From Pseudomonas sp. MIACH (GTDB lineage Bacteria > Pseudomonadota > Gammaproteobacteria > Pseudomonadales > Pseudomonadaceae): DNA of 64,000 nt. A program made the position numbers and the translations under genes. The stretch lies in assembly GCF_001269925.1 (NCBI RefSeq), contig NZ_LHVO01000065.1:1-64000 (forward strand). Reading direction: 5' to 3'. Position 1 is the stretch's first letter; every line of letters starts with the position of its first letter. The notes under the pieces are model-generated. The model saw only the letters and a program-made list of their open reading frames with translations. It was not told where the DNA came from and searched no databases. Below are positions 1 to 64,000 of this stretch, one piece after another.

Positions 1-60
1 GGTGTGTCAGTCAAAGATGTACTGACACACCGCTATCGGGAGCAAGCCCCCTCCCACAAT
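1..60. repeat. REP element, right half of a REPIN
   Basis: Bases 1-31 form an inverted repeat (GGTGTGTCAG ... CTGACACACC) that runs directly into the core CGGGAGCAAGCCCCCTCCCAC. The same layout, two inverted REP cores around a GGTCAG/CTGACC-like middle, recurs near 8740, 54125 and 59856, so the left REP core lies outside the window. Confidence 0.75.
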
Positions 61-93
61 TGATCTTCATCTCACTTTGGATTGTTAGTGGTT

Positions 94-180
94 TTAGAGC
101 GCTCGGCTGTTGATCGCCCTGCGCAACGCCACCAACCATTTCACCAGCTCCTGCGGATCAATCGGTTTCGCTTTGTTCAT
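94..180 (-). CDS. possible 28-aa small protein
   Basis: A short reverse-strand ORF reads MNKAKPIDPQELVKWLVALR and ends in RAINSRAL. A GAGGGA Shine-Dalgarno-like stretch lies 7 bases before its ATG. The product would be basic, with an amphipathic helix in the middle. I do not recognise the family. It is supported only by the ribosome binding site and the plausible composition, so it could be chance. Confidence 0.3.
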   Translation of the reverse strand: MNKAKPIDPQELVKWLVALRRAINSRAL

Positions 181-229
181 TGTTCATTCCCTCGAAACAC
201 AGACCCCTCAACCATAGCCGTCACCCGCC

Positions 230-390
230 AACCCCGCGAATCCGGGGGTTATCTTTTTGGGTGATATCAATATGCTATTTCGGTATTTAAATTTTACTTT
301 TTATACCTTTAAAGTTCGCGCTACCCGGCGTTACCCACGCTGGTTCGGACGGCGCCCGCCGCATTACCCCTGCGGCGTCATGGACTCAAG
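230..390 (+). promoter_or_regulatory. leader and promoter region of the ABC importer operon
   Basis: A GC-rich hairpin (AACCCC 230-235, GGGGTT 245-250) followed by ATCTTTTT may be a weak terminator. It is followed by an AT-rich stretch at 258-312, the likely promoter. A second hairpin with perfect 7-bp arms (CGCCGCA 357-363, TGCGGCG 371-377) lies 13 bases before the first start codon, and there is no good Shine-Dalgarno sequence between. No promoter boxes could be assigned with confidence. Confidence 0.4.
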
Positions 391-1056
391 ATGACCTTCG
401 ATTTCGCTTTTATCCTCAGCACCCTGCCGGCGTTTCTGAAAGCCGTGGGCGTCACGCTGCAAGTAGGCCTGATCGCCATCGCCACCTCCCTGCTGGTGGC
501 GCTGATCAACGCCGCGCTGCTGGTGTTTCGCACGCCGTACCTGTCGCGCCTGGTGGCGCTCTATGTGGAGCTGGCGCGCAATACGCCGCTGCTGATCCAG
601 CTGTTTTTCGTGTACTTCGCCTTGCCGGCCCTGGGGTTCAATATCTCCGGGTTCTGGGCGGCGATCATCACCATGACCTTCCTCGGCGGGGCCTACCTCA
701 CCGAAGTGCTGCGCGCCGGTGTGGAAGCGGTGCCGCTGGCGCAGATCGAGTCGGGCAAGTCCATCGGTCTGTCGGATTGGCAACTGCTGCGCCATGTGAT
801 CCTGCCCCAGGCCGGCATCCTCAGCCTGCCGGCGTTGTTCGCCAATTTCATCTTCCTGCTCAAGGAGACCACCGTGGTCTCTGCCGTGGCGGTGCCGGAG
901 ATTCTCTACACCACCAAGAGCTACATCGCCCTCTACTACAAGACCTACGAAATGCTCGCCGTGCTGACGCTGATTTGCGTGCTGTTGTTCTTGCCGCTGT
1001 CGCTGCTGCTCAGCCGCCTGGAAAGGAGGCTCCAGCATGGCCAGTTCGGGTCTTGA
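391..1056 (+). CDS. polar amino acid ABC transporter, permease 1
   Basis: This 221-aa inner-membrane permease belongs to the HisM/GlnP family. Hydrophobic segments alternate through the whole protein, and the EAA loop that docks on the ATPase lies at about residues 105-141 (EVLRAGVEAVP ... GLSDWQLLRHVILPQA). It is the first gene of an importer operon and overlaps the second permease gene by 20 bases, which implies translational coupling and a heterodimeric membrane channel. The ATG at 391 has no clear ribosome binding site and follows a hairpin at 357-377. The substrate is not shown by the sequence; a sulfur amino acid is possible given the neighbourhood. Confidence 0.9.
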   Translation: MTFDFAFILSTLPAFLKAVGVTLQVGLIAIATSLLVALINAALLVFRTPYLSRLVALYVELARNTPLLIQLFFVYFALPALGFNISGFWAAIITMTFLGGAYLTEVLRAGVEAVPLAQIESGKSIGLSDWQLLRHVILPQAGILSLPALFANFIFLLKETTVVSAVAVPEILYTTKSYIALYYKTYEMLAVLTLICVLLFLPLSLLLSRLERRLQHGQFGS

Positions 1057-1696
1057 GTTGTTGTGGGTGTCGTTGCCGCAATTGGGCAAGGGCGCTGCGC
1101 AAACCCTGTCAATTTCGTTTTTGAGCATCGCCTTCAGTACGGTCGGCGGCGTGTTGTATGGCGTGCTGCGCACCTTGAACAACAGACTGATCAACGCGGT
1201 GCTGCGGGTTTACCTGGAGCTGTTCCGGGCGATTCCGGTGTTGGTGTGGTTGTACCTGCTGTTCTTTGGCCTGCCGATCTTCTTTGGCCTGAGCATCCCC
1301 AGTTTCTGGTGCGCGGTGCTGGTGCTGTCGTTGTGGGGCGCCAGCGAAGTGGGTGAAGTGGTACGCGGCGCGCTGCATTCGCTGCCCCGTGGCCAGCGCG
1401 AAGCCGGCCTGTCGATTGGCTTGTCCGACCCGCAGTTGTACGGCTACGTGTTGCTGCCCCAGGCCCTCAAGCGCATGACCCCGCCGACCATCAACGTCTA
1501 CACGCGCATCATCAAGACCAGCTCCCTGGCGGTGCTGATCGGTGTCGTGGACGTGATCAAGGTCGGCCAGCAAATCATCGAGCGCACCTATGAGTCCGTG
1601 TTGATCTACGGCGTGCTGTTCCTGTTTTTCTTCTTTATCTGCTACCCGTTGTCGGCCGCCTCCAAGGTGCTGGAACGGCGCTGGGCCCAAGCATGA
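1037..1696 (+). CDS. polar amino acid ABC transporter, permease 2
   Basis: This 219-aa integral membrane protein is the second HisM/GlnP-type permease of the importer. It carries the conserved EAA region (EVVRGALHSLPRGQREAGLSIGLSD) near residues 103-127. The ATG at 1037 follows an excellent AGGAGG ribosome binding site located inside the end of the previous gene. Its own end overlaps the ATPase gene by 4 bases. It pairs with the 391-1056 product to form the translocation path. Confidence 0.9.
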   Translation: MASSGLELLWVSLPQLGKGAAQTLSISFLSIAFSTVGGVLYGVLRTLNNRLINAVLRVYLELFRAIPVLVWLYLLFFGLPIFFGLSIPSFWCAVLVLSLWGASEVGEVVRGALHSLPRGQREAGLSIGLSDPQLYGYVLLPQALKRMTPPTINVYTRIIKTSSLAVLIGVVDVIKVGQQIIERTYESVLIYGVLFLFFFFICYPLSAASKVLERRWAQA

Positions 1697-2469
1697 GCGC
1701 ATTGATCGAGTTCCAGGGTTTCAACAAATTCTTCGGCGACCAGCAGGTGCTCAAGGGCATCGACTTGAGTGTGCAAAGCGGCGAAGTGGTGGTAATCCTC
1801 GGCCCCAGCGGCTGCGGCAAAAGCACCTTGCTGCGCTGCCTCAACGGCCTGGAAGTGGCCCATAGCGGCAGCCTGCGGTTTGCCGGCAAAGAGTTGTTGG
1901 ATAAAGCCACCGACTGGCGCCAGGTGCGCCAGGACGTGGGCATGGTGTTCCAGAGCTACCACCTGTTCCCGCACATGAGTGTGCTCGACAACATCCTGCT
2001 CGGCCCGCTGAAAGTGCAAAAGCGCGAGCCGCGCGAAGCCCGCGCGCAGGCCGAGCAACTGCTGGCGCGCGTCGGCCTGGCGGACAAGCGCGACGCCTTC
2101 CCGCGCCAGCTCTCCGGCGGCCAGCAGCAACGCATTGCCATCGTCCGCTCGCTGTGCATGAACCCCCAGGTCATGCTGTTCGATGAGGTCACCGCCGCCC
2201 TCGATCCGGAGATGGTCAAGGAAGTGCTGGAGGTGATCCAGGGCCTGGCTCGCGACGGTATGACCCTGCTGATCGTCACCCACGAAATGGCCTTCGCCCG
2301 CGCCGTCGCCGACCGCGTGGTGTTTATGGAGGCCGGTCGCATCCTCGAACACAACACCCCCGAAGAATTCTTTACGAACCCGCAAACCGCACGCGCGCAG
2401 CAGTTCCTGGAGAAGTTCTCCTTTGTCTCAACACTGCCCAAGAAAACCAAGGAACTGGAGCTGCTATGA
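1693..2469 (+). CDS. polar amino acid ABC transporter, ATP-binding protein
   Basis: This 258-aa cytoplasmic ATPase energises the importer. Walker A is GPSGCGKST at residues 37-45, the ABC signature is LSGGQQQR, and Walker B reads MLFDEVTAALDP, the form usual in amino acid importers; the switch histidine lies in IVTHEM. It overlaps the upstream permease gene and the downstream binding-protein gene by 4 bases each, so all four genes should be one transcript. Confidence 0.93.
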   Translation: MSALIEFQGFNKFFGDQQVLKGIDLSVQSGEVVVILGPSGCGKSTLLRCLNGLEVAHSGSLRFAGKELLDKATDWRQVRQDVGMVFQSYHLFPHMSVLDNILLGPLKVQKREPREARAQAEQLLARVGLADKRDAFPRQLSGGQQQRIAIVRSLCMNPQVMLFDEVTAALDPEMVKEVLEVIQGLARDGMTLLIVTHEMAFARAVADRVVFMEAGRILEHNTPEEFFTNPQTARAQQFLEKFSFVSTLPKKTKELELL

Positions 2470-3317
2470 AAAAGTTACTGCTGCCACTGTTGGCCGTCGC
2501 CTTACTGGCCGGCTGCGATAAAAAGGCCGAAGAGCCTGCTAAACCTGCTGCCGCCGTGAGCTACCTCGACAAGATCAAGGCGCGCGACAAGCTGATCGTC
2601 GGCGTATTCACCGACAAACCACCGTTTGGCTTTGTCAACGAAGCCGGGCGCTACGTCGGCTTCGATACCGATATCGGCCGTCAATTCGCCAAGGACCTGC
2701 TGGGCGATGAGAACAAAGTCGAATTCGTCGCCGTCGAGCCGGCCAGCCGTATTCCGTTCCTGCAAAGCGACAAGGTCGACCTGATCCTCGCCAACATGAC
2801 CGTGACGCCCGAGCGCAAGGAAGCGGTGGACTTCACCAACCCCAACCTGAAAGTCGCGGTGCAGGCCCTGGTGCCCCAGGACAGTTCGGTGAAAAGCCTG
2901 GATGACCTGGCCACCCGCACCACCATCGTCACCACCGGTACCACTGCCGATATCTGGCTGACCAAGAACCACCCGGACTGGAAACTGCTGAAGTTCGAGA
3001 AAAACTCCGAGTCGCTGCAAGCGCTGTCGGCCGGGCGTGGCGATGCCTATGCGCAAGACAACCTGGTGCTGTTCAGCTGGGCCAAGCAGAACCCAGGCTA
3101 CCGCGTGCTGGAACAGAAGCTCGGTGACGAAGCGCCCATCGCCCCGGCGGTGAAGAAGGGCAATATCGAACTGCGTGACTGGGTGAATGCCGAGTTGGCG
3201 AAGTTGGGTGAGGAGAAATTCCTGCTCAAGCTGTATGACCAATATGTGCGCAAAGAGCTGAGCGATGACACCAAGCCCGAGAGTGTGATTGTTGAAGGCG
3301 GGAAGTGGCAGGGCTAG
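2466..3317 (+). CDS. amino acid ABC transporter, substrate-binding lipoprotein
   Basis: This 283-aa protein captures the substrate in the periplasm. It starts with a lipoprotein signal peptide whose lipobox LLAGC would be acylated on Cys16. The mature part is a family 3 solute-binding domain (KLIVGVFTDKPPFGFV, then DLILANMTVTPERKEAVDFTNPN). The gene is last in the operon, which is less common than first. It resembles CjaA/PEB1-type binding proteins, some of which bind cysteine or acidic amino acids; the substrate here is inference. The gene is followed by a REP element at 3335. Confidence 0.88.
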   Translation: MKKLLLPLLAVALLAGCDKKAEEPAKPAAAVSYLDKIKARDKLIVGVFTDKPPFGFVNEAGRYVGFDTDIGRQFAKDLLGDENKVEFVAVEPASRIPFLQSDKVDLILANMTVTPERKEAVDFTNPNLKVAVQALVPQDSSVKSLDDLATRTTIVTTGTTADIWLTKNHPDWKLLKFEKNSESLQALSAGRGDAYAQDNLVLFSWAKQNPGYRVLEQKLGDEAPIAPAVKKGNIELRDWVNAELAKLGEEKFLLKLYDQYVRKELSDDTKPESVIVEGGKWQG

Positions 3318-3334
3318 TTCTGCGCTGACTGTTA

Positions 3335-3367
3335 TGCCGCTATCGGGAGCAAGCTCCCTCCCACATT
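3335..3367. repeat. single REP element
   Basis: One copy of the CTATCGGGAGCAAGCTCCCTCCCACATTT repeat lies just after the importer operon. The GGGAGCAAGCTCCC core is self-complementary and may slow decay or transcription past the operon end. Confidence 0.7.
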
Positions 3368-3523
3368 TGAATGTATTCACACGTCACATGTGCGAGAGGA
3401 CTTGCCCCCGATGAGGCCGGTGACCCCCCCCTCAATACGCCTTCCCCATGCAGATAAGGAACCCTGATCTAAGCTCACAGTCGCATACACACTGGCACAT
3501 CGCATCGCGCACAAGGAGTCTGC

Positions 3524-4606
3524 ATGGGCGGTCGTATTTCCATCTGTATCGTCGGTTTGGGTTTAGTGGTGTTGCTGAGCGCTTGCGGCCAGGAAAACGC
3601 CGAACCCAAGCAGCATTCCCGAGTATTTGTGCAAACCGTGCAACCCGCGGATTTCGCCGCGGCCGTCACGCTGACCGGGGATGTGCAGGCGCGCGTGCAA
3701 ACCGACTTGTCCTTCCGCGTGGGCGGCAAGATCATCCAGCGCATGGTGGATGTGGGTGACCGCGTGACCGCCAGGCAAGTGCTGGCCAGGCTCGATCCCA
3801 AGGATTTGCAGACCAACGTCGATTCCGCCCAGGCCCAGGTCGTGGCCGAACAGGCGCGGGTCAAGCAAACCGCCGCCGCGTTTGTGCGCCAGGAAAAACT
3901 CCTGCCCAAGGGCTACACCAGCCGCAGCGAGTACGACTCCGCCCAGGCCGCGCTGCGCAGCAGCCAAAGTGCCCTGGCCGCCGCGCAGGCCCAGTTGGCC
4001 AATGCCCGTGAACAACTCGGCTATACCGCCCTGGTTGCGGATGCGCCGGGGGTGATCACCGCGCGCCAGGCCGAAGTCGGTCAGGTGGTGCAGGCCACCG
4101 TGCCGATTTTCAGCCTGGCCACCGATGGCGAGCGCGATGCGGTGTTCAACGTCTATGAATCGCTGCTGGTAGAACCGCCACCGGATGCGCCGATCACCGT
4201 CAGCCTGCTGGATAACCCCAGCATCAAGACCGTGGGTAAAGTGCGTGAAGTCACCCCGGCCGTGGCCGCCAATACCGGCACGGTGCAAGTGAAGATCGCT
4301 CTGCAATCCCTGCCCCAAGGCATGCGACTCGGTTCGGTGGTCAGCGCCACCGCCAATGGCCCGGCCAAGCCGAGCATCGAGCTGCCCTGGTCGGCGTTGA
4401 CCAAAGACCTCAACGAGCCGGCTGTATGGCTGGTGGACGGCGAGGGTAAAGCGCAACTGCACAAGGTCAGCGTGGCGCGTTACCTCACCGGCAAAGTGAT
4501 TATTGCCGACGGCCTTAAAGGTGGCGAAAAAGTCGTGGTGGCCGGTGGGCAATTGCTGCACCCCGGCATGCTGGTCGAGATCGCCCAGCCAGGAGGCCAG
4601 CCATGA
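3524..4606 (+). CDS. triA: RND efflux membrane fusion lipoprotein (TriA-like)
   Basis: This 360-aa periplasmic adaptor has a lipoprotein signal (lipobox LLSAC, Cys21). A barrel-sandwich half (LSFRVGGKIIQRMVDVGDRV) is followed by a helical hairpin rich in Ala and Gln and a second lipoyl half (LGYTALVADAPGVI). It joins the inner-membrane pump to an outer-membrane channel. The ATG at 3524 follows CAAGGAG. It overlaps a second fusion-protein gene by 4 bases. Two adaptors ahead of one RND pump is the hallmark of TriABC, the triclosan efflux system of P. aeruginosa; the assignment rests on this architecture and likeness, not on an alignment. Confidence 0.8.
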   Translation: MGGRISICIVGLGLVVLLSACGQENAEPKQHSRVFVQTVQPADFAAAVTLTGDVQARVQTDLSFRVGGKIIQRMVDVGDRVTARQVLARLDPKDLQTNVDSAQAQVVAEQARVKQTAAAFVRQEKLLPKGYTSRSEYDSAQAALRSSQSALAAAQAQLANAREQLGYTALVADAPGVITARQAEVGQVVQATVPIFSLATDGERDAVFNVYESLLVEPPPDAPITVSLLDNPSIKTVGKVREVTPAVAANTGTVQVKIALQSLPQGMRLGSVVSATANGPAKPSIELPWSALTKDLNEPAVWLVDGEGKAQLHKVSVARYLTGKVIIADGLKGGEKVVVAGGQLLHPGMLVEIAQPGGQP

Positions 4607-5673
4607 AACGCCTGACGGTTGTACTTGCCGCCAGCCTGTTGCTGATGGCCTGCTCCAAGGAAGAACCGGCGCCCGAGCCCGTGCGCCCGGTGCTGTCCAT
4701 GGAGGTGAAGTCCGAAGACCAGGAAACCCTCGGCCGCTTCGCCGGCACCATCCAAGCTCGCTACGAAAGCAACCTGGGCTTCCGCGTGCCCGGTCGCATC
4801 GCCCGGCGTGCCGTGGATGTAGGTGCCGAAGTGGACAAGGGCGCCTTGCTCGCCGTGCTCGACCCTACCGACCAACAGAACCAATTGCGCGCCGCCCAAG
4901 GCGATTTGGCGCGCGTGCAGGCACAGTTCATCAATGCCCAGGCCAATGCCCGTCGCCAGCAGGAGCTGTTCAACCGTGGGGTCGGCGCCCAGGCCCAGCT
5001 GGATGTGGCCCAGACCGACCTGAAGACCACCCAGGCCTCCCTCGACCAGGCCCAGGCTTCGGTCAACCAGGCCAAGGATCAGCTCAACTACGCCGAGCTG
5101 CGCACCGACCACGCCGGCATCGTCACTGCCTGGAATGCCGAGGCCGGCCAGGTGGTGAGCGCCGGTCAGCAAGTGGTGACCCTGGCGCGCCCGGACATCA
5201 AGGAAGCGGTCATCGACCTGCCCGCCGGTCTTGCAGAGCGCCTGCCGCCGGATGTGGTGTTCCTCGTCGCCGGGCAACTCGACCCCAGCGTCAACACCAC
5301 CGCCACCGTGCGCGAGATCGAACCCCAGGCCCAAAGCGCCACGCGCACCCGTCGCGCGCGCCTGACCCTGGCCGAAACGCCCCCCGCGTTCCGCCTCGGC
5401 ACGGCGATCAGCGTGACCTTGAGTTCGGCCATCGCCCCACGCATCGAGTTGCCCCTGAGCGCCTTGCAGGACGTCGACGGCAAGCCCCGCATCTGGATCC
5501 TCGACACCCAAAGCCAGACCGTGCAACCGCGCGACATCACGGTGCTTAGCCGTGACGCGGACAGCGCCTTGCTCAACGGCGGTGTCAAACCCGGCGAACG
5601 TATCGTCACCGCCGGCGTGAACAGCCTGAAACCTGGGCAAAAAGTCAAAATCGACGAGGACAGCCCGCGATGA
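4603..5673 (+). CDS. triB: RND efflux membrane fusion lipoprotein (TriB-like)
   Basis: This second 356-aa adaptor also has a lipoprotein signal (LLLMAC, Cys17). Its lipoyl motif GFRVPGRIARRAVDVGAEV parallels that of the preceding protein, followed by an Ala/Gln-rich coiled coil (about residues 95-155). In TriABC both adaptors are needed for pump activity. The gene overlaps triA and triC by 4 bases each, so the three proteins are likely made in matched amounts. Confidence 0.8.
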   Translation: MKRLTVVLAASLLLMACSKEEPAPEPVRPVLSMEVKSEDQETLGRFAGTIQARYESNLGFRVPGRIARRAVDVGAEVDKGALLAVLDPTDQQNQLRAAQGDLARVQAQFINAQANARRQQELFNRGVGAQAQLDVAQTDLKTTQASLDQAQASVNQAKDQLNYAELRTDHAGIVTAWNAEAGQVVSAGQQVVTLARPDIKEAVIDLPAGLAERLPPDVVFLVAGQLDPSVNTTATVREIEPQAQSATRTRRARLTLAETPPAFRLGTAISVTLSSAIAPRIELPLSALQDVDGKPRIWILDTQSQTVQPRDITVLSRDADSALLNGGVKPGERIVTAGVNSLKPGQKVKIDEDSPR

Positions 5674-8600
5674 AAGGGAGCTTCAACTTATCCGACTGGG
5701 CCCTCAAGCATCAGTCCTTCGTCTGGTACCTGATGTTCGTCGCGCTGCTGATGGGCGTGTTCTCCTACATGAACCTGGGCCGCGAGGAAGACCCCTCGTT
5801 CACCATCAAGACCATGGTGATCCAGACTCGCTGGCCGGGCGCGACCCAGGAAGAAACCCTCAAGCAGGTCACAGACCGCATCGAGAAAAAACTCGAGGAA
5901 CTCGACTCCCTCGACTACGTGAAAAGCTACACCCGGCCGGGTGAATCCACGGTGTTCGTGTTCCTCAAGGACACCACCAGCGCCAAGGCCATCCCGGAGG
6001 TCTGGTACCAGGTCCGCAAGAAGATCGACGACATTCGCGGTAGCTTCCCCCAGGGCTTGCAGGGGCCGTCATTCAACGACGAATTCGGTGATGTGTTCGG
6101 CTCGGTGTACGCCTTTACCGGCGACGGCCTGTCGATGCGCCAGTTGCGCGACTACGTGGAGCAGGTGCGCGCCGAGATCCGTTCGGTGCCGGGGCTGGGC
6201 AAGGTCGAGATGATCGGCCAGCAGGACGAAGTGATTTACCTGAATTTCTCTACGCGCAAATTGGCGGCCCTGGGCATTGACCAGCGCCAGGTGGTGCAGA
6301 GCCTGCAATCGCAGAACGCGGTGACCCCGGCGGGGGTGATCGAGGCCGGGCCGGAGCGGATTTCGGTGCGCACATCCGGGCAGTTTGCTTCGGAGAAAGA
6401 CCTGGCCGACGTCAATCTGCGCCTCAATGACCGCTTTTATCGCCTGGCGGACATCGCCGAGATCAGCCGTGGCTACGTCGACCCGGCGCGGCCGATGTTC
6501 CGCTTCAACGGCAAGCCGGCGATTGGCTTGGCCATTGCCATGCAGAAGGGCGGCAACATCCAGTCGTTCGGTAAGGCACTGCACACGCGCATGGACGAAC
6601 TGACCGCCGACCTGCCGGTGGGCGTCGGTGTGCATAAGGTCTCCGACCAGGCCGAAGTGGTGGAAGAGGCCGTCGGCGGCTTTACCAGCGCGCTGTTCGA
6701 AGCGGTGATCATCGTGCTGGTGGTGAGCTTTATCAGCCTCGGCATGCGCGCCGGGCTGGTGGTGGCGTGCTCGATTCCGTTGGTGCTGGCGCTGGTGTTC
6801 GTGTTCATGGAATACAGCGGCATCACCATGCAGCGCGTGTCGCTGGGGGCGTTGATCATCGCCCTCGGCCTGTTGGTGGACGACGCGATGATCACCGTGG
6901 AGATGATGATCACGCGCCTGGAAAAAGGCGAAACCAAGGAGCAGGCGGCGACCTACGCCTACACCTCCACGGCATTCCCGATGCTCACCGGTACCCTGGT
7001 GACCGTCGCGGGTTTCGTGCCGATTGGCCTCAACGCCAGTTCGGCGGGGGAGTACACCTTCACCCTGTTCGCGGTGATCGCCGTGGCGATGCTGGTGTCG
7101 TGGGTGGTGGCGGTGCTGTTTGCGCCGGTGATTGGCGTGCATATCCTCAGTGCCAAGGTCAAACCCCACAGCGCCGAGCCGGGGCGCATCGGCCGCGCGT
7201 TCAATGGCGGCATGCTATGGGCCATGCGCAACCGCTGGTGGGCCATCGGCATCACCGTGGGCCTGTTCGTGGCGTCGGTGTTCTCCATGCAGTTTGTGCA
7301 GAACCAGTTCTTCCCGTCGTCGGACCGCCCGGAAATTCTCGTCGACCTCAACCTGCCGCAAAACGCCTCGATCAACGAGACGCGCAAGGCGGTCGACCGT
7401 CTGGAAGCGATCATCAAGGACGATCCGGACATTACGCGCTGGAGCACCTATATCGGCCAGGGCGCGATCCGTTTCTACCTGCCCCTCGACCAGCAACTGG
7501 AAAACCCCTACTACGCGCAGTTGGTGATCGTCAGCAAAGGCCTGGAAGAGCGCGGCGCCCTGATTGCGCGCCTGCAGAAGCTCCTGCGTGATGACTTCGT
7601 GGGTATAGGCAGTTTTGTGCAACCACTGGAAATGGGCCCGCCGGTGGGACGTCCGATCCAGTACCGCGTGTCTGGCAAAGACACCGACCAGGTGCGCAAG
7701 CACGCCATCGAACTGGCGACCCTGCTGGATCAAAACACTCACCTGGGCGAGATCATCTACGACTGGAACGAGCCGGGCAAAGTGCTGCGCATCGACATTG
7801 CCCAGGACAAGGCGCGCCAACTCGGGCTGTCATCCGAAGACGTGGCGCAGTTGATGAACAGCGTGGTCAGCGGTGCGTCGGTGACCCAGGTGCACGACGA
7901 CATCTACCTGATCAACGTGGTCGGCCGCGCCGAGGACGCCGAGCGCGGCACCCCGGAAACCTTGCAGAACCTGCAGATCGTCACGCCCAACGGCACCTCG
8001 ATCCCGCTGCTGGCCTTCGCCACCGTGCGCTATGAGCTGGAGCAGCCGCTGGTGTGGCGTCGCGACCGCAAGCCGACCATCACCATTAAAGCGTCGGTAC
8101 GCGATGAGATGCAGCCGACCGACCTGGTCAAGCAACTCAAGCCGGAGATCGACAAATTCAGCGCCGGCCTGCCGGTGGGCTACAAGGTCGCCACGGGCGG
8201 CACCGTGGAAGAAAGCGGCAAGGCCCAGGGCCCGATTGCCAGCGTGGTGCCGCTGATGCTGTTCCTCATGGCGACGTTCCTGATGATCCAACTGCACAGC
8301 GTGCAGAAGATGTTCCTGGTGGCCAGTGTCGCGCCGCTGGGGCTGATCGGCGTGGTGCTGGCGCTGATCCCCACGGGCACGCCCATGGGCTTTGTGGCGA
8401 TCCTCGGTATCCTGGCGCTGATCGGCATCATCATCCGCAACTCGGTGATCCTGGTGACGCAGATCCACGAATATGAAGTGGCCGGCTACACGCCGTGGGA
8501 CGCGGTGGTGGAAGCCACCGAGCACCGGCGCAGGCCGATCCTGCTCACGGCGGCTGCGGCGAGCCTGGGCATGATCCCGATTGCCCGGGAAGTGTTCTGG

Positions 8601-8735
8601 GGGCCGATGGCCTACGCGATGATTGGCGGCATCATCATCGCCACCTTGCTGACGCTGTTGTTCCTGCCGGCGCTGTATGTGGCCTGGTACAAGATCCGCG
8701 AACCAAAGCAGAAGCAACAGGAAAACCACGGTTAA
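5670..8735 (+). CDS. triC: RND multidrug efflux pump (TriC-like)
   Basis: This 1021-aa inner-membrane proton-driven pump has the usual RND plan: a TM1 helix, a large periplasmic loop, TM2-6, a second large loop and TM8-12. TM4 carries the proton-relay acids (GLLVDDAMITVEMM), and a duplicated TM segment reads LALIGIIIRNSVILVTQIHEYE. Length matches TriC. No outer-membrane channel gene follows; TriABC of P. aeruginosa uses the unlinked OpmH, so an unlinked TolC-like partner is expected. No TetR-type regulator is adjacent either. Real substrates here are unknown. Confidence 0.88.
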   Translation: MKGSFNLSDWALKHQSFVWYLMFVALLMGVFSYMNLGREEDPSFTIKTMVIQTRWPGATQEETLKQVTDRIEKKLEELDSLDYVKSYTRPGESTVFVFLKDTTSAKAIPEVWYQVRKKIDDIRGSFPQGLQGPSFNDEFGDVFGSVYAFTGDGLSMRQLRDYVEQVRAEIRSVPGLGKVEMIGQQDEVIYLNFSTRKLAALGIDQRQVVQSLQSQNAVTPAGVIEAGPERISVRTSGQFASEKDLADVNLRLNDRFYRLADIAEISRGYVDPARPMFRFNGKPAIGLAIAMQKGGNIQSFGKALHTRMDELTADLPVGVGVHKVSDQAEVVEEAVGGFTSALFEAVIIVLVVSFISLGMRAGLVVACSIPLVLALVFVFMEYSGITMQRVSLGALIIALGLLVDDAMITVEMMITRLEKGETKEQAATYAYTSTAFPMLTGTLVTVAGFVPIGLNASSAGEYTFTLFAVIAVAMLVSWVVAVLFAPVIGVHILSAKVKPHSAEPGRIGRAFNGGMLWAMRNRWWAIGITVGLFVASVFSMQFVQNQFFPSSDRPEILVDLNLPQNASINETRKAVDRLEAIIKDDPDITRWSTYIGQGAIRFYLPLDQQLENPYYAQLVIVSKGLEERGALIARLQKLLRDDFVGIGSFVQPLEMGPPVGRPIQYRVSGKDTDQVRKHAIELATLLDQNTHLGEIIYDWNEPGKVLRIDIAQDKARQLGLSSEDVAQLMNSVVSGASVTQVHDDIYLINVVGRAEDAERGTPETLQNLQIVTPNGTSIPLLAFATVRYELEQPLVWRRDRKPTITIKASVRDEMQPTDLVKQLKPEIDKFSAGLPVGYKVATGGTVEESGKAQGPIASVVPLMLFLMATFLMIQLHSVQKMFLVASVAPLGLIGVVLALIPTGTPMGFVAILGILALIGIIIRNSVILVTQIHEYEVAGYTPWDAVVEATEHRRRPILLTAAAASLGMIPIAREVFWGPMAYAMIGGIIIATLLTLLFLPALYVAWYKIREPKQKQQENHG

Positions 8736-8736
8736 A

Positions 8737-8846
8737 AATGTGGGAGGGGACTTGCTCCCGATGGCGGTGGGTCAGCAAAAAATATTTGTCTGACCCACCG
8801 CCATCGGGAGCAAGTCGAATCGTCGCACCGCCCCCCCACAATTGAT
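8737..8846. repeat. REPIN (two inverted REP elements)
   Basis: Left core TGTGGGAGGGGACTTGCTCCCGAT and right core ATCGGGAGCAAGTCG...CCCCCCCACA flank a perfectly paired inner part (GGCGGTGGGTCAG / CTGACCCACCGCC). The right core is interrupted by about 14 extra bases (GAATCGTCGCACCG), a decayed or modified copy. Confidence 0.75.
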
Positions 8847-8955
8847 CTCAGCTGGGCATTTGAGACGTGGGAAATTTCCGCAAGTGAAGCCTGTTGCCCC
8901 GGCCAATCATTGAGTGCTTTACCCTCCGGCCTCCACCTCTCAACGGTCGCCTGCC

Positions 8956-11130
8956 ATGAACCGTATGCGTCATACCTTACTGATCTGCTGCTTGTTCCTG
9001 TCGCCCCTGGCCTTTGCCAGCACCGTATTGGAAAACCCGTTGTGGCGAGTCGAACTCGACCCGACCACCCTCGCCATCCGTGTGACACCCAGTGGCCTGC
9101 CCCAGGTGCAAGCCTCCAACGGCGTAGCGGCGCGTGCCGTCAGTCAACTCGCACAAAACGCGCAACAGGTCAGTTGGCAATGGGACGACGGTGCCTATCG
9201 CCTGACCGCCAGCCTTGAGCAGCGCGACCTGGTGCTGTCGATCACGGCGCGGGAAACCGGTGAGCTGCCGATTCTTCTGCAACCGGCGAGCGCCATGGGC
9301 CGAGGGTTGATGTGGCCGTTGGCCGAAGGGCATTACGTGCCGGCCGGCAATACCATGTGGAGCGCCTTCCTGGTGGCCCAGGGTGACATCAACACCACCC
9401 AGGACCTCAGCCTGCCGCTGTGGGGCGTCGATCACGGCGCCTTCACCCTCAACTGGCTGCTGACCAATCCCTATAACAACCGCCTGCGCTGGCGGGGCCA
9501 GGCGTTGTCGCTCGCCCATGAGTTCACCTCGCTCGGGCCTGCCGCACCCATGACCCTGCTGTTGCACCTGGGTGAAAGCGATCCGCTGGCCGGGGCCAAG
9601 CGCTATCGCCGATGGTTGGTCGAGCAGGGGCGCTATGAACCCCTGGCAGACAAGCTGCAGCAGACCCCTGGGGCTGAGAAGCTGCTGGGCGCCAGCCATG
9701 TCTACCTGTGGGGCAATGACCTGCTGGCGCCCGAGGATGTGCGTGATTGGCCGCTGTTGCTCCAGCGCTTGCGCGCTCATGAACTCAGAGACCTGTTGGA
9801 CAAGGACTCCGCAGCGGTGCTGGCGCAGCCCCGCGCCTTGAATCGCTACGAGCAAAGCGTGCTGTTGCGCGGCCTCAACGCCGCGATCAACAGGAAGGCC
9901 CGGCAGAGTTGGCAGGTGGACGAGCCCGATATGACCCGCCTTGCCGCGCGCTACGGCGAGTTGCGTCGCGAATTGGCCGTGGACTTTGCCGGTGCTCTGC
10001 GCGATAGCCCCGGCACTTGGGGCAGCCAGGTGGTACAGACGCTGCGCGACGCCGGGCTGCCGCGCTTGATGCTGACCCTGGGCGAAGGCTGGGAAGGCGG
10101 ACTCTGGCACCCCGAGACCATCCGCGCCGGTGTCGACGCCGGCTACCTGATGGCGCCCTACGACTCCTACCAAACCGCGCTGTCCGCTACCGAAAACCCC
10201 GACTGGACCACCGGCCACCTGGGCAGCCAGGCTTACCGCGCCTGCGCCATCGTGTTGACGGACGGCACACTCAAGACCGGCTTCCAGCAGTCCGGCCACT
10301 ACACCGACCCGCGCTGCGTGCGGCCTCTGCTGGAGGCGCGGGTGAAAGCCGTGCAGGCCAGGGCCGGCTTCAACGCCTGGTTTCTCGATGCGTACGCCAC
10401 CAGCATGGTGTTCGACAGCTACCGCGACAGCGCACCGATGACCCAGGCGCAAAACGCCGAAGGCAATATCGATGCATCCCGTTGGCTGAATACCACGCTG
10501 CAATTGCCGACCGGCTCCGAAGACGGTAACGCCATCACCGCCCAAGGCATCCTGTTCGCCCACGGCATGCAAACCCCGGTGCTGGGCTGGGGGGATCGCG
10601 ACATGACCCAGGACAAACAGTCGCCCTACTACGTGGGCAACTGGTATCCGCCGGAGCAACCGGCGGTGTTCTTCAAGTCGGTGCCGTTGAACGAGCCGTT
10701 TCGCACCCTCTACTTCGACCCGACGCTGCGCCTGCCGCTGTATCAGGCGGTGTTCCATGGCTCGGTGATCACCACCCATCACTGGCTGTTCGACAGCCTC
10801 AAGCTGAGCAATGTGCGGGCTGAAAATGAGCTGACCCAACTGCTCTACAACGTGCCGCCGCTGTATCACCTGAGTGCTGCGACGCTCAAGGCGCGGCTGC
10901 CGCTGATCCAGCGCCAGGATCGATTTTTCCGACCGCTGCATGAGCGCCTGGCCACCCAGGCGATGACCGGGTTTCGCTGGCTGACGGCGGATCGGCAGGT
11001 GCAGGAAACCACGTTTGCCGATGGCACGCGGTTGGTGGCGAATTTTGCCACCGGGTCGAGAGAGGGGTTTGCGGCAAGGAGTGTGACAGCGGTGGTGGAT
11101 GGGACATCGGTGGTGTATCAGGTGCAGTAG
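8956..11130 (+). CDS. secreted glycoside hydrolase-like protein (GH101/GH129-related)
   Basis: Starting at the ATG at 8956, the protein is 724 aa with a Sec signal peptide (MNRMRHTLLICCLFLSPLAFAS, cut after FAS or nearby), so it is exported. A longer reading from 8914 exists, but its extension would spoil the signal peptide. The N-terminal part looks like a beta-sandwich; the middle has motifs of a TIM-barrel glycosidase (LMLTLGEGWEGG, LMAPYDSY, NAWFLDAYATS). I place it near the families related to endo-alpha-N-acetylgalactosaminidases; the conserved Asp in FLDAYATS is a candidate catalytic residue. Family and substrate are inference. It stands alone between REP elements. Confidence 0.55.
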   Translation: MNRMRHTLLICCLFLSPLAFASTVLENPLWRVELDPTTLAIRVTPSGLPQVQASNGVAARAVSQLAQNAQQVSWQWDDGAYRLTASLEQRDLVLSITARETGELPILLQPASAMGRGLMWPLAEGHYVPAGNTMWSAFLVAQGDINTTQDLSLPLWGVDHGAFTLNWLLTNPYNNRLRWRGQALSLAHEFTSLGPAAPMTLLLHLGESDPLAGAKRYRRWLVEQGRYEPLADKLQQTPGAEKLLGASHVYLWGNDLLAPEDVRDWPLLLQRLRAHELRDLLDKDSAAVLAQPRALNRYEQSVLLRGLNAAINRKARQSWQVDEPDMTRLAARYGELRRELAVDFAGALRDSPGTWGSQVVQTLRDAGLPRLMLTLGEGWEGGLWHPETIRAGVDAGYLMAPYDSYQTALSATENPDWTTGHLGSQAYRACAIVLTDGTLKTGFQQSGHYTDPRCVRPLLEARVKAVQARAGFNAWFLDAYATSMVFDSYRDSAPMTQAQNAEGNIDASRWLNTTLQLPTGSEDGNAITAQGILFAHGMQTPVLGWGDRDMTQDKQSPYYVGNWYPPEQPAVFFKSVPLNEPFRTLYFDPTLRLPLYQAVFHGSVITTHHWLFDSLKLSNVRAENELTQLLYNVPPLYHLSAATLKARLPLIQRQDRFFRPLHERLATQAMTGFRWLTADRQVQETTFADGTRLVANFATGSREGFAARSVTAVVDGTSVVYQVQ

Positions 11131-11210
11131 TGGTGTGTATCAGTCCGTCATCGGGAGCAAGCCCCCTCCCACAGGGGAATGCATTCCAAATGTGGGAGTG
11201 GGCTTGCCCA
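11131..11210. repeat. pair of REP elements in opposite orientation
   Basis: CATCGGGAGCAAGCCCCCTCCCACA and AATGTGGGAGTGGGCTTGCCC lie about 15 bases apart between two convergent genes. The close inverted pair could also act as a bidirectional terminator. Confidence 0.7.
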
Positions 11211-11213
11211 GAC

Positions 11214-11840
11214 TTAAACCTTGCGCCAAACGCTGGCCAACCAAGGCTGCTGATCCCGAGGCAATCCCGCCGGCCGGTAGTAATGCTCCAACTCTTCAAA
11301 CCCCGCCGTCGTCAGCAATGCCTGCCACGCCTTCAAGTCGTGATAAGAGCCATACCTCGGCCCATTCCAGCCTTCCTGGTTCTCACCCCGTGGATTGGAA
11401 CTGAACAGCGCACCGCCAGGCTTCAGCGCCCCATGCAGTTGCTTGAGTACACGCGGCAGTTCCTGCTTGGGGATATGAAACAGCACCGCATTGGCAAAGA
11501 TCCCGTCAAAGCGTTCAGCCGGTAAATCCAGCTTGAGAAAGTCCTGCTGCAACACCTCACAGCCACTGTCTTCCCTTGCCATCTGCGCAAACCGCTCGGA
11601 GCCGTCCAGGCCGACGGCGATATGCCCCATGCGCGTAAAGGTCTGCAAATCCCGCCCCGGCCCGCAGCCGAAATCCAGCACGGTAAAGGGCGGCGTGCCC
11701 TGGATATGCCGCAGCAGCGCGTCGATGTTCTGGCTCACATCGTGATCGCGGGTGCCGTCACGAAAGCTCTCGGCCACGCTGTTGTAGTGGCCGAGAGTGG
11801 TGGAGGTGATCTGGTCGAGGTCGTCGGGCTTGAGAGGCAT
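11214..11840 (-). CDS. class I SAM-dependent methyltransferase
   Basis: This 208-aa cytoplasmic protein has the Rossmann methyltransferase motifs: motif I VLDFGCGPGRDL (about residues 53-64), an acidic residue ending strand 2 (VGLDGS), motif II-like FDGIFANAVLFHI, and post-motif LKPGGALFSS. The fold resembles UbiE/Tam-type small-molecule methyltransferases. The substrate cannot be read from the sequence. It is followed downstream by the MetI gene on the same strand, but 39 bases separate its start from metI, so cotranscription is possible and not shown. Confidence 0.85.
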   Translation of the reverse strand: MPLKPDDLDQITSTTLGHYNSVAESFRDGTRDHDVSQNIDALLRHIQGTPPFTVLDFGCGPGRDLQTFTRMGHIAVGLDGSERFAQMAREDSGCEVLQQDFLKLDLPAERFDGIFANAVLFHIPKQELPRVLKQLHGALKPGGALFSSNPRGENQEGWNGPRYGSYHDLKAWQALLTTAGFEELEHYYRPAGLPRDQQPWLASVWRKV

Positions 11841-11879
11841 GGGGCTTAATACCGGGCGCTGAGATCGCCCGACTATACC

Positions 11880-12524
11880 TCACCTCTTGTTGAGCACCCG
11901 CGCCAACCGATCACCACCCAACTGGATCACCGCCACCAGGATCACCAGCAGCACAATCACCGTGAGCATGATCTGCGTGTCAAAACGCTGGTAGCCGTAG
12001 CGATAGGCAATGTCGCCCAAGCCGCCCGCACCAATCGCCCCGGCCATGGCCGACGAGTTGATCATGGTCACCAGGGTGATGGTGAACCCGCCGACAATCC
12101 CCGGCAGCGCTTCGGGCAGCAGTACATGCCAGATGATGTGCCAGCGCCGGCAACCCATGGCCTGGGCGGCTTCGATCAGGCCGTGGTCGACCTCGCGCAG
12201 ACTCACTTCGGCGATCCGCGCGAAGAACGGTGTGGCGGCGATAGTCAGCGGTACGACCGCCGCCCACACGCCATAGGTGGTGCCGACGATCAGCCGCGTG
12301 AACGGGATCAGCGCCACCATCAGGATCAGGAACGGAATCGAGCGGAACAGATTGACGAACGCCCCCAGCACCCGGTTCAGCGCCGGTGCCTGGTAGATGC
12401 CGCCTTTGTCGCTGGTCACCAGAAACACCGCCAGCGGAATCCCCACCAGCAAGGCGATCAACGACGACACGCCGACCATCAACAAGGTGTCGATGGCGCC
12501 TTGCACTAAACGATCAAACCACAT
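11880..12524 (-). CDS. metI: methionine-type ABC transporter permease MetI
   Basis: This 214-aa membrane protein is the permease of the MetNIQ importer. I chose the ATG at 12524 ([12 protein letters not shown]), which overlaps the metN end by 11 bases; the longer reading adds 25 residues unlike MetI. The EAA loop is [19 protein letters not shown] with [19 protein letters not shown]. Five membrane spans are expected. Downstream of the sfnB/monooxygenase genes it probably carries a sulfur compound rather than only methionine. Confidence 0.9.
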
Positions 12525-13629
12525 AGCCCAGCACCTCCACCTGTTGTGCCCAGTTCGCGGCGCGGTTGCGCAGTTCTTCGGTGCTATGGGGCGAGCCATT
12601 CACCGCCAGCAGCAGTTGCCCCAAGGCATGCCCCTGGATCCGTTCGACACCGCCCTGCAGTAAGCGCACGCGCCCGCCGAGGGCGCTGAACAGCGCGGCC
12701 AGGTCCGGTTCATCGCTGGCACTGCCGGTGAGCTGCAAGCGCAACACCACGGCGGCATCCGTCGACACTGGCGTGGGTCGTAGGCGGCTTTGCAATTCTT
12801 CCGGCAGCCCATGTTGCAGCGGCGCCAGCAGGGTCTTGCTGACCTCGTGCTGTGGGTTGCCAAACACTTGCCACACCGGGCCTTGCTCGACGATGCGCCC
12901 GTGTTCCAGCACCACCACGCGGTCGCAGATGTCGCGGATCACCGCCATCTCGTGGGTGATCAAGACGATGGTCAGGCCCAGGCGCCGGTTGATCTCGCGC
13001 AGCAGACCGAGGATCGATTGGGTGGTCTCCGGGTCAAGGGCTGAGGTGGCTTCATCGCACAACAGGATCTGCGGGTCGTGCACCAGCGAACGGGCGATGC
13101 CCACGCGCTGTTTCTGGCCGCCGGACAGCTGTGCGGGGTAGGCCTTGTGCTTGTCCTGCAAGCCGACCAATTCCAGCAATTCGCGCACTTTTTGCTCACG
13201 CTGGGGCTTGGGCACGCCGGCGACTTTCAGCGGCAATTCGACGTTCTGCCACACGGTCTTGGCCGACATCAGGTTGAAGTGCTGGAAGATCATGCCGATA
13301 CGCCGACGCAGCGCCACCAGGTGGTCTTCGTCGAACTCGCCGATGTCTACCTGATCGATCAACACCCGGCCACTGCTGGGCTGCTCCAGGCGGTTGATGG
13401 TGCGGATCAGCGACGACTTGCCGGCGCCGCTGCGGCCGATAATGCCGAACACTTCACCGTGCTGGATCGCCAGGTCGATGCCTTGCAAGGCATGCACGCC
13501 GCCGTCGTAGGTCTTGCCCAGGTTGATAAAACGCACGTGCGCGCGGTTCAGGTCCGGGTGAAGTTCTGTCTGCTCGGCGTCCCTGGGCGGTGAACCCAGG
13601 TCGCGCAGTTGAGAGTGGGCGGCGGTCAT
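12514..13629 (-). CDS. metN: methionine-type ABC transporter ATPase MetN
   Basis: This 371-aa ATPase has Walker [10 protein letters not shown] (about residues 64-72), signature LSGGQKQR, Walker [13 protein letters not shown] and switch THEM. The C-terminal 100 residues form the NIL/ACT-type regulatory domain typical of MetN, where bound methionine inhibits transport. An N-terminal extension of about 30 residues precedes the ABC domain. Its start overlaps the end of metQ by 4 bases. Confidence 0.92.
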
Positions 13630-14441
13630 TTTTTATCTTCCCAACCGACTTGGTACAACTTGCCGAGGGATTTATCCAATGCAGCGCGTACCACTGGCGA
13701 GTGCTGGTAGATGTCGACGAACTTGATCACGCGCGGGTCGGTTTTGCTCTTGGGCTGGATCACGAACTGGATCACGTATTCCGGGTGGTCGAGGCCGTCA
13801 AACAGCAGCGCCGACTCGGCATCGAAGGTCTTGGACAGGCGGATGTAGGCCGGGTAGCCCTGCACCAGGTCCGCATCGTCATAGGCGCGCACCAGCTGCA
13901 CGGCCTCGACTTGCAGGATCTTGATCTTCTTCGGGTTGGTCACGATGTCTTCTTCGGTGGCCTTGTAGCCCACGCCCGGCTTGAGGGTGATCAAGCCGGC
14001 CTTGGCCAGCAGTTGCAGGCCGCGACCGCTGTTGATCGGGTCGTTGGCAATCGCCACGCTGGCGCCTTGGGGCAGGTCGTTGATGCTTTTGTACTTTTTC
14101 GAATACAGGCCGACGTTGTTGATGATGCCCGGCGCGTACGGCACCAGGTCAAAACCGGCGGCGGCCTTGGCGTTTTCCAGGAACGGGATGTGCTGGAAGT
14201 AGTTCACGTCGATATCGCCAGCGGCCAGGCTGACGTTGGGCGCGATCCAGTCGGTGAACTCCACCAGCTCGACTTTCAGGCCTTGCTTGCCGGCTTCGGC
14301 GACTGCGGCTTCCAGGGGGATCGCGAAGGCGGCAGTGGTGCCGATTTTCAACGGGGTGTCGGCGGCGAATACGGCCGAGCTGAACAACCCGAAGGCCAGG
14401 GCCAGTGCTTTGACTGGGTTATTGAGGAATGTCTTTTTCAT
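13626..14441 (-). CDS. metQ: MetQ/NlpA-family substrate-binding protein
   Basis: This 271-aa periplasmic protein starts at the ATG at 14441 ([17 protein letters not shown]). The signal peptide ends in SAVFA|AD with no lipobox cysteine, unlike E. coli MetQ, so it should be a free periplasmic protein. Family motifs include [11 protein letters not shown] and [14 protein letters not shown]. It delivers the ligand to MetI-MetN. The linked monooxygenase and SfnB genes suggest an organic sulfur ligand, but this is inference. Confidence 0.88.
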
Positions 14442-14487
14442 AGTGGATTTCCAGTCATAAGGTATTAGGACAAACAATGCAGATCCA

Positions 14488-14520
14488 ATGTGGGAGGGGG
14501 CTTGCTCCCTCCCACCTTTT
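14488..14520 (-). repeat. REP element between monooxygenase and metQ genes
   Basis: AATGTGGGAGGGGGCTTGCTCCCTCCCACCTTTTTT forms a tight hairpin. In an operon on the reverse strand it could stabilise or attenuate the transcript between the enzyme genes and the importer genes. Confidence 0.65.
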
Positions 14521-14524
14521 TTGT

Positions 14525-15877
14525 TCAGTGGCGGTAGGTCGAGCCGGTGTGTTGTTCGGGTAAGCGAGCACTGGCGTGGAAGACTTTTTCGCGCAGCGTG
14601 CCGGTCTCATAAGCGGTCTTGTACGAGCCCCGTCGTTGCAACTCCGGCACCACCAGGTCGATAAAGTCCACATAGCTTTCCGGCGTCACAATGCGCGTGA
14701 GGTTGAAGCCATCCAGCCCGGTTTCGCTGATCCAGGATTCCAGCTCGTCAGCGACCTGTTCGGGCGAGCCGACCAGGGTGATATAGCGCCCGCCGAGGGC
14801 GTGCTGTTCGAGCAATTTGCGCCGGGTCCAGTCGTTGTTTTGCAGGTTCTTGGTGGCCGACTGGATCGCGTTGCTCTTCACGTACTGGATCGGTTCGTCG
14901 ATTTCGTATTGGGAAAAATCAATCGCGGTGGACGCCGAAAAGTGCGCCACGCCGGCCTCCGCGCTGGCATAGCTCAGGTACTCGGCATGCTTGGCCCAGG
15001 CCAGTTCTTCGGTGGCGCCGACGATCACGTTCAGCCCCATGAACACCTTGATGTCATCCGGGTTGCGCCCGGCCTCGACCGCACTGGCGCGCACCTTGTC
15101 CACCTGGACCTTGGTCGCGGCCTTGTTCTGCCCGCTGATAAACACGCACTCGGCATGGCGCCCGGCAAACAGCAAGCCACGGTCCGAACTGCCGGCCTGG
15201 AACAGCACCGGCGTACGCTGCGGCGACGGCTCGCAGAGGTGATAACCCTCCACCTGGTAGAACTCGCCGTGATGCTCGACCTTGTGCACCTTGCCCGGCT
15301 GCGCATAGACCCGCGCCTGCGGATCGTTGAGCACCGCGTCGTCTTCCCAGCTGCCTTCCCAGAGTTTGTAGAGCACTTCCAGGTATTCATCGGCCTGGTC
15401 GTAGCGCCGGTCATGCTCGACCTGTTCGGTGAGGCCCATGGCCTTGGCGGCGCTGTCGAGGTAGCCGGTGACGATGTTCCAGCCCACCCGGCCACGGCTC
15501 AGGTGGTCGAGCGTGGACATGCGCCGGGCGAACAGATACGGCGGCTCATAGGTGAGGTTGGCGGTAAGGCCGAAGCCGAGGTTTTTGGTCACGGCGGCCA
15601 TCGCCGAAACCAGCAGCAGCGGGTCGTTGACCGGCAGCTGGATCGACTCCTTGAGCGGCACATCAATCGAGTTCTGGTACACGTCGTACACGCCGACGAT
15701 ATCGGCGATGAACAACCCGTCGAACAGCCCGCGCTCCAGAATCTGTGCGAGTTCGGTCCAGTACTCGATGCTTTTGTATTGGGTGGACGTGTCCCGTGGA
15801 TGGGTCCACATGCCGTGGTTGATATGCCCGATGCAGTTCATGTTGAAGGCATTGAGCAGGATCTTTTTCTTTGCCAT
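14525..15877 (-). CDS. FMNH2-dependent monooxygenase, NtaA/SnaA/DszA family
   Basis: This 450-aa flavin-dependent oxygenase of the bacterial luciferase-like class probably oxidises an organic sulfur compound with reduced FMN from a separate reductase. Family marks are NAFNMNCIGHINHGMW near the start, NPxxL-like NDPLLLVSAMAAVT, and GRVGWNIVTGYLDSA (about residue 131). The ATG at 15877 overlaps the sfnB stop by one base (TGATG), so translation is coupled. In sulfur-starved pseudomonads such genes sit with sfnB. The exact substrate (sulfone, sulfide or other) is unknown. Confidence 0.85.
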   Translation of the reverse strand: MAKKKILLNAFNMNCIGHINHGMWTHPRDTSTQYKSIEYWTELAQILERGLFDGLFIADIVGVYDVYQNSIDVPLKESIQLPVNDPLLLVSAMAAVTKNLGFGLTANLTYEPPYLFARRMSTLDHLSRGRVGWNIVTGYLDSAAKAMGLTEQVEHDRRYDQADEYLEVLYKLWEGSWEDDAVLNDPQARVYAQPGKVHKVEHHGEFYQVEGYHLCEPSPQRTPVLFQAGSSDRGLLFAGRHAECVFISGQNKAATKVQVDKVRASAVEAGRNPDDIKVFMGLNVIVGATEELAWAKHAEYLSYASAEAGVAHFSASTAIDFSQYEIDEPIQYVKSNAIQSATKNLQNNDWTRRKLLEQHALGGRYITLVGSPEQVADELESWISETGLDGFNLTRIVTPESYVDFIDLVVPELQRRGSYKTAYETGTLREKVFHASARLPEQHTGSTYRH

Positions 15878-17070
15878 CAAATGGTCCCCCGCAGTGGCGG
15901 GTTTTCTGCGTTGAGGTAGTAATTGCCTACCGCGTGGTACTTCCAGCGCACCGGGTCGTGCAGGGTGTGCACGCGGGCGTTGCGCCAGTGGCGGTCGAGG
16001 CCGTGCTCGGCCAGGGTGGCCTGGCTGCCGGCGAGTTCGAACAGGGTGCTGCCGGCGGCCAGGGAAATCTCGGTGCTCAAGGCGCGCACTTCAGCGACGG
16101 CGATGGACGCGGCGGCAACGGTCTCGGCATTGCTGTCGGCCTGGGCGCGGTCGAGGAATTCACCCGAACGCTCCAACAAGGCTTCGGCGGCGTGCAGGCG
16201 AATGCTCAGGTGGCCGAAGCTCTTCAGGGTCAGTGGGTCTTCGGTGGCTTTGTCGTTGCCGGAATCGATCCACGGGCGGGTCTTGGTGCGTACAAAGTGC
16301 AGCGCATCTTCAAAGGCGGCGCGGGCGATGCCGGTGTCGATGGCGGCGTGAAGAATCTGCGCCAGCGGGCCGACGGTGGTCGGGCGCTCGAAAGCGCTCT
16401 GGAACGGGATCACGTCTTGCGCCGCGACCCACACGTTATCGAACACCACCGAGCCGCTGCCGGTGGTGCGCTGGCCGAAGCCGCTCCAGTCGTCGATGAC
16501 CGTCAGCCCCTCGCTGTCGCGAGGGACAAAGGCCAGTTGCTGCACGCCGTGTTCATCCACCACCGAGGTGGGGATGCGCTGGGCGTAGATCGCGCCGGTG
16601 GCGTAGAACTTGCGGCCGGTGATGCGGAAGCCGTCGCCGTCGCGGGTGATGGACGTAACACGGTCGTGGGCGGTCTTGGTGCCCAGTTCTGCCAGGGCGT
16701 TGCCGAAACGCTGGCCGGCGAGTACTTCGGCGTACAGGCGTTGTTGCTGTTCAGGGCTGCCATTCACGCGCAGCACTTCGAGGGCATAGAAATGGTTTTG
16801 CGGAATCTGGCCCAGGGAGGCATCCGCCTGGGCGATGAGGGCAATGACCTTGGCCAGGGTGACGTTGGACACGCCGGCACCGCCGTATGCTTTGGGCACG
16901 CTGATGCCCCACAGGCCGGAGCGCGAGAACACGTCCAGTTCGGGCAGCGGCAGGCGGCGTTCGCGGTCGCGCTGGGCGCTGTCGCGGCGGAAGTCTTCGG
17001 CCAGGTCGCTGGCGACAATAAGGGCTTGTTCGTCGCTGGTAATAACCGCGACACGGTGAGAAAGGGTCAT
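15877..17070 (-). CDS. sfnB: SfnB-family sulfur acquisition oxidoreductase (copy 1)
   Basis: This 397-aa protein has the acyl-CoA dehydrogenase fold and binds FMN or FAD. Motifs include GLWGISVPKAYGGAGVS, QIPQNHFYALEVL, GRKFYATGAIYAQ and the C-terminal HWRNARVHTLHDPVRWKYHA. In P. putida SfnB is a flavoprotein of dimethyl sulfone use; relatives are FMNH2-linked monooxygenases of the DszC type. The ATG at 17070 follows GGAGAAACTC. It lies second in a tandem with another SfnB-like gene, 24 bases downstream of it, and its stop overlaps the monooxygenase start. Confidence 0.85.
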   Translation of the reverse strand: MTLSHRVAVITSDEQALIVASDLAEDFRRDSAQRDRERRLPLPELDVFSRSGLWGISVPKAYGGAGVSNVTLAKVIALIAQADASLGQIPQNHFYALEVLRVNGSPEQQQRLYAEVLAGQRFGNALAELGTKTAHDRVTSITRDGDGFRITGRKFYATGAIYAQRIPTSVVDEHGVQQLAFVPRDSEGLTVIDDWSGFGQRTTGSGSVVFDNVWVAAQDVIPFQSAFERPTTVGPLAQILHAAIDTGIARAAFEDALHFVRTKTRPWIDSGNDKATEDPLTLKSFGHLSIRLHAAEALLERSGEFLDRAQADSNAETVAAASIAVAEVRALSTEISLAAGSTLFELAGSQATLAEHGLDRHWRNARVHTLHDPVRWKYHAVGNYYLNAENPPLRGTI

Positions 17071-17094
17071 GAGTTTCTCCAGAGGTCTGGTCGG

Positions 17095-18336
17095 TTAAAT
17101 CCAGGAGTGGCGAGCCGGCAACGTGCCGTTCAAGCGATAGGCGCCGACGGCGTGATACTTCCAGCGCACCGGGTCGTGCAGGGTGTGCACCCGGGCGTTG
17201 CGCCAGTGACGGTCGAGGTTGAACTCTGCGAGGGTGGCGCGGCTGCCGGCCAGTTCGAAGAGTTTTTCGCTGACCAGCAACGACACTTCAGTGGTGAGCA
17301 CCTTCGCCTCGGCCACGGCAATCGATGCGCGTGCGGCGGACTGTGCGGTGATCGGCGCGGCGCTGACCTGGTCCAGCACTTGCCCGGCCTTGCGCAACAG
17401 CGCTTCGGCGGCATGCAGTTCGATTTTCAGCTTGCCGATATCGGCGATCACGTAGAGGTCATCGCTGGCGCGCTCGACCTTGGCGTCGATCCACGGGCGC
17501 GAACGCTCACGGACGAAGGCGATGGTGTCATCCAGGGCGCCACGGGCGATGCCGGCGTCGATGGCGGCCTGGATCAGTTGGGAAACGGCGCCCTGGATAG
17601 TCGGGCTTTCGCCGATGCGCCAGTTTTCCACGACCAGTTCGGCGTCCACTGGCACGCGGTCCAGCAGCACGGTGCCGCTGGCGGTGGTGCGTTGGCCGAA
17701 GCCCGACCAGTCATCCACGATGCGCAGCCCTTCGGTGCCACGGCGCACAAACGCCATGACCTGCTTGCCGTCGTCGTTCAGCGCCTTCACGGCCACCCAA
17801 TGGGCAAACAGCGCGCCGGTGGAGTAGAACTTCTGGCCGCTGATCACGTAACCATCGCCCTGGGCGGTGATGCGCGCCTTGAGCTCCAGGGTGTTTTTGG
17901 TGCCGCGTTCAGGTCCGCCATTGCCGATGCGCCAGCCGTCGAGGACGCTCTGGAACAGGTGCTCTTTCTGGCGTGCGGTGGCGGCGCCCTGCAACACATG
18001 CAGGATGCCGAAATGGTTCTGCGGGATCTGCCCCAGGGCCGGGTCTACCGCGCTGATGATTGCGAAGACTTCGGCCAGGGTCACGAATGAAACTTGTGGG
18101 CCGCCGTACTCGCGAGGAATGGAAATACTGCCCAGCCCACTGCGAGTGAATTGTTCGATCTGCGCCCACGGCAGCTTGCGCTGCTGATCACGCTTGGCGG
18201 CTTGCAGGCGCGCGGCCTGGGCCAGCTCGTGGGCAGCCTTCAGCGCCTCTGCATCGTTGCGCAGCACGGTGGCCGGCAACAGCAGGGGCGCTACATCCAG
18301 ATCACTCTGGGGGGGTGTTAGAGCCAAGTTAGACAT
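17095..18336 (-). CDS. SfnB-family sulfur acquisition oxidoreductase (copy 2)
   Basis: This 413-aa paralogue of the next gene shares the same motifs (GLGSISIPREYGGPQVS, QIPQNHFGILHVL, DDWSGFGQRTT, HWRNARVHTLHDPVRWKYHAVG) but has a longer N-terminus. It is the first gene of the operon. The start at 18336 has an AAGGAG ribosome binding site 8 bases away. Divergence in the middle of the protein suggests a different substrate from the first copy. Upstream at 18476-18487 is an AT-rich palindrome that may bind a sulfur regulator. Confidence 0.83.
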   Translation of the reverse strand: MSNLALTPPQSDLDVAPLLLPATVLRNDAEALKAAHELAQAARLQAAKRDQQRKLPWAQIEQFTRSGLGSISIPREYGGPQVSFVTLAEVFAIISAVDPALGQIPQNHFGILHVLQGAATARQKEHLFQSVLDGWRIGNGGPERGTKNTLELKARITAQGDGYVISGQKFYSTGALFAHWVAVKALNDDGKQVMAFVRRGTEGLRIVDDWSGFGQRTTASGTVLLDRVPVDAELVVENWRIGESPTIQGAVSQLIQAAIDAGIARGALDDTIAFVRERSRPWIDAKVERASDDLYVIADIGKLKIELHAAEALLRKAGQVLDQVSAAPITAQSAARASIAVAEAKVLTTEVSLLVSEKLFELAGSRATLAEFNLDRHWRNARVHTLHDPVRWKYHAVGAYRLNGTLPARHSWI

Positions 18337-18523
18337 CAGCGCCGCTCCTTGGCTGCACGTAATGCCCTGGCGTTATGCACCGGGGTAATTCTGACCATAC
18401 CGACCTCGCATTCAATGAAATGAAAACAGAAAAATCAAAGATGTCCGGTGGTCCGGTGCATATACCCTAAGCGTGTTAAATATTTAAATAAACTAACTTT
18501 TGGGAATATGCATAGAAGGTCTG
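18337..18523 (-). promoter_or_regulatory. probable promoter region of the sfnB-met operon
   Basis: This 187-base gap lies between the sfnB-type operon start and the end of the 18524 gene. It has a strikingly AT-rich core (18472-18500) holding the perfect 12-bp palindrome TTAAATATTTAA at 18476-18487. The position, about 140 bases before the start codon, fits an activator site such as that of CysB. No clear sigma-54 -24/-12 element was found. Confidence 0.45.
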
Positions 18524-19300
18524 CTACCCAGGCTCGCAGGGGGAGCCGAAGGGGCGTGGTTGATAGATCCGCGTGGTCCCGGCCGGCTGGCTCGGGGCGC
18601 AGGCGGCAATGCGTAAGGTGCGGGTCGGGGCCCAGCGCGAATTGTTGCCGACACGATCGAGAATGCAGTACGTCACTTCCAGCCGACAGTCGTCGCCCGC
18701 TTCAACCATCAGCGTCGAAGGCACCCACACCTGTACCGCCAGGCCCACGCCTTTGGCCTGGATTCTTGGCAGATCCATGCGTGCATCGCCCCAGCGCAGG
18801 GTGATGGCATCGCCCGTGGCCATGTTCACGTAGGGTTCGATGGTCAGGGGAATACCACGCCGCACCTGGCTCGGGTTGACGCCGTAGCGGCGAATGGTCT
18901 CGGGCAGGCTTACCGGGGCAAGGTTCTGGTTTTCGTCGCTGCAAAGGGGGGAGGGCTGGCCACCGGGGCATTGAGTCTTTACACGCACCCCTGTCACGGC
19001 CGAGCGCGCAGGCGCGCGACCGACTTGCATGACCTGGTAATGCACCTGTGCCAGGCCGTCCTGCACAAAACTTTCCGGCACCCGTAGATGGGTCTGCATG
19101 CCGACCTTGCACGCGCTCACCCTGCGTGAGGCGGCAAAGCAGTTGTTCCAGAACAGTTCAATCAAGTCGCCCTCATCCATGCCGGGGTAGGGCGCGATGT
19201 CCACCTGCAGTTGGCTGGCCGACAGTGCGTTGATGCCGTGCCGGTTGGCCTGGGGCAAGGTGGGGGCAGTGAGCATGGCCGGGGTTGCAGTGTGCGTCAT
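18524..19300 (-). CDS. unrecognised protein with two similar Ig-like halves
   Basis: This 258-aa protein starts at the ATG at 19300, preceded by AAGGAGATTACTT. I do not recognise it by name. It appears to be two copies of one unit of about 110 residues: VDIAPYPGMDEGDLIELFW ... VPESFVQDG ... VHYQVMQVGRAPARSAVTGVRV, then LTIEPYVNMATGDAITLRW ... VPSTLMVEAG ... VTYCILDRVGNNSRWAPTRTLRI. The alternating pattern suggests beta-sandwich domains as in Pseudomonas surface or repeat proteins. Several cysteines are present, yet there is no signal peptide. Function unknown. Confidence 0.7.
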   Translation of the reverse strand: MTHTATPAMLTAPTLPQANRHGINALSASQLQVDIAPYPGMDEGDLIELFWNNCFAASRRVSACKVGMQTHLRVPESFVQDGLAQVHYQVMQVGRAPARSAVTGVRVKTQCPGGQPSPLCSDENQNLAPVSLPETIRRYGVNPSQVRRGIPLTIEPYVNMATGDAITLRWGDARMDLPRIQAKGVGLAVQVWVPSTLMVEAGDDCRLEVTYCILDRVGNNSRWAPTRTLRIAACAPSQPAGTTRIYQPRPFGSPCEPG

Positions 19301-19669
19301 AAGTAATCTCCTTGATGCAGCCAGCAGCAATCGCTCCAGCCTTTTGGCGCGGGTGCGCAGGTGGGCTGAAAGGAACGATTCAGTGAGTAGCCGGGATAGG
19401 ATCCAATCCTCTGGGCCTTAGATAAGAGGGTTGGCCGGGGAGCGTCAATGGCGGCAAAAGGCTAAACGGCGGGTTCGGAGATATTCAGAAGGGTCTGACT
19501 GGGCGGGGGATTTTAAGGGGAGAGTGGCGGCGAGATTTACTGGGTGGAACCAGACGTTCCTGTAGGAGCTGGCTTGCCAGCGAAGAAGGTCCAAACGACA
19601 CGGTGAAGCCGGTTAAACGCGTTATCGTTGGCGATTTTCGCTGGCACGCCAGCTCCTGCAGGGTGGGTT
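19301..19669. other. intergenic region without a gene
   Basis: The left part (19301-19555) should hold the promoter of the 18524-19300 gene; no convincing -35/-10 pair was assigned. The right part (19560-19662) is a REPIN listed separately. No coding capacity is supported. Confidence 0.6.
19560..19662. repeat. REPIN of a second family (TGTAGGAGCTGGCTTGCCAGCG)
   Basis: CTGTAGGAGCTGGCTTGCCAGCGAA at the left pairs with TTCGCTGGCACGCCAGCTCCTGCAG at the right across about 55 bases. The sequence differs from the GTGGGAGGGGG type found elsewhere here. It lies just past the end of the cystine importer operon. Confidence 0.75.
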
Positions 19670-20416
19670 TCAGTGGGCGAGGAATTTGCTCAGGAACTGC
19701 CGGGTGCGTTCTTCCTTGGGGTTGGCGAACAACGCCTTGGCTTCGCCTTGCTCCACGATCACGCCCTTGTCGAAGAAGATCACCCGGTTGGCGACATCGC
19801 GGGCAAAGCTCATTTCATGGGTGACGATAACCATGGTGCGGTTTTCTTCGGCGAGGCTGCGGATGGTCGCCAGTACTTCGCCGACCAACTCCGGGTCCAG
19901 CGCGGAGGTGGGTTCGTCGAAGAGGATCACCTCCGGCTCCATGGCCAGCGCGCGGGCAATCGCCACGCGCTGTTGCTGGCCGCCGGAAAGGCGCCGTGGG
20001 TAGGCGTCTTCCTTGCCCGCCAGGCCGACCCTGGCCAGCAGCTTGCGCCCCAGGGCGATAGCCTCTTCGCGCGGCATCTTCTTGACCACGGTCGGCCCTT
20101 CGATGACGTTTTCCAGCGCCGTGCGGTGGGGGAACAGGTTGAAGTTCTGGAACACAAAACCCACGTGCTGACGCAGGCGCCGTACCAGGCCTTGTTGCTG
20201 GTTGAGCGGTTTGCTGCCGTCGATCTGGATATCGCCCACCTTGATTCGGCCGCTGGTGGGTTCTTCGAGGAAATTCAGGCAGCGCAGGAAGGTGGTCTTG
20301 CCGGAACCGCTGGGGCCGATGATGGCGACGACTTCGCCTTCCTTGACCTCCAGGTCGATGCCGTTGAGTACCACCTGACCGTTGAATTGTTTGGTCAGTT
20401 TTTCAACCACGATCAT
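19670..20416 (-). CDS. tcyN: L-cystine ABC transporter ATPase TcyN
   Basis: This 248-aa ATPase has Walker [10 protein letters not shown] (about residues 34-42), signature LSGGQQQR, Walker [13 protein letters not shown] and switch THEM. It follows the permease gene with 3 bases between. Its likeness to E. coli TcyN (YecC) and the linked FliY-type binding protein and D-cysteine desulfhydrase, as in E. coli and Salmonella, support a cystine importer. Confidence 0.88.
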
Positions 20417-20419
20417 GCT

Positions 20420-21085
20420 TCAAGACTCCAGGTCATGCCGGTTGACCCGGTCTTCCAGGCGGTTTTGGAAATGCGCCAGGATGCTTGCCAGCACCCAGTA
20501 GATCAGGGCGGCGGACAGATACATGGTGAAAATTTCGAAGGTGCGCGCAGACACCAGTTGAGCCTGGCGGAATAGCTCTGGCACCTGGATGGTGGCGGCC
20601 AGCGCGGTGTCCTTGACCAGCGAAATAAAGCTGTTGCCCAAAGGCGGCAGGGCGGTGCGCATCGCCTGCGGCAGGATGGCCCGGCGCAGGGTCTGCGCAC
20701 GGGTCATGCCGATACTCGCGGCGGCCTCCCACTGGCCACGCTCGATGGAAGCGATGGCGGCCCGCAGGATTTCACAGGCGTAGGCGGCCATGTTCAGCGA
20801 AAAGCCGATCATGGCGGCCGGAATCGGATCCAGCTCGATGCCCACTTGTGGCAAGCCGTAGTAGATCAGGAACAGCTGTACCAGCAAGGGCGTGCCGCGA
20901 AAGAACGACACGTAGACGCGGGCTGTCCAGCTCAGCAGCTTGAAGCGCGACAGGCGCATCAAGGCCAGGCCGAAGCCCAGCAGCAAACCGAAAAACATCC
21001 CGCCAAGGCTGAGAATCACCGTGTAGTACGCGCCCTTGAGCAGAAAGGGCGCGGAGTCCAGCGCGAGTTGGAAACCTGCTTCCAT
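20420..21085 (-). CDS. tcyL: L-cystine ABC transporter permease TcyL
   Basis: This 221-aa inner-membrane permease carries the EAA motif (EILRAAIASIERGQWEAAASIGM, about residues 105-127) and the typical HisM-family end. Its ATG at 21085 shares its first base with the stop codon of the binding-protein gene. One permease gene means a homodimeric channel, as in TcyJLN of E. coli. Confidence 0.88.
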   Translation of the reverse strand: MEAGFQLALDSAPFLLKGAYYTVILSLGGMFFGLLLGFGLALMRLSRFKLLSWTARVYVSFFRGTPLLVQLFLIYYGLPQVGIELDPIPAAMIGFSLNMAAYACEILRAAIASIERGQWEAAASIGMTRAQTLRRAILPQAMRTALPPLGNSFISLVKDTALAATIQVPELFRQAQLVSARTFEIFTMYLSAALIYWVLASILAHFQNRLEDRVNRHDLES

Positions 21086-21879
21086 TATTGAGTGACGTCA
21101 GCGTTGAAGTACTTCTCGGACAGCTTTTTCAAGGTGCCATCGGCGCGCAGCTTGTCGAGGGCCTTGTTCACTGCTTCAAGCAGCTCGGGCTCGCCTTTGC
21201 GCAGGGCGATACCGGCTTCCTGGCGGGAGAACGCGTCGCCGGCAGCGGCGGTGTCCGGGGCTTTCTTGGCGTATTCCAGGGCGGCCAGGCGGTCGATCAG
21301 GATGGCGTCGATACGGCCGATGCGCAGGTCCTGGAACTTGGTCGGGTCATCGTTATAGGTCTTGATAATGGCTTTTGGTTGGTTGTCCTTGAGCCATTGT
21401 TCGTAGTTGGTGCCCAGGCCTACCCCGACTTTCTTGCCGGCCAGGTCGTTGGCGGTCTTGATGGTGTCGACGTTCTTTTTCAGCACCAGTGCCTGGATAC
21501 CGGAAACGGTGTAAGGCGTGGAGAAGTCGTACTTCTTCTTGCGCTCTTCAGAGATGGTGACTTGGTTGACCACCGCGTCCAGGCGCTTGGATTCCAGGGC
21601 CGCGAGGATGCCGTCCCAGGGTGTGGCCTGGAGCTTGACCTTCACGCCCAGCTCCTTGGCCAGGGCTTCGGACAGCTCGACTTCGAAACCGCTGAGCTTG
21701 CCGCTTTCATCGACGAAGCTGAACGGCGGGTAGGTGCCTTCCAGGCCGATTTTGATCTCGCCGGCCTTTTTGATATTGCCCAGTTGCTCGCCGGCAACCG
21801 CCTGGCCCAGCCAACCGGCGCCGAGAGCCAGACCCAAAGTGCCAACCAGCAACGTGCGACGGAATACAGAAATAGTCAT
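21085..21879 (-). CDS. tcyJ: L-cystine-binding periplasmic protein TcyJ
   Basis: This 264-aa family 3 solute-binding protein has a Sec signal peptide ending QAVA|GE and no lipobox. Motifs: IKIGLEGTYPPFSFVDESGKLSGFEVEL, VNQVTISEERKKKYDFSTPY. It matches FliY/TcyJ of enterobacteria in length and motifs. The gene opens the operon tcyJ-tcyL-tcyN. Upstream lies an AT-rich stretch with an inverted repeat (22022-22040) that may be a CysB-type site. Confidence 0.88.
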   Translation of the reverse strand: MTISVFRRTLLVGTLGLALGAGWLGQAVAGEQLGNIKKAGEIKIGLEGTYPPFSFVDESGKLSGFEVELSEALAKELGVKVKLQATPWDGILAALESKRLDAVVNQVTISEERKKKYDFSTPYTVSGIQALVLKKNVDTIKTANDLAGKKVGVGLGTNYEQWLKDNQPKAIIKTYNDDPTKFQDLRIGRIDAILIDRLAALEYAKKAPDTAAAGDAFSRQEAGIALRKGEPELLEAVNKALDKLRADGTLKKLSEKYFNADVTQ

Positions 21880-22053
21880 GAAGAGCCCCTGTGTTTTTTA
21901 TGTTGAGCGAAGCAGGTGACGCAGTAGTCGTATCCTGCCTTAAAGCGCGTAGCGCGTCTTCGCCTGCGGCGCGATGATAAAGCCGGGTTTTAAGACTTGA
22001 AAATAATATTAAACTCAATTGATATTCTATTTTTGAATATGTGTTGAGTCTAA
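21880..22053 (-). promoter_or_regulatory. tcyJ promoter region with AT-rich inverted repeat
   Basis: The segment 21985-22045 is very AT-rich. ATATTC (22022-22027) and GAATAT (22035-22040) form perfect 6-bp arms with a 7-base spacer, fitting the T-N11-A form of LysR-type sites such as CysB. The rest of the gap to 22263 is repeat DNA. Confidence 0.4.
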
Positions 22054-22248
22054 TGTGGGAGGGGGCAAGCCCTAATGCCAGTCAGTTAAGCGTACATCGC
22101 CCCCTGTAGGAGCGAGCTTGCTCGCGAAAAACGTCAACGATAACGCGTGCTTCCTGAATGAACGCGGCGCCTGTGAGTTTTTCGCGAGCAAGCTCGCTCC
22201 TACAAAAAGCCTTAACTGCCTGGCATTAGGGCAAGCCCCCTCCCACAT
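22054..22248. repeat. nested REPIN: one REP family inside another
   Basis: The outer arms 22054-22090 and 22209-22248 are inverted copies of ATGTGGGAGGGGGC ... CCTAATGCCAG.CAGTTAAG. Between them lies a second, different REPIN with arms TGTAGGAGCGAGCTTGCTCG (from 22105) and CGAGCAAGCTCGCTCCTACA (to 22204). The whole could fold as a long cruciform and separates tcyJ and the desulfhydrase gene. Confidence 0.8.
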
Positions 22249-22263
22249 TTAGCCCGCGTTTAT

Positions 22264-23259
22264 TCAGTTGAAAACCGAGTCATAGGCAAACAACGCCGGT
22301 GCTCCACCGGTATGCAGGAAAATAATCGGGCCATCTTCAAAGCGCTGGCGCCCGATGCCGTCCAGCAAACCTGCCATGGCCTTGCCAGTGTAGACCGGGT
22401 CCAGCAGCAGGCCTTCCTGGCTCGCCAATAGCTTGACCGCCGAAAGGGTGCCGGCGTTCGGTTCGCCGTAACGGGGGGCGAAATATTCGTCCCACAGGAT
22501 CACCTTGAACGCATCGGGGATGTCCACGCCGAGCAACTCGGCCGTGCGTTCGGCCAGTCCCTGGACTTTCGGCAACTGCGCTTCTTCGGTACGCGATACG
22601 GTGATGCCGATCACGGGCAGTTGCGGCAGCACTTCACTCAAGGCCAAGGCCAGGCCGCTGTGGGTACCGGCGCTGCCGGAGGCCAGCACCACGGCGGCGA
22701 ATTCGATGCCGCTGTCTTCGATCTGCCCGGCCAGCTCCAGACCGGCGCGCACATAACCTAGGGCGCCGAGGGCATTGGAGCCACCGATGGGCACCAGGTA
22801 CGGCTTCTTGCCGTTGCTGCGCAGGCGATCGGCGAGGGCGTTGAGTTGGTCGTCGACGTTGTCGAGGTTTTCGACCAACTCAACCTTGGCGTCGAACAAC
22901 TCCAGCAGCAGGCGGTTGCCGTTGCCCAGGTAGTTGGGGTCTTCGGTGCCGGTGGGGTTTTCCAGCAGGGCGACGCAGCCCAGGCCGAGCTTGGCGGCGA
23001 GGGCGGCGGTCTGGCGTACGTGGTTGGACTGGATGGCACCGGCGGTCACCAGGGTATCGGCGCCCTGGGCGATGGCATCGGCTGCCAGGTATTCGAGTTT
23101 GCGCAGCTTGTTGCCGCCCATGGCCAGCGGCGTGGTGTCGTCGCGCTTGACGTAGATGTCGCGTCCCAACCAGGTCGACAGCCGTTCGAGTTTTTCCAGG
23201 GCGGTGGCGCCGCCGAGCAGTTCCAGGCGGTTAAAACGGTCGAGCTGTTGCTTGATCAT
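22264..23259 (-). CDS. dcyD: D-cysteine desulfhydrase
   Basis: This 331-aa PLP enzyme splits D-cysteine to pyruvate, ammonia and sulfide. The PLP lysine is Lys51 in [12 protein letters not shown], followed by [26 protein letters not shown] forms the phosphate pocket. Length and motifs match DcyD; ACC deaminase is the closest alternative. Its position upstream of tcyJLN on the same strand copies the enteric dcyD-tcy order, though here 384 bases of repeat and promoter DNA separate them. It is divergent from epsC. Confidence 0.88.
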
Positions 23260-23425
23260 GGCTACGCACGGTGGCTAAGGGATGAGGCGACTATAGGCAG
23301 GCACTTTTCATCGGGCAACCGCCAATCGCTTATGTCGGATGGTTCTTAGCATCGCACCATTGGTTCTTAAGGGCAGTCAGGGCGCATACCGTAAAGTGAT
23401 GGCCATTACATCAGGAGTGAATACC

Positions 23426-24352
23426 GTGAGTGAGCGTTCCAGCCATTGGCAATTACAGACCATTGTCAGCCAACTGCGCGGCGCCCGTGACCAGTGGCGA
23501 ACGCGCAATGGCCGTTTGAGCGGCGAGCATGGCGGCCGCGAATTGCCGTCCCGTGAAGCCGTTGCCCAGATTCTCGAGTCCCTCTGCGGTGCGCTGTTTC
23601 CGATGCGCCTGGGGCCGGCGGACTTGCGTGAAGAAAGTGAAGATTTCTACGTCGGCCATACCCTCGACGTCGCGCTGAATGCCTTGCTCGCCCAGGCGCG
23701 TCTGGAGTTGCGTTATGCCGCGCGCCAGGGCGGCCAGGACGACAGCCAGATCGACGCCCATGCCATCCGCCTGATCCAGGATTTCGCCCTGGCCTTGCCG
23801 TCATTGCGCAGCCTGCTGGATACCGACGTACTCGCCGCCTACCACGGCGACCCGGCCGCACGCAGTGTGGATGAAGTGCTGCTGTGCTATCCGGGGATCC
23901 TGGCGGTGATTCACCATCGCCTGGCCCACCACCTGTACCGCGCCGGCTTGCCGCTGCTGGCACGGATCAGTGCGGAAATCGCCCACTCGGCCACCGGGAT
24001 CGATATCCACCCTGGTGCGCAGATCGGCCCGAGTTTCTTTATCGACCACGGGACCGGCGTGGTGATCGGCGAAACCGCGATCATCGGCGAGCGCGTGCGT
24101 ATCTATCAGGCGGTCACGTTGGGGGCCAAGCGCTTCCCGGCGGATGAGGATGGACAGTTGCAGAAGGGCCATCCGCGCCATCCGATTGTCGAGGATGATG
24201 TGGTGATCTATGCCGGGGCGACGATCCTCGGGCGCATCACCATCGGCAAGGGCTCGACCATTGGCGGTAACGTGTGGCTGACCCGCAGTGTGCCGGTGGG
24301 GGCGAACATTACGCAGGCGAATTTGCAGCATGATGATGGGGCGCAAAAATAG
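23426..24352 (+). CDS. epsC: serine O-acetyltransferase EpsC
   Basis: This 308-aa enzyme acetylates L-serine with acetyl-CoA, the first step of cysteine synthesis. I chose the GTG at 23426 because CAGGAG lies 8 bases before it; the longer reading adds 29 residues with no ribosome site. The C-terminal half is a left-handed beta-helix with hexapeptide repeats (IDIHPGAQIGPSFFIDHGTGVVIGETAIIG, VIYAGATILGRITIGKGSTIGGNVWL). The N-terminal extension is helical and longer than in CysE, as usual for the EpsC/SATase type in pseudomonads. Confidence 0.88.
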   Translation: MSERSSHWQLQTIVSQLRGARDQWRTRNGRLSGEHGGRELPSREAVAQILESLCGALFPMRLGPADLREESEDFYVGHTLDVALNALLAQARLELRYAARQGGQDDSQIDAHAIRLIQDFALALPSLRSLLDTDVLAAYHGDPAARSVDEVLLCYPGILAVIHHRLAHHLYRAGLPLLARISAEIAHSATGIDIHPGAQIGPSFFIDHGTGVVIGETAIIGERVRIYQAVTLGAKRFPADEDGQLQKGHPRHPIVEDDVVIYAGATILGRITIGKGSTIGGNVWLTRSVPVGANITQANLQHDDGAQK

Positions 24353-24379
24353 CGCCGGTCTTAAAAATCACACAAAACC

Positions 24380-24411
24380 CTGTGGGAGGGAGCAAGCCCC
24401 CTCCCACATTG
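24380..24411. terminator. REP hairpin after epsC
   Basis: TGTGGGAGGGAGCAAGCCCCCTCCCACA is a near-perfect inverted repeat 28 bases after epsC. It has no T-run, so it is a REP element that may protect or end the transcript. Confidence 0.55.
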
Positions 24412-24553
24412 AATTGCATTCCAACGTTGAACCGTATTTCAGTCAGTAACCGCTGAACGATTTGCCTCTTCCACCCGTCATACCAATCCTTGAGCTAGTG
24501 TAGGAATTATCTACCACTCAGCCCTGCGATTAGTCCCAGACCGCCTACCTATG

Positions 24554-24581
24554 TTTAACTTGAACGTTCGTTCAAGTTAAA
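24554..24581 (+). promoter_or_regulatory. probable BetI operator before betT
   Basis: Perfect 13-bp arms TTTAACTTGAACG and CGTTCAAGTTAAA are separated by two bases. The inner TTGAACG...CGTTCAA form is typical of sites for TetR-family BetI, the choline-responsive repressor of bet genes. No betI gene lies in the window, so BetI would act from elsewhere. The rest of 24412-24553 shows no gene. Confidence 0.7.
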
Positions 24582-24621
24582 CCCGGTGGTTCGCTGCCCG
24601 CTCACAACAGGAGGCTTACCT

Positions 24622-24678
24622 TTGCTGAGTCCGTTTTATACAGCCACATCCCTCACCCTCGGGGTGCACCGTTCATGA
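24622..24678 (+). CDS. 18-codon leader ORF overlapping betT
   Basis: A TTG codon 7 bases after a perfect AGGAGG (24609-24614) opens an ORF reading MLSPFYTATSLTLGVHRS. Its TGA stop (24676-24678) overlaps the betT ATG (24675) as ATGA. betT itself lacks a ribosome binding site, so ribosomes probably reach it through this ORF. A function for the peptide itself is not claimed. Confidence 0.5.
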   Translation: MLSPFYTATSLTLGVHRS

Positions 24679-26675
24679 GTGCATCGTCTACCCCATCCAG
24701 CGGCCTGGTGCGCATGAATGCGCCGGTTTTCTACTTCGCCGCAACCTTCATTTTGCTGTTCGGCATCACTGTCATCGCTATCCCGCAACAGGCCGGTGCC
24801 TGGCTGCTGGCGGCGCAAAACTGGGCGGCCAACACGGTCGGCTGGTACTACATGCTGGCGATGACCCTGTATCTGGTCTTCGTGGTGGTCACCGCGCTAT
24901 CGGGCTACGGCAAGATAAAACTCGGTGCCGACCACGACGAGCCCGAATTCAGTTACCTGTCCTGGGCCGGCATGCTGTTCGCCGCCGGGATCAGCATCAC
25001 GCTGTTCTTCTTCTGCGTGTCCGAACCGCTGACGCACCTGGTGCAACCGCCCCAGGGCGAGGCCATGAATGCCGACGCTGCACGCCAGGCCATGCAGGTG
25101 CTGTTCCTGCACTGGGGCCTGCACGGCTGGGGCGTGTTTGCCTTTGTCGGCATGGCGCTGGCGTATTTCGCCTACCGGCATAACCTGCCGCTGGCGTTGC
25201 GCTCGGCGCTGTACCCGCTGATCGGCAAGCGCATCAACGGCCCTATCGGCTATGCGGTCGATGGCTTCGGCATCATTGCCACGGTGTTCGGCCTCGGTGC
25301 CGATATGGGCTTCGGCGTGCTGCACCTCAATTCCGGCCTCGACTACCTGTTCGGCGTTGCCCACACCCAGTGGATCCAGGTCGGCTTGATCACCTTGATG
25401 ATGGGCGCGGCGATCCTCGTCGCCGTCGCCGGCGTCGACAAGGGCGTGCGGGTAATGTCCGACATCAACATGCTGCTGGCCTGTGCGTTGCTGCTGTTCG
25501 TGTTGTTCGCCGGGCCCACCCAGCACTTGCTCAACACCCTGATCCAGAACATCGGTGACTACCTGGGCGCGTTGCCGACCAAGAGTTTCGATGTGTACGC
25601 CTACGACAAACCGAGCGACTGGCTGGGCGGCTGGACAGTGTTCTACTGGGCCTGGTGGATCGCGTGGTCGCCGTTCGTGGGCCTGTTTATCGCACGCATT
25701 TCCCGTGGCCGGACCATCCGCGAATTCGTGTTCGGCGTGCTGCTGATCCCGTTGGGCTTCACCCTGGCGTGGATGTCTATCTTCGGCAACAGCGCCATCG
25801 ATCAGGTGCTCAACCACGGTATGACCGCACTCGGTCAGTCGGCCATCGATGATCCATCGATGAGCCTCTACCTGCTGCTGGAAACCTACCCGTGGAGCAA
25901 AACGGTCATCGCGGTCACGGTGTTTATCAGCTTCGTGTTCTTCGTCACGTCGGCCGACTCCGGCACCGTGGTGCTCTCGACCCTGTCGTCCAAGGGCGGC
26001 AACGCCGACGAAGACGGGCCGAAATGGTTGCGAGTGTTCTGGGGTGCAATGACGGCGCTGGTCACCAGTGCGCTGCTGTTTGCCGGCAGCATTGATTCGC
26101 TTAAATCGGCGGTGGTGCTGACCTCGTTGCCGTTCTCGCTGATCCTGTTGCTGATGATGTGGGGGCTGCACAAGGCCTTCTACCTCGAATCGCAAAAGCA
26201 GATTGCGCAGTTGCATTCGCTGGCGCCGGTGTCGGGCTCACGCAAAGGCACGGGCGGTTGGCGCCAGCGTTTGAGCCAGGCCGTGCATTTCCCATCGCGG
26301 GACGAGGTGTACCGCTTCCTTGAGACCACGGTGCGTCCGGCGATTGAAGAAGTGACCGCGGTGTTTGTCGAAAAAGGCCTCAACGTGGTGACCCAGCCGG
26401 ACCCGTCCAACGACAGCGTCAGCCTGGAAATCGGTCACGGCGAAGAGCATCCATTCGTGTACCAGGTGCAGATGCGCGGCTATTTCACGCCCTCATTTGC
26501 ACGCGGCGGCATGGGTTCCAAGCAGCTCAACAATCGCCGCTACTATCGGGCGGAAGTGCACTTGAGCGAGGGCAGCCAGGACTACGACCTGGTCGGCTAC
26601 ACCAAGGAGCAGATCATCAACGACATCCTCGATCAGTACGAACGGCACCTGCAGTTCCTGCATTTGGTGCGTTAA
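24675..26675 (+). CDS. betT: BCCT-family choline transporter BetT
   Basis: This 666-aa inner-membrane transporter imports choline with protons for glycine betaine synthesis under osmotic stress. Twelve membrane helices are expected; the BCCT signature is WTVFYWAWWIAWSPFVGLFIARISRGRTI (about residues 318-346). A C-terminal cytoplasmic tail of about 150 residues, as in osmosensing BetT proteins, follows the last helix. The BetI-type palindrome at 24554 supports choline. The gene is followed by a clear terminator at 26791. Confidence 0.9.
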   Translation: MSASSTPSSGLVRMNAPVFYFAATFILLFGITVIAIPQQAGAWLLAAQNWAANTVGWYYMLAMTLYLVFVVVTALSGYGKIKLGADHDEPEFSYLSWAGMLFAAGISITLFFFCVSEPLTHLVQPPQGEAMNADAARQAMQVLFLHWGLHGWGVFAFVGMALAYFAYRHNLPLALRSALYPLIGKRINGPIGYAVDGFGIIATVFGLGADMGFGVLHLNSGLDYLFGVAHTQWIQVGLITLMMGAAILVAVAGVDKGVRVMSDINMLLACALLLFVLFAGPTQHLLNTLIQNIGDYLGALPTKSFDVYAYDKPSDWLGGWTVFYWAWWIAWSPFVGLFIARISRGRTIREFVFGVLLIPLGFTLAWMSIFGNSAIDQVLNHGMTALGQSAIDDPSMSLYLLLETYPWSKTVIAVTVFISFVFFVTSADSGTVVLSTLSSKGGNADEDGPKWLRVFWGAMTALVTSALLFAGSIDSLKSAVVLTSLPFSLILLLMMWGLHKAFYLESQKQIAQLHSLAPVSGSRKGTGGWRQRLSQAVHFPSRDEVYRFLETTVRPAIEEVTAVFVEKGLNVVTQPDPSNDSVSLEIGHGEEHPFVYQVQMRGYFTPSFARGGMGSKQLNNRRYYRAEVHLSEGSQDYDLVGYTKEQIINDILDQYERHLQFLHLVR

Positions 26676-26678
26676 GTT

Positions 26679-26692
26679 CCGTGGTACCACGG
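26679..26692. repeat. 14-bp perfect palindrome after betT
   Basis: CCGTGGTACCACGG lies 3 bases after the betT stop codon. It could be a protein-binding site or part of a transcript-end structure; nothing else supports either. Confidence 0.4.
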
Positions 26693-26790
26693 CAGGATGA
26701 AAACCGCTTCTATGTCAGCTATGTCGTTCCACTCGGGTAGGAAATTGCTGTAAAACGGAAGGGCAGACTTAAGCGATTCAGCTGGTTAAA

Positions 26791-26826
26791 AGGCCTGGGA
26801 ATATGGTTATTCCCAGGCCTTATTTG
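26791..26826 (+). terminator. rho-independent terminator of betT
   Basis: Perfect 10-bp arms AGGCCTGGGA / TCCCAGGCCT surround a 10-base loop and are followed by TATTTGCC. The T-tract is short but the stem is strong. It lies only 23 bases before the next start codon. Confidence 0.7.
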
Positions 26827-26848
26827 CCTACGTCCAAGAGAGGATTCG

Positions 26849-27886
26849 ATGACTTACATTGCTGCCGAAAACCGCTATGAATCTATCCCGTATCGCCGCG
26901 TAGGCCGCAGTGGATTGGTGCTGCCGGCACTGTCCCTGGGGCTGTGGCACAACTTTGGCGACAGCACCCCGATCGACACCCAGCGCGCCCTGCTGCGCAC
27001 CGCGTTCGACCTGGGCATCAACCACTTCGACCTGGCCAACAACTACGGTCCACCCTACGGCAGCGCCGAGATCAACTTCGGTCGTTTGCTGCGCGAAGAC
27101 TTCAAGCACTACCGCGACGAATTGATCATCTCCAGCAAGGCTGGCTGGGACATGTGGCCGGGCCCTTACGGCCAGGGCGGCGGCTCGCGCAAATACGTGC
27201 TGGCAAGCCTCGACCAGAGCCTGCAACGCCTGGGCGTCGACTACGTGGACATTTTCTACTCCCACCGTTTTGATGCCGACACGCCCCTGGAAGAAACCGC
27301 CAGCGCCCTCGCCACCGCCGTGCAACAGGGCAAGGCGTTGTACATCGGTATCTCGTCTTACTCCGGGGTGAAAACCCGCGAAATCGCCGCCCTGCTCAAA
27401 GAGTGGAAAGTGCCGCTGCTGATCCACCAACCGGCCTACAACCTGCTTAATCGCTGGGTGGAAAAAGACCTGCTGGACACCACCGAAGAGCTCGGCGCCG
27501 GAGTGATTGCCTTCACGCCGCTGGCCCAGGGCTTGCTCACCGACAAGTACCTCAACGGCGTGCCGGCCGACGCACGGGTCAACCGTCCGGGGGGTGGTTC
27601 GTTGCAGGCCAAGCACCTGTCGGAAGCCAACATCGCCCACGTACGTGCGCTGAACGAAATCGCCCAGCGCCGCGGTCAGAGCCTGGCGCAATTGGCACTC
27701 GCCTGGACCCTGCGCGACCCACGTGTGACCAGCGCACTGATCGGTGCCAGCCGGCCGGAGCAGATCATCGAGAACGTCGGGGCGTTGAAAAACCTGAGCT
27801 TCAGTGCGGAAGAACTGGCGGAGATCGATCGGTTTGCGCAGGAAGGCGGGATTAACTTGTGGGAAAAGCCATCCAGCGCTGAATAG
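26849..27886 (+). CDS. mgrA: aldo-keto reductase, L-glyceraldehyde 3-phosphate reductase type
   Basis: This 345-aa NADPH-dependent aldo-keto reductase matches E. coli YghZ (GprA/MgrA) in length. The TIM barrel shows the catalytic set: Asp in NHFDLANNYG, Tyr in the same loop, Lys in IISSKAGWDMWPGPYG and His in IFYSHRFD. The C-terminus has the NADPH-binding SALIGASRPEQIIENV. The known reaction reduces the toxic L-glyceraldehyde 3-phosphate and methylglyoxal. It stands alone, convergent with the next gene, with a hairpin at 27895 after it. Confidence 0.88.
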   Translation: MTYIAAENRYESIPYRRVGRSGLVLPALSLGLWHNFGDSTPIDTQRALLRTAFDLGINHFDLANNYGPPYGSAEINFGRLLREDFKHYRDELIISSKAGWDMWPGPYGQGGGSRKYVLASLDQSLQRLGVDYVDIFYSHRFDADTPLEETASALATAVQQGKALYIGISSYSGVKTREIAALLKEWKVPLLIHQPAYNLLNRWVEKDLLDTTEELGAGVIAFTPLAQGLLTDKYLNGVPADARVNRPGGGSLQAKHLSEANIAHVRALNEIAQRRGQSLAQLALAWTLRDPRVTSALIGASRPEQIIENVGALKNLSFSAEELAEIDRFAQEGGINLWEKPSSAE

Positions 27887-27894
27887 CATTGAAA

Positions 27895-27923
27895 GCAAGC
27901 CCTTCCTGTAGAGAGGGGCTTGC
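27895..27923. terminator. hairpin between convergent genes
   Basis: GCAAGCCC / GGGGCTTGC-type arms around a short loop form a stable stem between the ends of mgrA and the XRE-ImmA/IrrE gene. There is no T-run on the forward side, so its terminator role is tentative. Confidence 0.45.
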
Positions 27924-27947
27924 AAGTAGGACGGGCTGCTGATTTTG

Positions 27948-29150
27948 TTACTTTTTGATCGGGAAACCGAGTATTTCTGCCGTTTCGTTGAAAAAAGTTT
28001 CGCGTGCAGATCGCTTCCTCAACTGTATATCTACTACCTGTGACTTGTCCGGGCGGTTGAAATAACCTTCGTCCAAGCTACAAAGGTTTTCTAGAATGTG
28101 TAGCGGCAACCCGAGCACCTGCCTTAGCTGAGATCGCGAAAGCACGTTGTTTTCAACAAGCATTTTCACTCCTCGCGTGATCAGCTGGGGCTTTTCGAAG
28201 TCAAAATCGCTGTCCATAGGCTCTCCCTTTACCCATCCTCTGGCAGATCTGGCCTTCCATAGTCTGGTGGTTGTGGTGTCGTTGATTATTTCTAGATCTA
28301 AACAACGCCTCACCATTGCGGCTACTGAGACTTTCCAGCGTGGTTTCAGAGCTAGCAACGTATCCAGTGTCGGCCAACGAACTTCTCGCAGAAAGCTTTC
28401 TGGGGGCATTAAAAAGGCGCTTGCAAATCGATGAGCTTGAGTTTCAAGAAGTGCGTAATTCGCGTCGTACTGCTCTTTGGATATGTACCTATGCAGAACG
28501 ATATGTCCGAGTTCATGGGCCGCATCAAAGCGATTTCTGATCCCGTTTGCCTTATCGGCGACAAGTAAAACATATGGCCGTTGGTCCAACTCGTACCAAT
28601 TCGAAACGCCATCCATTTTCAGGTGCCCGAGTGTGGTCCGAGCACAGACAATACCTGCACTCTCCAATACGTGAACGACATTGGAGATAGGAGCTATCCC
28701 TAGTCCCCAGGTTTGACGGCATTTACTGGCCATCTGTTCGATTTCTTCGTCAGAAATCAGCTCGCAATTACGCTCTTCTAAATGCGGCACATTGACTTCA
28801 ATAAATTCAAGGCTTTCTTGCAGTTTGTAAGAGATTTCTTGAAGCCACTCCAAGCGTACTTCCGCTATTTCCCGTGCGCTGGTCGTAGTGCTGACCTGCG
28901 ATCGAAAGAAAAATGGAGTGTTCTCGCCAGTTGTGAACTGTTCCTCAAGTAACCAGTTTTCGCTGACCCCGAAAACTTCGCATAAGCGCTGGAAGGCATC
29001 GGCCTCTGGGACCTGAAGCCCATTCTCCCATTTTGAAACGTTGCCAGAGGCGCGCCCCACCATCTCGGCGAGAGTGGTTTGCGTCATCCCAAACGCAAGG
29101 CGCAACTGCTTGAGGCGCTCTGACTGAAAGCCCGCGACTCCCGTTCTCAT
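27948..29150 (-). CDS. XRE-family regulator fused to ImmA/IrrE metallopeptidase
   Basis: This 400-aa protein has an N-terminal helix-turn-helix of the Cro/C1 type (about residues 10-65: LKQLRLAFGMTQTTLAEMVG ... NVSKWENGLQVP) and a central zinc peptidase domain with HELGH at residues 212-216 (AAHELGHIVLH). The C-terminal 150 residues are unassigned. ImmA and IrrE proteins cleave repressors to switch on genes of mobile elements or DNA damage; fused XRE forms are often in toxin-antitoxin or prophage contexts. It lies 3 bases downstream of its partner gene, and the pair is more AT-rich than the flanks, suggesting acquisition. Confidence 0.85.
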   Translation of the reverse strand: MRTGVAGFQSERLKQLRLAFGMTQTTLAEMVGRASGNVSKWENGLQVPEADAFQRLCEVFGVSENWLLEEQFTTGENTPFFFRSQVSTTTSAREIAEVRLEWLQEISYKLQESLEFIEVNVPHLEERNCELISDEEIEQMASKCRQTWGLGIAPISNVVHVLESAGIVCARTTLGHLKMDGVSNWYELDQRPYVLLVADKANGIRNRFDAAHELGHIVLHRYISKEQYDANYALLETQAHRFASAFLMPPESFLREVRWPTLDTLLALKPRWKVSVAAMVRRCLDLEIINDTTTTRLWKARSARGWVKGEPMDSDFDFEKPQLITRGVKMLVENNVLSRSQLRQVLGLPLHILENLCSLDEGYFNRPDKSQVVDIQLRKRSARETFFNETAEILGFPIKK

Positions 29151-29153
29151 GGT

Positions 29154-29831
29154 CTACCTCTTGGCGTTTTGCCCATCATCAGCTTGGTCTTCGGTTTCTT
29201 CGGCGCGGCGCATCTTATCTCGCAATTTCACCAACTCAACTGGTTTCTGCTGAACCGCCTCATTATCAGAGTAGCTTTGAAGCAAATCCTCAAATGTGCA
29301 ATTCATGTGGAAGCCCTTACCGTTGAAGTACGGTACGGCCATCATGATTGCGCGTGGCTCTGACTGATCCTCTGAGCGAGTTGGAGGTGCATGGACTACG
29401 ACAAGCGCATGAATCAATTGTTCGGCTACGGTATGTTTGAGCCCATCGATCCAGTCCATTTGGGTGTCTGCAAGGGATTCATTTAACGTTTTGAGTTCGC
29501 TTCGGTGTTTTGCATCGCGGATTTCTTTCTGCCAAGGAAGCACCACCGCCGTGATTCTCAGAGAGCCGAGCTCAAGCAGCACATAATTGTGCCCCTTCGG
29601 GTCTGTTGACTTGATTATCGGATTCCATCGCCTCATTCCGGCCAGGGATTCCTGGACTAGCGAATGCCGCAAGTGCCCCCGCAAATCTTCATGGGGGGTA
29701 TGAATCAGCAGCTCCTGAGTTTCTTTCAAGGCTTTTTGGAAGGTTTGAGGAAGTAAAACTCCAAGCTCCTCGAAAAATTCTTTATTTACCTGTGCACGAA
29801 TGAACCCTTGGATTTCTTGTTTTGTGACCAC
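29154..29831 (-). CDS. unrecognised protein paired with the XRE-ImmA/IrrE gene
   Basis: This 225-aa protein from a GTG start at 29831 matches nothing I recognise. It has no signal peptide or membrane span. The N-terminal 100 residues look helical; the middle shows hydrophobic strands (HNYVLLELGSLRITAVVLPWQ, IHALVVVHAPP, RAIMMAVPYFNGKGFHMNC); the C-terminus is charged (KLRDKMRRAEETEDQ). Three bases separate it from the regulator-peptidase gene, so the two form an operon. It could be a toxin, a repressor substrate of the peptidase, or a defence component; none of these is shown. Confidence 0.75.
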   Translation of the reverse strand: MVTKQEIQGFIRAQVNKEFFEELGVLLPQTFQKALKETQELLIHTPHEDLRGHLRHSLVQESLAGMRRWNPIIKSTDPKGHNYVLLELGSLRITAVVLPWQKEIRDAKHRSELKTLNESLADTQMDWIDGLKHTVAEQLIHALVVVHAPPTRSEDQSEPRAIMMAVPYFNGKGFHMNCTFEDLLQSYSDNEAVQQKPVELVKLRDKMRRAEETEDQADDGQNAKR

Positions 29832-29942
29832 GTGATCACCACTTACTATTCGGTAAGCGGATTTTTACTCTATATTTATTCGTTATGGAAGTGAGGCACT
29901 GGTTTTTTATCCAGCCGTTGATCGTTTTCTAGAAGTTGGGTA
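29832..29942 (-). promoter_or_regulatory. promoter and possible operator of the XRE-ImmA/IrrE module
   Basis: Palindromic elements crowd the start: GTGATCAC (29832-29839) touches the GTG start, and CTTAC (29842-29846) with GTAAG (29853-29857) form an inverted pair suited to an XRE repressor. AT-rich DNA at 29861-29885 would hold the -10 and -35 boxes. This supports self-regulation by the HTH protein but is not proof. Confidence 0.4.
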
Positions 29943-30779
29943 TTAGAACGGCACATCCCCAAGAATCGTCGCCCGATGCATTACCCGCCGTTGCGGCCGG
30001 TAGTCATCCACCGCGTAATGCTGGGTCACGCGGTTATCCCAGAAGGCCACGTCGTTCTCCTGCCAGCGCCAGCGGAGGGTGAATTCCGGGCGAGTGGCGT
30101 GGGCGAACAGTAGCTTCAAAATCGCTTCGCTTTCCGCCGGCTCCAGCTCATTGATCCTGGTGGTAAACCCATCACTGACAAACAGCGACTTACGCCCGCT
30201 CACCGGATGCGTGCGCACTACCGGGTGCGACAGCGGTGGGTTTTTCTTGCGGGTTTCTTCCCAGCGCGCCAGGTCTTCGGCGGTGTTGCCAAAGCGTTCC
30301 AGCGGAAAGGATTTGGTGAAGTCGTGGGTAGCCGTCAGCCCATCGAGCAACCGCTTCAATGGCTCGGACAATGCCTCATACGCCGCGATGCCACTGGCCC
30401 ACAGCGTATCGCCACCAAACGCTGGCAACAGCTTGGCGCTGAGTACCGCGCCGAGGGCCGGGGTGGGCAGGAAGGTCACGTCGGTGTGCCATACGGCGTT
30501 GTCGCGCACGTCGGTGACGGCGGTGTCGAGGATCAGCACGTCGGGCTGTTCCGGCACGTTGGGGTAGATCGGGTGGATGTGCAGGTCGCCGAAGTTCGCC
30601 GCGAATCGCGCCTGTTGCTGCGGGGTGATCGGTTGGCCACGGAAGAACAGCACCGAGTGGCTGAGTAACGCCTGCTCGATGGCATCGCGGTGTTCGGCGC
30701 TCAGCGGCTGGGTAATATCGACGCCACTGATCTGGGCGCCCAAGGCGATGCTCAAGGGGGTAACGGTCAGGCTGCTCAT
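29943..30779 (-). CDS. tauD: taurine dioxygenase TauD
   Basis: This 278-aa Fe(II)/2-oxoglutarate dioxygenase releases sulfite from taurine. I chose the ATG at 30779 ([10 protein letters not shown]). The iron ligands are His and Asp in WHTDVTF and the distal His in RVMHRATI; the Arg of that segment binds 2-oxoglutarate. The gene is the last of tauABCD and overlaps none of its neighbours: tauC ends 11 bases upstream of the start. Related alkylsulfatase-type dioxygenases are an alternative, but the operon argues for taurine. Confidence 0.9.
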
Positions 30780-30790
30780 GCGGTTCTCAC

Positions 30791-31627
30791 TCAATGTGCC
30801 TGGCCATGCCAAGGCACTAACTTACGCTGCAGGGCGCGCAGGCCCATTTCCATGGCGAAGGCGATCAGGGCGATCACCAGGATCCCCAGCACCACCACAT
30901 CGGTGACCAGGAACTGCGCCGCCGACTGCACCATGAAACCCAGGCCACTGGTGGCCGCGATCAGCTCGGCGGCGACCAGGGTCGACCAGCCCACACCCAG
31001 GCCGATGCGCACACCGGTGAGGATGTCGGGCAGGGCGCTCGGCAGGATCACATGGCGAATCAGCTGGGCACGGGTGGCGCCCAGCGACTGCGCCGCGCGT
31101 AGCTTGGCCGGGTCGACGGTGCGCACGCCGGTCGCGGTGGCGATGGCGATGGGCGCAAAGATCGCCAGGTAAATCAGCAGCACCTTGGACAGCTCGCCGA
31201 TACCGCACCAGATCACGATCAACGGCAGGTAAGCCAGGGGCGGAATCGGCCGGTAAAACTCGATCAGCGGGTCGAGAATGCCGCGGGCGATGCGGTTGGA
31301 ACCGATGGCAATCCCCACCGGTACGGCGGTCAGCACCGCGAAGCCCAGGCCCAGGCCGATCCGGCTGAGGCTCGCGCCCAGGTGCTGCCACAAGGTGGAA
31401 TCCATATAGCCCGTGGTCGCCAGCAGCCAGCCTTTTTGCAGCACGGCCGAGGGCGGTGGCAGGAACAACGGTTCGATCAGGCCGGTGGCAGTCACGGCCC
31501 ACCAAAGGGCCAGCAGAGCGATCAGGGTCAACAGGCTGATCCAGCGTGTGCTCAGGCTGCGCCGCACCGGGATAACTGTGTGGGCCACCGGCTTGGCGGC
31601 GGTGGCGGGGAGTTCGTAGCTGCTCAT
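30791..31627 (-). CDS. tauC: taurine ABC transporter permease TauC
   Basis: This 278-aa membrane permease of the SsuC/TauC family begins with a 25-residue cytoplasmic stretch before the first helix ([17 protein letters not shown]). The EAA loop is [26 protein letters not shown]. Its start overlaps the tauB stop by 4 bases. It forms the channel for taurine with TauB. Confidence 0.92.
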
Positions 31628-32403
31628 GCGGACACCTGCCGTTGCGAGAACACTTTGCCCAGCACGTGCTCACGGGTTTCGATAAAGCGCGGGTCGGACT
31701 TGATCGCCCGCGCCGCCTCACCGGCGGCGTAGCGCTGGCCGAAGTCCAGGTGCAGGCGTTCGACGATCTGCCCCGGGTTGGGCGCCAGCAGGATCAGGTC
31801 GGTGGCGAGGAACACCGCTTCTTCGATGTCATGGGTGATCAGGAACACCGGCTTGGCCGTGCGTCGCCAGACTTGCAGCAACAGTTCCTGCATCTGTTCG
31901 CGGGTGAAGGCATCGAGGGCGCCGAAGGGTTCGTCCATCAGCAGCACGCGCGGGTCAGCGGCCAAGGCGCGAGCCAGGCCGACGCGTTGCTTCTGGCCGC
32001 CGGAGAGTTGCCAGATGCGGCGATTGTCGAAGCCGGCGAGGTCCACCAGCGCGAGCATTTCCCGGGCCCGCACTTCACGCTGCGCCTTGGGCACACCGGC
32101 CAGTTCCAGGCCGAAACCGACATTGGCCAACACGTCCTGCCAGGGCAGCAGGGCGTCGTCCTGGAACACCACGCCGCGTTCGGCGCTGGGGCCTTTGACC
32201 GGTACGCCATCGAGGGTGATGCGCCCGGCAGAAGGCTCGACAAAGCCGGCAATCAGGTTCAACAGCGAAGTCTTGCCACTGCCGGACGGGCCGAGGGCCA
32301 CCAGCAGCTGCTGGGGCCCCAGGTCGAGTGAAATGTCGGACAGTACCGGTTCTGTGGCGCCTGGGTACTGTGCGCTGATGCGCTCCAGTTGTAGCAAGGC
32401 CAT
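31624..32403 (-). CDS. tauB: taurine ABC transporter ATPase TauB
   Basis: This 259-aa ATPase has Walker [10 protein letters not shown] (about residues 38-46), signature LSGGQKQR, Walker [13 protein letters not shown] and switch THDIEEA, the last typical of the nitrate/sulfonate/taurine class. It lies 17 bases after tauA and overlaps tauC. Confidence 0.93.
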
Positions 32404-32420
32404 CGCGATGAACTCCTGGA

Positions 32421-33398
32421 TCAGTTGGTGATGAACTTGGCGCTGACGTAAGGGGCGTAGTCCGGCAGCACGGCGTCGACCTTGCCTTGTTCCTTGAGGA
32501 ACGCGGCGGTATCGGTCACGGCCTTGGTGGTCGGTGCGCCCAGCAGAGTGACTTGGTCAGCGGCCAGTGGGTAGACGTTGCCTTGCAGCAGCAGCGGGAT
32601 GTCACTGGCCTTGGCACCGGAGAGCTTCACCAGTTTGTCGACGTTACCTTTGTCCGCGAGCCAGGCTTGTGGGTCTTTGCGGTAGGCGGCGTAGGCATCC
32701 AGGGTGACTTTGGCAAAGGCTGTGACGATTTCCGGGTGCTTCTCGGCGAAATCCTTACGCACGATCCACGCATCGAAGGTCGGCGCGCCGAACTTGGCCA
32801 GCTCGCCGGAGGTGATCAGCACCTTGCCGTTTTCCTTGGCCACGCCCAGGGCTGGGTCCCATACGTAAGTGGCGTCGACGTCACCGCGCTTCCAGGCCGC
32901 GATGATCGCCGGCGGTGCGAGGTTGAGGATGGTCACTTTCGATGGGTCGATGTTCCAGTGCTTCAGCGCGGCCAACAGGCTGTAGTGGCCGGTGGAAACG
33001 AAGGGTACGGCGACTTTCTTGCCGATCAGGTCCTGGGGGCTGTTGATCCCGGAACCATTGCGCGCCACCAGGGCTTCGGCACCGCCAATCTGGGTGGCAA
33101 CCAGGAAAGTTTCCACCGGCACTTTGCGGGTGATCGCGGCGGTCAGAGGGCTGGAGCCGAGGTAGCCGATCTGCACGTCGCCGGAGGCGATGGCGGCGAT
33201 GATGTCGGCGCCATTATCGAATTTGCGCCAGTCGATCTTGGCGTTGGTGGCTTTTTCATACGCGCCGTCGGCCTGGGCGACTTTGGCCGGGTCTACGGTG
33301 GTCTGGTAGGCGATGGTCACATCCGCCGCCTGGGCAAACAGGCTGGCACCGGCCAGGGACAACGCCGCCAAGAGGCGCAGTGGGGTTAAAAGTTTCAC
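32421..33398 (-). CDS. tauA: taurine-binding periplasmic protein TauA
   Basis: This 325-aa binding protein starts at the GTG at 33398; the longer TTG reading begins inside the AGGAG ribosome site. Its signal peptide ends in FAQA|AD. The mature protein begins [23 protein letters not shown] and has the SsuA/TauA-type features ([36 protein letters not shown]). It is first in the operon. Upstream at 33459-33487 a large AT-rich palindrome probably binds the regulator. Confidence 0.92.
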
Positions 33399-33458
33399 GG
33401 GGAAGCTCCTCAATCAGGCGGCCGAGGGTCGGCGTGTGAGGAGACTAAATGATCTAAG

Positions 33459-33487
33459 AATTCGAAAATAAATAACATTTTCGAATT
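33459..33487 (-). promoter_or_regulatory. AT-rich palindrome before tauA
   Basis: Perfect 11-bp arms AATTCGAAAAT and ATTTTCGAATT flank a 7-base AT-rich spacer, about 60 bases before the tauA start codon. The position and symmetry fit the site of a LysR-type sulfur activator (CysB, Cbl or TauR-like), perhaps overlapping -35. Confidence 0.5.
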
Positions 33488-33533
33488 AGCTTATGGGCGA
33501 AAGGTTGAAGCGAATCTTGAGCTTGATGAGGGC

Positions 33534-33566
33534 AAATGTGGGAGGGGCTTGCCCCCTCCCACATTT
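33534..33566. repeat. REP hairpin between tauA promoter and gshA end
   Basis: AAATGTGGGAGGGGCTTGCC / CCCTCCCACATTT is a self-complementary REP pair 20 bases after the gshA stop. It may end the gshA transcript. Confidence 0.7.
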
Positions 33567-33586
33567 TGAGCCGGGTTCGGCTTCGG

Positions 33587-35185
33587 TTAGTTGCTGATCG
33601 CCAGAATGCTCGCCTGGTACGACCCGACAAACACGTCAAAATCGCCCACTTCGTTCTGCTCCAGCTCCGCCTGTTGCGCCAGCGAGGTGCGCGCCAGTTC
33701 CTCAAAGCGGGCCTGTTCTTCAGCCGGCAACGGCTCGCGGCGGAAGTACTCGGCATGCACCTCGCTCTGATGCAGGGAGAACTGTGCAAAGCTCTCTTTG
33801 CGCTCGGCCATCGCCGCCAATACCTGGGCCGAAGGGGTCAGGGAAGGGTCCTTGACCTTGGCCAACTGGGCGTCCAGCGCCTGGCTGTGTTCGGTGATGC
33901 CGTGGCTTTCATCAAGCAGCGCAGCCAACGGGGCAATCTTCTCCAGCAGCTCGGTAGCCCATTCCTTCATGTCCACGGCCTGGCCCTTGCGCTGCAATTG
34001 CAGGCCTGGGCGCCGACCTTCCTTGACCACGCTGAGGAAGTTGGACGTGGCGTTGCCGCACTCGTTATCGGCGAACAGTGGGCTGTCGTTCAGCGCGCAG
34101 TACAACAGGAATGCGTCGAGGAAACGCGACTCCGGCAGGTCGATGCCCATCGGCAGGAACGGGTTGATGTCCAGGCAGCGCACTTCGATGTACTGGATGC
34201 CACGGGCCATCAGCGCCTGGATCGGCCGCTCGCCGGTGTAGGTCACGCGCTTGGGCCGGATGTTGGAGTAGTACTCGTTTTCGATCTGCAGGATGTTGGT
34301 GTTGAGTTGTACCCACTCACCGTCCTTATGGGTGCCGACTTCGACATAGGGCGCGTAAGGCGTTGCCACCGCTTCGCGCAGGCTGTCGGTGTAGCTGCTC
34401 AGGTCGTTGTAGCACGGCGTCAGGCCGGCCTGGGCGTTGCTCTGGTAACCCAGGTCGCTCATGCGCAGGCTGGTGGCGTAGGGCAGGTACAGGGTGTCGG
34501 CGTCGAGCACTTCCAATTGATGCGAGCGACCGCGCAGGAAACCCGCGTCCAGGGCCGGCGAGGCCCCGAACAGGTACATCAGCAGCCAGCTGTAGCGGCG
34601 AAAGTTGCGGATCAGCGCGATGTAGGCGGTGGACTGATAGTCGCGGTCGGTACCGACGAAGCCTTCAGTCTCCTTGAGCAGCGGCCACAACTGTTCCGGC
34701 AGGGAAAAGTTGTAGTGGATGCCGGCAATGCACTGCATGGTCTTGCCGTAGCGCAGGGCCAGGCCCTTGCGGTACACGTACTTGAGCTGTCCGATATTGG
34801 AGGTGCCGTAGTAGGCAATCGGAATGTCTTCCTCGGCCGGCAATGGGCACGGCATCGAGGGGCTCCACAGGTATTCGCTGCCGAGCTTGGTGTAGGCAAA
34901 GCGATGGATCTTTTCCAGGCTGCTCAGGGTATCGGCCGGGTTGGGCAGGGCCGGGGTAATGAACTCCAGCAGCGATTCCGAGTAGTCGGTGGTGATCTGT
35001 TCATGGGTCAACGCGGCGCCCAGGGCTTCGGGGTGCGGCGTTTGCGCCAGGCGACCGTCACCGGTGACACGTAGGCATTCACGCTCGATGCCGTGCAAGC
35101 ACTGCTCTAGCAGGGAGAGGTGTTCGCGCTTGCCGAGCAGAGCCAGGCGGCGGTTGAGAAGTTCGCTCAAGTTGGATTCCTTCAC
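33587..35185 (-). CDS. gshA: glutamate-cysteine ligase
   Basis: This 532-aa ATP-dependent ligase joins glutamate and cysteine, the first and limiting step of glutathione synthesis. It is of the gamma-proteobacterial type (E. coli GshA 518 aa). Family segments include [21 protein letters not shown] near residue 32, [12 protein letters not shown], and [15 protein letters not shown]. The start [14 protein letters not shown] matches the family. It stands alone and uses cysteine supplied by the neighbouring sulfur genes. Confidence 0.93.
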
Positions 35186-35384
35186 GCGTCAGTCGCCCCA
35201 ATATGGGGGTGGGCAGGACGGTCTACAAGGGTGAAGTTAAAACTGGCGTTATCGCCTGGTTTTGAGTCGATTTGACTCGCTTTGAAAAAGCCTCCTTCAC
35301 TCCATGAATTGGGCTATGGCGCAGCAAGAAAATTCCGACGCTGTTGTCGCAGCGCCGAAATTAACTCAAATCGGGGGCGGGGAG

Positions 35385-35768
35385 CTATAGGACAGCGAAG
35401 GTGCCCTGTGCTTTTGCGACAAGCCTTTCGTCCTGGTACACCTCGGCTTCGACCACCAGCGTGCGCCGGCCGGCGTGAATCACGCGGCTGGTGCACAGCA
35501 CATCACCGTCTTCCACGGCGCGGATGTAGTTGATCTTGCATTCGATGGTCGCGCTCTGCTGATCAAAACCATGGGCGCTGGAACAGGCCAGCCCCATGGT
35601 GATGTCCACCAGACTGAAAATCGCCCCGCCGTGGAGCTTGCCCGCGCGGTTGCGCAGGTGCGGCTCCAGGGTCAGGGCCACTTCGGCAACGCCTTCTTCA
35701 AGGCGTTGCAGGCGGCAGCCGATCAGCTCGCTGAACGCGCTCTGGGTCAAACCGGCGGGGATTTCCAT
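35385..35768 (-). CDS. PaaI-family hotdog thioesterase
   Basis: This 127-aa hotdog-fold protein has the PaaI/YbdB motif LHGGAIFSLVDITMGLACSS (about residues 44-63), including the Gly-Gly and acidic catalytic Asp. It probably hydrolyses an aromatic or short acyl-CoA; the substrate is unknown. Its ATG overlaps the tex stop by one base (TGATG), so the two are coupled. Confidence 0.85.
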   Translation of the reverse strand: MEIPAGLTQSAFSELIGCRLQRLEEGVAEVALTLEPHLRNRAGKLHGGAIFSLVDITMGLACSSAHGFDQQSATIECKINYIRAVEDGDVLCTSRVIHAGRRTLVVEAEVYQDERLVAKAQGTFAVL

Positions 35769-38104
35769 CAGCGTTTCTTCAACTGCTTGGCGTTGGCGAA
35801 CAGCGAGGCCATGGCGTTGTTGCTTGGCGCTGCGGTGGCGGTTTCCTTGCGCGGTTGGCTGTTTTCAGAGCGGTTCTGCGATTGGCGCGGCGACGAGCCA
35901 GGGCGTGCACCACGGGCGCCGTCGATTTTCTCGCCTGGGGTGTCGCTCATGCGCATCGACAGGCCAACGCGTTTGCGCGGGATGTCGACTTCCATGACCT
36001 TGACCTTGACCACATCTCCGGCCTTCACTGCTTCGCGCGGATCCTTGATGAACTTCTCCGAAAGCGCAGAGATGTGCACCAAACCGTCCTGATGCACGCC
36101 GATGTCCACAAAGGCGCCGAAGTTGGTCACGTTGGTGACCACGCCTTCGAGAATCATGCCCAGTTGCAGGTCCTTGAGGTCTTCGACGCCGTCCTGGAAC
36201 TCGGCGGTCTTGAACTCGGGACGTGGGTCGCGGCCAGGTTTTTCCAGCTCTTGCAGGATGTCGGTGATGGTGGGCACGCCGAAGGTTTCGTCGGTGTACT
36301 TCTTGGGATCCAGGCGCTTGAGGAACGCGGCGTCGCCGATCAGCGAGCGGATGTCGCGGTCGGTCTCGGCGGCGATGCGTTGCACCAGCGGATAGGCTTC
36401 CGGGTGAACGGCGGACGAGTCCAGCGGGTTGTCGCCGTTCATCACGCGTAGGAAGCCGGCGGCTTGCTCGAAGGTTTTTTCACCCAGGCGTGCGACTTTT
36501 TTCAGCGCGGCGCGGGTTTTGAAGGCACCGTTTTCGTCGCGGTGCGTGACGATGTTCTGCGCCAGGGTGGCATTGAGGCCGGAAATACGCGCCAGCAACG
36601 CCACGGAGGCGGTGTTCACGTCCACGCCCACGGCGTTTACGCAGTCTTCCACCACCGCATCCAGGCCGCGCGCCAGTTTCAGCTGCGACACGTCGTGCTG
36701 GTACTGGCCGACGCCAATGGATTTAGGATCGATTTTAACCAGCTCTGCCAGCGGATCCTGCAGGCGGCGGGCGATGGACACCGCGCCACGGATCGACACG
36801 TCGAGGTCCGGGAATTCCTTGGAGGCCAGTTCCGATGCCGAGTACACCGAAGCACCGGCTTCGGAGACCATCACCTTGGTCATCTTCATGGCTGGGTATT
36901 TTTTGATCAGCTCGGCGGCCAGCTTGTCGGTTTCACGGCTGGCAGTGCCGTTGCCGATGGCGATCAGGTCCACCGAATGCTTAGCGCACAGGGCGGCCAG
37001 GATGGCGAGGGTCTGGTCCCACTTGTTGTGCGGTACGTGTGGGTACACGGTGGCGTGGTCCAGCAGCTTGCCGGTGGCATCGACCACGGCGACCTTGCAG
37101 CCGGTGCGCAGGCCCGGGTCGAGGCCCAGGGTGGCGCGCGGGCCGGCCGGGGCGGCCAGCAGCAGGTCGTGCAGGTTGTGGGCGAATACGTTGATCGCCT
37201 CGGTTTCGGCGCCGTCGCGCAACTCGCCGAGCAGGTCGGTTTCCAGGTGGGTGTAGAGCTTGACCTTCCAGGTCCAGCGCACGACTTCACCGAGCCACTT
37301 GTCCGCAGGACGATTCTGATTCTGGATGCCGAATTGTTGGCCGATCATGCCTTCGCACGGGTGCATGGTGCCCGGCAACTCGTCGCCGACTTTGAGTGCG
37401 GAGCTGAGAATACCTTCGTTGCGGCCACGGAAAATCGCCAGCGCACGGTGGGAAGGCATGCTTTTCAGCGGTTCGTCGTGTTCGAAGTAGTCGCGGAACT
37501 TGGCGCCTTCTTCCTCTTTGCCGGCGATGACGCGGGCGCTGAGGGTGGCTTCCTGTTTCAGATAGCTGCGCAGTTTTTCCAGCAGGTTGGCGTCTTCGGC
37601 GAAGCGCTCCATCAGGATGTACTTGGCGCCTTCGAGGGCGGCCTTGACGTCGGCAACCCCTTTTTCAGCGTTGACGAAGCGCGCTGCTTCGGTGTCCGGG
37701 GTCAGCGACGGGTCGTTGAACAGGCCGTCGGCCAGTTCGCCCAGGCCGGCTTCCAGGGCAATCTGGCCCTTGGTGCGGCGCTTCTGTTTGTACGGCAGGT
37801 AGAGGTCTTCGAGGCGGGTCTTGGTGTCGGCGAGCTTGATGTCGCGCTCAAGTTGGGGGGTCAGCTTGCCCTGTTCCTCGATGCTGGCGAGGATGCTGAT
37901 GCGCCGTTCGTCGAGTTCTCGCAGGTAGCGCAGGCGCTCTTCCAGGTGCCGCAGCTGGATGTCGTCGAGGCTGCCGGTGACTTCTTTTCGGTAACGGGCG
38001 ATGAAGGGCACCGTGGAGCCTTCATCCAGTAGAGCGACGGCCGCTTCGACCTGTTGTGGGCGTACACCGAGTTCCTCGGCGATGCGGCTGTTGATGCTGT
38101 CCAT
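35768..38104 (-). CDS. tex: RNA-binding transcriptional accessory protein Tex
   Basis: This 778-aa protein starts at the ATG at 38104 ([23 protein letters not shown]); the longer reading adds nearly 100 residues foreign to Tex. It has the N-terminal helical region, a YqgF-like RNase H fold ([17 protein letters not shown]), a helix-hairpin-helix part ([17 protein letters not shown]) and a C-terminal S1 domain ([31 protein letters not shown]), then a basic low-complexity tail. Tex binds RNA and is needed for toxin gene expression in Bordetella. Confidence 0.93.
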
Positions 38105-38460
38105 AAAACCACCTGAAATTCTTAGAAGCAGCTCGCAGGCCCGGAACACAAGGCCTTGCGCAGCTGGTTGAGCGGCCCGACTGGCGCCGCTACCTGGGTC
38201 AAGAGGCAGCCTATTGACCCTCGAAATCGGAAAAATCGCGACAAGCGGGTAAAAAAAGCCCGGCAGTAAACGGTCATGATCTGACGTTGCCCTGCAGGAA
38301 GGCGCCGCATTATAACCAGCGTTCTGTTGTTGAGGGCTACTGCGCAGGTGGTTGTAGGGCGCGGGTTTGCTGGCAGTCGAGGAAAAATCTGCTAACAATG
38401 CACACGGTGCGTATAACGACAGCTACGCCATAATGCGCGCCGAGATAAGAGGAGCATCCA
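38105..38460. promoter_or_regulatory. divergent promoter region of tex and ompR
   Basis: For tex, a perfect -10 TATAAT lies on the reverse strand at 38309-38314; its -35 is not clear. For ompR, a CATAAT at 38429-38434 or TATAAC at 38412-38417 could serve as -10, and GGAG precedes the ompR ATG. Nothing else is recognisable in this 356-base gap. Confidence 0.45.
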
Positions 38461-39201
38461 ATGAGCAGCACTGCACAAACTGCTGAAGGCGAAAAAATTC
38501 TCATCGTTGATGACGATCCGGGGCTGAGCAGCCTGCTGGAGCGTTTCTTCAATTCCAAGGGCTACCGTGCCCGCGCGGTGCCGAACACCGAGCAGATGGA
38601 CCGCCTCCTGGGGCGCGAAGTATTCAACCTGGTCGTACTCGACCTGATGCTGCCCGGCGAAGACGGCCTGACCGCCTGCAAGCGCCTGCGCGGCGCGAAC
38701 AACCAGATTCCAATCATCATGCTCACCGCCAAGGGCGATGAGCTGAGCCGCATCAAGGGCCTTGAACTGGGCGCTGATGACTACCTGGCCAAGCCCTTCA
38801 ACCCGGATGAGTTGATGGCGCGGGTCAAAGCCGTATTGCGTCGTCAGGCACCGCCGGTACCGGGCGCGCCGGGCAGCGAAGACGAAAGCGTTACGTTTGG
38901 CGATTACGAACTGTCGCTGGCGACCCGCGAACTCAAGCGCGGCGACGAAGTGCATATGCTCACCACTGGCGAATTCGCAGTGCTCAAGGCTCTGGTGATG
39001 AACGCGCGTCAGCCGCTGACCCGCGACAAGCTGATGAACCTGGCCCGTGGTCGGGAATGGGACGCCCTGGAGCGCTCCATCGACGTGCAGATTTCCCGTC
39101 TGCGCCGGATGATCGAGCCGGACCCGTCCAAGCCTCGGTATATCCAGACGGTATGGGGCGTGGGTTATGTGTTTGTGCCGGATGGCACCGCAACCAAGTG
39201 A
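38461..39201 (+). CDS. ompR: two-component response regulator OmpR
   Basis: This 246-aa regulator has a receiver domain with acidic pocket (VDDDP, residues 16-20) and phosphoacceptor Asp61 in VVLDLMLPGEDG, Lys in the LAKPFNPDE loop, and a C-terminal winged-helix DNA-binding domain (LTRDKLMNLARGREWDALERSIDVQISRLRRMI). It pairs with the sensor kinase 117 bases downstream and responds to envelope or osmotic state. Confidence 0.92.
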   Translation: MSSTAQTAEGEKILIVDDDPGLSSLLERFFNSKGYRARAVPNTEQMDRLLGREVFNLVVLDLMLPGEDGLTACKRLRGANNQIPIIMLTAKGDELSRIKGLELGADDYLAKPFNPDELMARVKAVLRRQAPPVPGAPGSEDESVTFGDYELSLATRELKRGDEVHMLTTGEFAVLKALVMNARQPLTRDKLMNLARGREWDALERSIDVQISRLRRMIEPDPSKPRYIQTVWGVGYVFVPDGTATK

Positions 39202-39317
39202 CCGATGATTTGCAGGGCGGGCATCCTGGCGTTTGACTCCATGAGGGTCGACGGGATGTCCGGCGTCTGCAATTCTGCGAGCGCCGCTCGTTCCTGCAAG
39301 GTGTCCAGCTGTCTTCT

Positions 39318-40631
39318 ATGAAAACCCCTCTGTGGTTCCCGCAAAGTTTCTTCTCCCGCACCCTTTGGCTGGTGCTGATCGTCGTGCTGTTTTCCAAGGC
39401 GCTGACACTGGTTTATCTGTTGATGAACGAAGACGTGCTGGTGGATCGGCAGTACAGCCACGGTGTCGCCCTGACGCTGCGGGGTTATTGGGCTGTAGAC
39501 CCTGAGAACCGGGAAAAAGTAGCCAAGGCGTCGACGTTGACCCGTGTTGACGGGGCCGGCGTACCTGAGGGTGAACAGCATTGGCCTTACAGCGAGATCT
39601 ACCAGCGCCAGATGCAGGCCGAACTCGGCGAGGACACCGAGGTGCGCTTGCGCATGCATGTTTCACCTGCGCTGTGGGTGAGGGCCCCGAGCCTGGGCGA
39701 TGCCTGGATCAAGGTTCCGCTGTATCCGCATCCTTTGCGGGGGCAGAAGATCTGGAACGTGTTGGGCTGGTTCCTGGCCATCGGCTTGCTTTCCACTGCG
39801 TCCGCGTGGATTTTTGTCCGTCAGCTTAACCAACCGCTTAAACGCCTGGTGTTTGCCGCCCGCCAGTTGGGCCAGGGGCGCAGCGTGCGCCTGCCGGTCA
39901 GCGATACGCCCAGTGAAATGACCGAAGTGTATGGCGCCTTCAATCAGATGGCGGAGGACGTCGAACAGGCTGGGCGCGAACGCGAGCTGATGCTGGCGGG
40001 GGTGTCCCATGACTTGCGCACGCCATTGACGCGATTGCGCTTGTCCCTGGAGCTGATGGGCAACCATAGCGACCTCACTGACGACATGGTTCGTGATATC
40101 GAAGACATGGACGCGATTCTCGACCAGTTCCTGGCGTTTATCCGCGATGGGCGTGACGAGGTGGTGGAGGAAGTCGATCTCACGGATCTGGTGCGTGAGG
40201 TTGTCGCGCCCTACAACCAGAATGGCGAGCAGGTGCGCATGCGCCTGGAACCTATCCAGCCGTTTGCGCTGCGTCGTGTATCCATGAAGCGTCTGCTGAA
40301 TAACTTGATTGGTAATGCGTTGCACCATGCCGGCTCCGATGTGGAGGTGGCCGCCTACGTCTCTGGCGACAGTGCCGCGCCTTATGTGGTGCTGAGTGTG
40401 ATGGACCGTGGCACGGGGATTGATCCGGCGGAACTGGAAGGTATCTTCAACCCGTTTACCCGTGGCGACCGTGCCAGGGGCGGCAAAGGGACTGGGCTGG
40501 GGCTGGCGATTGTGCGGCGGATTGCTTCGATGCATGGCGGCAATGTTGAACTGCGCAACCGCGAGGGTGGTGGTCTTGAGGCGCGGGTGCGCTTGCCGCT
40601 TGGACTGATGCTGCCAAGAGATGCGGTATAG
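39318..40631 (+). CDS. envZ: sensor histidine kinase EnvZ
   Basis: This 437-aa inner-membrane kinase has TM1 (about residues 14-36), a periplasmic region to about 145, TM2 (about 146-167), a HAMP domain, the phosphorylated His231 (GVSHDLRTPLTRLR), and an ATPase domain (NNLIGNALHHAG; GTGLGLAIVRR). It phosphorylates OmpR. The periplasmic domain is short and similar to EnvZ in size. Confidence 0.92.
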   Translation: MKTPLWFPQSFFSRTLWLVLIVVLFSKALTLVYLLMNEDVLVDRQYSHGVALTLRGYWAVDPENREKVAKASTLTRVDGAGVPEGEQHWPYSEIYQRQMQAELGEDTEVRLRMHVSPALWVRAPSLGDAWIKVPLYPHPLRGQKIWNVLGWFLAIGLLSTASAWIFVRQLNQPLKRLVFAARQLGQGRSVRLPVSDTPSEMTEVYGAFNQMAEDVEQAGRERELMLAGVSHDLRTPLTRLRLSLELMGNHSDLTDDMVRDIEDMDAILDQFLAFIRDGRDEVVEEVDLTDLVREVVAPYNQNGEQVRMRLEPIQPFALRRVSMKRLLNNLIGNALHHAGSDVEVAAYVSGDSAAPYVVLSVMDRGTGIDPAELEGIFNPFTRGDRARGGKGTGLGLAIVRRIASMHGGNVELRNREGGGLEARVRLPLGLMLPRDAV

Positions 40632-40640
40632 AAACGCTGC

Positions 40641-40722
40641 AAGTTTCAAGCTTAAAGCCGCAAGAGAAAGGCAGGCAGCTTTTGCCCTTTCTTGCAGCTT
40701 ATAGCTTGAAGCTAACAGCCGC
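40641..40722. repeat. large imperfect hairpin between envZ and rimK
   Basis: GCAAGTTTCAAGCTTAAAGC...AAGAGAAAGGC at the left pairs imperfectly with GCCCTTTCTTGCAGCTTATAGCTTGAAGCT at the right, making arms of about 30 bases. It is a third, AGCTTCAAGCTGCAAG-type repeat family, and sits between convergent genes where it may terminate both. Confidence 0.65.
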
Positions 40723-40726
40723 GTCT

Positions 40727-41632
40727 CTAACCCTTGCCCTTGGTCCTGGTCATATTCGGTCCACCATTCTTCTCCAGATGCTGAATGATGATCCCCGCCA
40801 CATCCTTGCCGGTGGTGGTCTCGATTCCTTCCAGGCCCGGCGACGAGTTCACCTCCATCACCAGCGGGCCGTGGTTGGAGCGCAGGATGTCCACGCCCGC
40901 TACCGCCAGCCCCATCACCTTTGCCGCCCGCAGCGCGGTCATGCGTTCTTCCGGGGTGATCTTGATCAGGCTGGCGCTGCCGCCACGGTGCAGGTTGGAG
41001 CGAAACTCTCCGGGCTTGGCCTGGCGCTTCATCGCTGCTATCACCTTGTCGCCCACCACGAAGCAGCGGATATCCGCACCGCCGGCTTCCTTGATGTACT
41101 CCTGGACCATGATGTTCTGCTTGAGGCCCATGAACGCCTCGATCACGGATTCCGCGGCTGTCGCGGTTTCACACAGCACCACACCGATGCCCTGGGTGCC
41201 TTCGAGCACCTTGATCACCAGCGGCGCGCCATTGACCATTTCAATCAGGTCTGGGATGTCGTCGGGGGAGTGGGCAAAACCGGTGACCGGCAGGCCGATA
41301 CCCCTGCGCGACAGCAGTTGCAATGAGCGTAATTTGTCCCTCGATCGCGCAATGGCCACCGATTCATTGAGGGGAAAAACCCCCATCATTTCGAACTGGC
41401 GCAGCACCGCGCAGCCATAGAACGTCACCGAGGCGCCGATACGCGGGATTACCGCATCAAACCCCTCCAGCGGTTTGCCGCGGTAATGGATCTGCGGCTT
41501 GTGGCTGGCAATGTTCATATAGGCACGCAGCGTGTCGATCACCACCATTTCATGGCCACGTTCGGTGCCGGCCTCGACCAGGCGACGGGTGGAATACAGA
41601 CGCGGGTTTCGCGACAGCACAGCAATCTTCAT
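40727..41632 (-). CDS. rimK: ribosomal protein S6-glutamate ligase RimK
   Basis: This 301-aa ATP-grasp ligase adds glutamates to the C-terminus of ribosomal protein S6. Motifs: [21 protein letters not shown] at the start, [19 protein letters not shown] for ATP binding, and [14 protein letters not shown] for metal binding. It is last in the rim operon; its ATG overlaps the rimB stop by 4 bases. In P. fluorescens SBW25 RimK, RimA and RimB together tune ribosome composition and colonisation. Confidence 0.93.
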
Positions 41633-42111
41633 GCAGCACCTGGGGCAGAAATAGTAGAGACCGGGAACACCGGCTTGTCTTGAACGTACTTGACGCCGGG
41701 ATTGACCACCAGATGGCCGTCAATCAGCGCCTTGGAACCCAGCAACAGGCGGTAACGCATGGCTTTGCGGCAGGCCAGGGTGAACTCCACCCGCCATACC
41801 CGATCACCCAACGCCAGGGTGGTACTGATCACATAGCGCACCTGCGCGTGGCCATTGGAGCTCTTGATGGTTTTCATCGTCACCAGGGGCGCTTCGCAGC
41901 GGCGGTGGCGCAACTGCACAACGCTGCCCAGGTGTGCGGTAAAGCGCACCCACTTCTCACCGTCGCGCTCAAACGGCTCGATGTCGGTGGCGTGCAGGCT
42001 GGAGGTGCTGGCACCGGTGTCGATCTTTGCGCGCAGGCCTGCCACTCCCAGGTCGGGAAGTGCCACCCACTCACGCAGACCCACAACGGTCAAATGGTCA
42101 AATGTCTTCAA
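41629..42111 (-). CDS. rimB: RimB, aspartyl-protease-like regulator of RimK
   Basis: This 160-aa protein has the retropepsin-like motif [13 protein letters not shown] (about residues 29-41) of the family once called ATP-dependent zinc proteases. In P. fluorescens, RimB acts on glutamylated S6 or controls RimK. It lies 13 bases downstream of the EAL-domain gene and overlaps rimK, forming one unit. Confidence 0.88.
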
Positions 42112-42124
42112 TATGGGTAACCGG

Positions 42125-42904
42125 TCAATTCGCCCAGGCTTTCGGTGAAACCTCGGCCAAGGCTTTGAATGCGGGCTTGGCGAACCAGTAGCCCTGCATC
42201 AGAAATATTCCACAGTCGGACAGGAAGTCGCGTTCGCCGGCACTTTCGATGCCTTCGGCGATGACAGTAACGCCCAACTGCTCACAGATTGTGACAATCC
42301 CCTGGACGATCACCTGACGGACACGATCCTGATCGACATCGCGGATCAGCGCCATATCGAGTTTGATCAAGTCAGGTTGGAAATCGGCCAGCAGATTCAG
42401 CCCCGAATAGCCCGCGCCGAAATCATCGATGGCGGTCTTGAAGCCGAATTCGCGGTATTCACGCAGAATATTCGTCAAATGGCGATAGTTATCTACATGC
42501 TCGCTTTCCAGTGTCTCGAAAATCAGTTGGTCCAGCGGAAAATTGTGCGCGCGAGCCGCCTCCAGGGTGCTGCGAATGCACAACTCCGGACGGTACACGG
42601 CGTTGGGCATGAAATTGATTGAAAGGTGGGTTTGCATCCCCAGGGCCGAAGCGCCCGCGATCGCCTGGGTGCGGCAACGCTGGTCGAAACGGTATCGATT
42701 GGTGTCGTTGACCTGCTGCAGCACTGACATCGCCCCTTCGCCATTGACGCCGCGTACCAGGGCTTCGTTGGCAAAAATCGAATGGTCTCTAAGGTCTACG
42801 ATGGGCTGATAAGCGAAAGCAAACTCGAAACCCAGGGGCTCGCTCTGCTGGCAGCCCACGCACCGCTGGTTAGGCGAGGTGAGTGAAGTGGGAAAATCGG
42901 TCAC
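42125..42904 (-). CDS. rimA: RimA, EAL-domain c-di-GMP phosphodiesterase
   Basis: This 259-aa stand-alone EAL domain has every catalytic mark I can check: NEALVRG, SINFMP, FETLESE, DDFGAGYSGL, LIKLD and AEGIES. It should cleave c-di-GMP. The N-terminal CVGCQQ motif (Cys15 and Cys18) suggests a metal-binding hook. As first gene of rimABK it links c-di-GMP with RimK activity. Confidence 0.9.
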   Translation of the reverse strand: MTDFPTSLTSPNQRCVGCQQSEPLGFEFAFAYQPIVDLRDHSIFANEALVRGVNGEGAMSVLQQVNDTNRYRFDQRCRTQAIAGASALGMQTHLSINFMPNAVYRPELCIRSTLEAARAHNFPLDQLIFETLESEHVDNYRHLTNILREYREFGFKTAIDDFGAGYSGLNLLADFQPDLIKLDMALIRDVDQDRVRQVIVQGIVTICEQLGVTVIAEGIESAGERDFLSDCGIFLMQGYWFAKPAFKALAEVSPKAWAN

Positions 42905-43020
42905 AGTATGTCCTCGCGAAAACAGGGTGCTACCTGGCGTATCTTAGGTGAGCCTTGGGGTTTATGCGTCGAAGGGTTTCAACGGTAAAGTTGCGACATT
43001 TTTCAGAGCGAGGAATTCAA

Positions 43021-43428
43021 GTGGCTCAGAAGCAGGAAGAGGAAGAAAAGGTCCGTCTGGACAAGTGGCTGTGGGCGGCGCGTTTCTTTAAAACCCGTGC
43101 CTTGGCCAAAGCCGCGATTGAGAGTGGCAAAGTGCATCATCGCGGCGAGCGCTGCAAGCCGGGCAAAGAGCCACGCGTCGGTGATGAGTTGCAGATTCGC
43201 ATCGGTTTTGATGAAAAGACCGTGGTGGTCCAGGCGCTTTCCGTTGTGCGTCGTGGTGCACCTGAGGCGCAGACGCTGTACACAGAGACTGAAGCGAGCA
43301 TCGCCAAGCGCGAAAACGCTGCGGCCATGCGCAAGGCGGGTGCTACCGGCATGACCACCGATGGCAAGCCGAGCAAGAAGCAGCGCCGCGACCTGTTCAA
43401 GTTTCGCGGCAGTGGCAATGATGACTAG
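43021..43428 (+). CDS. hslR: heat-shock protein Hsp15 (ribosome-associated)
   Basis: This 135-aa protein has an S4 RNA-binding domain (VRLDKWLWAARFFKTRALAKAAIESGKV) with basic C-terminal tail (KPSKKQRRDLFKFRG). Hsp15 rescues stalled 50S-nascent chain complexes. I chose the GTG at 43021 (MAQKQEEEEKVRL) because GAGGAA lies just before it; a longer ATG reading from 42955 adds 22 residues not usual in the family. Confidence 0.9.
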   Translation: MAQKQEEEEKVRLDKWLWAARFFKTRALAKAAIESGKVHHRGERCKPGKEPRVGDELQIRIGFDEKTVVVQALSVVRRGAPEAQTLYTETEASIAKRENAAAMRKAGATGMTTDGKPSKKQRRDLFKFRGSGNDD

Positions 43429-43448
43429 CGCTCACACGAGCTGATCTT

Positions 43449-43583
43449 TGTGGCGAGCGGGCTTGCCCCGCGTTGGGCTGCGCAGCAGCCCTATCCAGAC
43501 CCTCCACATTTTTTCAGGCACATCGAGGTGGTTGGTTTTAGGGCCGCTTCGCAGCCCAACGCGGGGCAAGCCCGCTCGCCACA
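43449..43583. repeat. REPIN of the GTGGCGAGCGGGCTTGCCCCGC family
   Basis: TGTGGCGAGCGGGCTTGCCCCGCGTTGGGCTGCG at the left pairs with CGCAGCCCAACGCGGGGCAAGCCCGCTCGCCACA at the right. A second copy of this family occurs at 54942-55075. Confidence 0.8.
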
Positions 43584-43585
43584 GG

Positions 43586-44389
43586 TCAGTCCGCTGCCCT
43601 TACGACGCTAAGTCGATCAATCAGCGGCACCCGCTCAAACAGCCTGAATACCGGGGCTGTCACCCGCAGCAACACCCCCGACACCTTCGCCGCAAACGGC
43701 GTGTAATACCCCCAGCCCAACGCCAACAGCGCCAGCAGCACACCGCCGATGTAATCGTCCTGCCCCCAATGGGCACCCGCCACCAGCCGCGGCATCATAA
43801 ACAACAGCGCCAGGCCCCAGATCACCAGCACCTGGCCGATGCGCTTGGCGAACACCGTCATGAACATCCCCCAGATCAACAGCACCGAAGCATGATCCCC
43901 TGGGAAGCTTTGGCTTGAGCGGTCCTTCAGCTCCCAGGTCTTCTCCAGCCCGGGGAAATAGTCACTCATCTGGATCGCCCCGGCGATTACCATCGACGGG
44001 CTGCTGTGCTGCCAGCCCATCTGCGCCGCGAGTTTGGAAAACAGCATGCGGATAAACAACAACAGCAACAAAATGCCGACAAAACCTAACAGTGCCTGGC
44101 GTACCTGCACGGCCTTGAAGACCCAGTCGCCACGAATCAGTAGCATCAGCAGAATTACTCCGACCACTGCATCAAAAGGCCGCAAACTGGCTACGGCCCA
44201 TACATGCAGCCACGTTGAGCTGCTCGCCAGCGGATCATTGAGCAGATGAAACAGCCACTCGTCGAAAAGCACACACATCATCTGGCCCGTGGGCCACAGC
44301 CAAAAACACAGCAACCCGATAGCGAGTAGATTGCAAAGTGCCCATTGCCGGAGGTTCCACTTGGCTTGGAACAAACCCGGATTGTTCAT
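43586..44389 (-). CDS. membrane phosphatase of the PAP2 family
   Basis: This 267-aa protein has about six membrane helices and the PAP2 motifs C2 (SFPGDHASV) and C3 (RLVAGAHWGQDDYIGG), with the Arg, His and Asp that make the active site. A typical C1 KxxxxxxRP motif is not obvious, so the lipid or sugar pyrophosphate substrate is uncertain. It could dephosphorylate lipid A or undecaprenyl-type lipids. Confidence 0.82.
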   Translation of the reverse strand: MNNPGLFQAKWNLRQWALCNLLAIGLLCFWLWPTGQMMCVLFDEWLFHLLNDPLASSSTWLHVWAVASLRPFDAVVGVILLMLLIRGDWVFKAVQVRQALLGFVGILLLLLFIRMLFSKLAAQMGWQHSSPSMVIAGAIQMSDYFPGLEKTWELKDRSSQSFPGDHASVLLIWGMFMTVFAKRIGQVLVIWGLALLFMMPRLVAGAHWGQDDYIGGVLLALLALGWGYYTPFAAKVSGVLLRVTAPVFRLFERVPLIDRLSVVRAAD

Positions 44390-44514
44390 AAACTGTCCCT
44401 CTTCGCTCTATTCAGCTCTCTGTTTCCAGGAGAAAGCCGCACCAAATTGGTGCTAAAGCGTTTAATTTTATAAACCTTGTAATCAATTTGTCATCAATTC
44501 AGATACCCAGACCT

Positions 44515-45417
44515 ATGACTGATCTACCGGATACCGACTTCACCCAACGCTTCATCTTCGACGAGAGCGACGCCCGCGGCGAAATGGTGTCGTTGGAGCG
44601 CAGCTACGCCGAAGTCCTCGCCAAGCACCCCTATCCGGAGCCGGTCGCGCAACTGCTCGGTGAGCTGATGGCAGCCGCAGCGTTGCTGGTGGGCACCATG
44701 AAGTTCGACGGTTTGCTGATCCTGCAGGCCCGTTCCGAAGGGCCGATTCCGCTGCTGATGATCGAGTGCTCCAGCGAGCGCGAAATCCGTGGCCTGGCCC
44801 GTTATGAAGCCGACCAGATTGCCCCGGACGCCACCCTGGCCGAGCTGATGCCCAACGGCGTCCTGGCGCTCACTGTCGACCCGACCGTAGGCCAGCGTTA
44901 CCAGGGCATCGTCGACCTCGACGGCAAAACGCTGTCGGAATGCTTCACCAACTATTTCGTGATGTCCCAGCAAGTGGGCACCAAGTTCTGGCTCAACGCT
45001 GACGGCAAGCGCGCCCGTGGCATGTTGCTGCAACAACTGCCGGCCGACCGTATCAAGGAAGACGAAGATCGTGCTGAAAGCTGGCGGCACTGCATTGCCT
45101 TGGCCGATACCTTGAAAGCCGAAGAGCTGCTGGGCCTGGACAACGAAACCATCCTGCACCGCCTGTACCACGAAGACCCCGTGCGCCTGTTCGATGCGCA
45201 AACCCTGCACTTCCACTGCAGCTGCTCCCGCGAGCGTTCGGGTAACGCCCTGGTCAGCCTGGGCCTGGAAGATGCGCAGAATCTGGTGGTGGAACACGGT
45301 GGAAATATCGAGATCGACTGCCAGTTCTGCAACGAGCGCTACCTGTTCGACGCTGCCGATGTAGCGCAATTGTTCGCTGGTGCAGGTATCGACACGCCTT
45401 CTGACACCCGCCACTAA
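44515..45417 (+). CDS. hslO: redox-regulated chaperone Hsp33
   Basis: This 300-aa holdase has the N-terminal chaperone domain and the zinc-binding redox switch CSC...CxxC ([11 protein letters not shown] and [12 protein letters not shown]). On oxidation the cysteines form disulfides and it binds unfolding proteins. I chose the ATG at 44515 ([11 protein letters not shown]); an in-frame TTG at 44488 exists. No ribosome binding site is clear. Confidence 0.93.
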
Positions 45418-45504
45418 AACGTTTAAGCACAGGTAAATCACCTGACAAATGTCGGATTAGAGGTGTTCTGACGGGAGGGCCCTACTTTTTTTGGGCTTTT
45501 CTGG

Positions 45505-45554
45505 CATAATCCGGCCCACTTTTTTCGCGGTAGTAGTGCGCAACTTTCTACTAC
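45505..45554 (+). promoter_or_regulatory. pckA promoter -10 candidate and leader hairpin
   Basis: CATAAT at 45505-45510 may be the -10 box. A leader stem has perfect 7-bp arms GTAGTAG (45530-45536) and CTACTAC (45548-45554). The rest of the gap 45418-45596 holds a T-rich stretch and the weak GGGGAA ribosome site. Confidence 0.4.
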
Positions 45555-45596
45555 AAAACGTTTGGAGCACTCGGCCATAGGCCGACGGGGAACCTC

Positions 45597-47138
45597 ATGA
45601 CGCAAGCCAATAACGCCGTATACACCGATCTGAGTGTTGACGATCTGGTCAAAGAAGCCCTGCAGCGCGGTGAAGGCGTGCTTGCCGATACCGGTGCGCT
45701 GGTCGTAGAAACCGGTCACCGTACCGGCCGTTCGCCAGTCGACCGTTTCATCGTTGAAGAGCCTTCTACCCAGGATTCCATTGCCTGGGGCCCGATCAAC
45801 CGCAAGTTCCCGGCCGACAAGTTCGATGCCCTGTGGGCACGCGTCGAGGCGTTCAACAACGCGCAAGAGCATTTCGTTTCCCACGTTCACGTAGGGGCTG
45901 CCGAAGACCACTACCTGGCCGTGAAAATGACCACCCAGACTGCCTGGCAGAACCTGTTCGGTCGTTGCCTGTTCATCAACCCGGCCCAGTACAACCCGGC
46001 CGGTCGTGACGAGTGGCAAGTGCTCAACGTAGCCAACTTCGAGTGCGTGCCTGAGCGTGACGGCACCAACTCCGACGGTTGCGTGATCCTCAACTTCGCC
46101 CAGAAAAAAGTGCTGATCGCCGGCATGCGCTACGCCGGTGAAATGAAGAAAGCCATGTTCTCGGTGCAGAACTACCTGCTGCCGGCTTCCGACGTACTGC
46201 CGATGCACTGCGCCGCCAACATTGGCGAAGCAGGCGACGTGACCCTGTTCTTCGGTCTGTCCGGCACCGGCAAGACCACCCTGTCCGCCGACGAAAGCCG
46301 TTACCTGATTGGTGACGACGAACACGGCTGGGGCGAAGGCGTGGTGTTCAACATCGAAGGCGGTTGCTATGCCAAGTGCATCGACCTGTCCGAGAAGAAC
46401 GAGCCGGTTATCTGGAAAGCCATCAAGCACGGCGCCGTGCTGGAAAACGTCGTCATCGACGACGCCAAGCACGCTGACTATGCCGATGTCAGCCTGACCC
46501 AGAACAGCCGCGCGGCCTACCCGCTGGAGCACGTTGCCAAGCGTTCCGAGAAGAACCTGGGCGGCGAGCCAAACGCGGTGATCTTCCTGACCTGCGACCT
46601 GACCGGCGTACTGCCGCCAGTGTCCATCCTCAGCGAAGAACAAGCGGCCTACCACTTCCTGTCTGGCTACACCGCACTGGTGGGTTCGACCGAAATGGGT
46701 TCGGGCAGCGGCATCAAGTCGACCTTCTCCACCTGCTTCGGCGCGCCGTTCTTCCCACGCCCGGCTGGCGAATACGCTGAGCTTTTGATCAAGCGCATCC
46801 GCGGGTTCGGCTCCAAGGTCTACCTGGTCAACACCGGCTGGACCGGCGGCGGCTACGGCGTCGGCAAGCGCTTCAACATCCCGACCACTCGCGGCGTGAT
46901 CGCAGCGATCCAGAGCGGCGCGTTGATCGGTGCAGAAACCGAACACCTCGACACCATCAACCTCGACGTGCCATTGGCCGTACCGGGCGTTGAGACCGGC
47001 CTGTTGAACCCACGTAACACCTGGGCTGACAAGGCCGCTTACGATGAAGCAGCGAAGGCGCTGGCTGGTCTGTTCATCGAGAACTTCAAGAAGTTTGAAG
47101 TGAGCGATGCGATCAAGGCTGCGGGTCCGAAGTTGTAA
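45597..47138 (+). CDS. pckA: phosphoenolpyruvate carboxykinase (ATP)
   Basis: This 513-aa enzyme converts oxaloacetate to PEP, the entry step of gluconeogenesis. P-loop GLSGTGKTT at residues 220-228; metal-binding residues in HVHVG and FSVQNYLLP; and the ATP loop [10 protein letters not shown]. It matches the ATP-type PckA. A strong terminator follows at 47154. Codon use looks like a highly expressed gene. Confidence 0.95.
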
Positions 47139-47153
47139 GATTCGCAAGCTGTT

Positions 47154-47183
47154 AAAAAGCCGCCCCTAGTGGGCGGCTTTTTT
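47154..47183. terminator. bidirectional terminator of pckA and the EamA gene
   Basis: AAAAAGCCGCCC CTAGT GGGCGGCTTTTTT is a perfect stem with A-run on one side and T-run on the other, able to stop transcription of convergent pckA and the 47196 gene. Confidence 0.9.
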
Positions 47184-47195
47184 GTGCGTGAACGG

Positions 47196-48059
47196 TTAGT
47201 CGACGATATGCAGGACCACCGCCCCGAACAGCACCAGCACAACCCCCAGCACTTGCACCGCCGACAACCGCTCCTTGAAAAACACAAACCCCAAGATCGC
47301 CGCAATCGCGCCTGATAACGTACTGATCACCGTCACCACCGACACCGACCCCGACATCGCTCCCCACGAAAACGCCGAAAATCCACCCAGGTTCATCAGG
47401 CTTGCCCCTGTCAGCGTGGCGCAGTTTTTCAGCGGCGGAATCTTCAGACCGTCCTTGATCTTCAGCACCATCACCACCAGCACGCACAGCCCTACCAGGT
47501 AGCCGAGCCAAAGCATGGTGATCGGCCCCAGCGCAGGCAGTGTGTAGCGACCTTGTAGCCAGAAACTGGTGCCGTATAGCAACGCGGCAAGCATCGCGTA
47601 GGCGATCGAGCGGTTTGAGCTGTTGTGCGGGATGCCATTGTCCCTGTGGATGCTGGAAAGGATCACGCCGATGACGCACAGGGCGATGCAGCTGAGTTGG
47701 ATCAGGCTGATGTGTTCGCCGCTGGCCCAGGACAGCAGGGTGGTGACGACGCCGTAGGACGTCACCAGCGGCGCCACGATGGCGGCTTTGCCCAGGGCGA
47801 AGGCCTTGGACAGGGCAAGGGCGCCGGAGACGGTGAACAGTGCGGCGGCAATGCCCAGCAGCCAGACGCTCATCGAGGCGTTCAGGGATTTGAAGAGCAA
47901 GGCGGGGAAGATGATCAGCAGCAGGGTCATGATCACGAAGCCGAGGGCCTGGCCGAAGTACACCGCGCGCTTGACGCCCACGGCCCGGGCGTTGAGACCC
48001 ACGAGGAAATCCGTACCACCCCAGAGCAGGGCGGCCAGCAGGCCCATTGTTACGTCCAT
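47196..48059 (-). CDS. EamA/DMT-family membrane transporter
   Basis: This 287-aa protein has about ten hydrophobic helices and two EamA repeats, the second starting near residue 150 (ALLYGTSFWLQGRYTLPALG). Members export metabolites such as amino acids; this one has no close functional match. It is convergent with pckA and separated from the next gene by REP DNA. Confidence 0.83.
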   Translation of the reverse strand: MDVTMGLLAALLWGGTDFLVGLNARAVGVKRAVYFGQALGFVIMTLLLIIFPALLFKSLNASMSVWLLGIAAALFTVSGALALSKAFALGKAAIVAPLVTSYGVVTTLLSWASGEHISLIQLSCIALCVIGVILSSIHRDNGIPHNSSNRSIAYAMLAALLYGTSFWLQGRYTLPALGPITMLWLGYLVGLCVLVVMVLKIKDGLKIPPLKNCATLTGASLMNLGGFSAFSWGAMSGSVSVVTVISTLSGAIAAILGFVFFKERLSAVQVLGVVLVLFGAVVLHIVD

Positions 48060-48107
48060 GTAAGGTCCTTGTTGTTTTGAGCGCGGCTTGCCAGGTTAGC
48101 TTAGATC

Positions 48108-48200
48108 CAATGGGGGAGGGGCTTGCTCGCTATAGCCGGGTGTCAGTCATCGATCGACTGGCTGATATACCGATATCGGGGGCAAGACCCCTCCCACATG
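48108..48200. repeat. REPIN (two inverted REP elements)
   Basis: TGGGGGAGGGGCTTGCTCGCTATAGCCGGGTGTCAG and CTGATATACCGATATCGGGGGCAAGACCCCTCCCACA flank a short middle. The cores carry several substitutions relative to the type seen elsewhere in the window. Confidence 0.7.
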
Positions 48201-48232
48201 GGGTCTGCGGTGTGCCTCGGGCCAGTGTTCGC

Positions 48233-48889
48233 TCAACTGAGGTTCTCCAGCGTTTGGGTGTCCCAGCTGTGGGTCTTGATGGCCAGGTAGAGCATGCCGA
48301 TGGTCAGCGGGACCTTGTCGCCATGCCCCTTGCCGCGGCGTTTGAGGAACACGTCAAAGACCGGTGGGTTGAAGTAACGATAAGTGTCGTAGTCGCCGAG
48401 GTCGAGGGCGAATTCCTGCTCCAGCGCTTCCATGAGTTGCTTGGCCTCACTGCCGTCACAGCCCAGGTCGAAATTGAGTGAGGTTTGCAGGCGGATGGTT
48501 TTGTGTTTCGGCAGGCCGATTTCTTCGTGCAGCAATTGCAGGAGTTGCTGCATGACGGGGTCTTCGGGGACGTTGGCGGCGAGGTTCATGGTGGGGGCAC
48601 GCAGGAGTGGGTGAAGGGGCTGGTTGCGTTGGAGGCGGTATTGGTTTCGAGTGATGAAGAGCGCCAAGCCTATCAAGAATACAAAGACAGGTAGGAGGGG
48701 CATTCTGAGGATCACCGCTACATAGGGTAGTAGGCACGTCAAAATAAGGCCTGTTGTGAGGCATGTGACTGCGAAGTGCTTTCTGAGCATCGGGTCTGTG
48801 ATTTGGTAGTGCAGCACCAAATAGAGAATGAGAAAGGAAGCGGATTGAAGGTAAAGGGCCATGTCACTAAGACTCGTCCGAGTAGACAT
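48233..48889 (-). CDS. membrane-anchored DUF1493-like protein
   Basis: The protein starts near 48889 (218 aa) or further up to 48970; no ribosome binding site decides it. The N-terminal half has three hydrophobic segments (about residues 10-30, 40-62, 65-83). The C-terminal part (KTIRLQTSLNFDLGCDGSEAKQLMEALEQEFALDL) matches DUF1493, small proteins with an acyl-carrier-like fold; a DGS sits where the ACP Ser-linked arm would be. The membrane anchor is an unusual addition. Function unknown; it lies in an AT-richer stretch. Confidence 0.65.
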   Translation of the reverse strand: MSTRTSLSDMALYLQSASFLILYLVLHYQITDPMLRKHFAVTCLTTGLILTCLLPYVAVILRMPLLPVFVFLIGLALFITRNQYRLQRNQPLHPLLRAPTMNLAANVPEDPVMQQLLQLLHEEIGLPKHKTIRLQTSLNFDLGCDGSEAKQLMEALEQEFALDLGDYDTYRYFNPPVFDVFLKRRGKGHGDKVPLTIGMLYLAIKTHSWDTQTLENLS

Positions 48890-48970
48890 GCATTGAGAGT
48901 GTTGACCGCGCCACCGTTTTTGCTTCAAGCAGGCATAGATTGGCCAAAGCATGCCGATTGTCAGGTACAA

Positions 48971-49362
48971 CAGTGAAGCGAATCACCGTGAAGATGACGC
49001 CATAGTGGCTGATGTGTTGAGTCCTTTCGATGTTCACAGGTTTCTGCCGAGAAAGTTGAGACCGCGCTATTTTCATTCAGCTACGGGTAACTTCTGTAGA
49101 GGGTTAAGCGGGTGTTTGGAGCAGTTTGGGAAGGGGATGTCGCGGTGTTTGGAGGTTTCCTACAAACGTTTCCGGCATTTGTGGCTTGGCAGCGATGCAA
49201 CAGGTAAAACTGGCCAAATATGGGAGCCGGGCTTGCCCGCAATGACGGTGGGGCAGGTATGAAAATGTCGCCTGATGCTCCGCCATTGCAGGCTAGCCAG
49301 CGCCCACAGGGTCAGCTGTGTGCCTGGCCTTCAGAGCATTCCCACGCAGAGCGTGAGGAGCG
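48971..49362. other. intergenic region without a convincing gene
   Basis: Short ORFs on both strands read as random sequence and lack ribosome binding sites. There is a decayed REP-like stretch around 49220-49256 (GGGCTTGCCCGCAATGACGGTG). Base composition is mixed, which fits old insertion debris between the DUF1493 and fic genes. Confidence 0.55.
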
Positions 49363-49363
49363 A

Positions 49364-49963
49364 TCACTCTCCTACAGGCCTGCTGATACACCGCTCAAAA
49401 ATCGCCTCCAGCCCCCGATAATCACACGCCACCGCGTCAATATTCGCCGGTATCCATGCCGCGTGTTTGACCAGCCACCAGTTCACTGAAAAACCCGCGT
49501 TGACGATGATCTGTTCAAACAAAATCCGCTGCGCCCGGCCGTTGCCCTCGCGGAAAGGGTGGATGACGTTGAGGTCGCCATAGGCTTCGGCAATCTTGCT
49601 CACCAACTCGGTTTGGCTGGCGCCGACAAACCAGTTTGCCTCGGCCATCTGCCGGACGATCTTCGCGGCTTCTGGTGGGATGCGCTCCGGGGTGCAGAAC
49701 AGGGTGTCGCCTTTCTGGATGTTCACGCTGCGCAACTCACCGGCCCAGTCGTAGATGTCACCAAACAGCGTGCGGTGGATGTGTTGCAGGCGTTCGAGGT
49801 CGTAGGGCGGGGGGAAGAGCGGGAGGCTGCCTACGGCGATTTCGGATAATTCCCGCTCCGCTTGGTGCAGGCGGGCTTCGTCGAGCAAATCGAGGCGGTT
49901 GCGCAGGACGCTGCTACCGGGATAGCAGTACGGATCCTGGCCCACCCCGTATTTGTCGAGCAT
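49364..49963 (-). CDS. fic: Fic-domain AMPylase toxin
   Basis: This 199-aa protein has an intact Fic motif HPFREGNGRAQR at residues 135-146, the catalytic centre that transfers AMP to a target hydroxyl. The N-terminal region (YGVGQDPYCYPGSSVLRNRL) and length match E. coli Fic of the YhfG-Fic pair, which has a weaker motif. The start ATG overlaps the yhfG stop by one base, so YhfG is made first. Target unknown; DNA gyrase is the target of some class I relatives. Confidence 0.9.
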   Translation of the reverse strand: MLDKYGVGQDPYCYPGSSVLRNRLDLLDEARLHQAERELSEIAVGSLPLFPPPYDLERLQHIHRTLFGDIYDWAGELRSVNIQKGDTLFCTPERIPPEAAKIVRQMAEANWFVGASQTELVSKIAEAYGDLNVIHPFREGNGRAQRILFEQIIVNAGFSVNWWLVKHAAWIPANIDAVACDYRGLEAIFERCISRPVGE

Positions 49964-50133
49964 CAGCGTGGGGTGTTGCGGTACTTGGCAAGCACGGCTT
50001 CGCGTGTCGGCAGGGGTTTGTCGACGTCGGCCGGTTGGGTGTCGAACCCTTCCAGGCGCAGGCTGGCCAGGTAATTGGAACGGCGGATCTTGTGGTAATG
50101 ATCCTGTTTTTGCTCAAACGTCAGTTCGCTCAT
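49963..50133 (-). CDS. yhfG: YhfG, predicted Fic antitoxin
   Basis: This 56-aa protein (MSELTFEQKQDHYHKIRRSN ...) is too short for many gene callers. It carries SLRLEG (residues 24-29), matching the [S/T]xxxE[G/N] inhibitory motif that class I antitoxins use to block ATP binding by Fic. Overlap of TGA and ATG (TGATG) couples it to fic. The E. coli yhfG-fic order is the same. Confidence 0.85.
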   Translation of the reverse strand: MSELTFEQKQDHYHKIRRSNYLASLRLEGFDTQPADVDKPLPTREAVLAKYRNTPR

Positions 50134-50309
50134 CGCAGCGTACTCCTGGGTAGCAAGGTTTGATTGTAGCGCAATGCTTCAACGGGAAGGCGGGATAAAA
50201 ACCACGTCACATTCTGTATAAAAAATCCGCCGACACCCGGAATTCAGCGTATGTTTCACCGCAAAATCTTGTAGGGCGATTTCCGCCCGCTACTTAAAGG
50301 GAGTTGAGC

Positions 50310-51485
50310 ATGGGTTTGCTGCGTGTTGCTTCGGCGATGTCATTGTGTGCGGTGGCTTTTTCGGTCCAGGCCGGGCAGTTGCCGATCGAAGTGCTCAGTG
50401 CGGTGGTCAAGGACCAGAAAATCGCTGATGCCGAAGTGCTGCTGCAACGTAACGGCGCACAGAACGTGGTGGGCCGCACCAACGCCCAGGGCCAGGTGAC
50501 GCTGACCAGTGAAGCCGCCGATGATGCGAGCAACCTGCTGATCATCAAGAAACCTGGCTACTCCAACCTGGTGGTGAAGTGCCCATGCGCGGGCATGACC
50601 TACGCCATCAGCCCGGTGATGGAAAACCTCGACGGCCTGCGTGTGGTGCTGACCTGGGGCAAGACGCCGAGTGACCTCGACTCCCACATGATCTTCCCCG
50701 GCAATAACATCTACTTCGAGAACCAGAAGGGTACCGACGCCGAGTTGGATGTGGATGACACTGACAGCTACGGTCCGGAAACCATCACCCTGCAGAAAAA
50801 ACACTACGGCGAAAGCTACGTCTATGCCGTGCACGACTACAGCAATGGCGGCAACCCAGGCTCGCGCCAGTTGTCCGACAGCGAAGCCAAGGTGTTCGTG
50901 TACATGGGCCAATCGCTGGTGCGTACTTACTACGTGCCCAAGAACCGCAGCGGTAACCTGTGGACGGTGTTCCGCATGACCGGCAGCGGCGACTTCCAGG
51001 ACATCAACACCTTCAGTGGCGTGACCGTGAATGCGGCGAATGTACTCAACGAAGTCAAACCGCTGCTGGATGACAGCGTCGCGGTCACCGCAGTCACCGT
51101 CAGCTCTTCCGTACAATCCGATGCGAAGCGTCTGAACCTGCAGGGTGAAGCGGCCTACCAGGCCGGCAAGCTGGACCAGGCCATCGACCTGTTCCGCCAG
51201 GCTATCGAGTTGGACAATGGCTTCGGCAAGGCCTACGGCAACCTCGGCCTGGCGTATCAGAAAGCCGGTAACACTGCCGAGTCGATCTGGGCCAACCGCA
51301 AGGCTATCGCCCTCGCCACCGGCGCCAATGCTGCCACCGTGCGTGCAGGTGCCTACTACAACATTGCGCGGATCTACGAAGCGGCGGGGCAGTTCCCGGA
51401 TGCGTTGCGTCACTACCAGTTGGCCAAGGAACAGAAGGCCAACCCGGTGTATGACACGGCGATTGAGCGCGTGCAGAATCGCTGA
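50310..51485 (+). CDS. secreted YfaP-like protein with TPR repeats
   Basis: This 391-aa protein starts at the ATG at 50310, after AAAGGGAG. A signal peptide ends SVQA|GQ. The middle has a DUF2135/YfaP domain (LRVVLTWGKTPSDLDSHMIFP ... AVHDYSNGG). The C-terminal 120 residues hold TPR units (LNLQGEAAYQAGKLDQAIDLFRQAI; AYGNLGLAYQKAGNTAESIW; AYYNIARIYEAAGQFPDALRHY). Function unknown; probably periplasmic protein-protein contact. Confidence 0.82.
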   Translation: MGLLRVASAMSLCAVAFSVQAGQLPIEVLSAVVKDQKIADAEVLLQRNGAQNVVGRTNAQGQVTLTSEAADDASNLLIIKKPGYSNLVVKCPCAGMTYAISPVMENLDGLRVVLTWGKTPSDLDSHMIFPGNNIYFENQKGTDAELDVDDTDSYGPETITLQKKHYGESYVYAVHDYSNGGNPGSRQLSDSEAKVFVYMGQSLVRTYYVPKNRSGNLWTVFRMTGSGDFQDINTFSGVTVNAANVLNEVKPLLDDSVAVTAVTVSSSVQSDAKRLNLQGEAAYQAGKLDQAIDLFRQAIELDNGFGKAYGNLGLAYQKAGNTAESIWANRKAIALATGANAATVRAGAYYNIARIYEAAGQFPDALRHYQLAKEQKANPVYDTAIERVQNR

Positions 51486-51506
51486 TTCAGCTGTAGTGCA
51501 GTTCTG

Positions 51507-51542
51507 AAATGTGGGAGGGGGGCAAGCCCCCCTCCCACATTT
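51507..51542. repeat. REP hairpin after the YfaP/TPR gene
   Basis: AAATGTGGGAGGGGGGCAAGCC / CCCCTCCCACATTT is a perfect self-complementary REP pair 21 bases past the stop and likely terminates the transcript. Confidence 0.75.
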
Positions 51543-51703
51543 GGTTTGCAGTGTTCCTATAGCCACAGTCGAATTTGGCCCAAGGCCATTGCTGCACCCT
51601 GTGTATCATCCTGTCTCTTTTTTCCATGCGACCTTTCTCGATTCGCTGAGCTTACTGGGCTACGTTTTTAAGCCACCTTCAGCGGTCAATGGAGTGACAG
51701 CCT

Positions 51704-53641
51704 ATGCACGACACCCTCCAGCAGGTCTTTGGTTATCCACAGTTTCGTTTGGGCCAGGAAGAAACGGTCAGCGCCGTACTGGCTGGTCGTTCGGCTGCGG
51801 CCATTTTTCCTACGGGGTCGGGCAAGTCCCTGTGTTATCAGCTGTCGGCGGTGCTGCTGCCGCACCTGACGTTGGTGGTGTCGCCATTGTTGGCGTTGAT
51901 GCAGGACCAATTGGGCTTCCTGCAACGCCACGGTATTTCGGCGGGCAGTATCGATTCGGCGCAAAGCCGCGAGGAGGCCAATGACGTGATGGCCCGTGCG
52001 CGTTCGGGCGAGTTGAAAATCCTGATGATTTCCGTGGAGCGTTTGAAGAACGAGCGCTTTCGCAACTTTCTGCAAAGTGTGCAGATCTCGCTGCTGGTGG
52101 TGGATGAGGCGCACTGTATTTCCGAGTGGGGCCACAACTTCCGTCCGGACTATTTGAAGCTGCCGGACTACCAGCGTCAGTTCAAGATCCCACAAGCGCT
52201 GCTGCTGACGGCTACGGCCACGCCCAAGGTGATTGCCGACATGCAGGCCAAGTTCGCCATTGCGCCGGACGACGTGGTCACCACGGGCTTCTACCGGCCC
52301 AACCTTAACCTGTTGGTGGAGCCGGTCGCCGGTGCGGACAAACGTCGTCGCCTGGTGCAGTGGATGAGCGAGCGGGCCAACCAGCCCAGCATCGTCTACG
52401 TCACCTTGCAGAAAACCGCCGAGCAGATTGCCGAGCATCTGAACCGCAACGGCATCCAGGCCGAGGCGTACCACGCCGGCTTGCCCCACGACAGGCGTGA
52501 GGGCATCCAGCAGCGCTTCATGGGTGGGCGCTCCAATTGCATCGTCGCCACCATCGCGTTCGGCATGGGCATCGACAAGAGTGACATCCGCAATGTGGTG
52601 CATTTTGACCTGCCTAAATCCATCGAGAACTACAGCCAGGAAATCGGGCGTGCGGGGCGTGATGGGCAGCCCTCGGACTGCCTCGTGCTGGCCAACCGCG
52701 ACAGCCTCAATGTGCTGGAAAACTTCGTGTATGGCGATACGCCGGAGCAGGACGGTATCCGCCGTGTGCTGGAGGAACTACAGTCGGCGCGCAGTGAGGG
52801 GCAGTGGGAGTTCCTGCTGAGGTCGCTGTCGGACCACAGCAACATCCGTGAACTGCCACTGAAGACACTGCTGGTGCAATTGGAGCTCAAGGGCGTGATT
52901 GCGCCGCGCTATGCATTTTATGCCGAGTATCGCTTCAAGTACCTGGTCGAGCCCGAGGCCTTGCTGGCGCGTTTTTCCGGCGAGCGCCAACAGTTTGTCG
53001 CGGCGATCATCCAGGTGTGCAAGCGCGCAAAAACCTGGGCGACCGTGGATTTCGACGCGCTTTACCAGCAACACAATGCCGAGCGCAGCCGGGTGGTGAA
53101 GGCCCTGGATTACTTCCAGGAGCAAGGCCTGATCGAGTTGGAAAGCAAGCAGATGACCGAGGTCTACAGCCTGCTGGATACCGATTTTGATCCACAGGTG
53201 TTGAGCGTCGAGTTATACACAGGCTTCAAGCAGCACGAGGTGACGGAGGTGGCGCGGATTCACGCCATGCTTGATCTGTTCGCTACCAAGCATTGCCTGG
53301 GGCAGCGGCTGGCCGAGTACTTCGGCGATGAAAATGCACCGCAGCGCTGCGGGCACTGTTCTGTGTGCCACGGCCATGTCGCGCATTTGCCGGCGCCGCC
53401 GAGCCTGCCGCCGCTTGTGGATAAAAACTTCATGGGGCTGTGCGGTGATTTTATCCACAGGCATCATGAGCACACCGGCCAATTGCCGGGCGCTGAGCGG
53501 CTGACACGTTTCCTGGGCGGTATCAGCGTGCCGTTGTTTACCAAGTTGAAGGCGCGGGGGATTCCCGGTTTTGCTGCGCTGGAGGACTATCCCTACGCCG
53601 ATGTGCGTGAGTGGGCCCAAGTCCATTTGAATGACCTGTAA
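51704..53641 (+). CDS. recQ: RecQ-family ATP-dependent DNA helicase
   Basis: This 645-aa helicase has Walker A FPTGSGKS (residues 35-42), DEAH box VVDEAHCISEWGHNFRPDY, motif III TATATPK, motif VI GRAGRDGQP, and a zinc-binding Cys set (CGHCSVCHGH) in the RQC part. The N-terminal helicase core is complete. The C-terminal HRDC domain is not obvious, and a pseudomonad may carry a second, longer RecQ, so naming is by family. It resolves forks and recombination intermediates. Confidence 0.85.
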   Translation: MHDTLQQVFGYPQFRLGQEETVSAVLAGRSAAAIFPTGSGKSLCYQLSAVLLPHLTLVVSPLLALMQDQLGFLQRHGISAGSIDSAQSREEANDVMARARSGELKILMISVERLKNERFRNFLQSVQISLLVVDEAHCISEWGHNFRPDYLKLPDYQRQFKIPQALLLTATATPKVIADMQAKFAIAPDDVVTTGFYRPNLNLLVEPVAGADKRRRLVQWMSERANQPSIVYVTLQKTAEQIAEHLNRNGIQAEAYHAGLPHDRREGIQQRFMGGRSNCIVATIAFGMGIDKSDIRNVVHFDLPKSIENYSQEIGRAGRDGQPSDCLVLANRDSLNVLENFVYGDTPEQDGIRRVLEELQSARSEGQWEFLLRSLSDHSNIRELPLKTLLVQLELKGVIAPRYAFYAEYRFKYLVEPEALLARFSGERQQFVAAIIQVCKRAKTWATVDFDALYQQHNAERSRVVKALDYFQEQGLIELESKQMTEVYSLLDTDFDPQVLSVELYTGFKQHEVTEVARIHAMLDLFATKHCLGQRLAEYFGDENAPQRCGHCSVCHGHVAHLPAPPSLPPLVDKNFMGLCGDFIHRHHEHTGQLPGAERLTRFLGGISVPLFTKLKARGIPGFAALEDYPYADVREWAQVHLNDL

Positions 53642-53664
53642 CCCTACTTTCATGAGACGTGCCC

Positions 53665-54096
53665 ATGCCTGACTCAATGCCACAACGCGCCGATTACCGG
53701 CACTTCCAGCCAATCACCACGCGCTGGCACGACAACGATGTGTACGGCCATGTGAACAATGTCACCTACTACAGCTTCTTCGACACGGCGGTGAATACCT
53801 ACCTGATCGAACAGGGTGGGTTGGACATTCATGACGGTGAAGTGGTGGGGTTCGTGGTGAGTTCGGCGTGCGATTACTTCGCGTCTATTGCCTTTCCCGA
53901 CCGCCTGGAAATCGGCCTGCGAGTCGGCAAGTTGGGTAACAGCTCAGTGCAGTACGAGTTGGCTGTATTCAAGGCAGGCGAAGAGGAAGCCTGTGCGGCG
54001 GGGCGCTTTGTGCATGTGTTCGTGGATCGGGGGACGAACCAGCCGGTGACCATTCCGGGGATGTTGCGCGAGGCGTTGCAGCGGTTGGTGGTCTGA
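53665..54096 (+). CDS. hotdog acyl-CoA thioesterase (YbgC/4HBT type)
   Basis: This 143-aa hotdog protein has the 4HBT motif TTRWHDNDVYGHVNNVTYYSFFDTA with the catalytic Asp and the HVNN signature. The ATG at 53665 follows closely the recQ stop. Substrate acyl group unknown; YbgC-like enzymes act on short or malonyl-type thioesters. Confidence 0.85.
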   Translation: MPDSMPQRADYRHFQPITTRWHDNDVYGHVNNVTYYSFFDTAVNTYLIEQGGLDIHDGEVVGFVVSSACDYFASIAFPDRLEIGLRVGKLGNSSVQYELAVFKAGEEEACAAGRFVHVFVDRGTNQPVTIPGMLREALQRLVV

Positions 54097-54123
54097 CTTC
54101 GGCGTTGCAGGCACCACGGAACC

Positions 54124-54219
54124 CAATGTGGGAGGGGGCTTGCTCCCGATAGCGGTGGGTTAGCCAGTACACGGGTGGCTGACACTCTGCTATCGGGAGC
54201 AAGCCCCCTCCCACATTGG
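54124..54219. repeat. REPIN (two inverted REP elements)
   Basis: TGTGGGAGGGGGCTTGCTCCCGATAGCGGTGGGT and CTGCTATCGGGAGCAAGCCCCCTCCCACA flank a short variable middle. It lies between convergent genes. Confidence 0.8.
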
Positions 54220-54240
54220 TTTTGCGCTGTTTTTTAGCGC

Positions 54241-54714
54241 TTAGCGGTGACGGTAGTGATGCTTGTTCTTGCGATGCCCGTAGGCATGGCCACGGCCGCG
54301 ATGGTCATCGCGGTCATAACGGCGGTTATCACGACTACGACGATCATCGTCATCACTCTTGTTGCCCATGTAGTTGCCCAGCGCACCACCCGCGCCACCG
54401 CCGGCTGCTGAGCCGATCAGTGCACCGGTGCTGCCGCCGACACTGCGGCCCACCACGTTGCCGCCGGCTGCGCCCAGTGCGCCGCCAATGGCTGCTTCGC
54501 CGCGGCTGCGCTTATCGGCGCCGACCGCGCTACCACCTGCGCCACCGAGGGCTGCGCCGATGGTCGAACCGGTATTGCCGCCCAACTGCTGCCCGACAAC
54601 CGAGCCTAGAACCCCGCCCAATGCGCCGCCCACACCGGCTTCGGTGGTGCCACCGGCCATGGCTGCGCCACTGACCAGGCCAAGGGACAACAAGAGAATC
54701 GAGGAGAACTTCAT
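54241..54714 (-). CDS. glycine-zipper outer membrane or periplasmic protein
   Basis: This 157-aa protein has a signal peptide (MKFSSILLLSLGLVSGAAMA) and a long Gly/Ala-rich glycine-zipper region (about residues 25-115: GALGGVLGSVVGQQLGGNTG-type repeats). The C-terminal 40 residues are rich in Asp, Arg and His (DDDDRRSRDNRRYDRDDH, HRKNKHHYRHR), perhaps a metal-binding or charge patch. Such proteins often help the envelope resist stress. It is divergent from the orphan terminator region. Confidence 0.7.
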   Translation of the reverse strand: MKFSSILLLSLGLVSGAAMAGGTTEAGVGGALGGVLGSVVGQQLGGNTGSTIGAALGGAGGSAVGADKRSRGEAAIGGALGAAGGNVVGRSVGGSTGALIGSAAGGGAGGALGNYMGNKSDDDDRRSRDNRRYDRDDHRGRGHAYGHRKNKHHYRHR

Positions 54715-54749
54715 AGAGAGACCTCAAGAGGATGACGGCGCGATCCTGA

Positions 54750-54902
54750 GGCTGTATCGACATGGTTACAATAGAAATCCGACCAGTAACACGAGTTGTA
54801 CACAATTCTCTAAGTTACTGTTTTAACTCCGGAACTTAAGTGGTTTTTGCGAGTCTTTAGCTACTTCGGAACGGCCGCTTTTATGCAAAAGCGGCCTTTT
54901 TT
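54750..54902 (+). ncRNA. possible small RNA ending in an orphan terminator
   Basis: A strong forward terminator sits at 54873-54902 (GGCCGCTTTT / AAAAGCGGCC then TTTTTT) but no forward gene ends nearby: the gene to the left and the one to the right run the other way. A transcript from about 54750-54800, AT-rich with TACAAT- and TTGTAC-like boxes, could therefore be a short untranslated RNA. Boundaries are inference. Confidence 0.4.
54873..54902 (+). terminator. strong rho-independent terminator without an assigned gene
   Basis: Perfect 10-bp arms GGCCGCTTTT and AAAAGCGGCC with ATGC loop, then TTTTTT. In the reverse direction no T-run follows, so it is a forward terminator. Confidence 0.85.
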
Positions 54903-54941
54903 GTGCCCGGATTTTTACGACAATCAGCTTTGCAGCTTTTC

Positions 54942-55075
54942 TGTGGCGAGCGGGCTTGCCCCGCGTTGGGCTGCGAAGCAGTCCTATTAGGGCCGCCCCG
55001 GCGTGTCAGGCAAATCGCGGCGTCAGGTTTTGGGGCTGCTGCGCAGCCCAACGCGGGGCAAGCCCGCTCGCCACA
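54942..55075. repeat. REPIN of the GTGGCGAGCGGGCTTGCCCCGC family
   Basis: TGTGGCGAGCGGGCTTGCCCCGCGTTGGGCTGCG pairs with CGCAGCCCAACGCGGGGCAAGCCCGCTCGCCACA; the inside differs from the 43449 copy. It lies just past the end of the molybdoenzyme gene. Confidence 0.8.
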
Positions 55076-55100
55076 ATGAAAGCAGTCTGCCCGGTTCTTG

Positions 55101-57449
55101 TCAGGCTGAACGCGCCATGATCAGCCCATTGTCACTTGCAGCTTCCAAGCGGATCGCCACGAACTTCGACGTCGGTGTATGGCTGCCATCGCCGGTGCTT
55201 TCCAGCGGTACCAGCGGGTTCACTTCTGGGTAGTAAGCCGCAGCCTGCCCCGCCGGAATATCAAACGCCAACAAGGTGAAGCCCTTCACCCGACGCTCAC
55301 GACCGTCTTCCCACAACGACACGATGTCGGCTTTCTGCCCCGGCTTGAAGCCCAGGCGGATGATGTCGGCTTCGTTGACGAACAGCACGTCACGCTGGCC
55401 TTTGACCCCGCGATAGCGGTCGTCCAAGCCATAAATGGTGGTGTTGTACTGATCGTGGGAGCGCATCGATTGCATGATCAGATCGGGTATACGGCCGGTG
55501 GCGTGGGTACGCTCGTGGATCAGGTCCTTGGGCAGGATGTTCGGGCGGAAGTTGGCACGGCCCGAAGGCGTGTTCCAGCGGCGTGCACCGGCGGAGTTGC
55601 CCAGGTAGAAACCACCAGGGTGTTTAAGGCGTTCGTTGAAATCCTTGAAGCCTGGAATGGTGTCGGCGATCAGGTCGCGAATGCGGCTGTAGTCGGCCAC
55701 CAACCAGTTCCAGTCCACCGGTTTGCTGCCCAGGGTCGCGGCGGCGATGCCGGCGAGGATGGCCGGCTCCGACTTCATCAACTTCGACAGCGGCTGCAGT
55801 TGGCCGTTGGAGTCGTGGACCATGCTGAACGAGTCTTCCACCGTCACCGCTTGCGGGCCTTCGGCCTGGATGTCGATGTCGGTGCGGCCCAGGCACGGCA
55901 GGATCAGCGCGTCTTTACCGTGCATCAGGTGGCTGCGGTTGAGCTTGGTGCTGATCTGCACGGTCAGGTCGCAATTGCGCAGCGCTTCGAAGGTGCGCGG
56001 GCTGTCCGGGGTGGCTTGGGCGAAGTTGCCACCCAGGCCGATAAACACCTTGGAGCGGCCTTCGAGCATGGCGTGGATCGCTTCCACCACGTTGTGCCCG
56101 TTGGTACGCGGCACCTGGAACTGGAAACGCCGCTCCAGGGCGTCGAGGAATGCCACCGGTGGGCGTTCGTTGATGCCCATGGTGCGGTCGCCCTGCACGT
56201 TGCTGTGGCCACGCACCGGGCACAGGCCGGCGCCGGGGCGGCCGATGTTGCCGCGCAGCAGCATCAGGTTGGCGATTTCCTGGATAGTCGGCACCGAGTG
56301 GCGGTGCTGGGTGATACCCATCGCCCAGCACATGATCACGTTCTTGCCCTTGGCGTACATGCGCGCCGCTTGTTCGATCTCGATCAGCGGCAGGCCGGAC
56401 TGGGCGACGATTTCATCCCACGAGGTATCGTCGATCTGGCCCAGGTAATCGAGCACGTTGGCGGTGTGTTCATTGAGGAAATCGTGGTCGAACACGGCTT
56501 CCTTGCCTTCGGCCTGAGCCTGGCGCTCCCACAGCAGCAGGAACTTGGCCATGCCGCGCAGGATGGCCATGTCGCCACCCAACGCTGGGCGGAAGTACGC
56601 GGTGTTGGTCGGCTTGTCGCCGTTGGTGAGCATTTCCAACGGGTGCTGCGGATGCTGGAAGCGTTCCAGGCCACGCTCTTTGAGTGGGTTGATACACGCC
56701 ACCTGGGCGCCGCGCTTCACCGCTTCACGCAGCGGTTCGAGCATGCGTGGGTGGTTGGTGCCGGGGTTCTGGCCCCACACGAAAATCGCATCGGCATGTT
56801 CGAAGTCATCAAAGGTCACGGTGCCTTTGCCGACGCCCACGCTCTGCGCCAGGGCCACGCCGCTGGCCTCGTGGCACATGTTCGAGCAATCCGGGAAGTT
56901 GTTGGTGCCGTAGGCGCGCACGAACAGCTGGTACAGGTACGCCGCTTCGTTGCTGGCGCGGCCCGACGTGTAGAACTCAGCCATGTCCGGGCTGGGCAGG
57001 GCGTTGAGGTGCTTGCCGACCAGGTCGAAGGCCGCTTCCCAACTGATGGGGGTGTAGCGGTCGGTTTCAGCGTCGTAGCGCATTGGCTCGGTCAGGCGAC
57101 CCTGGTATTCCAGCCAATAATCGCTTTGCTCCAGCAACGCGGTGACGCTGTGCTTGGCGAAGAATGCCGCATCGACACGGCGCTTGGTGGCTTCCCAGTT
57201 GACCGCCTTGGCGCCGTTCTCGCAGAACTTGACCATGCCGCTTTCCGGCGAGTCGCCCCAGGCGCAGCCCGGACAGTCGAAGCCGCCGTTCTGGTTGGTC
57301 TTGAGCATCATGCGCAGGTTTTTCAGCGCGTTGTCGCTGGTCAACCACGCCTGTGCCACGCTGATCAGCGCACCCCAGCCGCCAGCCGGGCCCTTGTAGG
57401 GCTTGTAGCGCGGGGTTGGGGTTTGGTCGGCTTGATGATGATTGCTCAC
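55101..57449 (-). CDS. FdhF/YdeP-family molybdopterin oxidoreductase
   Basis: This 782-aa enzyme has the molybdopterin cofactor-binding fold of formate dehydrogenase H, but a reduced N-terminal Fe-S motif (DCPGCAWGD, and FCENG farther on) and Cys in SNMCHEAS where FdhF has selenocysteine. Motifs IFVWGQNPGTNHPR and VRGHSNVQGDRTMGI bind the cofactor. YdeP of E. coli is the closest type; its physiological substrate is unclear. The start overlaps the fdhD stop by 4 bases, so both are one operon. Confidence 0.85.
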   Translation of the reverse strand: MSNHHQADQTPTPRYKPYKGPAGGWGALISVAQAWLTSDNALKNLRMMLKTNQNGGFDCPGCAWGDSPESGMVKFCENGAKAVNWEATKRRVDAAFFAKHSVTALLEQSDYWLEYQGRLTEPMRYDAETDRYTPISWEAAFDLVGKHLNALPSPDMAEFYTSGRASNEAAYLYQLFVRAYGTNNFPDCSNMCHEASGVALAQSVGVGKGTVTFDDFEHADAIFVWGQNPGTNHPRMLEPLREAVKRGAQVACINPLKERGLERFQHPQHPLEMLTNGDKPTNTAYFRPALGGDMAILRGMAKFLLLWERQAQAEGKEAVFDHDFLNEHTANVLDYLGQIDDTSWDEIVAQSGLPLIEIEQAARMYAKGKNVIMCWAMGITQHRHSVPTIQEIANLMLLRGNIGRPGAGLCPVRGHSNVQGDRTMGINERPPVAFLDALERRFQFQVPRTNGHNVVEAIHAMLEGRSKVFIGLGGNFAQATPDSPRTFEALRNCDLTVQISTKLNRSHLMHGKDALILPCLGRTDIDIQAEGPQAVTVEDSFSMVHDSNGQLQPLSKLMKSEPAILAGIAAATLGSKPVDWNWLVADYSRIRDLIADTIPGFKDFNERLKHPGGFYLGNSAGARRWNTPSGRANFRPNILPKDLIHERTHATGRIPDLIMQSMRSHDQYNTTIYGLDDRYRGVKGQRDVLFVNEADIIRLGFKPGQKADIVSLWEDGRERRVKGFTLLAFDIPAGQAAAYYPEVNPLVPLESTGDGSHTPTSKFVAIRLEAASDNGLIMARSA

Positions 57450-58285
57450 GGCTGGTTCTCCATCGCAGGGCTGTAGACCCGCGGCGCACTTTTCTGCGGC
57501 AGGTGGATGAGATTGAGGTTATGCCGGCGGGCCCATTGCAGGGCCAGGCCGGTGGGCGACGACAGGCTGACCAGGGTCTGGATGCCCGCGCGCAGGACTT
57601 TCTGGATCAATTCGAGACTGCAACGGCTGGTGACAATCGCCAGGCCACCTTCGGTCGGGATCTGTTGGCGGATCAGCGCGCCGATCAACTTGTCGAGGGC
57701 GTTGTGCCGGCCGATGTCTTCACGGCCCATGAGCAATTCGCCCTGGTTATTCATGAACACGGCCGCATGCACCGCGCCGCTGTACTGGCCCAGGGGCTGG
57801 AACGCACTGATGCGCTGGCGCAGGCCGTCAAGCCATTCGGCAGGCGGCAAGGGCGCGCCGGGCAGCACTTGAAGGTCCGGCAGGGCCTGTTCTACTGCTT
57901 CCACTCCGCACAGGCCGCAGCCGCTGGTGCCCGCCAATTGGCGGCGCTGCTGCTTGAGGTTCCAGAACGCACGGCTGGAGATCTGTACCTGAGCGTATTG
58001 GGCCGAACCCGAACCGCTGAGTTTTAGATCATAAATGTCGCTAACGTCGCTGATAATGCCGCTGCCGATGCTGAATCCGACAATGAAGTCTTCAAGGTCG
58101 GTCGGCGTGACCAGCATCACCGCCTGGCTGATGTCGTTATAGGCAATCGCCAACGCCACTTCTTCCGCCAAGGCTGTGCTGGCGACTTCAGTGCGTTCAA
58201 GGTTGCAAAACTGGTAGCTCTGGCTGGCAACGGGCGCGGACGTTTCCGGAGCGGGCGCCGCGCAGACTGGGCGCTTGGCGTTCAT
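57446..58285 (-). CDS. fdhD: formate dehydrogenase accessory sulfurtransferase FdhD
   Basis: This 279-aa protein carries sulfur from IscS to the molybdenum cofactor of formate dehydrogenases. The redox-active cysteines are in GCGLCGVEAV (about residues 121-130). GREDIGRHNALDKLIGALI binds GDP-like ligand. It sits upstream of and overlaps the YdeP-type gene, strong evidence that the latter needs a sulfurated cofactor. Confidence 0.92.
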   Translation of the reverse strand: MNAKRPVCAAPAPETSAPVASQSYQFCNLERTEVASTALAEEVALAIAYNDISQAVMLVTPTDLEDFIVGFSIGSGIISDVSDIYDLKLSGSGSAQYAQVQISSRAFWNLKQQRRQLAGTSGCGLCGVEAVEQALPDLQVLPGAPLPPAEWLDGLRQRISAFQPLGQYSGAVHAAVFMNNQGELLMGREDIGRHNALDKLIGALIRQQIPTEGGLAIVTSRCSLELIQKVLRAGIQTLVSLSSPTGLALQWARRHNLNLIHLPQKSAPRVYSPAMENQP

Positions 58286-58382
58286 GGGGCAATACCACCG
58301 GCGGATTGATCAGTGTTTAGACTAGGCGCGACAAAGCGTCGCGTCTAATTGCCAGTACTGATCTACCGATAGATGACGTCGA

Positions 58383-59270
58383 TCAAGACTCTGTTTGCGA
58401 TTTCTGAAACAGCGCGAAACACGCCTCCGCCAGCGCCGAGCGCGGCGCGCTGCGCCGCATGATCAGGCCCAGGCGCGCGAGCGTGTGGGCGTCTTCAATA
58501 GGTTGCAGGCGTAAGTGTTCGGTGAGGGCGTCCAGGCCACCGTCCAGCGGCATGACGGCGCAGCACAGTCCGCCATGCACAGCTTGTAACAACTGATGAA
58601 CGGCGTCGGTTTGTAACAGTGGCTGCGGGTGCAGGCCCCGGCTGTGGAAGTTGTGGTCGATGGACTGACGGAAGTGCATGCCACTGGTGAGCATGCCCAG
58701 TGGCAGTTCGATCAATGCCTCCCAGCTCAGCGGTTTGTCGCCAAAGCTGAAATAGCGTTGGTCGTAGAGCAGGCCCATGCGGGTTTCGCCGAGGGCCAGG
58801 GAGTCGAAGCGCTCGTTGTCCAGGCGGTCGAGGTAGGACACGCCCAGGTCCAGGCGATTGCTCGCCAACTGTTCGAGAATCTGCTCGGAACTGAGGGCCG
58901 ACAGCTCAAAGCGCAGGCTCGGATGTTCCTTGTGCAGTTGTTGCATCAACGCCAGCGGATCAAAACTCGACAGCGGCACCACACCCAGGCGCAGTGTCCC
59001 GACGAGGTTGCCACGACAGGCGGCGGCTTCGGCCTGCAAGCCGTCATAGGCCGCCAGCACCGTGCGTGCCCAGGCCAGTACTCGTTCGCCAGGGGCGGTA
59101 AAACCTTCGAAACGCTGGCCGCGATTGACCAGCGGCAAGTCCAGCTCTTCTTCAAGGCTGCGCAGACGCATCGACAGGGTTGGCTGGGTGATGTGGCAAC
59201 GCGCCGCGGCCTGGCCGAAGTGACGGGTCTCGTCGAGGGCGATGAGGAATTTCAGCTGCTTGATGTCCAT
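58383..59270 (-). CDS. LysR-family regulator next to fdhD
   Basis: This 295-aa regulator has an N-terminal helix-turn-helix (MDIKQLKFLIALDETRHFGQ ... CHITQPTLSMRLRSLEEEL) and a C-terminal LysR effector domain (GTLRLGVVPLSSFDPLALM). It lies 97 bases upstream of fdhD on the same strand, so it could be cotranscribed or control the fdhD operon. The effector is unknown; the protein is not OxyR, lacking its cysteine pair. Confidence 0.85.
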   Translation of the reverse strand: MDIKQLKFLIALDETRHFGQAAARCHITQPTLSMRLRSLEEELDLPLVNRGQRFEGFTAPGERVLAWARTVLAAYDGLQAEAAACRGNLVGTLRLGVVPLSSFDPLALMQQLHKEHPSLRFELSALSSEQILEQLASNRLDLGVSYLDRLDNERFDSLALGETRMGLLYDQRYFSFGDKPLSWEALIELPLGMLTSGMHFRQSIDHNFHSRGLHPQPLLQTDAVHQLLQAVHGGLCCAVMPLDGGLDALTEHLRLQPIEDAHTLARLGLIMRRSAPRSALAEACFALFQKSQTES

Positions 59271-59402
59271 CTTCGCTCCAGGGCTTATTCCAATGGCGGG
59301 GGGATTCTAGCGCGTTTGGGTCTTTGGTCGGGCTGGAACCCAAGCGTTTAGGGTTGGTCTAGTCTTGGGCATCTGGAAATCAAACATCAAGGAGAGCGCA
59401 CC

Positions 59403-59843
59403 ATGAGTCTTTTGAGCTTTGTAAAGGAAGCCGGCGAGAAGTTGATCGATCTGTTGACGCCGGGTAATGCAAACGCCAGTGAGCAGTTGAAGGAACACGT
59501 GGCGAAGGTGGGTCTGGGTAATCCGAATGTGCAGACCACGGTGGATGGCGACAAAGTGACCGTAACCGGTGAAGTCGCGACCCAGGAAGAGAAAGAGAAG
59601 ATTCTGCTGGCCCTGGGCAATATTGCCGGTGTGGCCAGTGTGGATGACCAGATCACCGTATCCGGCCCGGCGGTTGCCGCCGCCCGCTTCGTCGTGGTGA
59701 AAAAGGGCGACACCCTCAGCGCAATTTCCCTGACGGTGTATGGCAACGCCAATCTGTACAACAAGATCTTCGAGGCCAACAAGCCGCTGTTGTCCCATCC
59801 AGACAAGATTTACCCAGGGCAGACGCTGCGTATTCCTGAGTAA
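59403..59843 (+). CDS. kbp: BON-LysM protein (Kbp/YgaU type)
   Basis: This 146-aa protein has an N-terminal BON domain (about residues 20-85) and a C-terminal LysM motif ([30 protein letters not shown]). It lacks a signal peptide, like E. coli Kbp (YgaU), a cytoplasmic potassium-binding protein. ATG 59403 follows AGGAGA. Confidence 0.85.
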
Positions 59844-59855
59844 TACACAAAGTAA

Positions 59856-59950
59856 AAATGTGGGAGGGGGCTTGCTCCCGATACCGGAGTGTCAGTCGAC
59901 ATCAAGGTGGCTGATGCACCGCTATCGGGAGCAAGCCCCCTCCCACATTT
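59856..59950. repeat. REPIN (two inverted REP elements)
   Basis: AATGTGGGAGGGGGCTTGCTCCCGATACCGG and CTATCGGGAGCAAGCCCCCTCCCACATT flank a middle with GTCAGTCG. It is between convergent genes. Confidence 0.8.
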
Positions 59951-59952
59951 GA

Positions 59953-60615
59953 TCAGAGCCCGGCAATGAGATCGCGGTAGTCACCGACTGCTGCAAATTC
60001 AGCCGTGTCCTTCGGCCCTTTTTTGCTGTCCGGTTCTTTCACCGCCAGCAAGTGCCCCACGCCAAACGCCTGGGCACTGCGCAGGATCGGCAGGGTATCG
60101 TCGATAAACAGGCTACGGGCCGGGTCGAATTGGATGTCGGCTTGCAAGGCATCCCAGAACTGTGGGTTTTCCTTGGCGAAACCGTAGTCGTGGGAGCTGA
60201 TCAATCGCTCGAAATACGGCGCCAGTTCAATCCGTTCCAACTTCAATGACAGCGAATCACGATGAGCGTTGGTGATCAGGATCACGCGCTTGCCGGCCTG
60301 TTTGATCGCCGCCAGGAAGGTATCGGCATCCGGGCGCAGCGCAATCAGGTGGGCCGTCTCCAATTTGAGCTCGCGCACTGGAATGTTCAGCTCGGCGCTC
60401 CAGAAATCCAGGCAATACCATTGCAACTGTCCGGCGTTACGCTCGAACAGAGGCTGCAACTCCATCTCGGCCATGGCTCGGCTCACCCCGTGCAGCTCGG
60501 CGTAACGCTGGGGCAGGTGCTCCATCCAGAAGTGGTTGTCGTAATGCAGGTCGAGCAGGGTGCCGTCCATGTCCAGCAGGACAGTGTCGATGGCGTGCCA
60601 GGGCAAAGAGGGCAT
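59953..60615 (-). CDS. yrfG: HAD-family GMP/IMP nucleotidase YrfG
   Basis: This 220-aa phosphatase has HAD motif I (VLLDMDGTLLDLHYDN), motif II (ILITNAH), and motifs III and IV (K in FAKENP, FIDDTLPIL). Length and motifs match E. coli YrfG, which dephosphorylates GMP and IMP. It is divergent from nudE. Confidence 0.85.
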   Translation of the reverse strand: MPSLPWHAIDTVLLDMDGTLLDLHYDNHFWMEHLPQRYAELHGVSRAMAEMELQPLFERNAGQLQWYCLDFWSAELNIPVRELKLETAHLIALRPDADTFLAAIKQAGKRVILITNAHRDSLSLKLERIELAPYFERLISSHDYGFAKENPQFWDALQADIQFDPARSLFIDDTLPILRSAQAFGVGHLLAVKEPDSKKGPKDTAEFAAVGDYRDLIAGL

Positions 60616-60702
60616 GGTGCGGTCTCATGTAAGTAAAGATATCCGACACAGACAATCGGAAAAGCCACGGTATAGTAACCCGATCACGCCAAGGAGCCGC
60701 TC

Positions 60703-61269
60703 ATGCGCCAGAAACCCACCGTCCTCGCCCGCGAAATAGTCGCCAGTAGCCGTTTGTTCCGCGTGGAGGAAGTGCAATTGCGCTTTTCCAATGGCGTTGA
60801 ACGGACCTACGAGCGCCTGGTGGGCCGTGGTGCCGGTTACGGCGCGGTGATGATCGTGGCGATGATCGACGAAGATCATGCGTTGCTGGTGGAAGAGTAC
60901 TGCGGCGGCACCGATGAATATGAGCTGTCCTTGCCCAAGGGCCTGATCGAACCCGGCGAAGACGTGCTGGCGGCGGCCGACCGTGAACTCAAGGAAGAGG
61001 CTGGCTACGGCGCACGGCAGTTGGAACACATTACCGAGCTGTCGTTGTCCCCTGGCTACATGAGCCAGAAAATTCAGGTGGTGCTCGCCACCGAACTCTA
61101 CGAAGAGCGCCTGGAAGGCGATGAGCCCGAGCCGATGCGCGTGGAGCGGGTCAACCTGCGCGAGCTGTCGCAGCTTGCGCAAAACGAGCAATTCAGCGAA
61201 GGCCGCGCCCTGGCCGCGCTGTATCTGGTACGAGATTTGTTGATTCAACGTGGAGCGTTTACCGCATGA
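60703..61269 (+). CDS. nudE: ADP compounds hydrolase NudE
   Basis: This 188-aa Nudix enzyme hydrolyses ADP-ribose, Ap3A and similar compounds. The Nudix box is complete: GLIEPGEDVLAAADRELKEEAG. It overlaps the cysQ start by 4 bases (ATGA), forming one operon; yrfG, nudE and cysQ thus group nucleotide-cleaning enzymes. Confidence 0.9.
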   Translation: MRQKPTVLAREIVASSRLFRVEEVQLRFSNGVERTYERLVGRGAGYGAVMIVAMIDEDHALLVEEYCGGTDEYELSLPKGLIEPGEDVLAAADRELKEEAGYGARQLEHITELSLSPGYMSQKIQVVLATELYEERLEGDEPEPMRVERVNLRELSQLAQNEQFSEGRALAALYLVRDLLIQRGAFTA

Positions 61270-62102
61270 GCGAACTGTTTTTAGGCCACCCGTTTATCGC
61301 CCCTGTGATCGAGCTGGCTCGCCAGGCGGGTGAAGTTATCCTCCCTTACTGGCGCGCCGATGTAGCGGTGACCTCCAAGGTCGACGACTCGCCGGTAACG
61401 GCCGCCGACCTGGCCGCTCACCACCTGATTCTCGCAGGCCTTACCGCACTGGACCCGAGCATTCCGGTGCTGTCTGAGGAAGATGCTGATATCGACCAGA
61501 GCGTGCGCGCCGGCTGGACGCGTTGGTGGTTAGTAGATCCGCTCGATGGCACCAAGGAATTTATCGCCGGCAGCGAAGAATTCACCGTCAATATCGCCCT
61601 GATCGAACAGGGCCGCGTGGTGTTTGGCGTGGTGTCCATGCCCACCAGTGGCCGTTGCTACTTCGGTGGCGCGGGGTTGGGGGCGTGGCGTTCGGATGTG
61701 AAAGAAGCGCCCAGGCAGATCCAGGTGCGTGAGGCGCCGGCAGTGGGTGAGGCGTTTACCGTGGTCGCCAGCCGTCGGCATACCAGCCCCGAGCAAGAGC
61801 GTTTGCTGGACGGTTTGAGCGAAGGGTTGGGGGAGTTGAAGCTGGCGAATATCGGCAGTTCGTTGAAGTTCTGCCTGTTGGCTGAAGGCAGCGCCGATTG
61901 CTACCCGCGCCTGGCGCCGACTTCGCAGTGGGATACGGCGGCGGCGCAGGGCGTGCTGGAAGGGGCAGGGGGCGAGGTGCTGGAGCTGAGTGGCGAGCCG
62001 TTCAGCTATCCGGCGCGGGCATCGCTGTTGAATCCGTTTTTCCTGGCGTTGCCGGCGAAGGCGGCGTGGCGTGAGCGCTTGTTGACCTTGGCCCGCTCTT
62101 AA
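61266..62102 (+). CDS. cysQ: 3'(2'),5'-bisphosphate nucleotidase CysQ
   Basis: This 278-aa enzyme removes 3'-phosphoadenosine 5'-phosphate formed in sulfate assimilation. Metal-binding motifs: SEEDADID, LVDPLDGTKEFIAG, and the C-terminal TSQWDTAAAQGVLEGAGG. It follows nudE with 4-base overlap. A REP terminator follows. Confidence 0.92.
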   Translation: MSELFLGHPFIAPVIELARQAGEVILPYWRADVAVTSKVDDSPVTAADLAAHHLILAGLTALDPSIPVLSEEDADIDQSVRAGWTRWWLVDPLDGTKEFIAGSEEFTVNIALIEQGRVVFGVVSMPTSGRCYFGGAGLGAWRSDVKEAPRQIQVREAPAVGEAFTVVASRRHTSPEQERLLDGLSEGLGELKLANIGSSLKFCLLAEGSADCYPRLAPTSQWDTAAAQGVLEGAGGEVLELSGEPFSYPARASLLNPFFLALPAKAAWRERLLTLARS

Positions 62103-62117
62103 TACCTCAGCCGATCT

Positions 62118-62154
62118 AAATGTGGGAGGGGCGGTGCCCCTCCCACATTTTTTT
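62118..62154. terminator. REP hairpin with T-run after cysQ
   Basis: AAATGTGGGAGGGGCGGTGCCC/CTCCCACATTTTTTT forms a stem with a forward T-run, so it doubles as a terminator between the convergent cysQ and thioesterase genes. Confidence 0.75.
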
Positions 62155-62166
62155 GTGTATTGGCTT

Positions 62167-62622
62167 CTAGCGGTGCAGGACGTATTGGCCGGTAAACGTA
62201 ACGGCCCGCTCTTCACTGCCCTCATTCACGATCCACGTGTCCAACGTCAACCGCGCCCGGCCATAGCGCTTGTACGTCGCTAAAAAGCGCTTCCACACCT
62301 TCTCCTCCGGCGCCGCGCAAATGGCGGTCGCGTCTTGCGTCACCGGCAGCGGATAACTGATCTGCCCTTCCTGAATCACGATATGCCCGTCTTCAATCCC
62401 TTCCTCGCGCAGTTGCAGGTGCATCCAGCCCCAACCGGCCAGCACCGCGCCGCAGTAGAGGCTGCCGCCGAACATGGTGCTTTTGTGGTTGATATTGGCT
62501 TGCAGGGGCAGGTGCAGCCGCACTTGCCCGTGTTGCCAGTCGACTACCTTGAGGCCCATTTCGCGGGTCAGGGGGATGTCTTGGTGGAGGATGGATTCCA
62601 GGTAACGGCTATCGCGGCTCAT
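62167..62622 (-). CDS. YiiD-like thioesterase-domain protein
   Basis: This 151-aa protein from the ATG at 62622 (MSRDSRYLESILHQ), preceded by AGAGG, has the hotdog fold typical of the YiiD C-terminal domain (INHKSTMFGGSLYCGAVLAGWGWMHL). It lacks the acetyltransferase half of E. coli YiiD/FabY. Its substrate is unknown. The longer reading to 62652 overlaps the next gene. Confidence 0.78.
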   Translation of the reverse strand: MSRDSRYLESILHQDIPLTREMGLKVVDWQHGQVRLHLPLQANINHKSTMFGGSLYCGAVLAGWGWMHLQLREEGIEDGHIVIQEGQISYPLPVTQDATAICAAPEEKVWKRFLATYKRYGRARLTLDTWIVNEGSEERAVTFTGQYVLHR

Positions 62623-62648
62623 GGGGACCTCTGGGTGGGTGGGCAGGG

Positions 62649-64000
62649 TCATTCGTCGTCAGCACTTTGGTTGGCGAAGTTCAGGCCGTGCTTGCGCAGT
62701 TTGTCGTGCAGGGTCTTGCGTGGTACGCCGAGTGCTTCGGCAAGGCTGCGCATGGAGCTGTGGGGGCGGGTCAGTTCGGCGGCGATCAGGCTTTTCTCGA
62801 ACTGCTCGACCTGCTCGCTCAAGCCGCCCGGCGTAGAAGTCAGCACGCCGCTGGCCGGACTGTCCGGTGTGTTGTCCAGCGCCAACTCCAGGCCCAACGC
62901 AAAGCGCTCGGCGGCGTTCTGCAATTCGCGCACATTGCCCGGCCAATTGTGACGTAACAGCAGCGCGCGTTGGCCCGGTTGCAACTCGTGCAACGGCAGG
63001 CCGTGGCGGCTGCTGGCTTCATCGGCAAAATGCTGGAACAGCATCAACGCATCCTCACCGCGTTCGCGCAGCGGCGGAATGCGCAGCGGCGCGACGTTGA
63101 GGCGGTAGTACAAGTCGGCGCGGAAACGGCCCTGGTCGGCAGACTGGCGCAGGTCTTCCTTGGTGGCGGCGATGATGCGGATATCCAGCGGGATCAACTG
63201 ATTGCCGCCGAGGCGCTCGACCACGCGCTCCTGCAACAGGCGCAGCAGCTTGACCTGCACATCCAGGCTCATGCTCTCGATTTCATCCAGGAACAACGTG
63301 CCGCCATTGGCGAATTCGAATTTGCCGATGCGCCGCTTCTGCGCCCCGGTAAAGGCGCCGGGCTCATGGCCGAACAGCTCGCTTTCGACTACCGACTCGG
63401 CGAGGGCACCGGCGTTGATCGCGACGAACGGCCCGCTGCGCCGGCTCGACAGGTCGTGCAGCGCACGGGCCACCACTTCCTTGCCGGCGCCGGTTTCACC
63501 AAGGATCAGCACGTCGGCGCGGGTCGCAGCCAGGGCACCGATCTGCTCGCGCAGGCGCAGCATTTGCGGGGAGTGCCCAACAAGGCGCGTGCTCAACTGC
63601 TGGCGGTCACTCAGGGCCAGGCGCAGGCTGCGGTTGTCCAACACCAGGCGGCGCAGGGCCAGGGCACGGCGCACGCTGTCGAGCAGGGCATCGCTGGCGA
63701 AGGGTTTTTCGAGGAAGTCATACGCACCCGCGCGCATGGCCTGCACCGCCAACGGTACATCGCCATGGCCGGTGATCAGCAGCACCGGCAGGTCCGGATC
63801 CTGGCCGTGCAGCTCGGCCAGCAGCTCCAGGCCGTCCATGCCGGGCATGCGGATGTCGCTGACCACCACGCCCGGCCAATCCCGCGACAGGCGCGCGGTG
63901 AGGCCGGTGGCTTCGCCCAGGGTCAGGACTTTCAGCCCGGCCAGGTCCAGGGTCTGGCACAGGGCCTGACGCAAGTGTGGATCATCGTCGATCAACACCA
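62649..64000 (-). CDS. dctD: sigma-54-dependent response regulator, DctD-like (5' end outside window)
   Basis: The visible 449 residues contain a receiver (SDIRMPGMDGLELL, KPFASDALL), an AAA+ sigma-54 activation domain with GETGAGKEVVA, the GAFTGA loop (HEPGAFTGAQKRRIGKFEFA) and LFLDEIESM, and a Fis-type HTH at the end (SSMRSLAEALGVPRKTLHDKL). The GAFTGA surroundings are like DctD, regulator of C4-dicarboxylate uptake. The first few residues lie beyond base 64000. Other NtrC-family members remain possible. Confidence 0.85.
   Translation of the reverse strand, partial: VLIDDDPHLRQALCQTLDLAGLKVLTLGEATGLTARLSRDWPGVVVSDIRMPGMDGLELLAELHGQDPDLPVLLITGHGDVPLAVQAMRAGAYDFLEKPFASDALLDSVRRALALRRLVLDNRSLRLALSDRQQLSTRLVGHSPQMLRLREQIGALAATRADVLILGETGAGKEVVARALHDLSSRRSGPFVAINAGALAESVVESELFGHEPGAFTGAQKRRIGKFEFANGGTLFLDEIESMSLDVQVKLLRLLQERVVERLGGNQLIPLDIRIIAATKEDLRQSADQGRFRADLYYRLNVAPLRIPPLRERGEDALMLFQHFADEASSRHGLPLHELQPGQRALLLRHNWPGNVRELQNAAERFALGLELALDNTPDSPASGVLTSTPGGLSEQVEQFEKSLIAAELTRPHSSMRSLAEALGVPRKTLHDKLRKHGLNFANQSADDE

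Follow-up and report, generated by a model that had tools for sequence, protein, structure and literature searches.

The choline transporter gene betT of Pseudomonas sp. MIACH is preceded by an 18-codon ORF which, with a probability that we put at roughly three in four from the sequences compared, is a dedicated upstream ORF for ribosome delivery, coupled to betT by termination-reinitiation and lying below a BetI-like operator. The start of this leader, its open frame and the overlap of its stop codon with the betT start are conserved while its peptide drifts, and therefore it probably serves to deliver ribosomes and not for its product. Ribosomes would load at the AGGAGG and TTG of the leader, translate 17 or 18 codons, in doing so also clearing RNA folded over the betT start, and terminate at the TGA, which shares bases with the ATG of betT; there the same or an adjacent ribosome would reinitiate. 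In the main clade of leader-bearing genes a Shine-Dalgarno (SD) sequence, GAGGTG or GGGGTG, buried in the last leader codons would help reinitiation, and the leader peptide would be a by-product. Translation of the leader, the termination-reinitiation step and the size and sign of the effect on betT are what we infer from sequence.

Layout of the leader and its surroundings

The window, by which is meant the whole stretch of 64,000 nucleotides analysed, has in 5′ to 3′ order an inverted repeat, AGGAGG, the leader ORF and betT, the last three on the forward strand. The strong leader SD, AGGAGG, is at 24609-24614, 7 nt before the TTG (24622-24624) that begins the leader (24622-24678), whose 18 codons end at TGA (24676-24678); the standard table translation of the leader is LLSPFYTATSLTLGVHRS. 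The ATG of betT (24675-24677) overlaps the leader stop as ATGA (24675-24678) in the -4 arrangement, and this geometry is exactly as the preliminary description gave it. The 666 amino acid betT product (24675-26675), a choline transporter of the BCCT family, matches NCBIfam NF007399, 'choline BCCT transporter BetT', at 819.9 bits, where the cut-off is 695, and the solved chain 8ybq ('BCCT family transporter') matches it over its full length.

The inverted repeat upstream of the leader, to which no strand applies, is at 24553-24582 and is perfect, with arms of 14 nt and 2 nt between them. A perfect inverted repeat of such a kind is expected of BetI sites, and the betT product, scoring above the NF007399 cut-off, is a BCCT protein of the BetT type as is that of the BetI-regulated betT1. 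By its sequence, and by analogy with betT1 of P. synxantha 2-79, upstream of which a conserved BetI site is reported (PMC12442406), the repeat is a putative BetI-like operator.

The genes further upstream (19670-24352) read, by eye, as a set for a cystine-type ABC transporter, one resembling D-cysteine desulfhydrase and one resembling serine acetyltransferase, and betT seems to be controlled from a region apart from them. An element of the TGTGGGAGGGGGCTTGC type, which looks like a repeat of the REP/REPIN type, has 15 sites in the window with at most 2 mismatches where 0.04 would be expected; one of them is at 24392-24408, and there are close inverted pairs at 11157/11191, 54127/54199 and 59859/59931.

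In 464 kb of the same genome 321 long ORFs served as gene proxies, of which just two, this locus included, have an AGGAGG-led ORF of 8 to 40 codons with its stop overlapping an in-frame start. The leader geometry is more than chance, and the comparative evidence given below is far stronger than this within-genome background. A family of similar leaders elsewhere in the genome was considered and rejected: with as many as 3 mismatches allowed, the pattern AGGAGG-N7-TTGCTGAGTC had a single exact match, which is this leader, and 22 weaker ones, a total of 23 against 30 in the reversed control. Inspection by eye of the betT paralogue (L002) revealed no such leader.

Distribution and history of the leader

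The sample comprised 164 distinct regions lying upstream of betT orthologues, being the best matches to the BetT of the window or to a related BetT together with twenty hand-picked divergent genomes; most loci are such best matches, so close relatives are over-represented in the counts. The window's own locus (L001), the paralogue, a region with a run of N (L036) and one that is cut off (L082) were left out before counting. The 164 divide into 140 of the main clade with a leader of 17 or 18 codons, two of the main clade without one (L060 and L190), six from two sister genera with leaders of 13 or 14 codons, and 16 from the outgroup, all leaderless, and so the leader is present in 140 of the 142 distinct main-clade regions. 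One genome labelled as another genus (L192) is counted among the 140, as its BetT clusters with the putida group in the tree. The organism name of another locus, L067 (contig NZ_VWXI01000018.1, titled Pantoea sp. Cy-639), is doubtful, its betT and leader resembling those of the Pseudomonas putida group.

The leader starts with TTG in 139 of the 140 and with ATG in the remaining one (L150, from genome G046), where nature provides a ready-made test of start strength. Exact AGGAGG is present in 139, the exception being TGGAGG in L140, and its spacing to the start shifts between 6 and 8 nt while the register from TTG to stop holds. The stop of the leader overlaps the betT start as ATGA (135 cases), TGATG (two), TAATG (two) or CTGA (one), the first three types accounting for 139 of the 140. 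In L059, for which the automated call was 'no overlap', CTG stands in place of the betT ATG and the leader is intact. As for the putative BetI operator, 126 of the 164 regions carry the narrow pattern TTGA.CG..TCAA in the 200 nt upstream and 38 lack it.

Leaders in the two sister genera also begin with TTG, and all six end on an ATG or GTG, which in five of them is in frame with betT. The sixth (L184, G396:C1) has leader and ATGA, and its betT frame is off by one base in a run of C just after the start, perhaps an assembly error or a broken gene; it was counted with the short leaders although the automated call was 'no overlap'. By the automated call, half of the 16 outgroup regions have a direct start with an SD and ATG, in two an SD stands 11 nt from a TTG start and five are devoid of a site; the last, L177, has an upstream ORF with AGGAGG and GTG that does not overlap betT, and, by eye, AAGGAG just before the ATG. 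In the aeruginosa group (L077-L079 and L186-L189) betT may begin at TTG, with an SD-like site 11 nt (automated call) to 13 nt (by eye) away and no leader.

In a BetT tree of 57 rows the leader-bearing genes, those of the main clade and of the two sister genera together, form one clade with moderate support (85/74) that also holds both leaderless main-clade rows; outside it betT is without the leader. Judged from this tree the leader was likely gained within its clade, the direction being likely and not sure because the root rests on a distant paralogue with a very long branch. L060 is a short metagenome contig; its betT groups as sister to that of the leader-bearing L061 (support 97/99) and has AGGAGG 11 nt before its ATG, on which grounds loss of the leader with retention of its SD is the likeliest account of L060. 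A second loss is probable in L190, whose betT starts with GTG and has GGAGG 12 nt before it, though its branch is long and its position within the main clade is not settled by the tree. The automated call of a 31-codon TTG ORF ending on that GTG was judged to be no leader, as its start lies ahead of the operator-like repeat.

Selection and ribosome entry

Selection was estimated on a tree of those 133 betT genes whose leaders have 18 codons, with omega, the ratio of nonsynonymous to synonymous change, taken as a rough parsimony count. For leader codons 5-13, 16 and 17 it is 0.89 (bootstrap 0.70-1.14). Over codons 2-17 minus 14-15 it is 0.97 in the leader frame against 1.06 and 0.78 in the other two, and in codons 2-4, where there are few changes, 2.58 (0.76-8.16). 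The breadth of this last range, and the 0.78 that comes from the betT frame read over the leader, make the method a coarse one. In codons 21-120 of betT the same tree has 252 nonsynonymous against 1215 synonymous changes. By these counts the leader peptide is drifting neutrally, and what is conserved is the start, the open frame and the end, not the product. A ribosome-delivery ORF should have a dispensable peptide, and the evidence for that here is evolutionary.

A leader frame that is not conserved had been named in the preliminary description as what would speak against the leader. The frame is conserved: none of the 120 distinct 18-codon leaders has a stop in it, while the other frames past the constant start have stops in 29 and 33. 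The rows scored as leaders were chosen for an intact leader of 17 or 18 codons, with the two main-clade rows lacking one set aside, which slightly favors this result. Counted over the tree, steps through a stop in the leader frame number 2 against 8.2 expected, with no present-day leader carrying a stop, and in the other frames 30 against 29.4 and 20 against 19.4. Neutral evolution was simulated 1000 times along the betT tree at the observed per-site rates; in no run did all 133 leaves stay open, a mean of 18% of leaves being broken.

The slowly changing places are the start region, the GAGGTG and the overlap of stop and ATG. For the start codon one change is inferred where 10.3 are predicted from the rate in codons 2-4 (P about 0.0004), and the lone variant, TTG/ATG, is a start-to-start change. 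That TTG has hardly ever given way to ATG or GTG suggests selection for the weak start itself, which would set the dose of transporter; the whole start region is slow, though. It is a tentative proposal, to which we lean slightly less than to its contrary, that the leader is a natural and fixed ribosome loader with a throttle, the weak TTG start, the open frame and the stop atop betT being its only selected properties.

The supposition that betT lacks its own ribosome site is incorrect. An SD-like site, GGGGTG at 24661-24666 on the forward strand, in codons 14-15 of the leader, is 8 nt before the ATG, and in most relatives its counterpart is GAGGTG (the second position of the hexamer is A in 70% of the 120 distinct leaders). 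Its predicted energy of pairing to the anti-SD tail comes to -8.7 kcal/mol in the window, a value reached by 2.1% of 3000 random genome 15-mers, and over the 140 leaders the median is -9.3 (range -13.0 to -5.4); the random 15-mers have a median of -2.85 and a 5th percentile of -7.4, and about 2% of them reach the values of the betT SD. The hexamer changes slowly: the number of changes inferred per site is 2.8, and in codons 5-13 it is 15.8. The corresponding median for the leader SD over the 140 is -10.3 kcal/mol. Because a fair SD stands before main-clade betT, ribosomes could also enter there directly, and coupling may be partial.

Among the six sister-genus rows, pairing is good at the leader SD (-7.9 to -11.5) and poor at betT (-2.6 to -5.8) in all but one, the exception (L185) being strong at -9.4. 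The coupling of betT to its leader that the preliminary description put forward is thus well supported by inference, from what is kept of start, frame and overlap, what is not kept of the peptide and the poor betT SD in those five rows, and its premise of a betT devoid of an SD fails in the window. The predicted cost of opening the RNA is greater at the betT start than at the leader start in 105 of the 120 distinct leaders (medians 13.7 versus 11.1 kcal/mol), and removal of the upstream RNA lowers the cost at betT by a median of 1.9 kcal/mol, a modest effect.

Other readings and known systems

The same features could be those of a damper, in which a strong SD and weak TTG catch ribosomes, most of which then fall off, so that betT expression is held low. 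Retention of TTG in all but one of the leaders, though ATG is one base away, and the presence of an SD before main-clade betT are in keeping with this, but in five of the six sister-genus rows the leader is probably the main supply of ribosomes, and the losses have kept a strong SD 11-12 nt before betT, which is unexpected if that SD lowered expression. We regard a damper as unlikely. A role in mRNA stability, with ribosomes held at the 5′ end guarding against decay and no reinitiation, has a precedent in the proposal made for integron ORF-11/ORF-17 before a gene with its own SD (PMC8876359). It would not need the stop overlap, yet 139 of 140 leaders overlap as ATGA, TGATG or TAATG, and we consider it improbable.

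In position and length the leader resembles known leader peptides, a likeness that invites the thought that stalling on particular codons or on the nascent peptide tunes betT to amino acid or osmotic state. Attenuator leader peptides such as trpL, ermCL and mgtL depend on particular codons or on the peptide, and they too are short ORFs before a regulated gene; the codons of the betT leader, in contrast, drift neutrally, and LLSPFYTATSLTLGVHRS contains no run of one repeated codon. A search of Rfam with 24300-24900 at E up to 1 gave no match, no terminator-like site was found on the leader (+) strand and the fold of the leader RNA in the window was no better than its shuffles (z +0.98). There is then neither the conserved codons or arrest peptide nor, in these searches, the alternative RNA structures or terminator of an attenuator; attenuation and riboswitch candidates were accordingly rejected, the tuning suggested in the preliminary description is unsupported and a sensing leader is highly improbable. 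Least credible of all is an untranslated leader, with AGGAGG either a relic, which would not be expected to hold the leader frame open in all 120, or the SD of an N-terminally longer BetT, which the 703 codons open in the betT frame in the window, extending upstream of the ATG, would allow but which was rejected, as that frame has no upstream ATG, GTG or TTG (24675 being the first start after a stop) and is interrupted in 33 of the 120.

Ribosome delivery finds its closest parallels in systems that resemble the leader in their features. The leader has its own SD and start, by sequence, and in the main clade a stop overlapping the betT start, while all six short leaders end on an ATG or GTG. 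In the attI1 of class 1 integrons ORF-11 (and ORF-17 and ORF-18) is likewise an SD-led mini-ORF of 11 to 18 codons feeding ribosomes to the next start, where amino acid changes had slight effect and changes to SD or start lowered expression (PMC8876359). ORF-11 starts with ATG and serves exchangeable cassettes, whereas the betT leader starts with TTG, is fixed to one chromosomal transporter gene and overlaps it. Upstream ORFs 'delivering' a ribosome, gene pairs with termination-reinitiation coupling at -4/-1 overlaps (PMC12548453) and the short ORFs of mycobacterial MIRU, whose sole proposed function is driving downstream translation (PMC12548453, PMC6728339), have the same ATGA/TGATG overlap; unlike overlapping protein gene pairs or mobile MIRU repeats, the first member here is an ORF of 13 to 18 codons with a neutral peptide.

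Synthetic bicistronic-design cassettes have the same order, a first SD, a short leader holding a second SD and a stop overlapping the second start. The betT leader differs in being natural, in its TTG start and in its conservation over a clade. Such short ORFs have biotechnological use and those that only deliver ribosomes have been proposed to be widespread in bacteria (PMC12548453). No description of the betT leader was among the matches listed from the open-licence literature (titles and the beginnings of abstracts), and the word 'leader' does not occur in the main text of PMC12442406. The concept is therefore known, and known in integrons, with the betT case apparently undescribed among the matches listed.

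In the literature passages compared, evidence of a natural chromosomal delivery ORF kept while its peptide drifts was not met. The betT leader provides a clean case, with the frame open and the peptide free, length variants from 13 to 18 codons, one change of TTG to ATG, a clear deletion and a second that is probable, and relatives some of which have a good downstream SD and some not. Fusions to betT in Pseudomonas should keep the leader, as the site where ribosomes effectively enter may be 66 nt ahead of the ATG.
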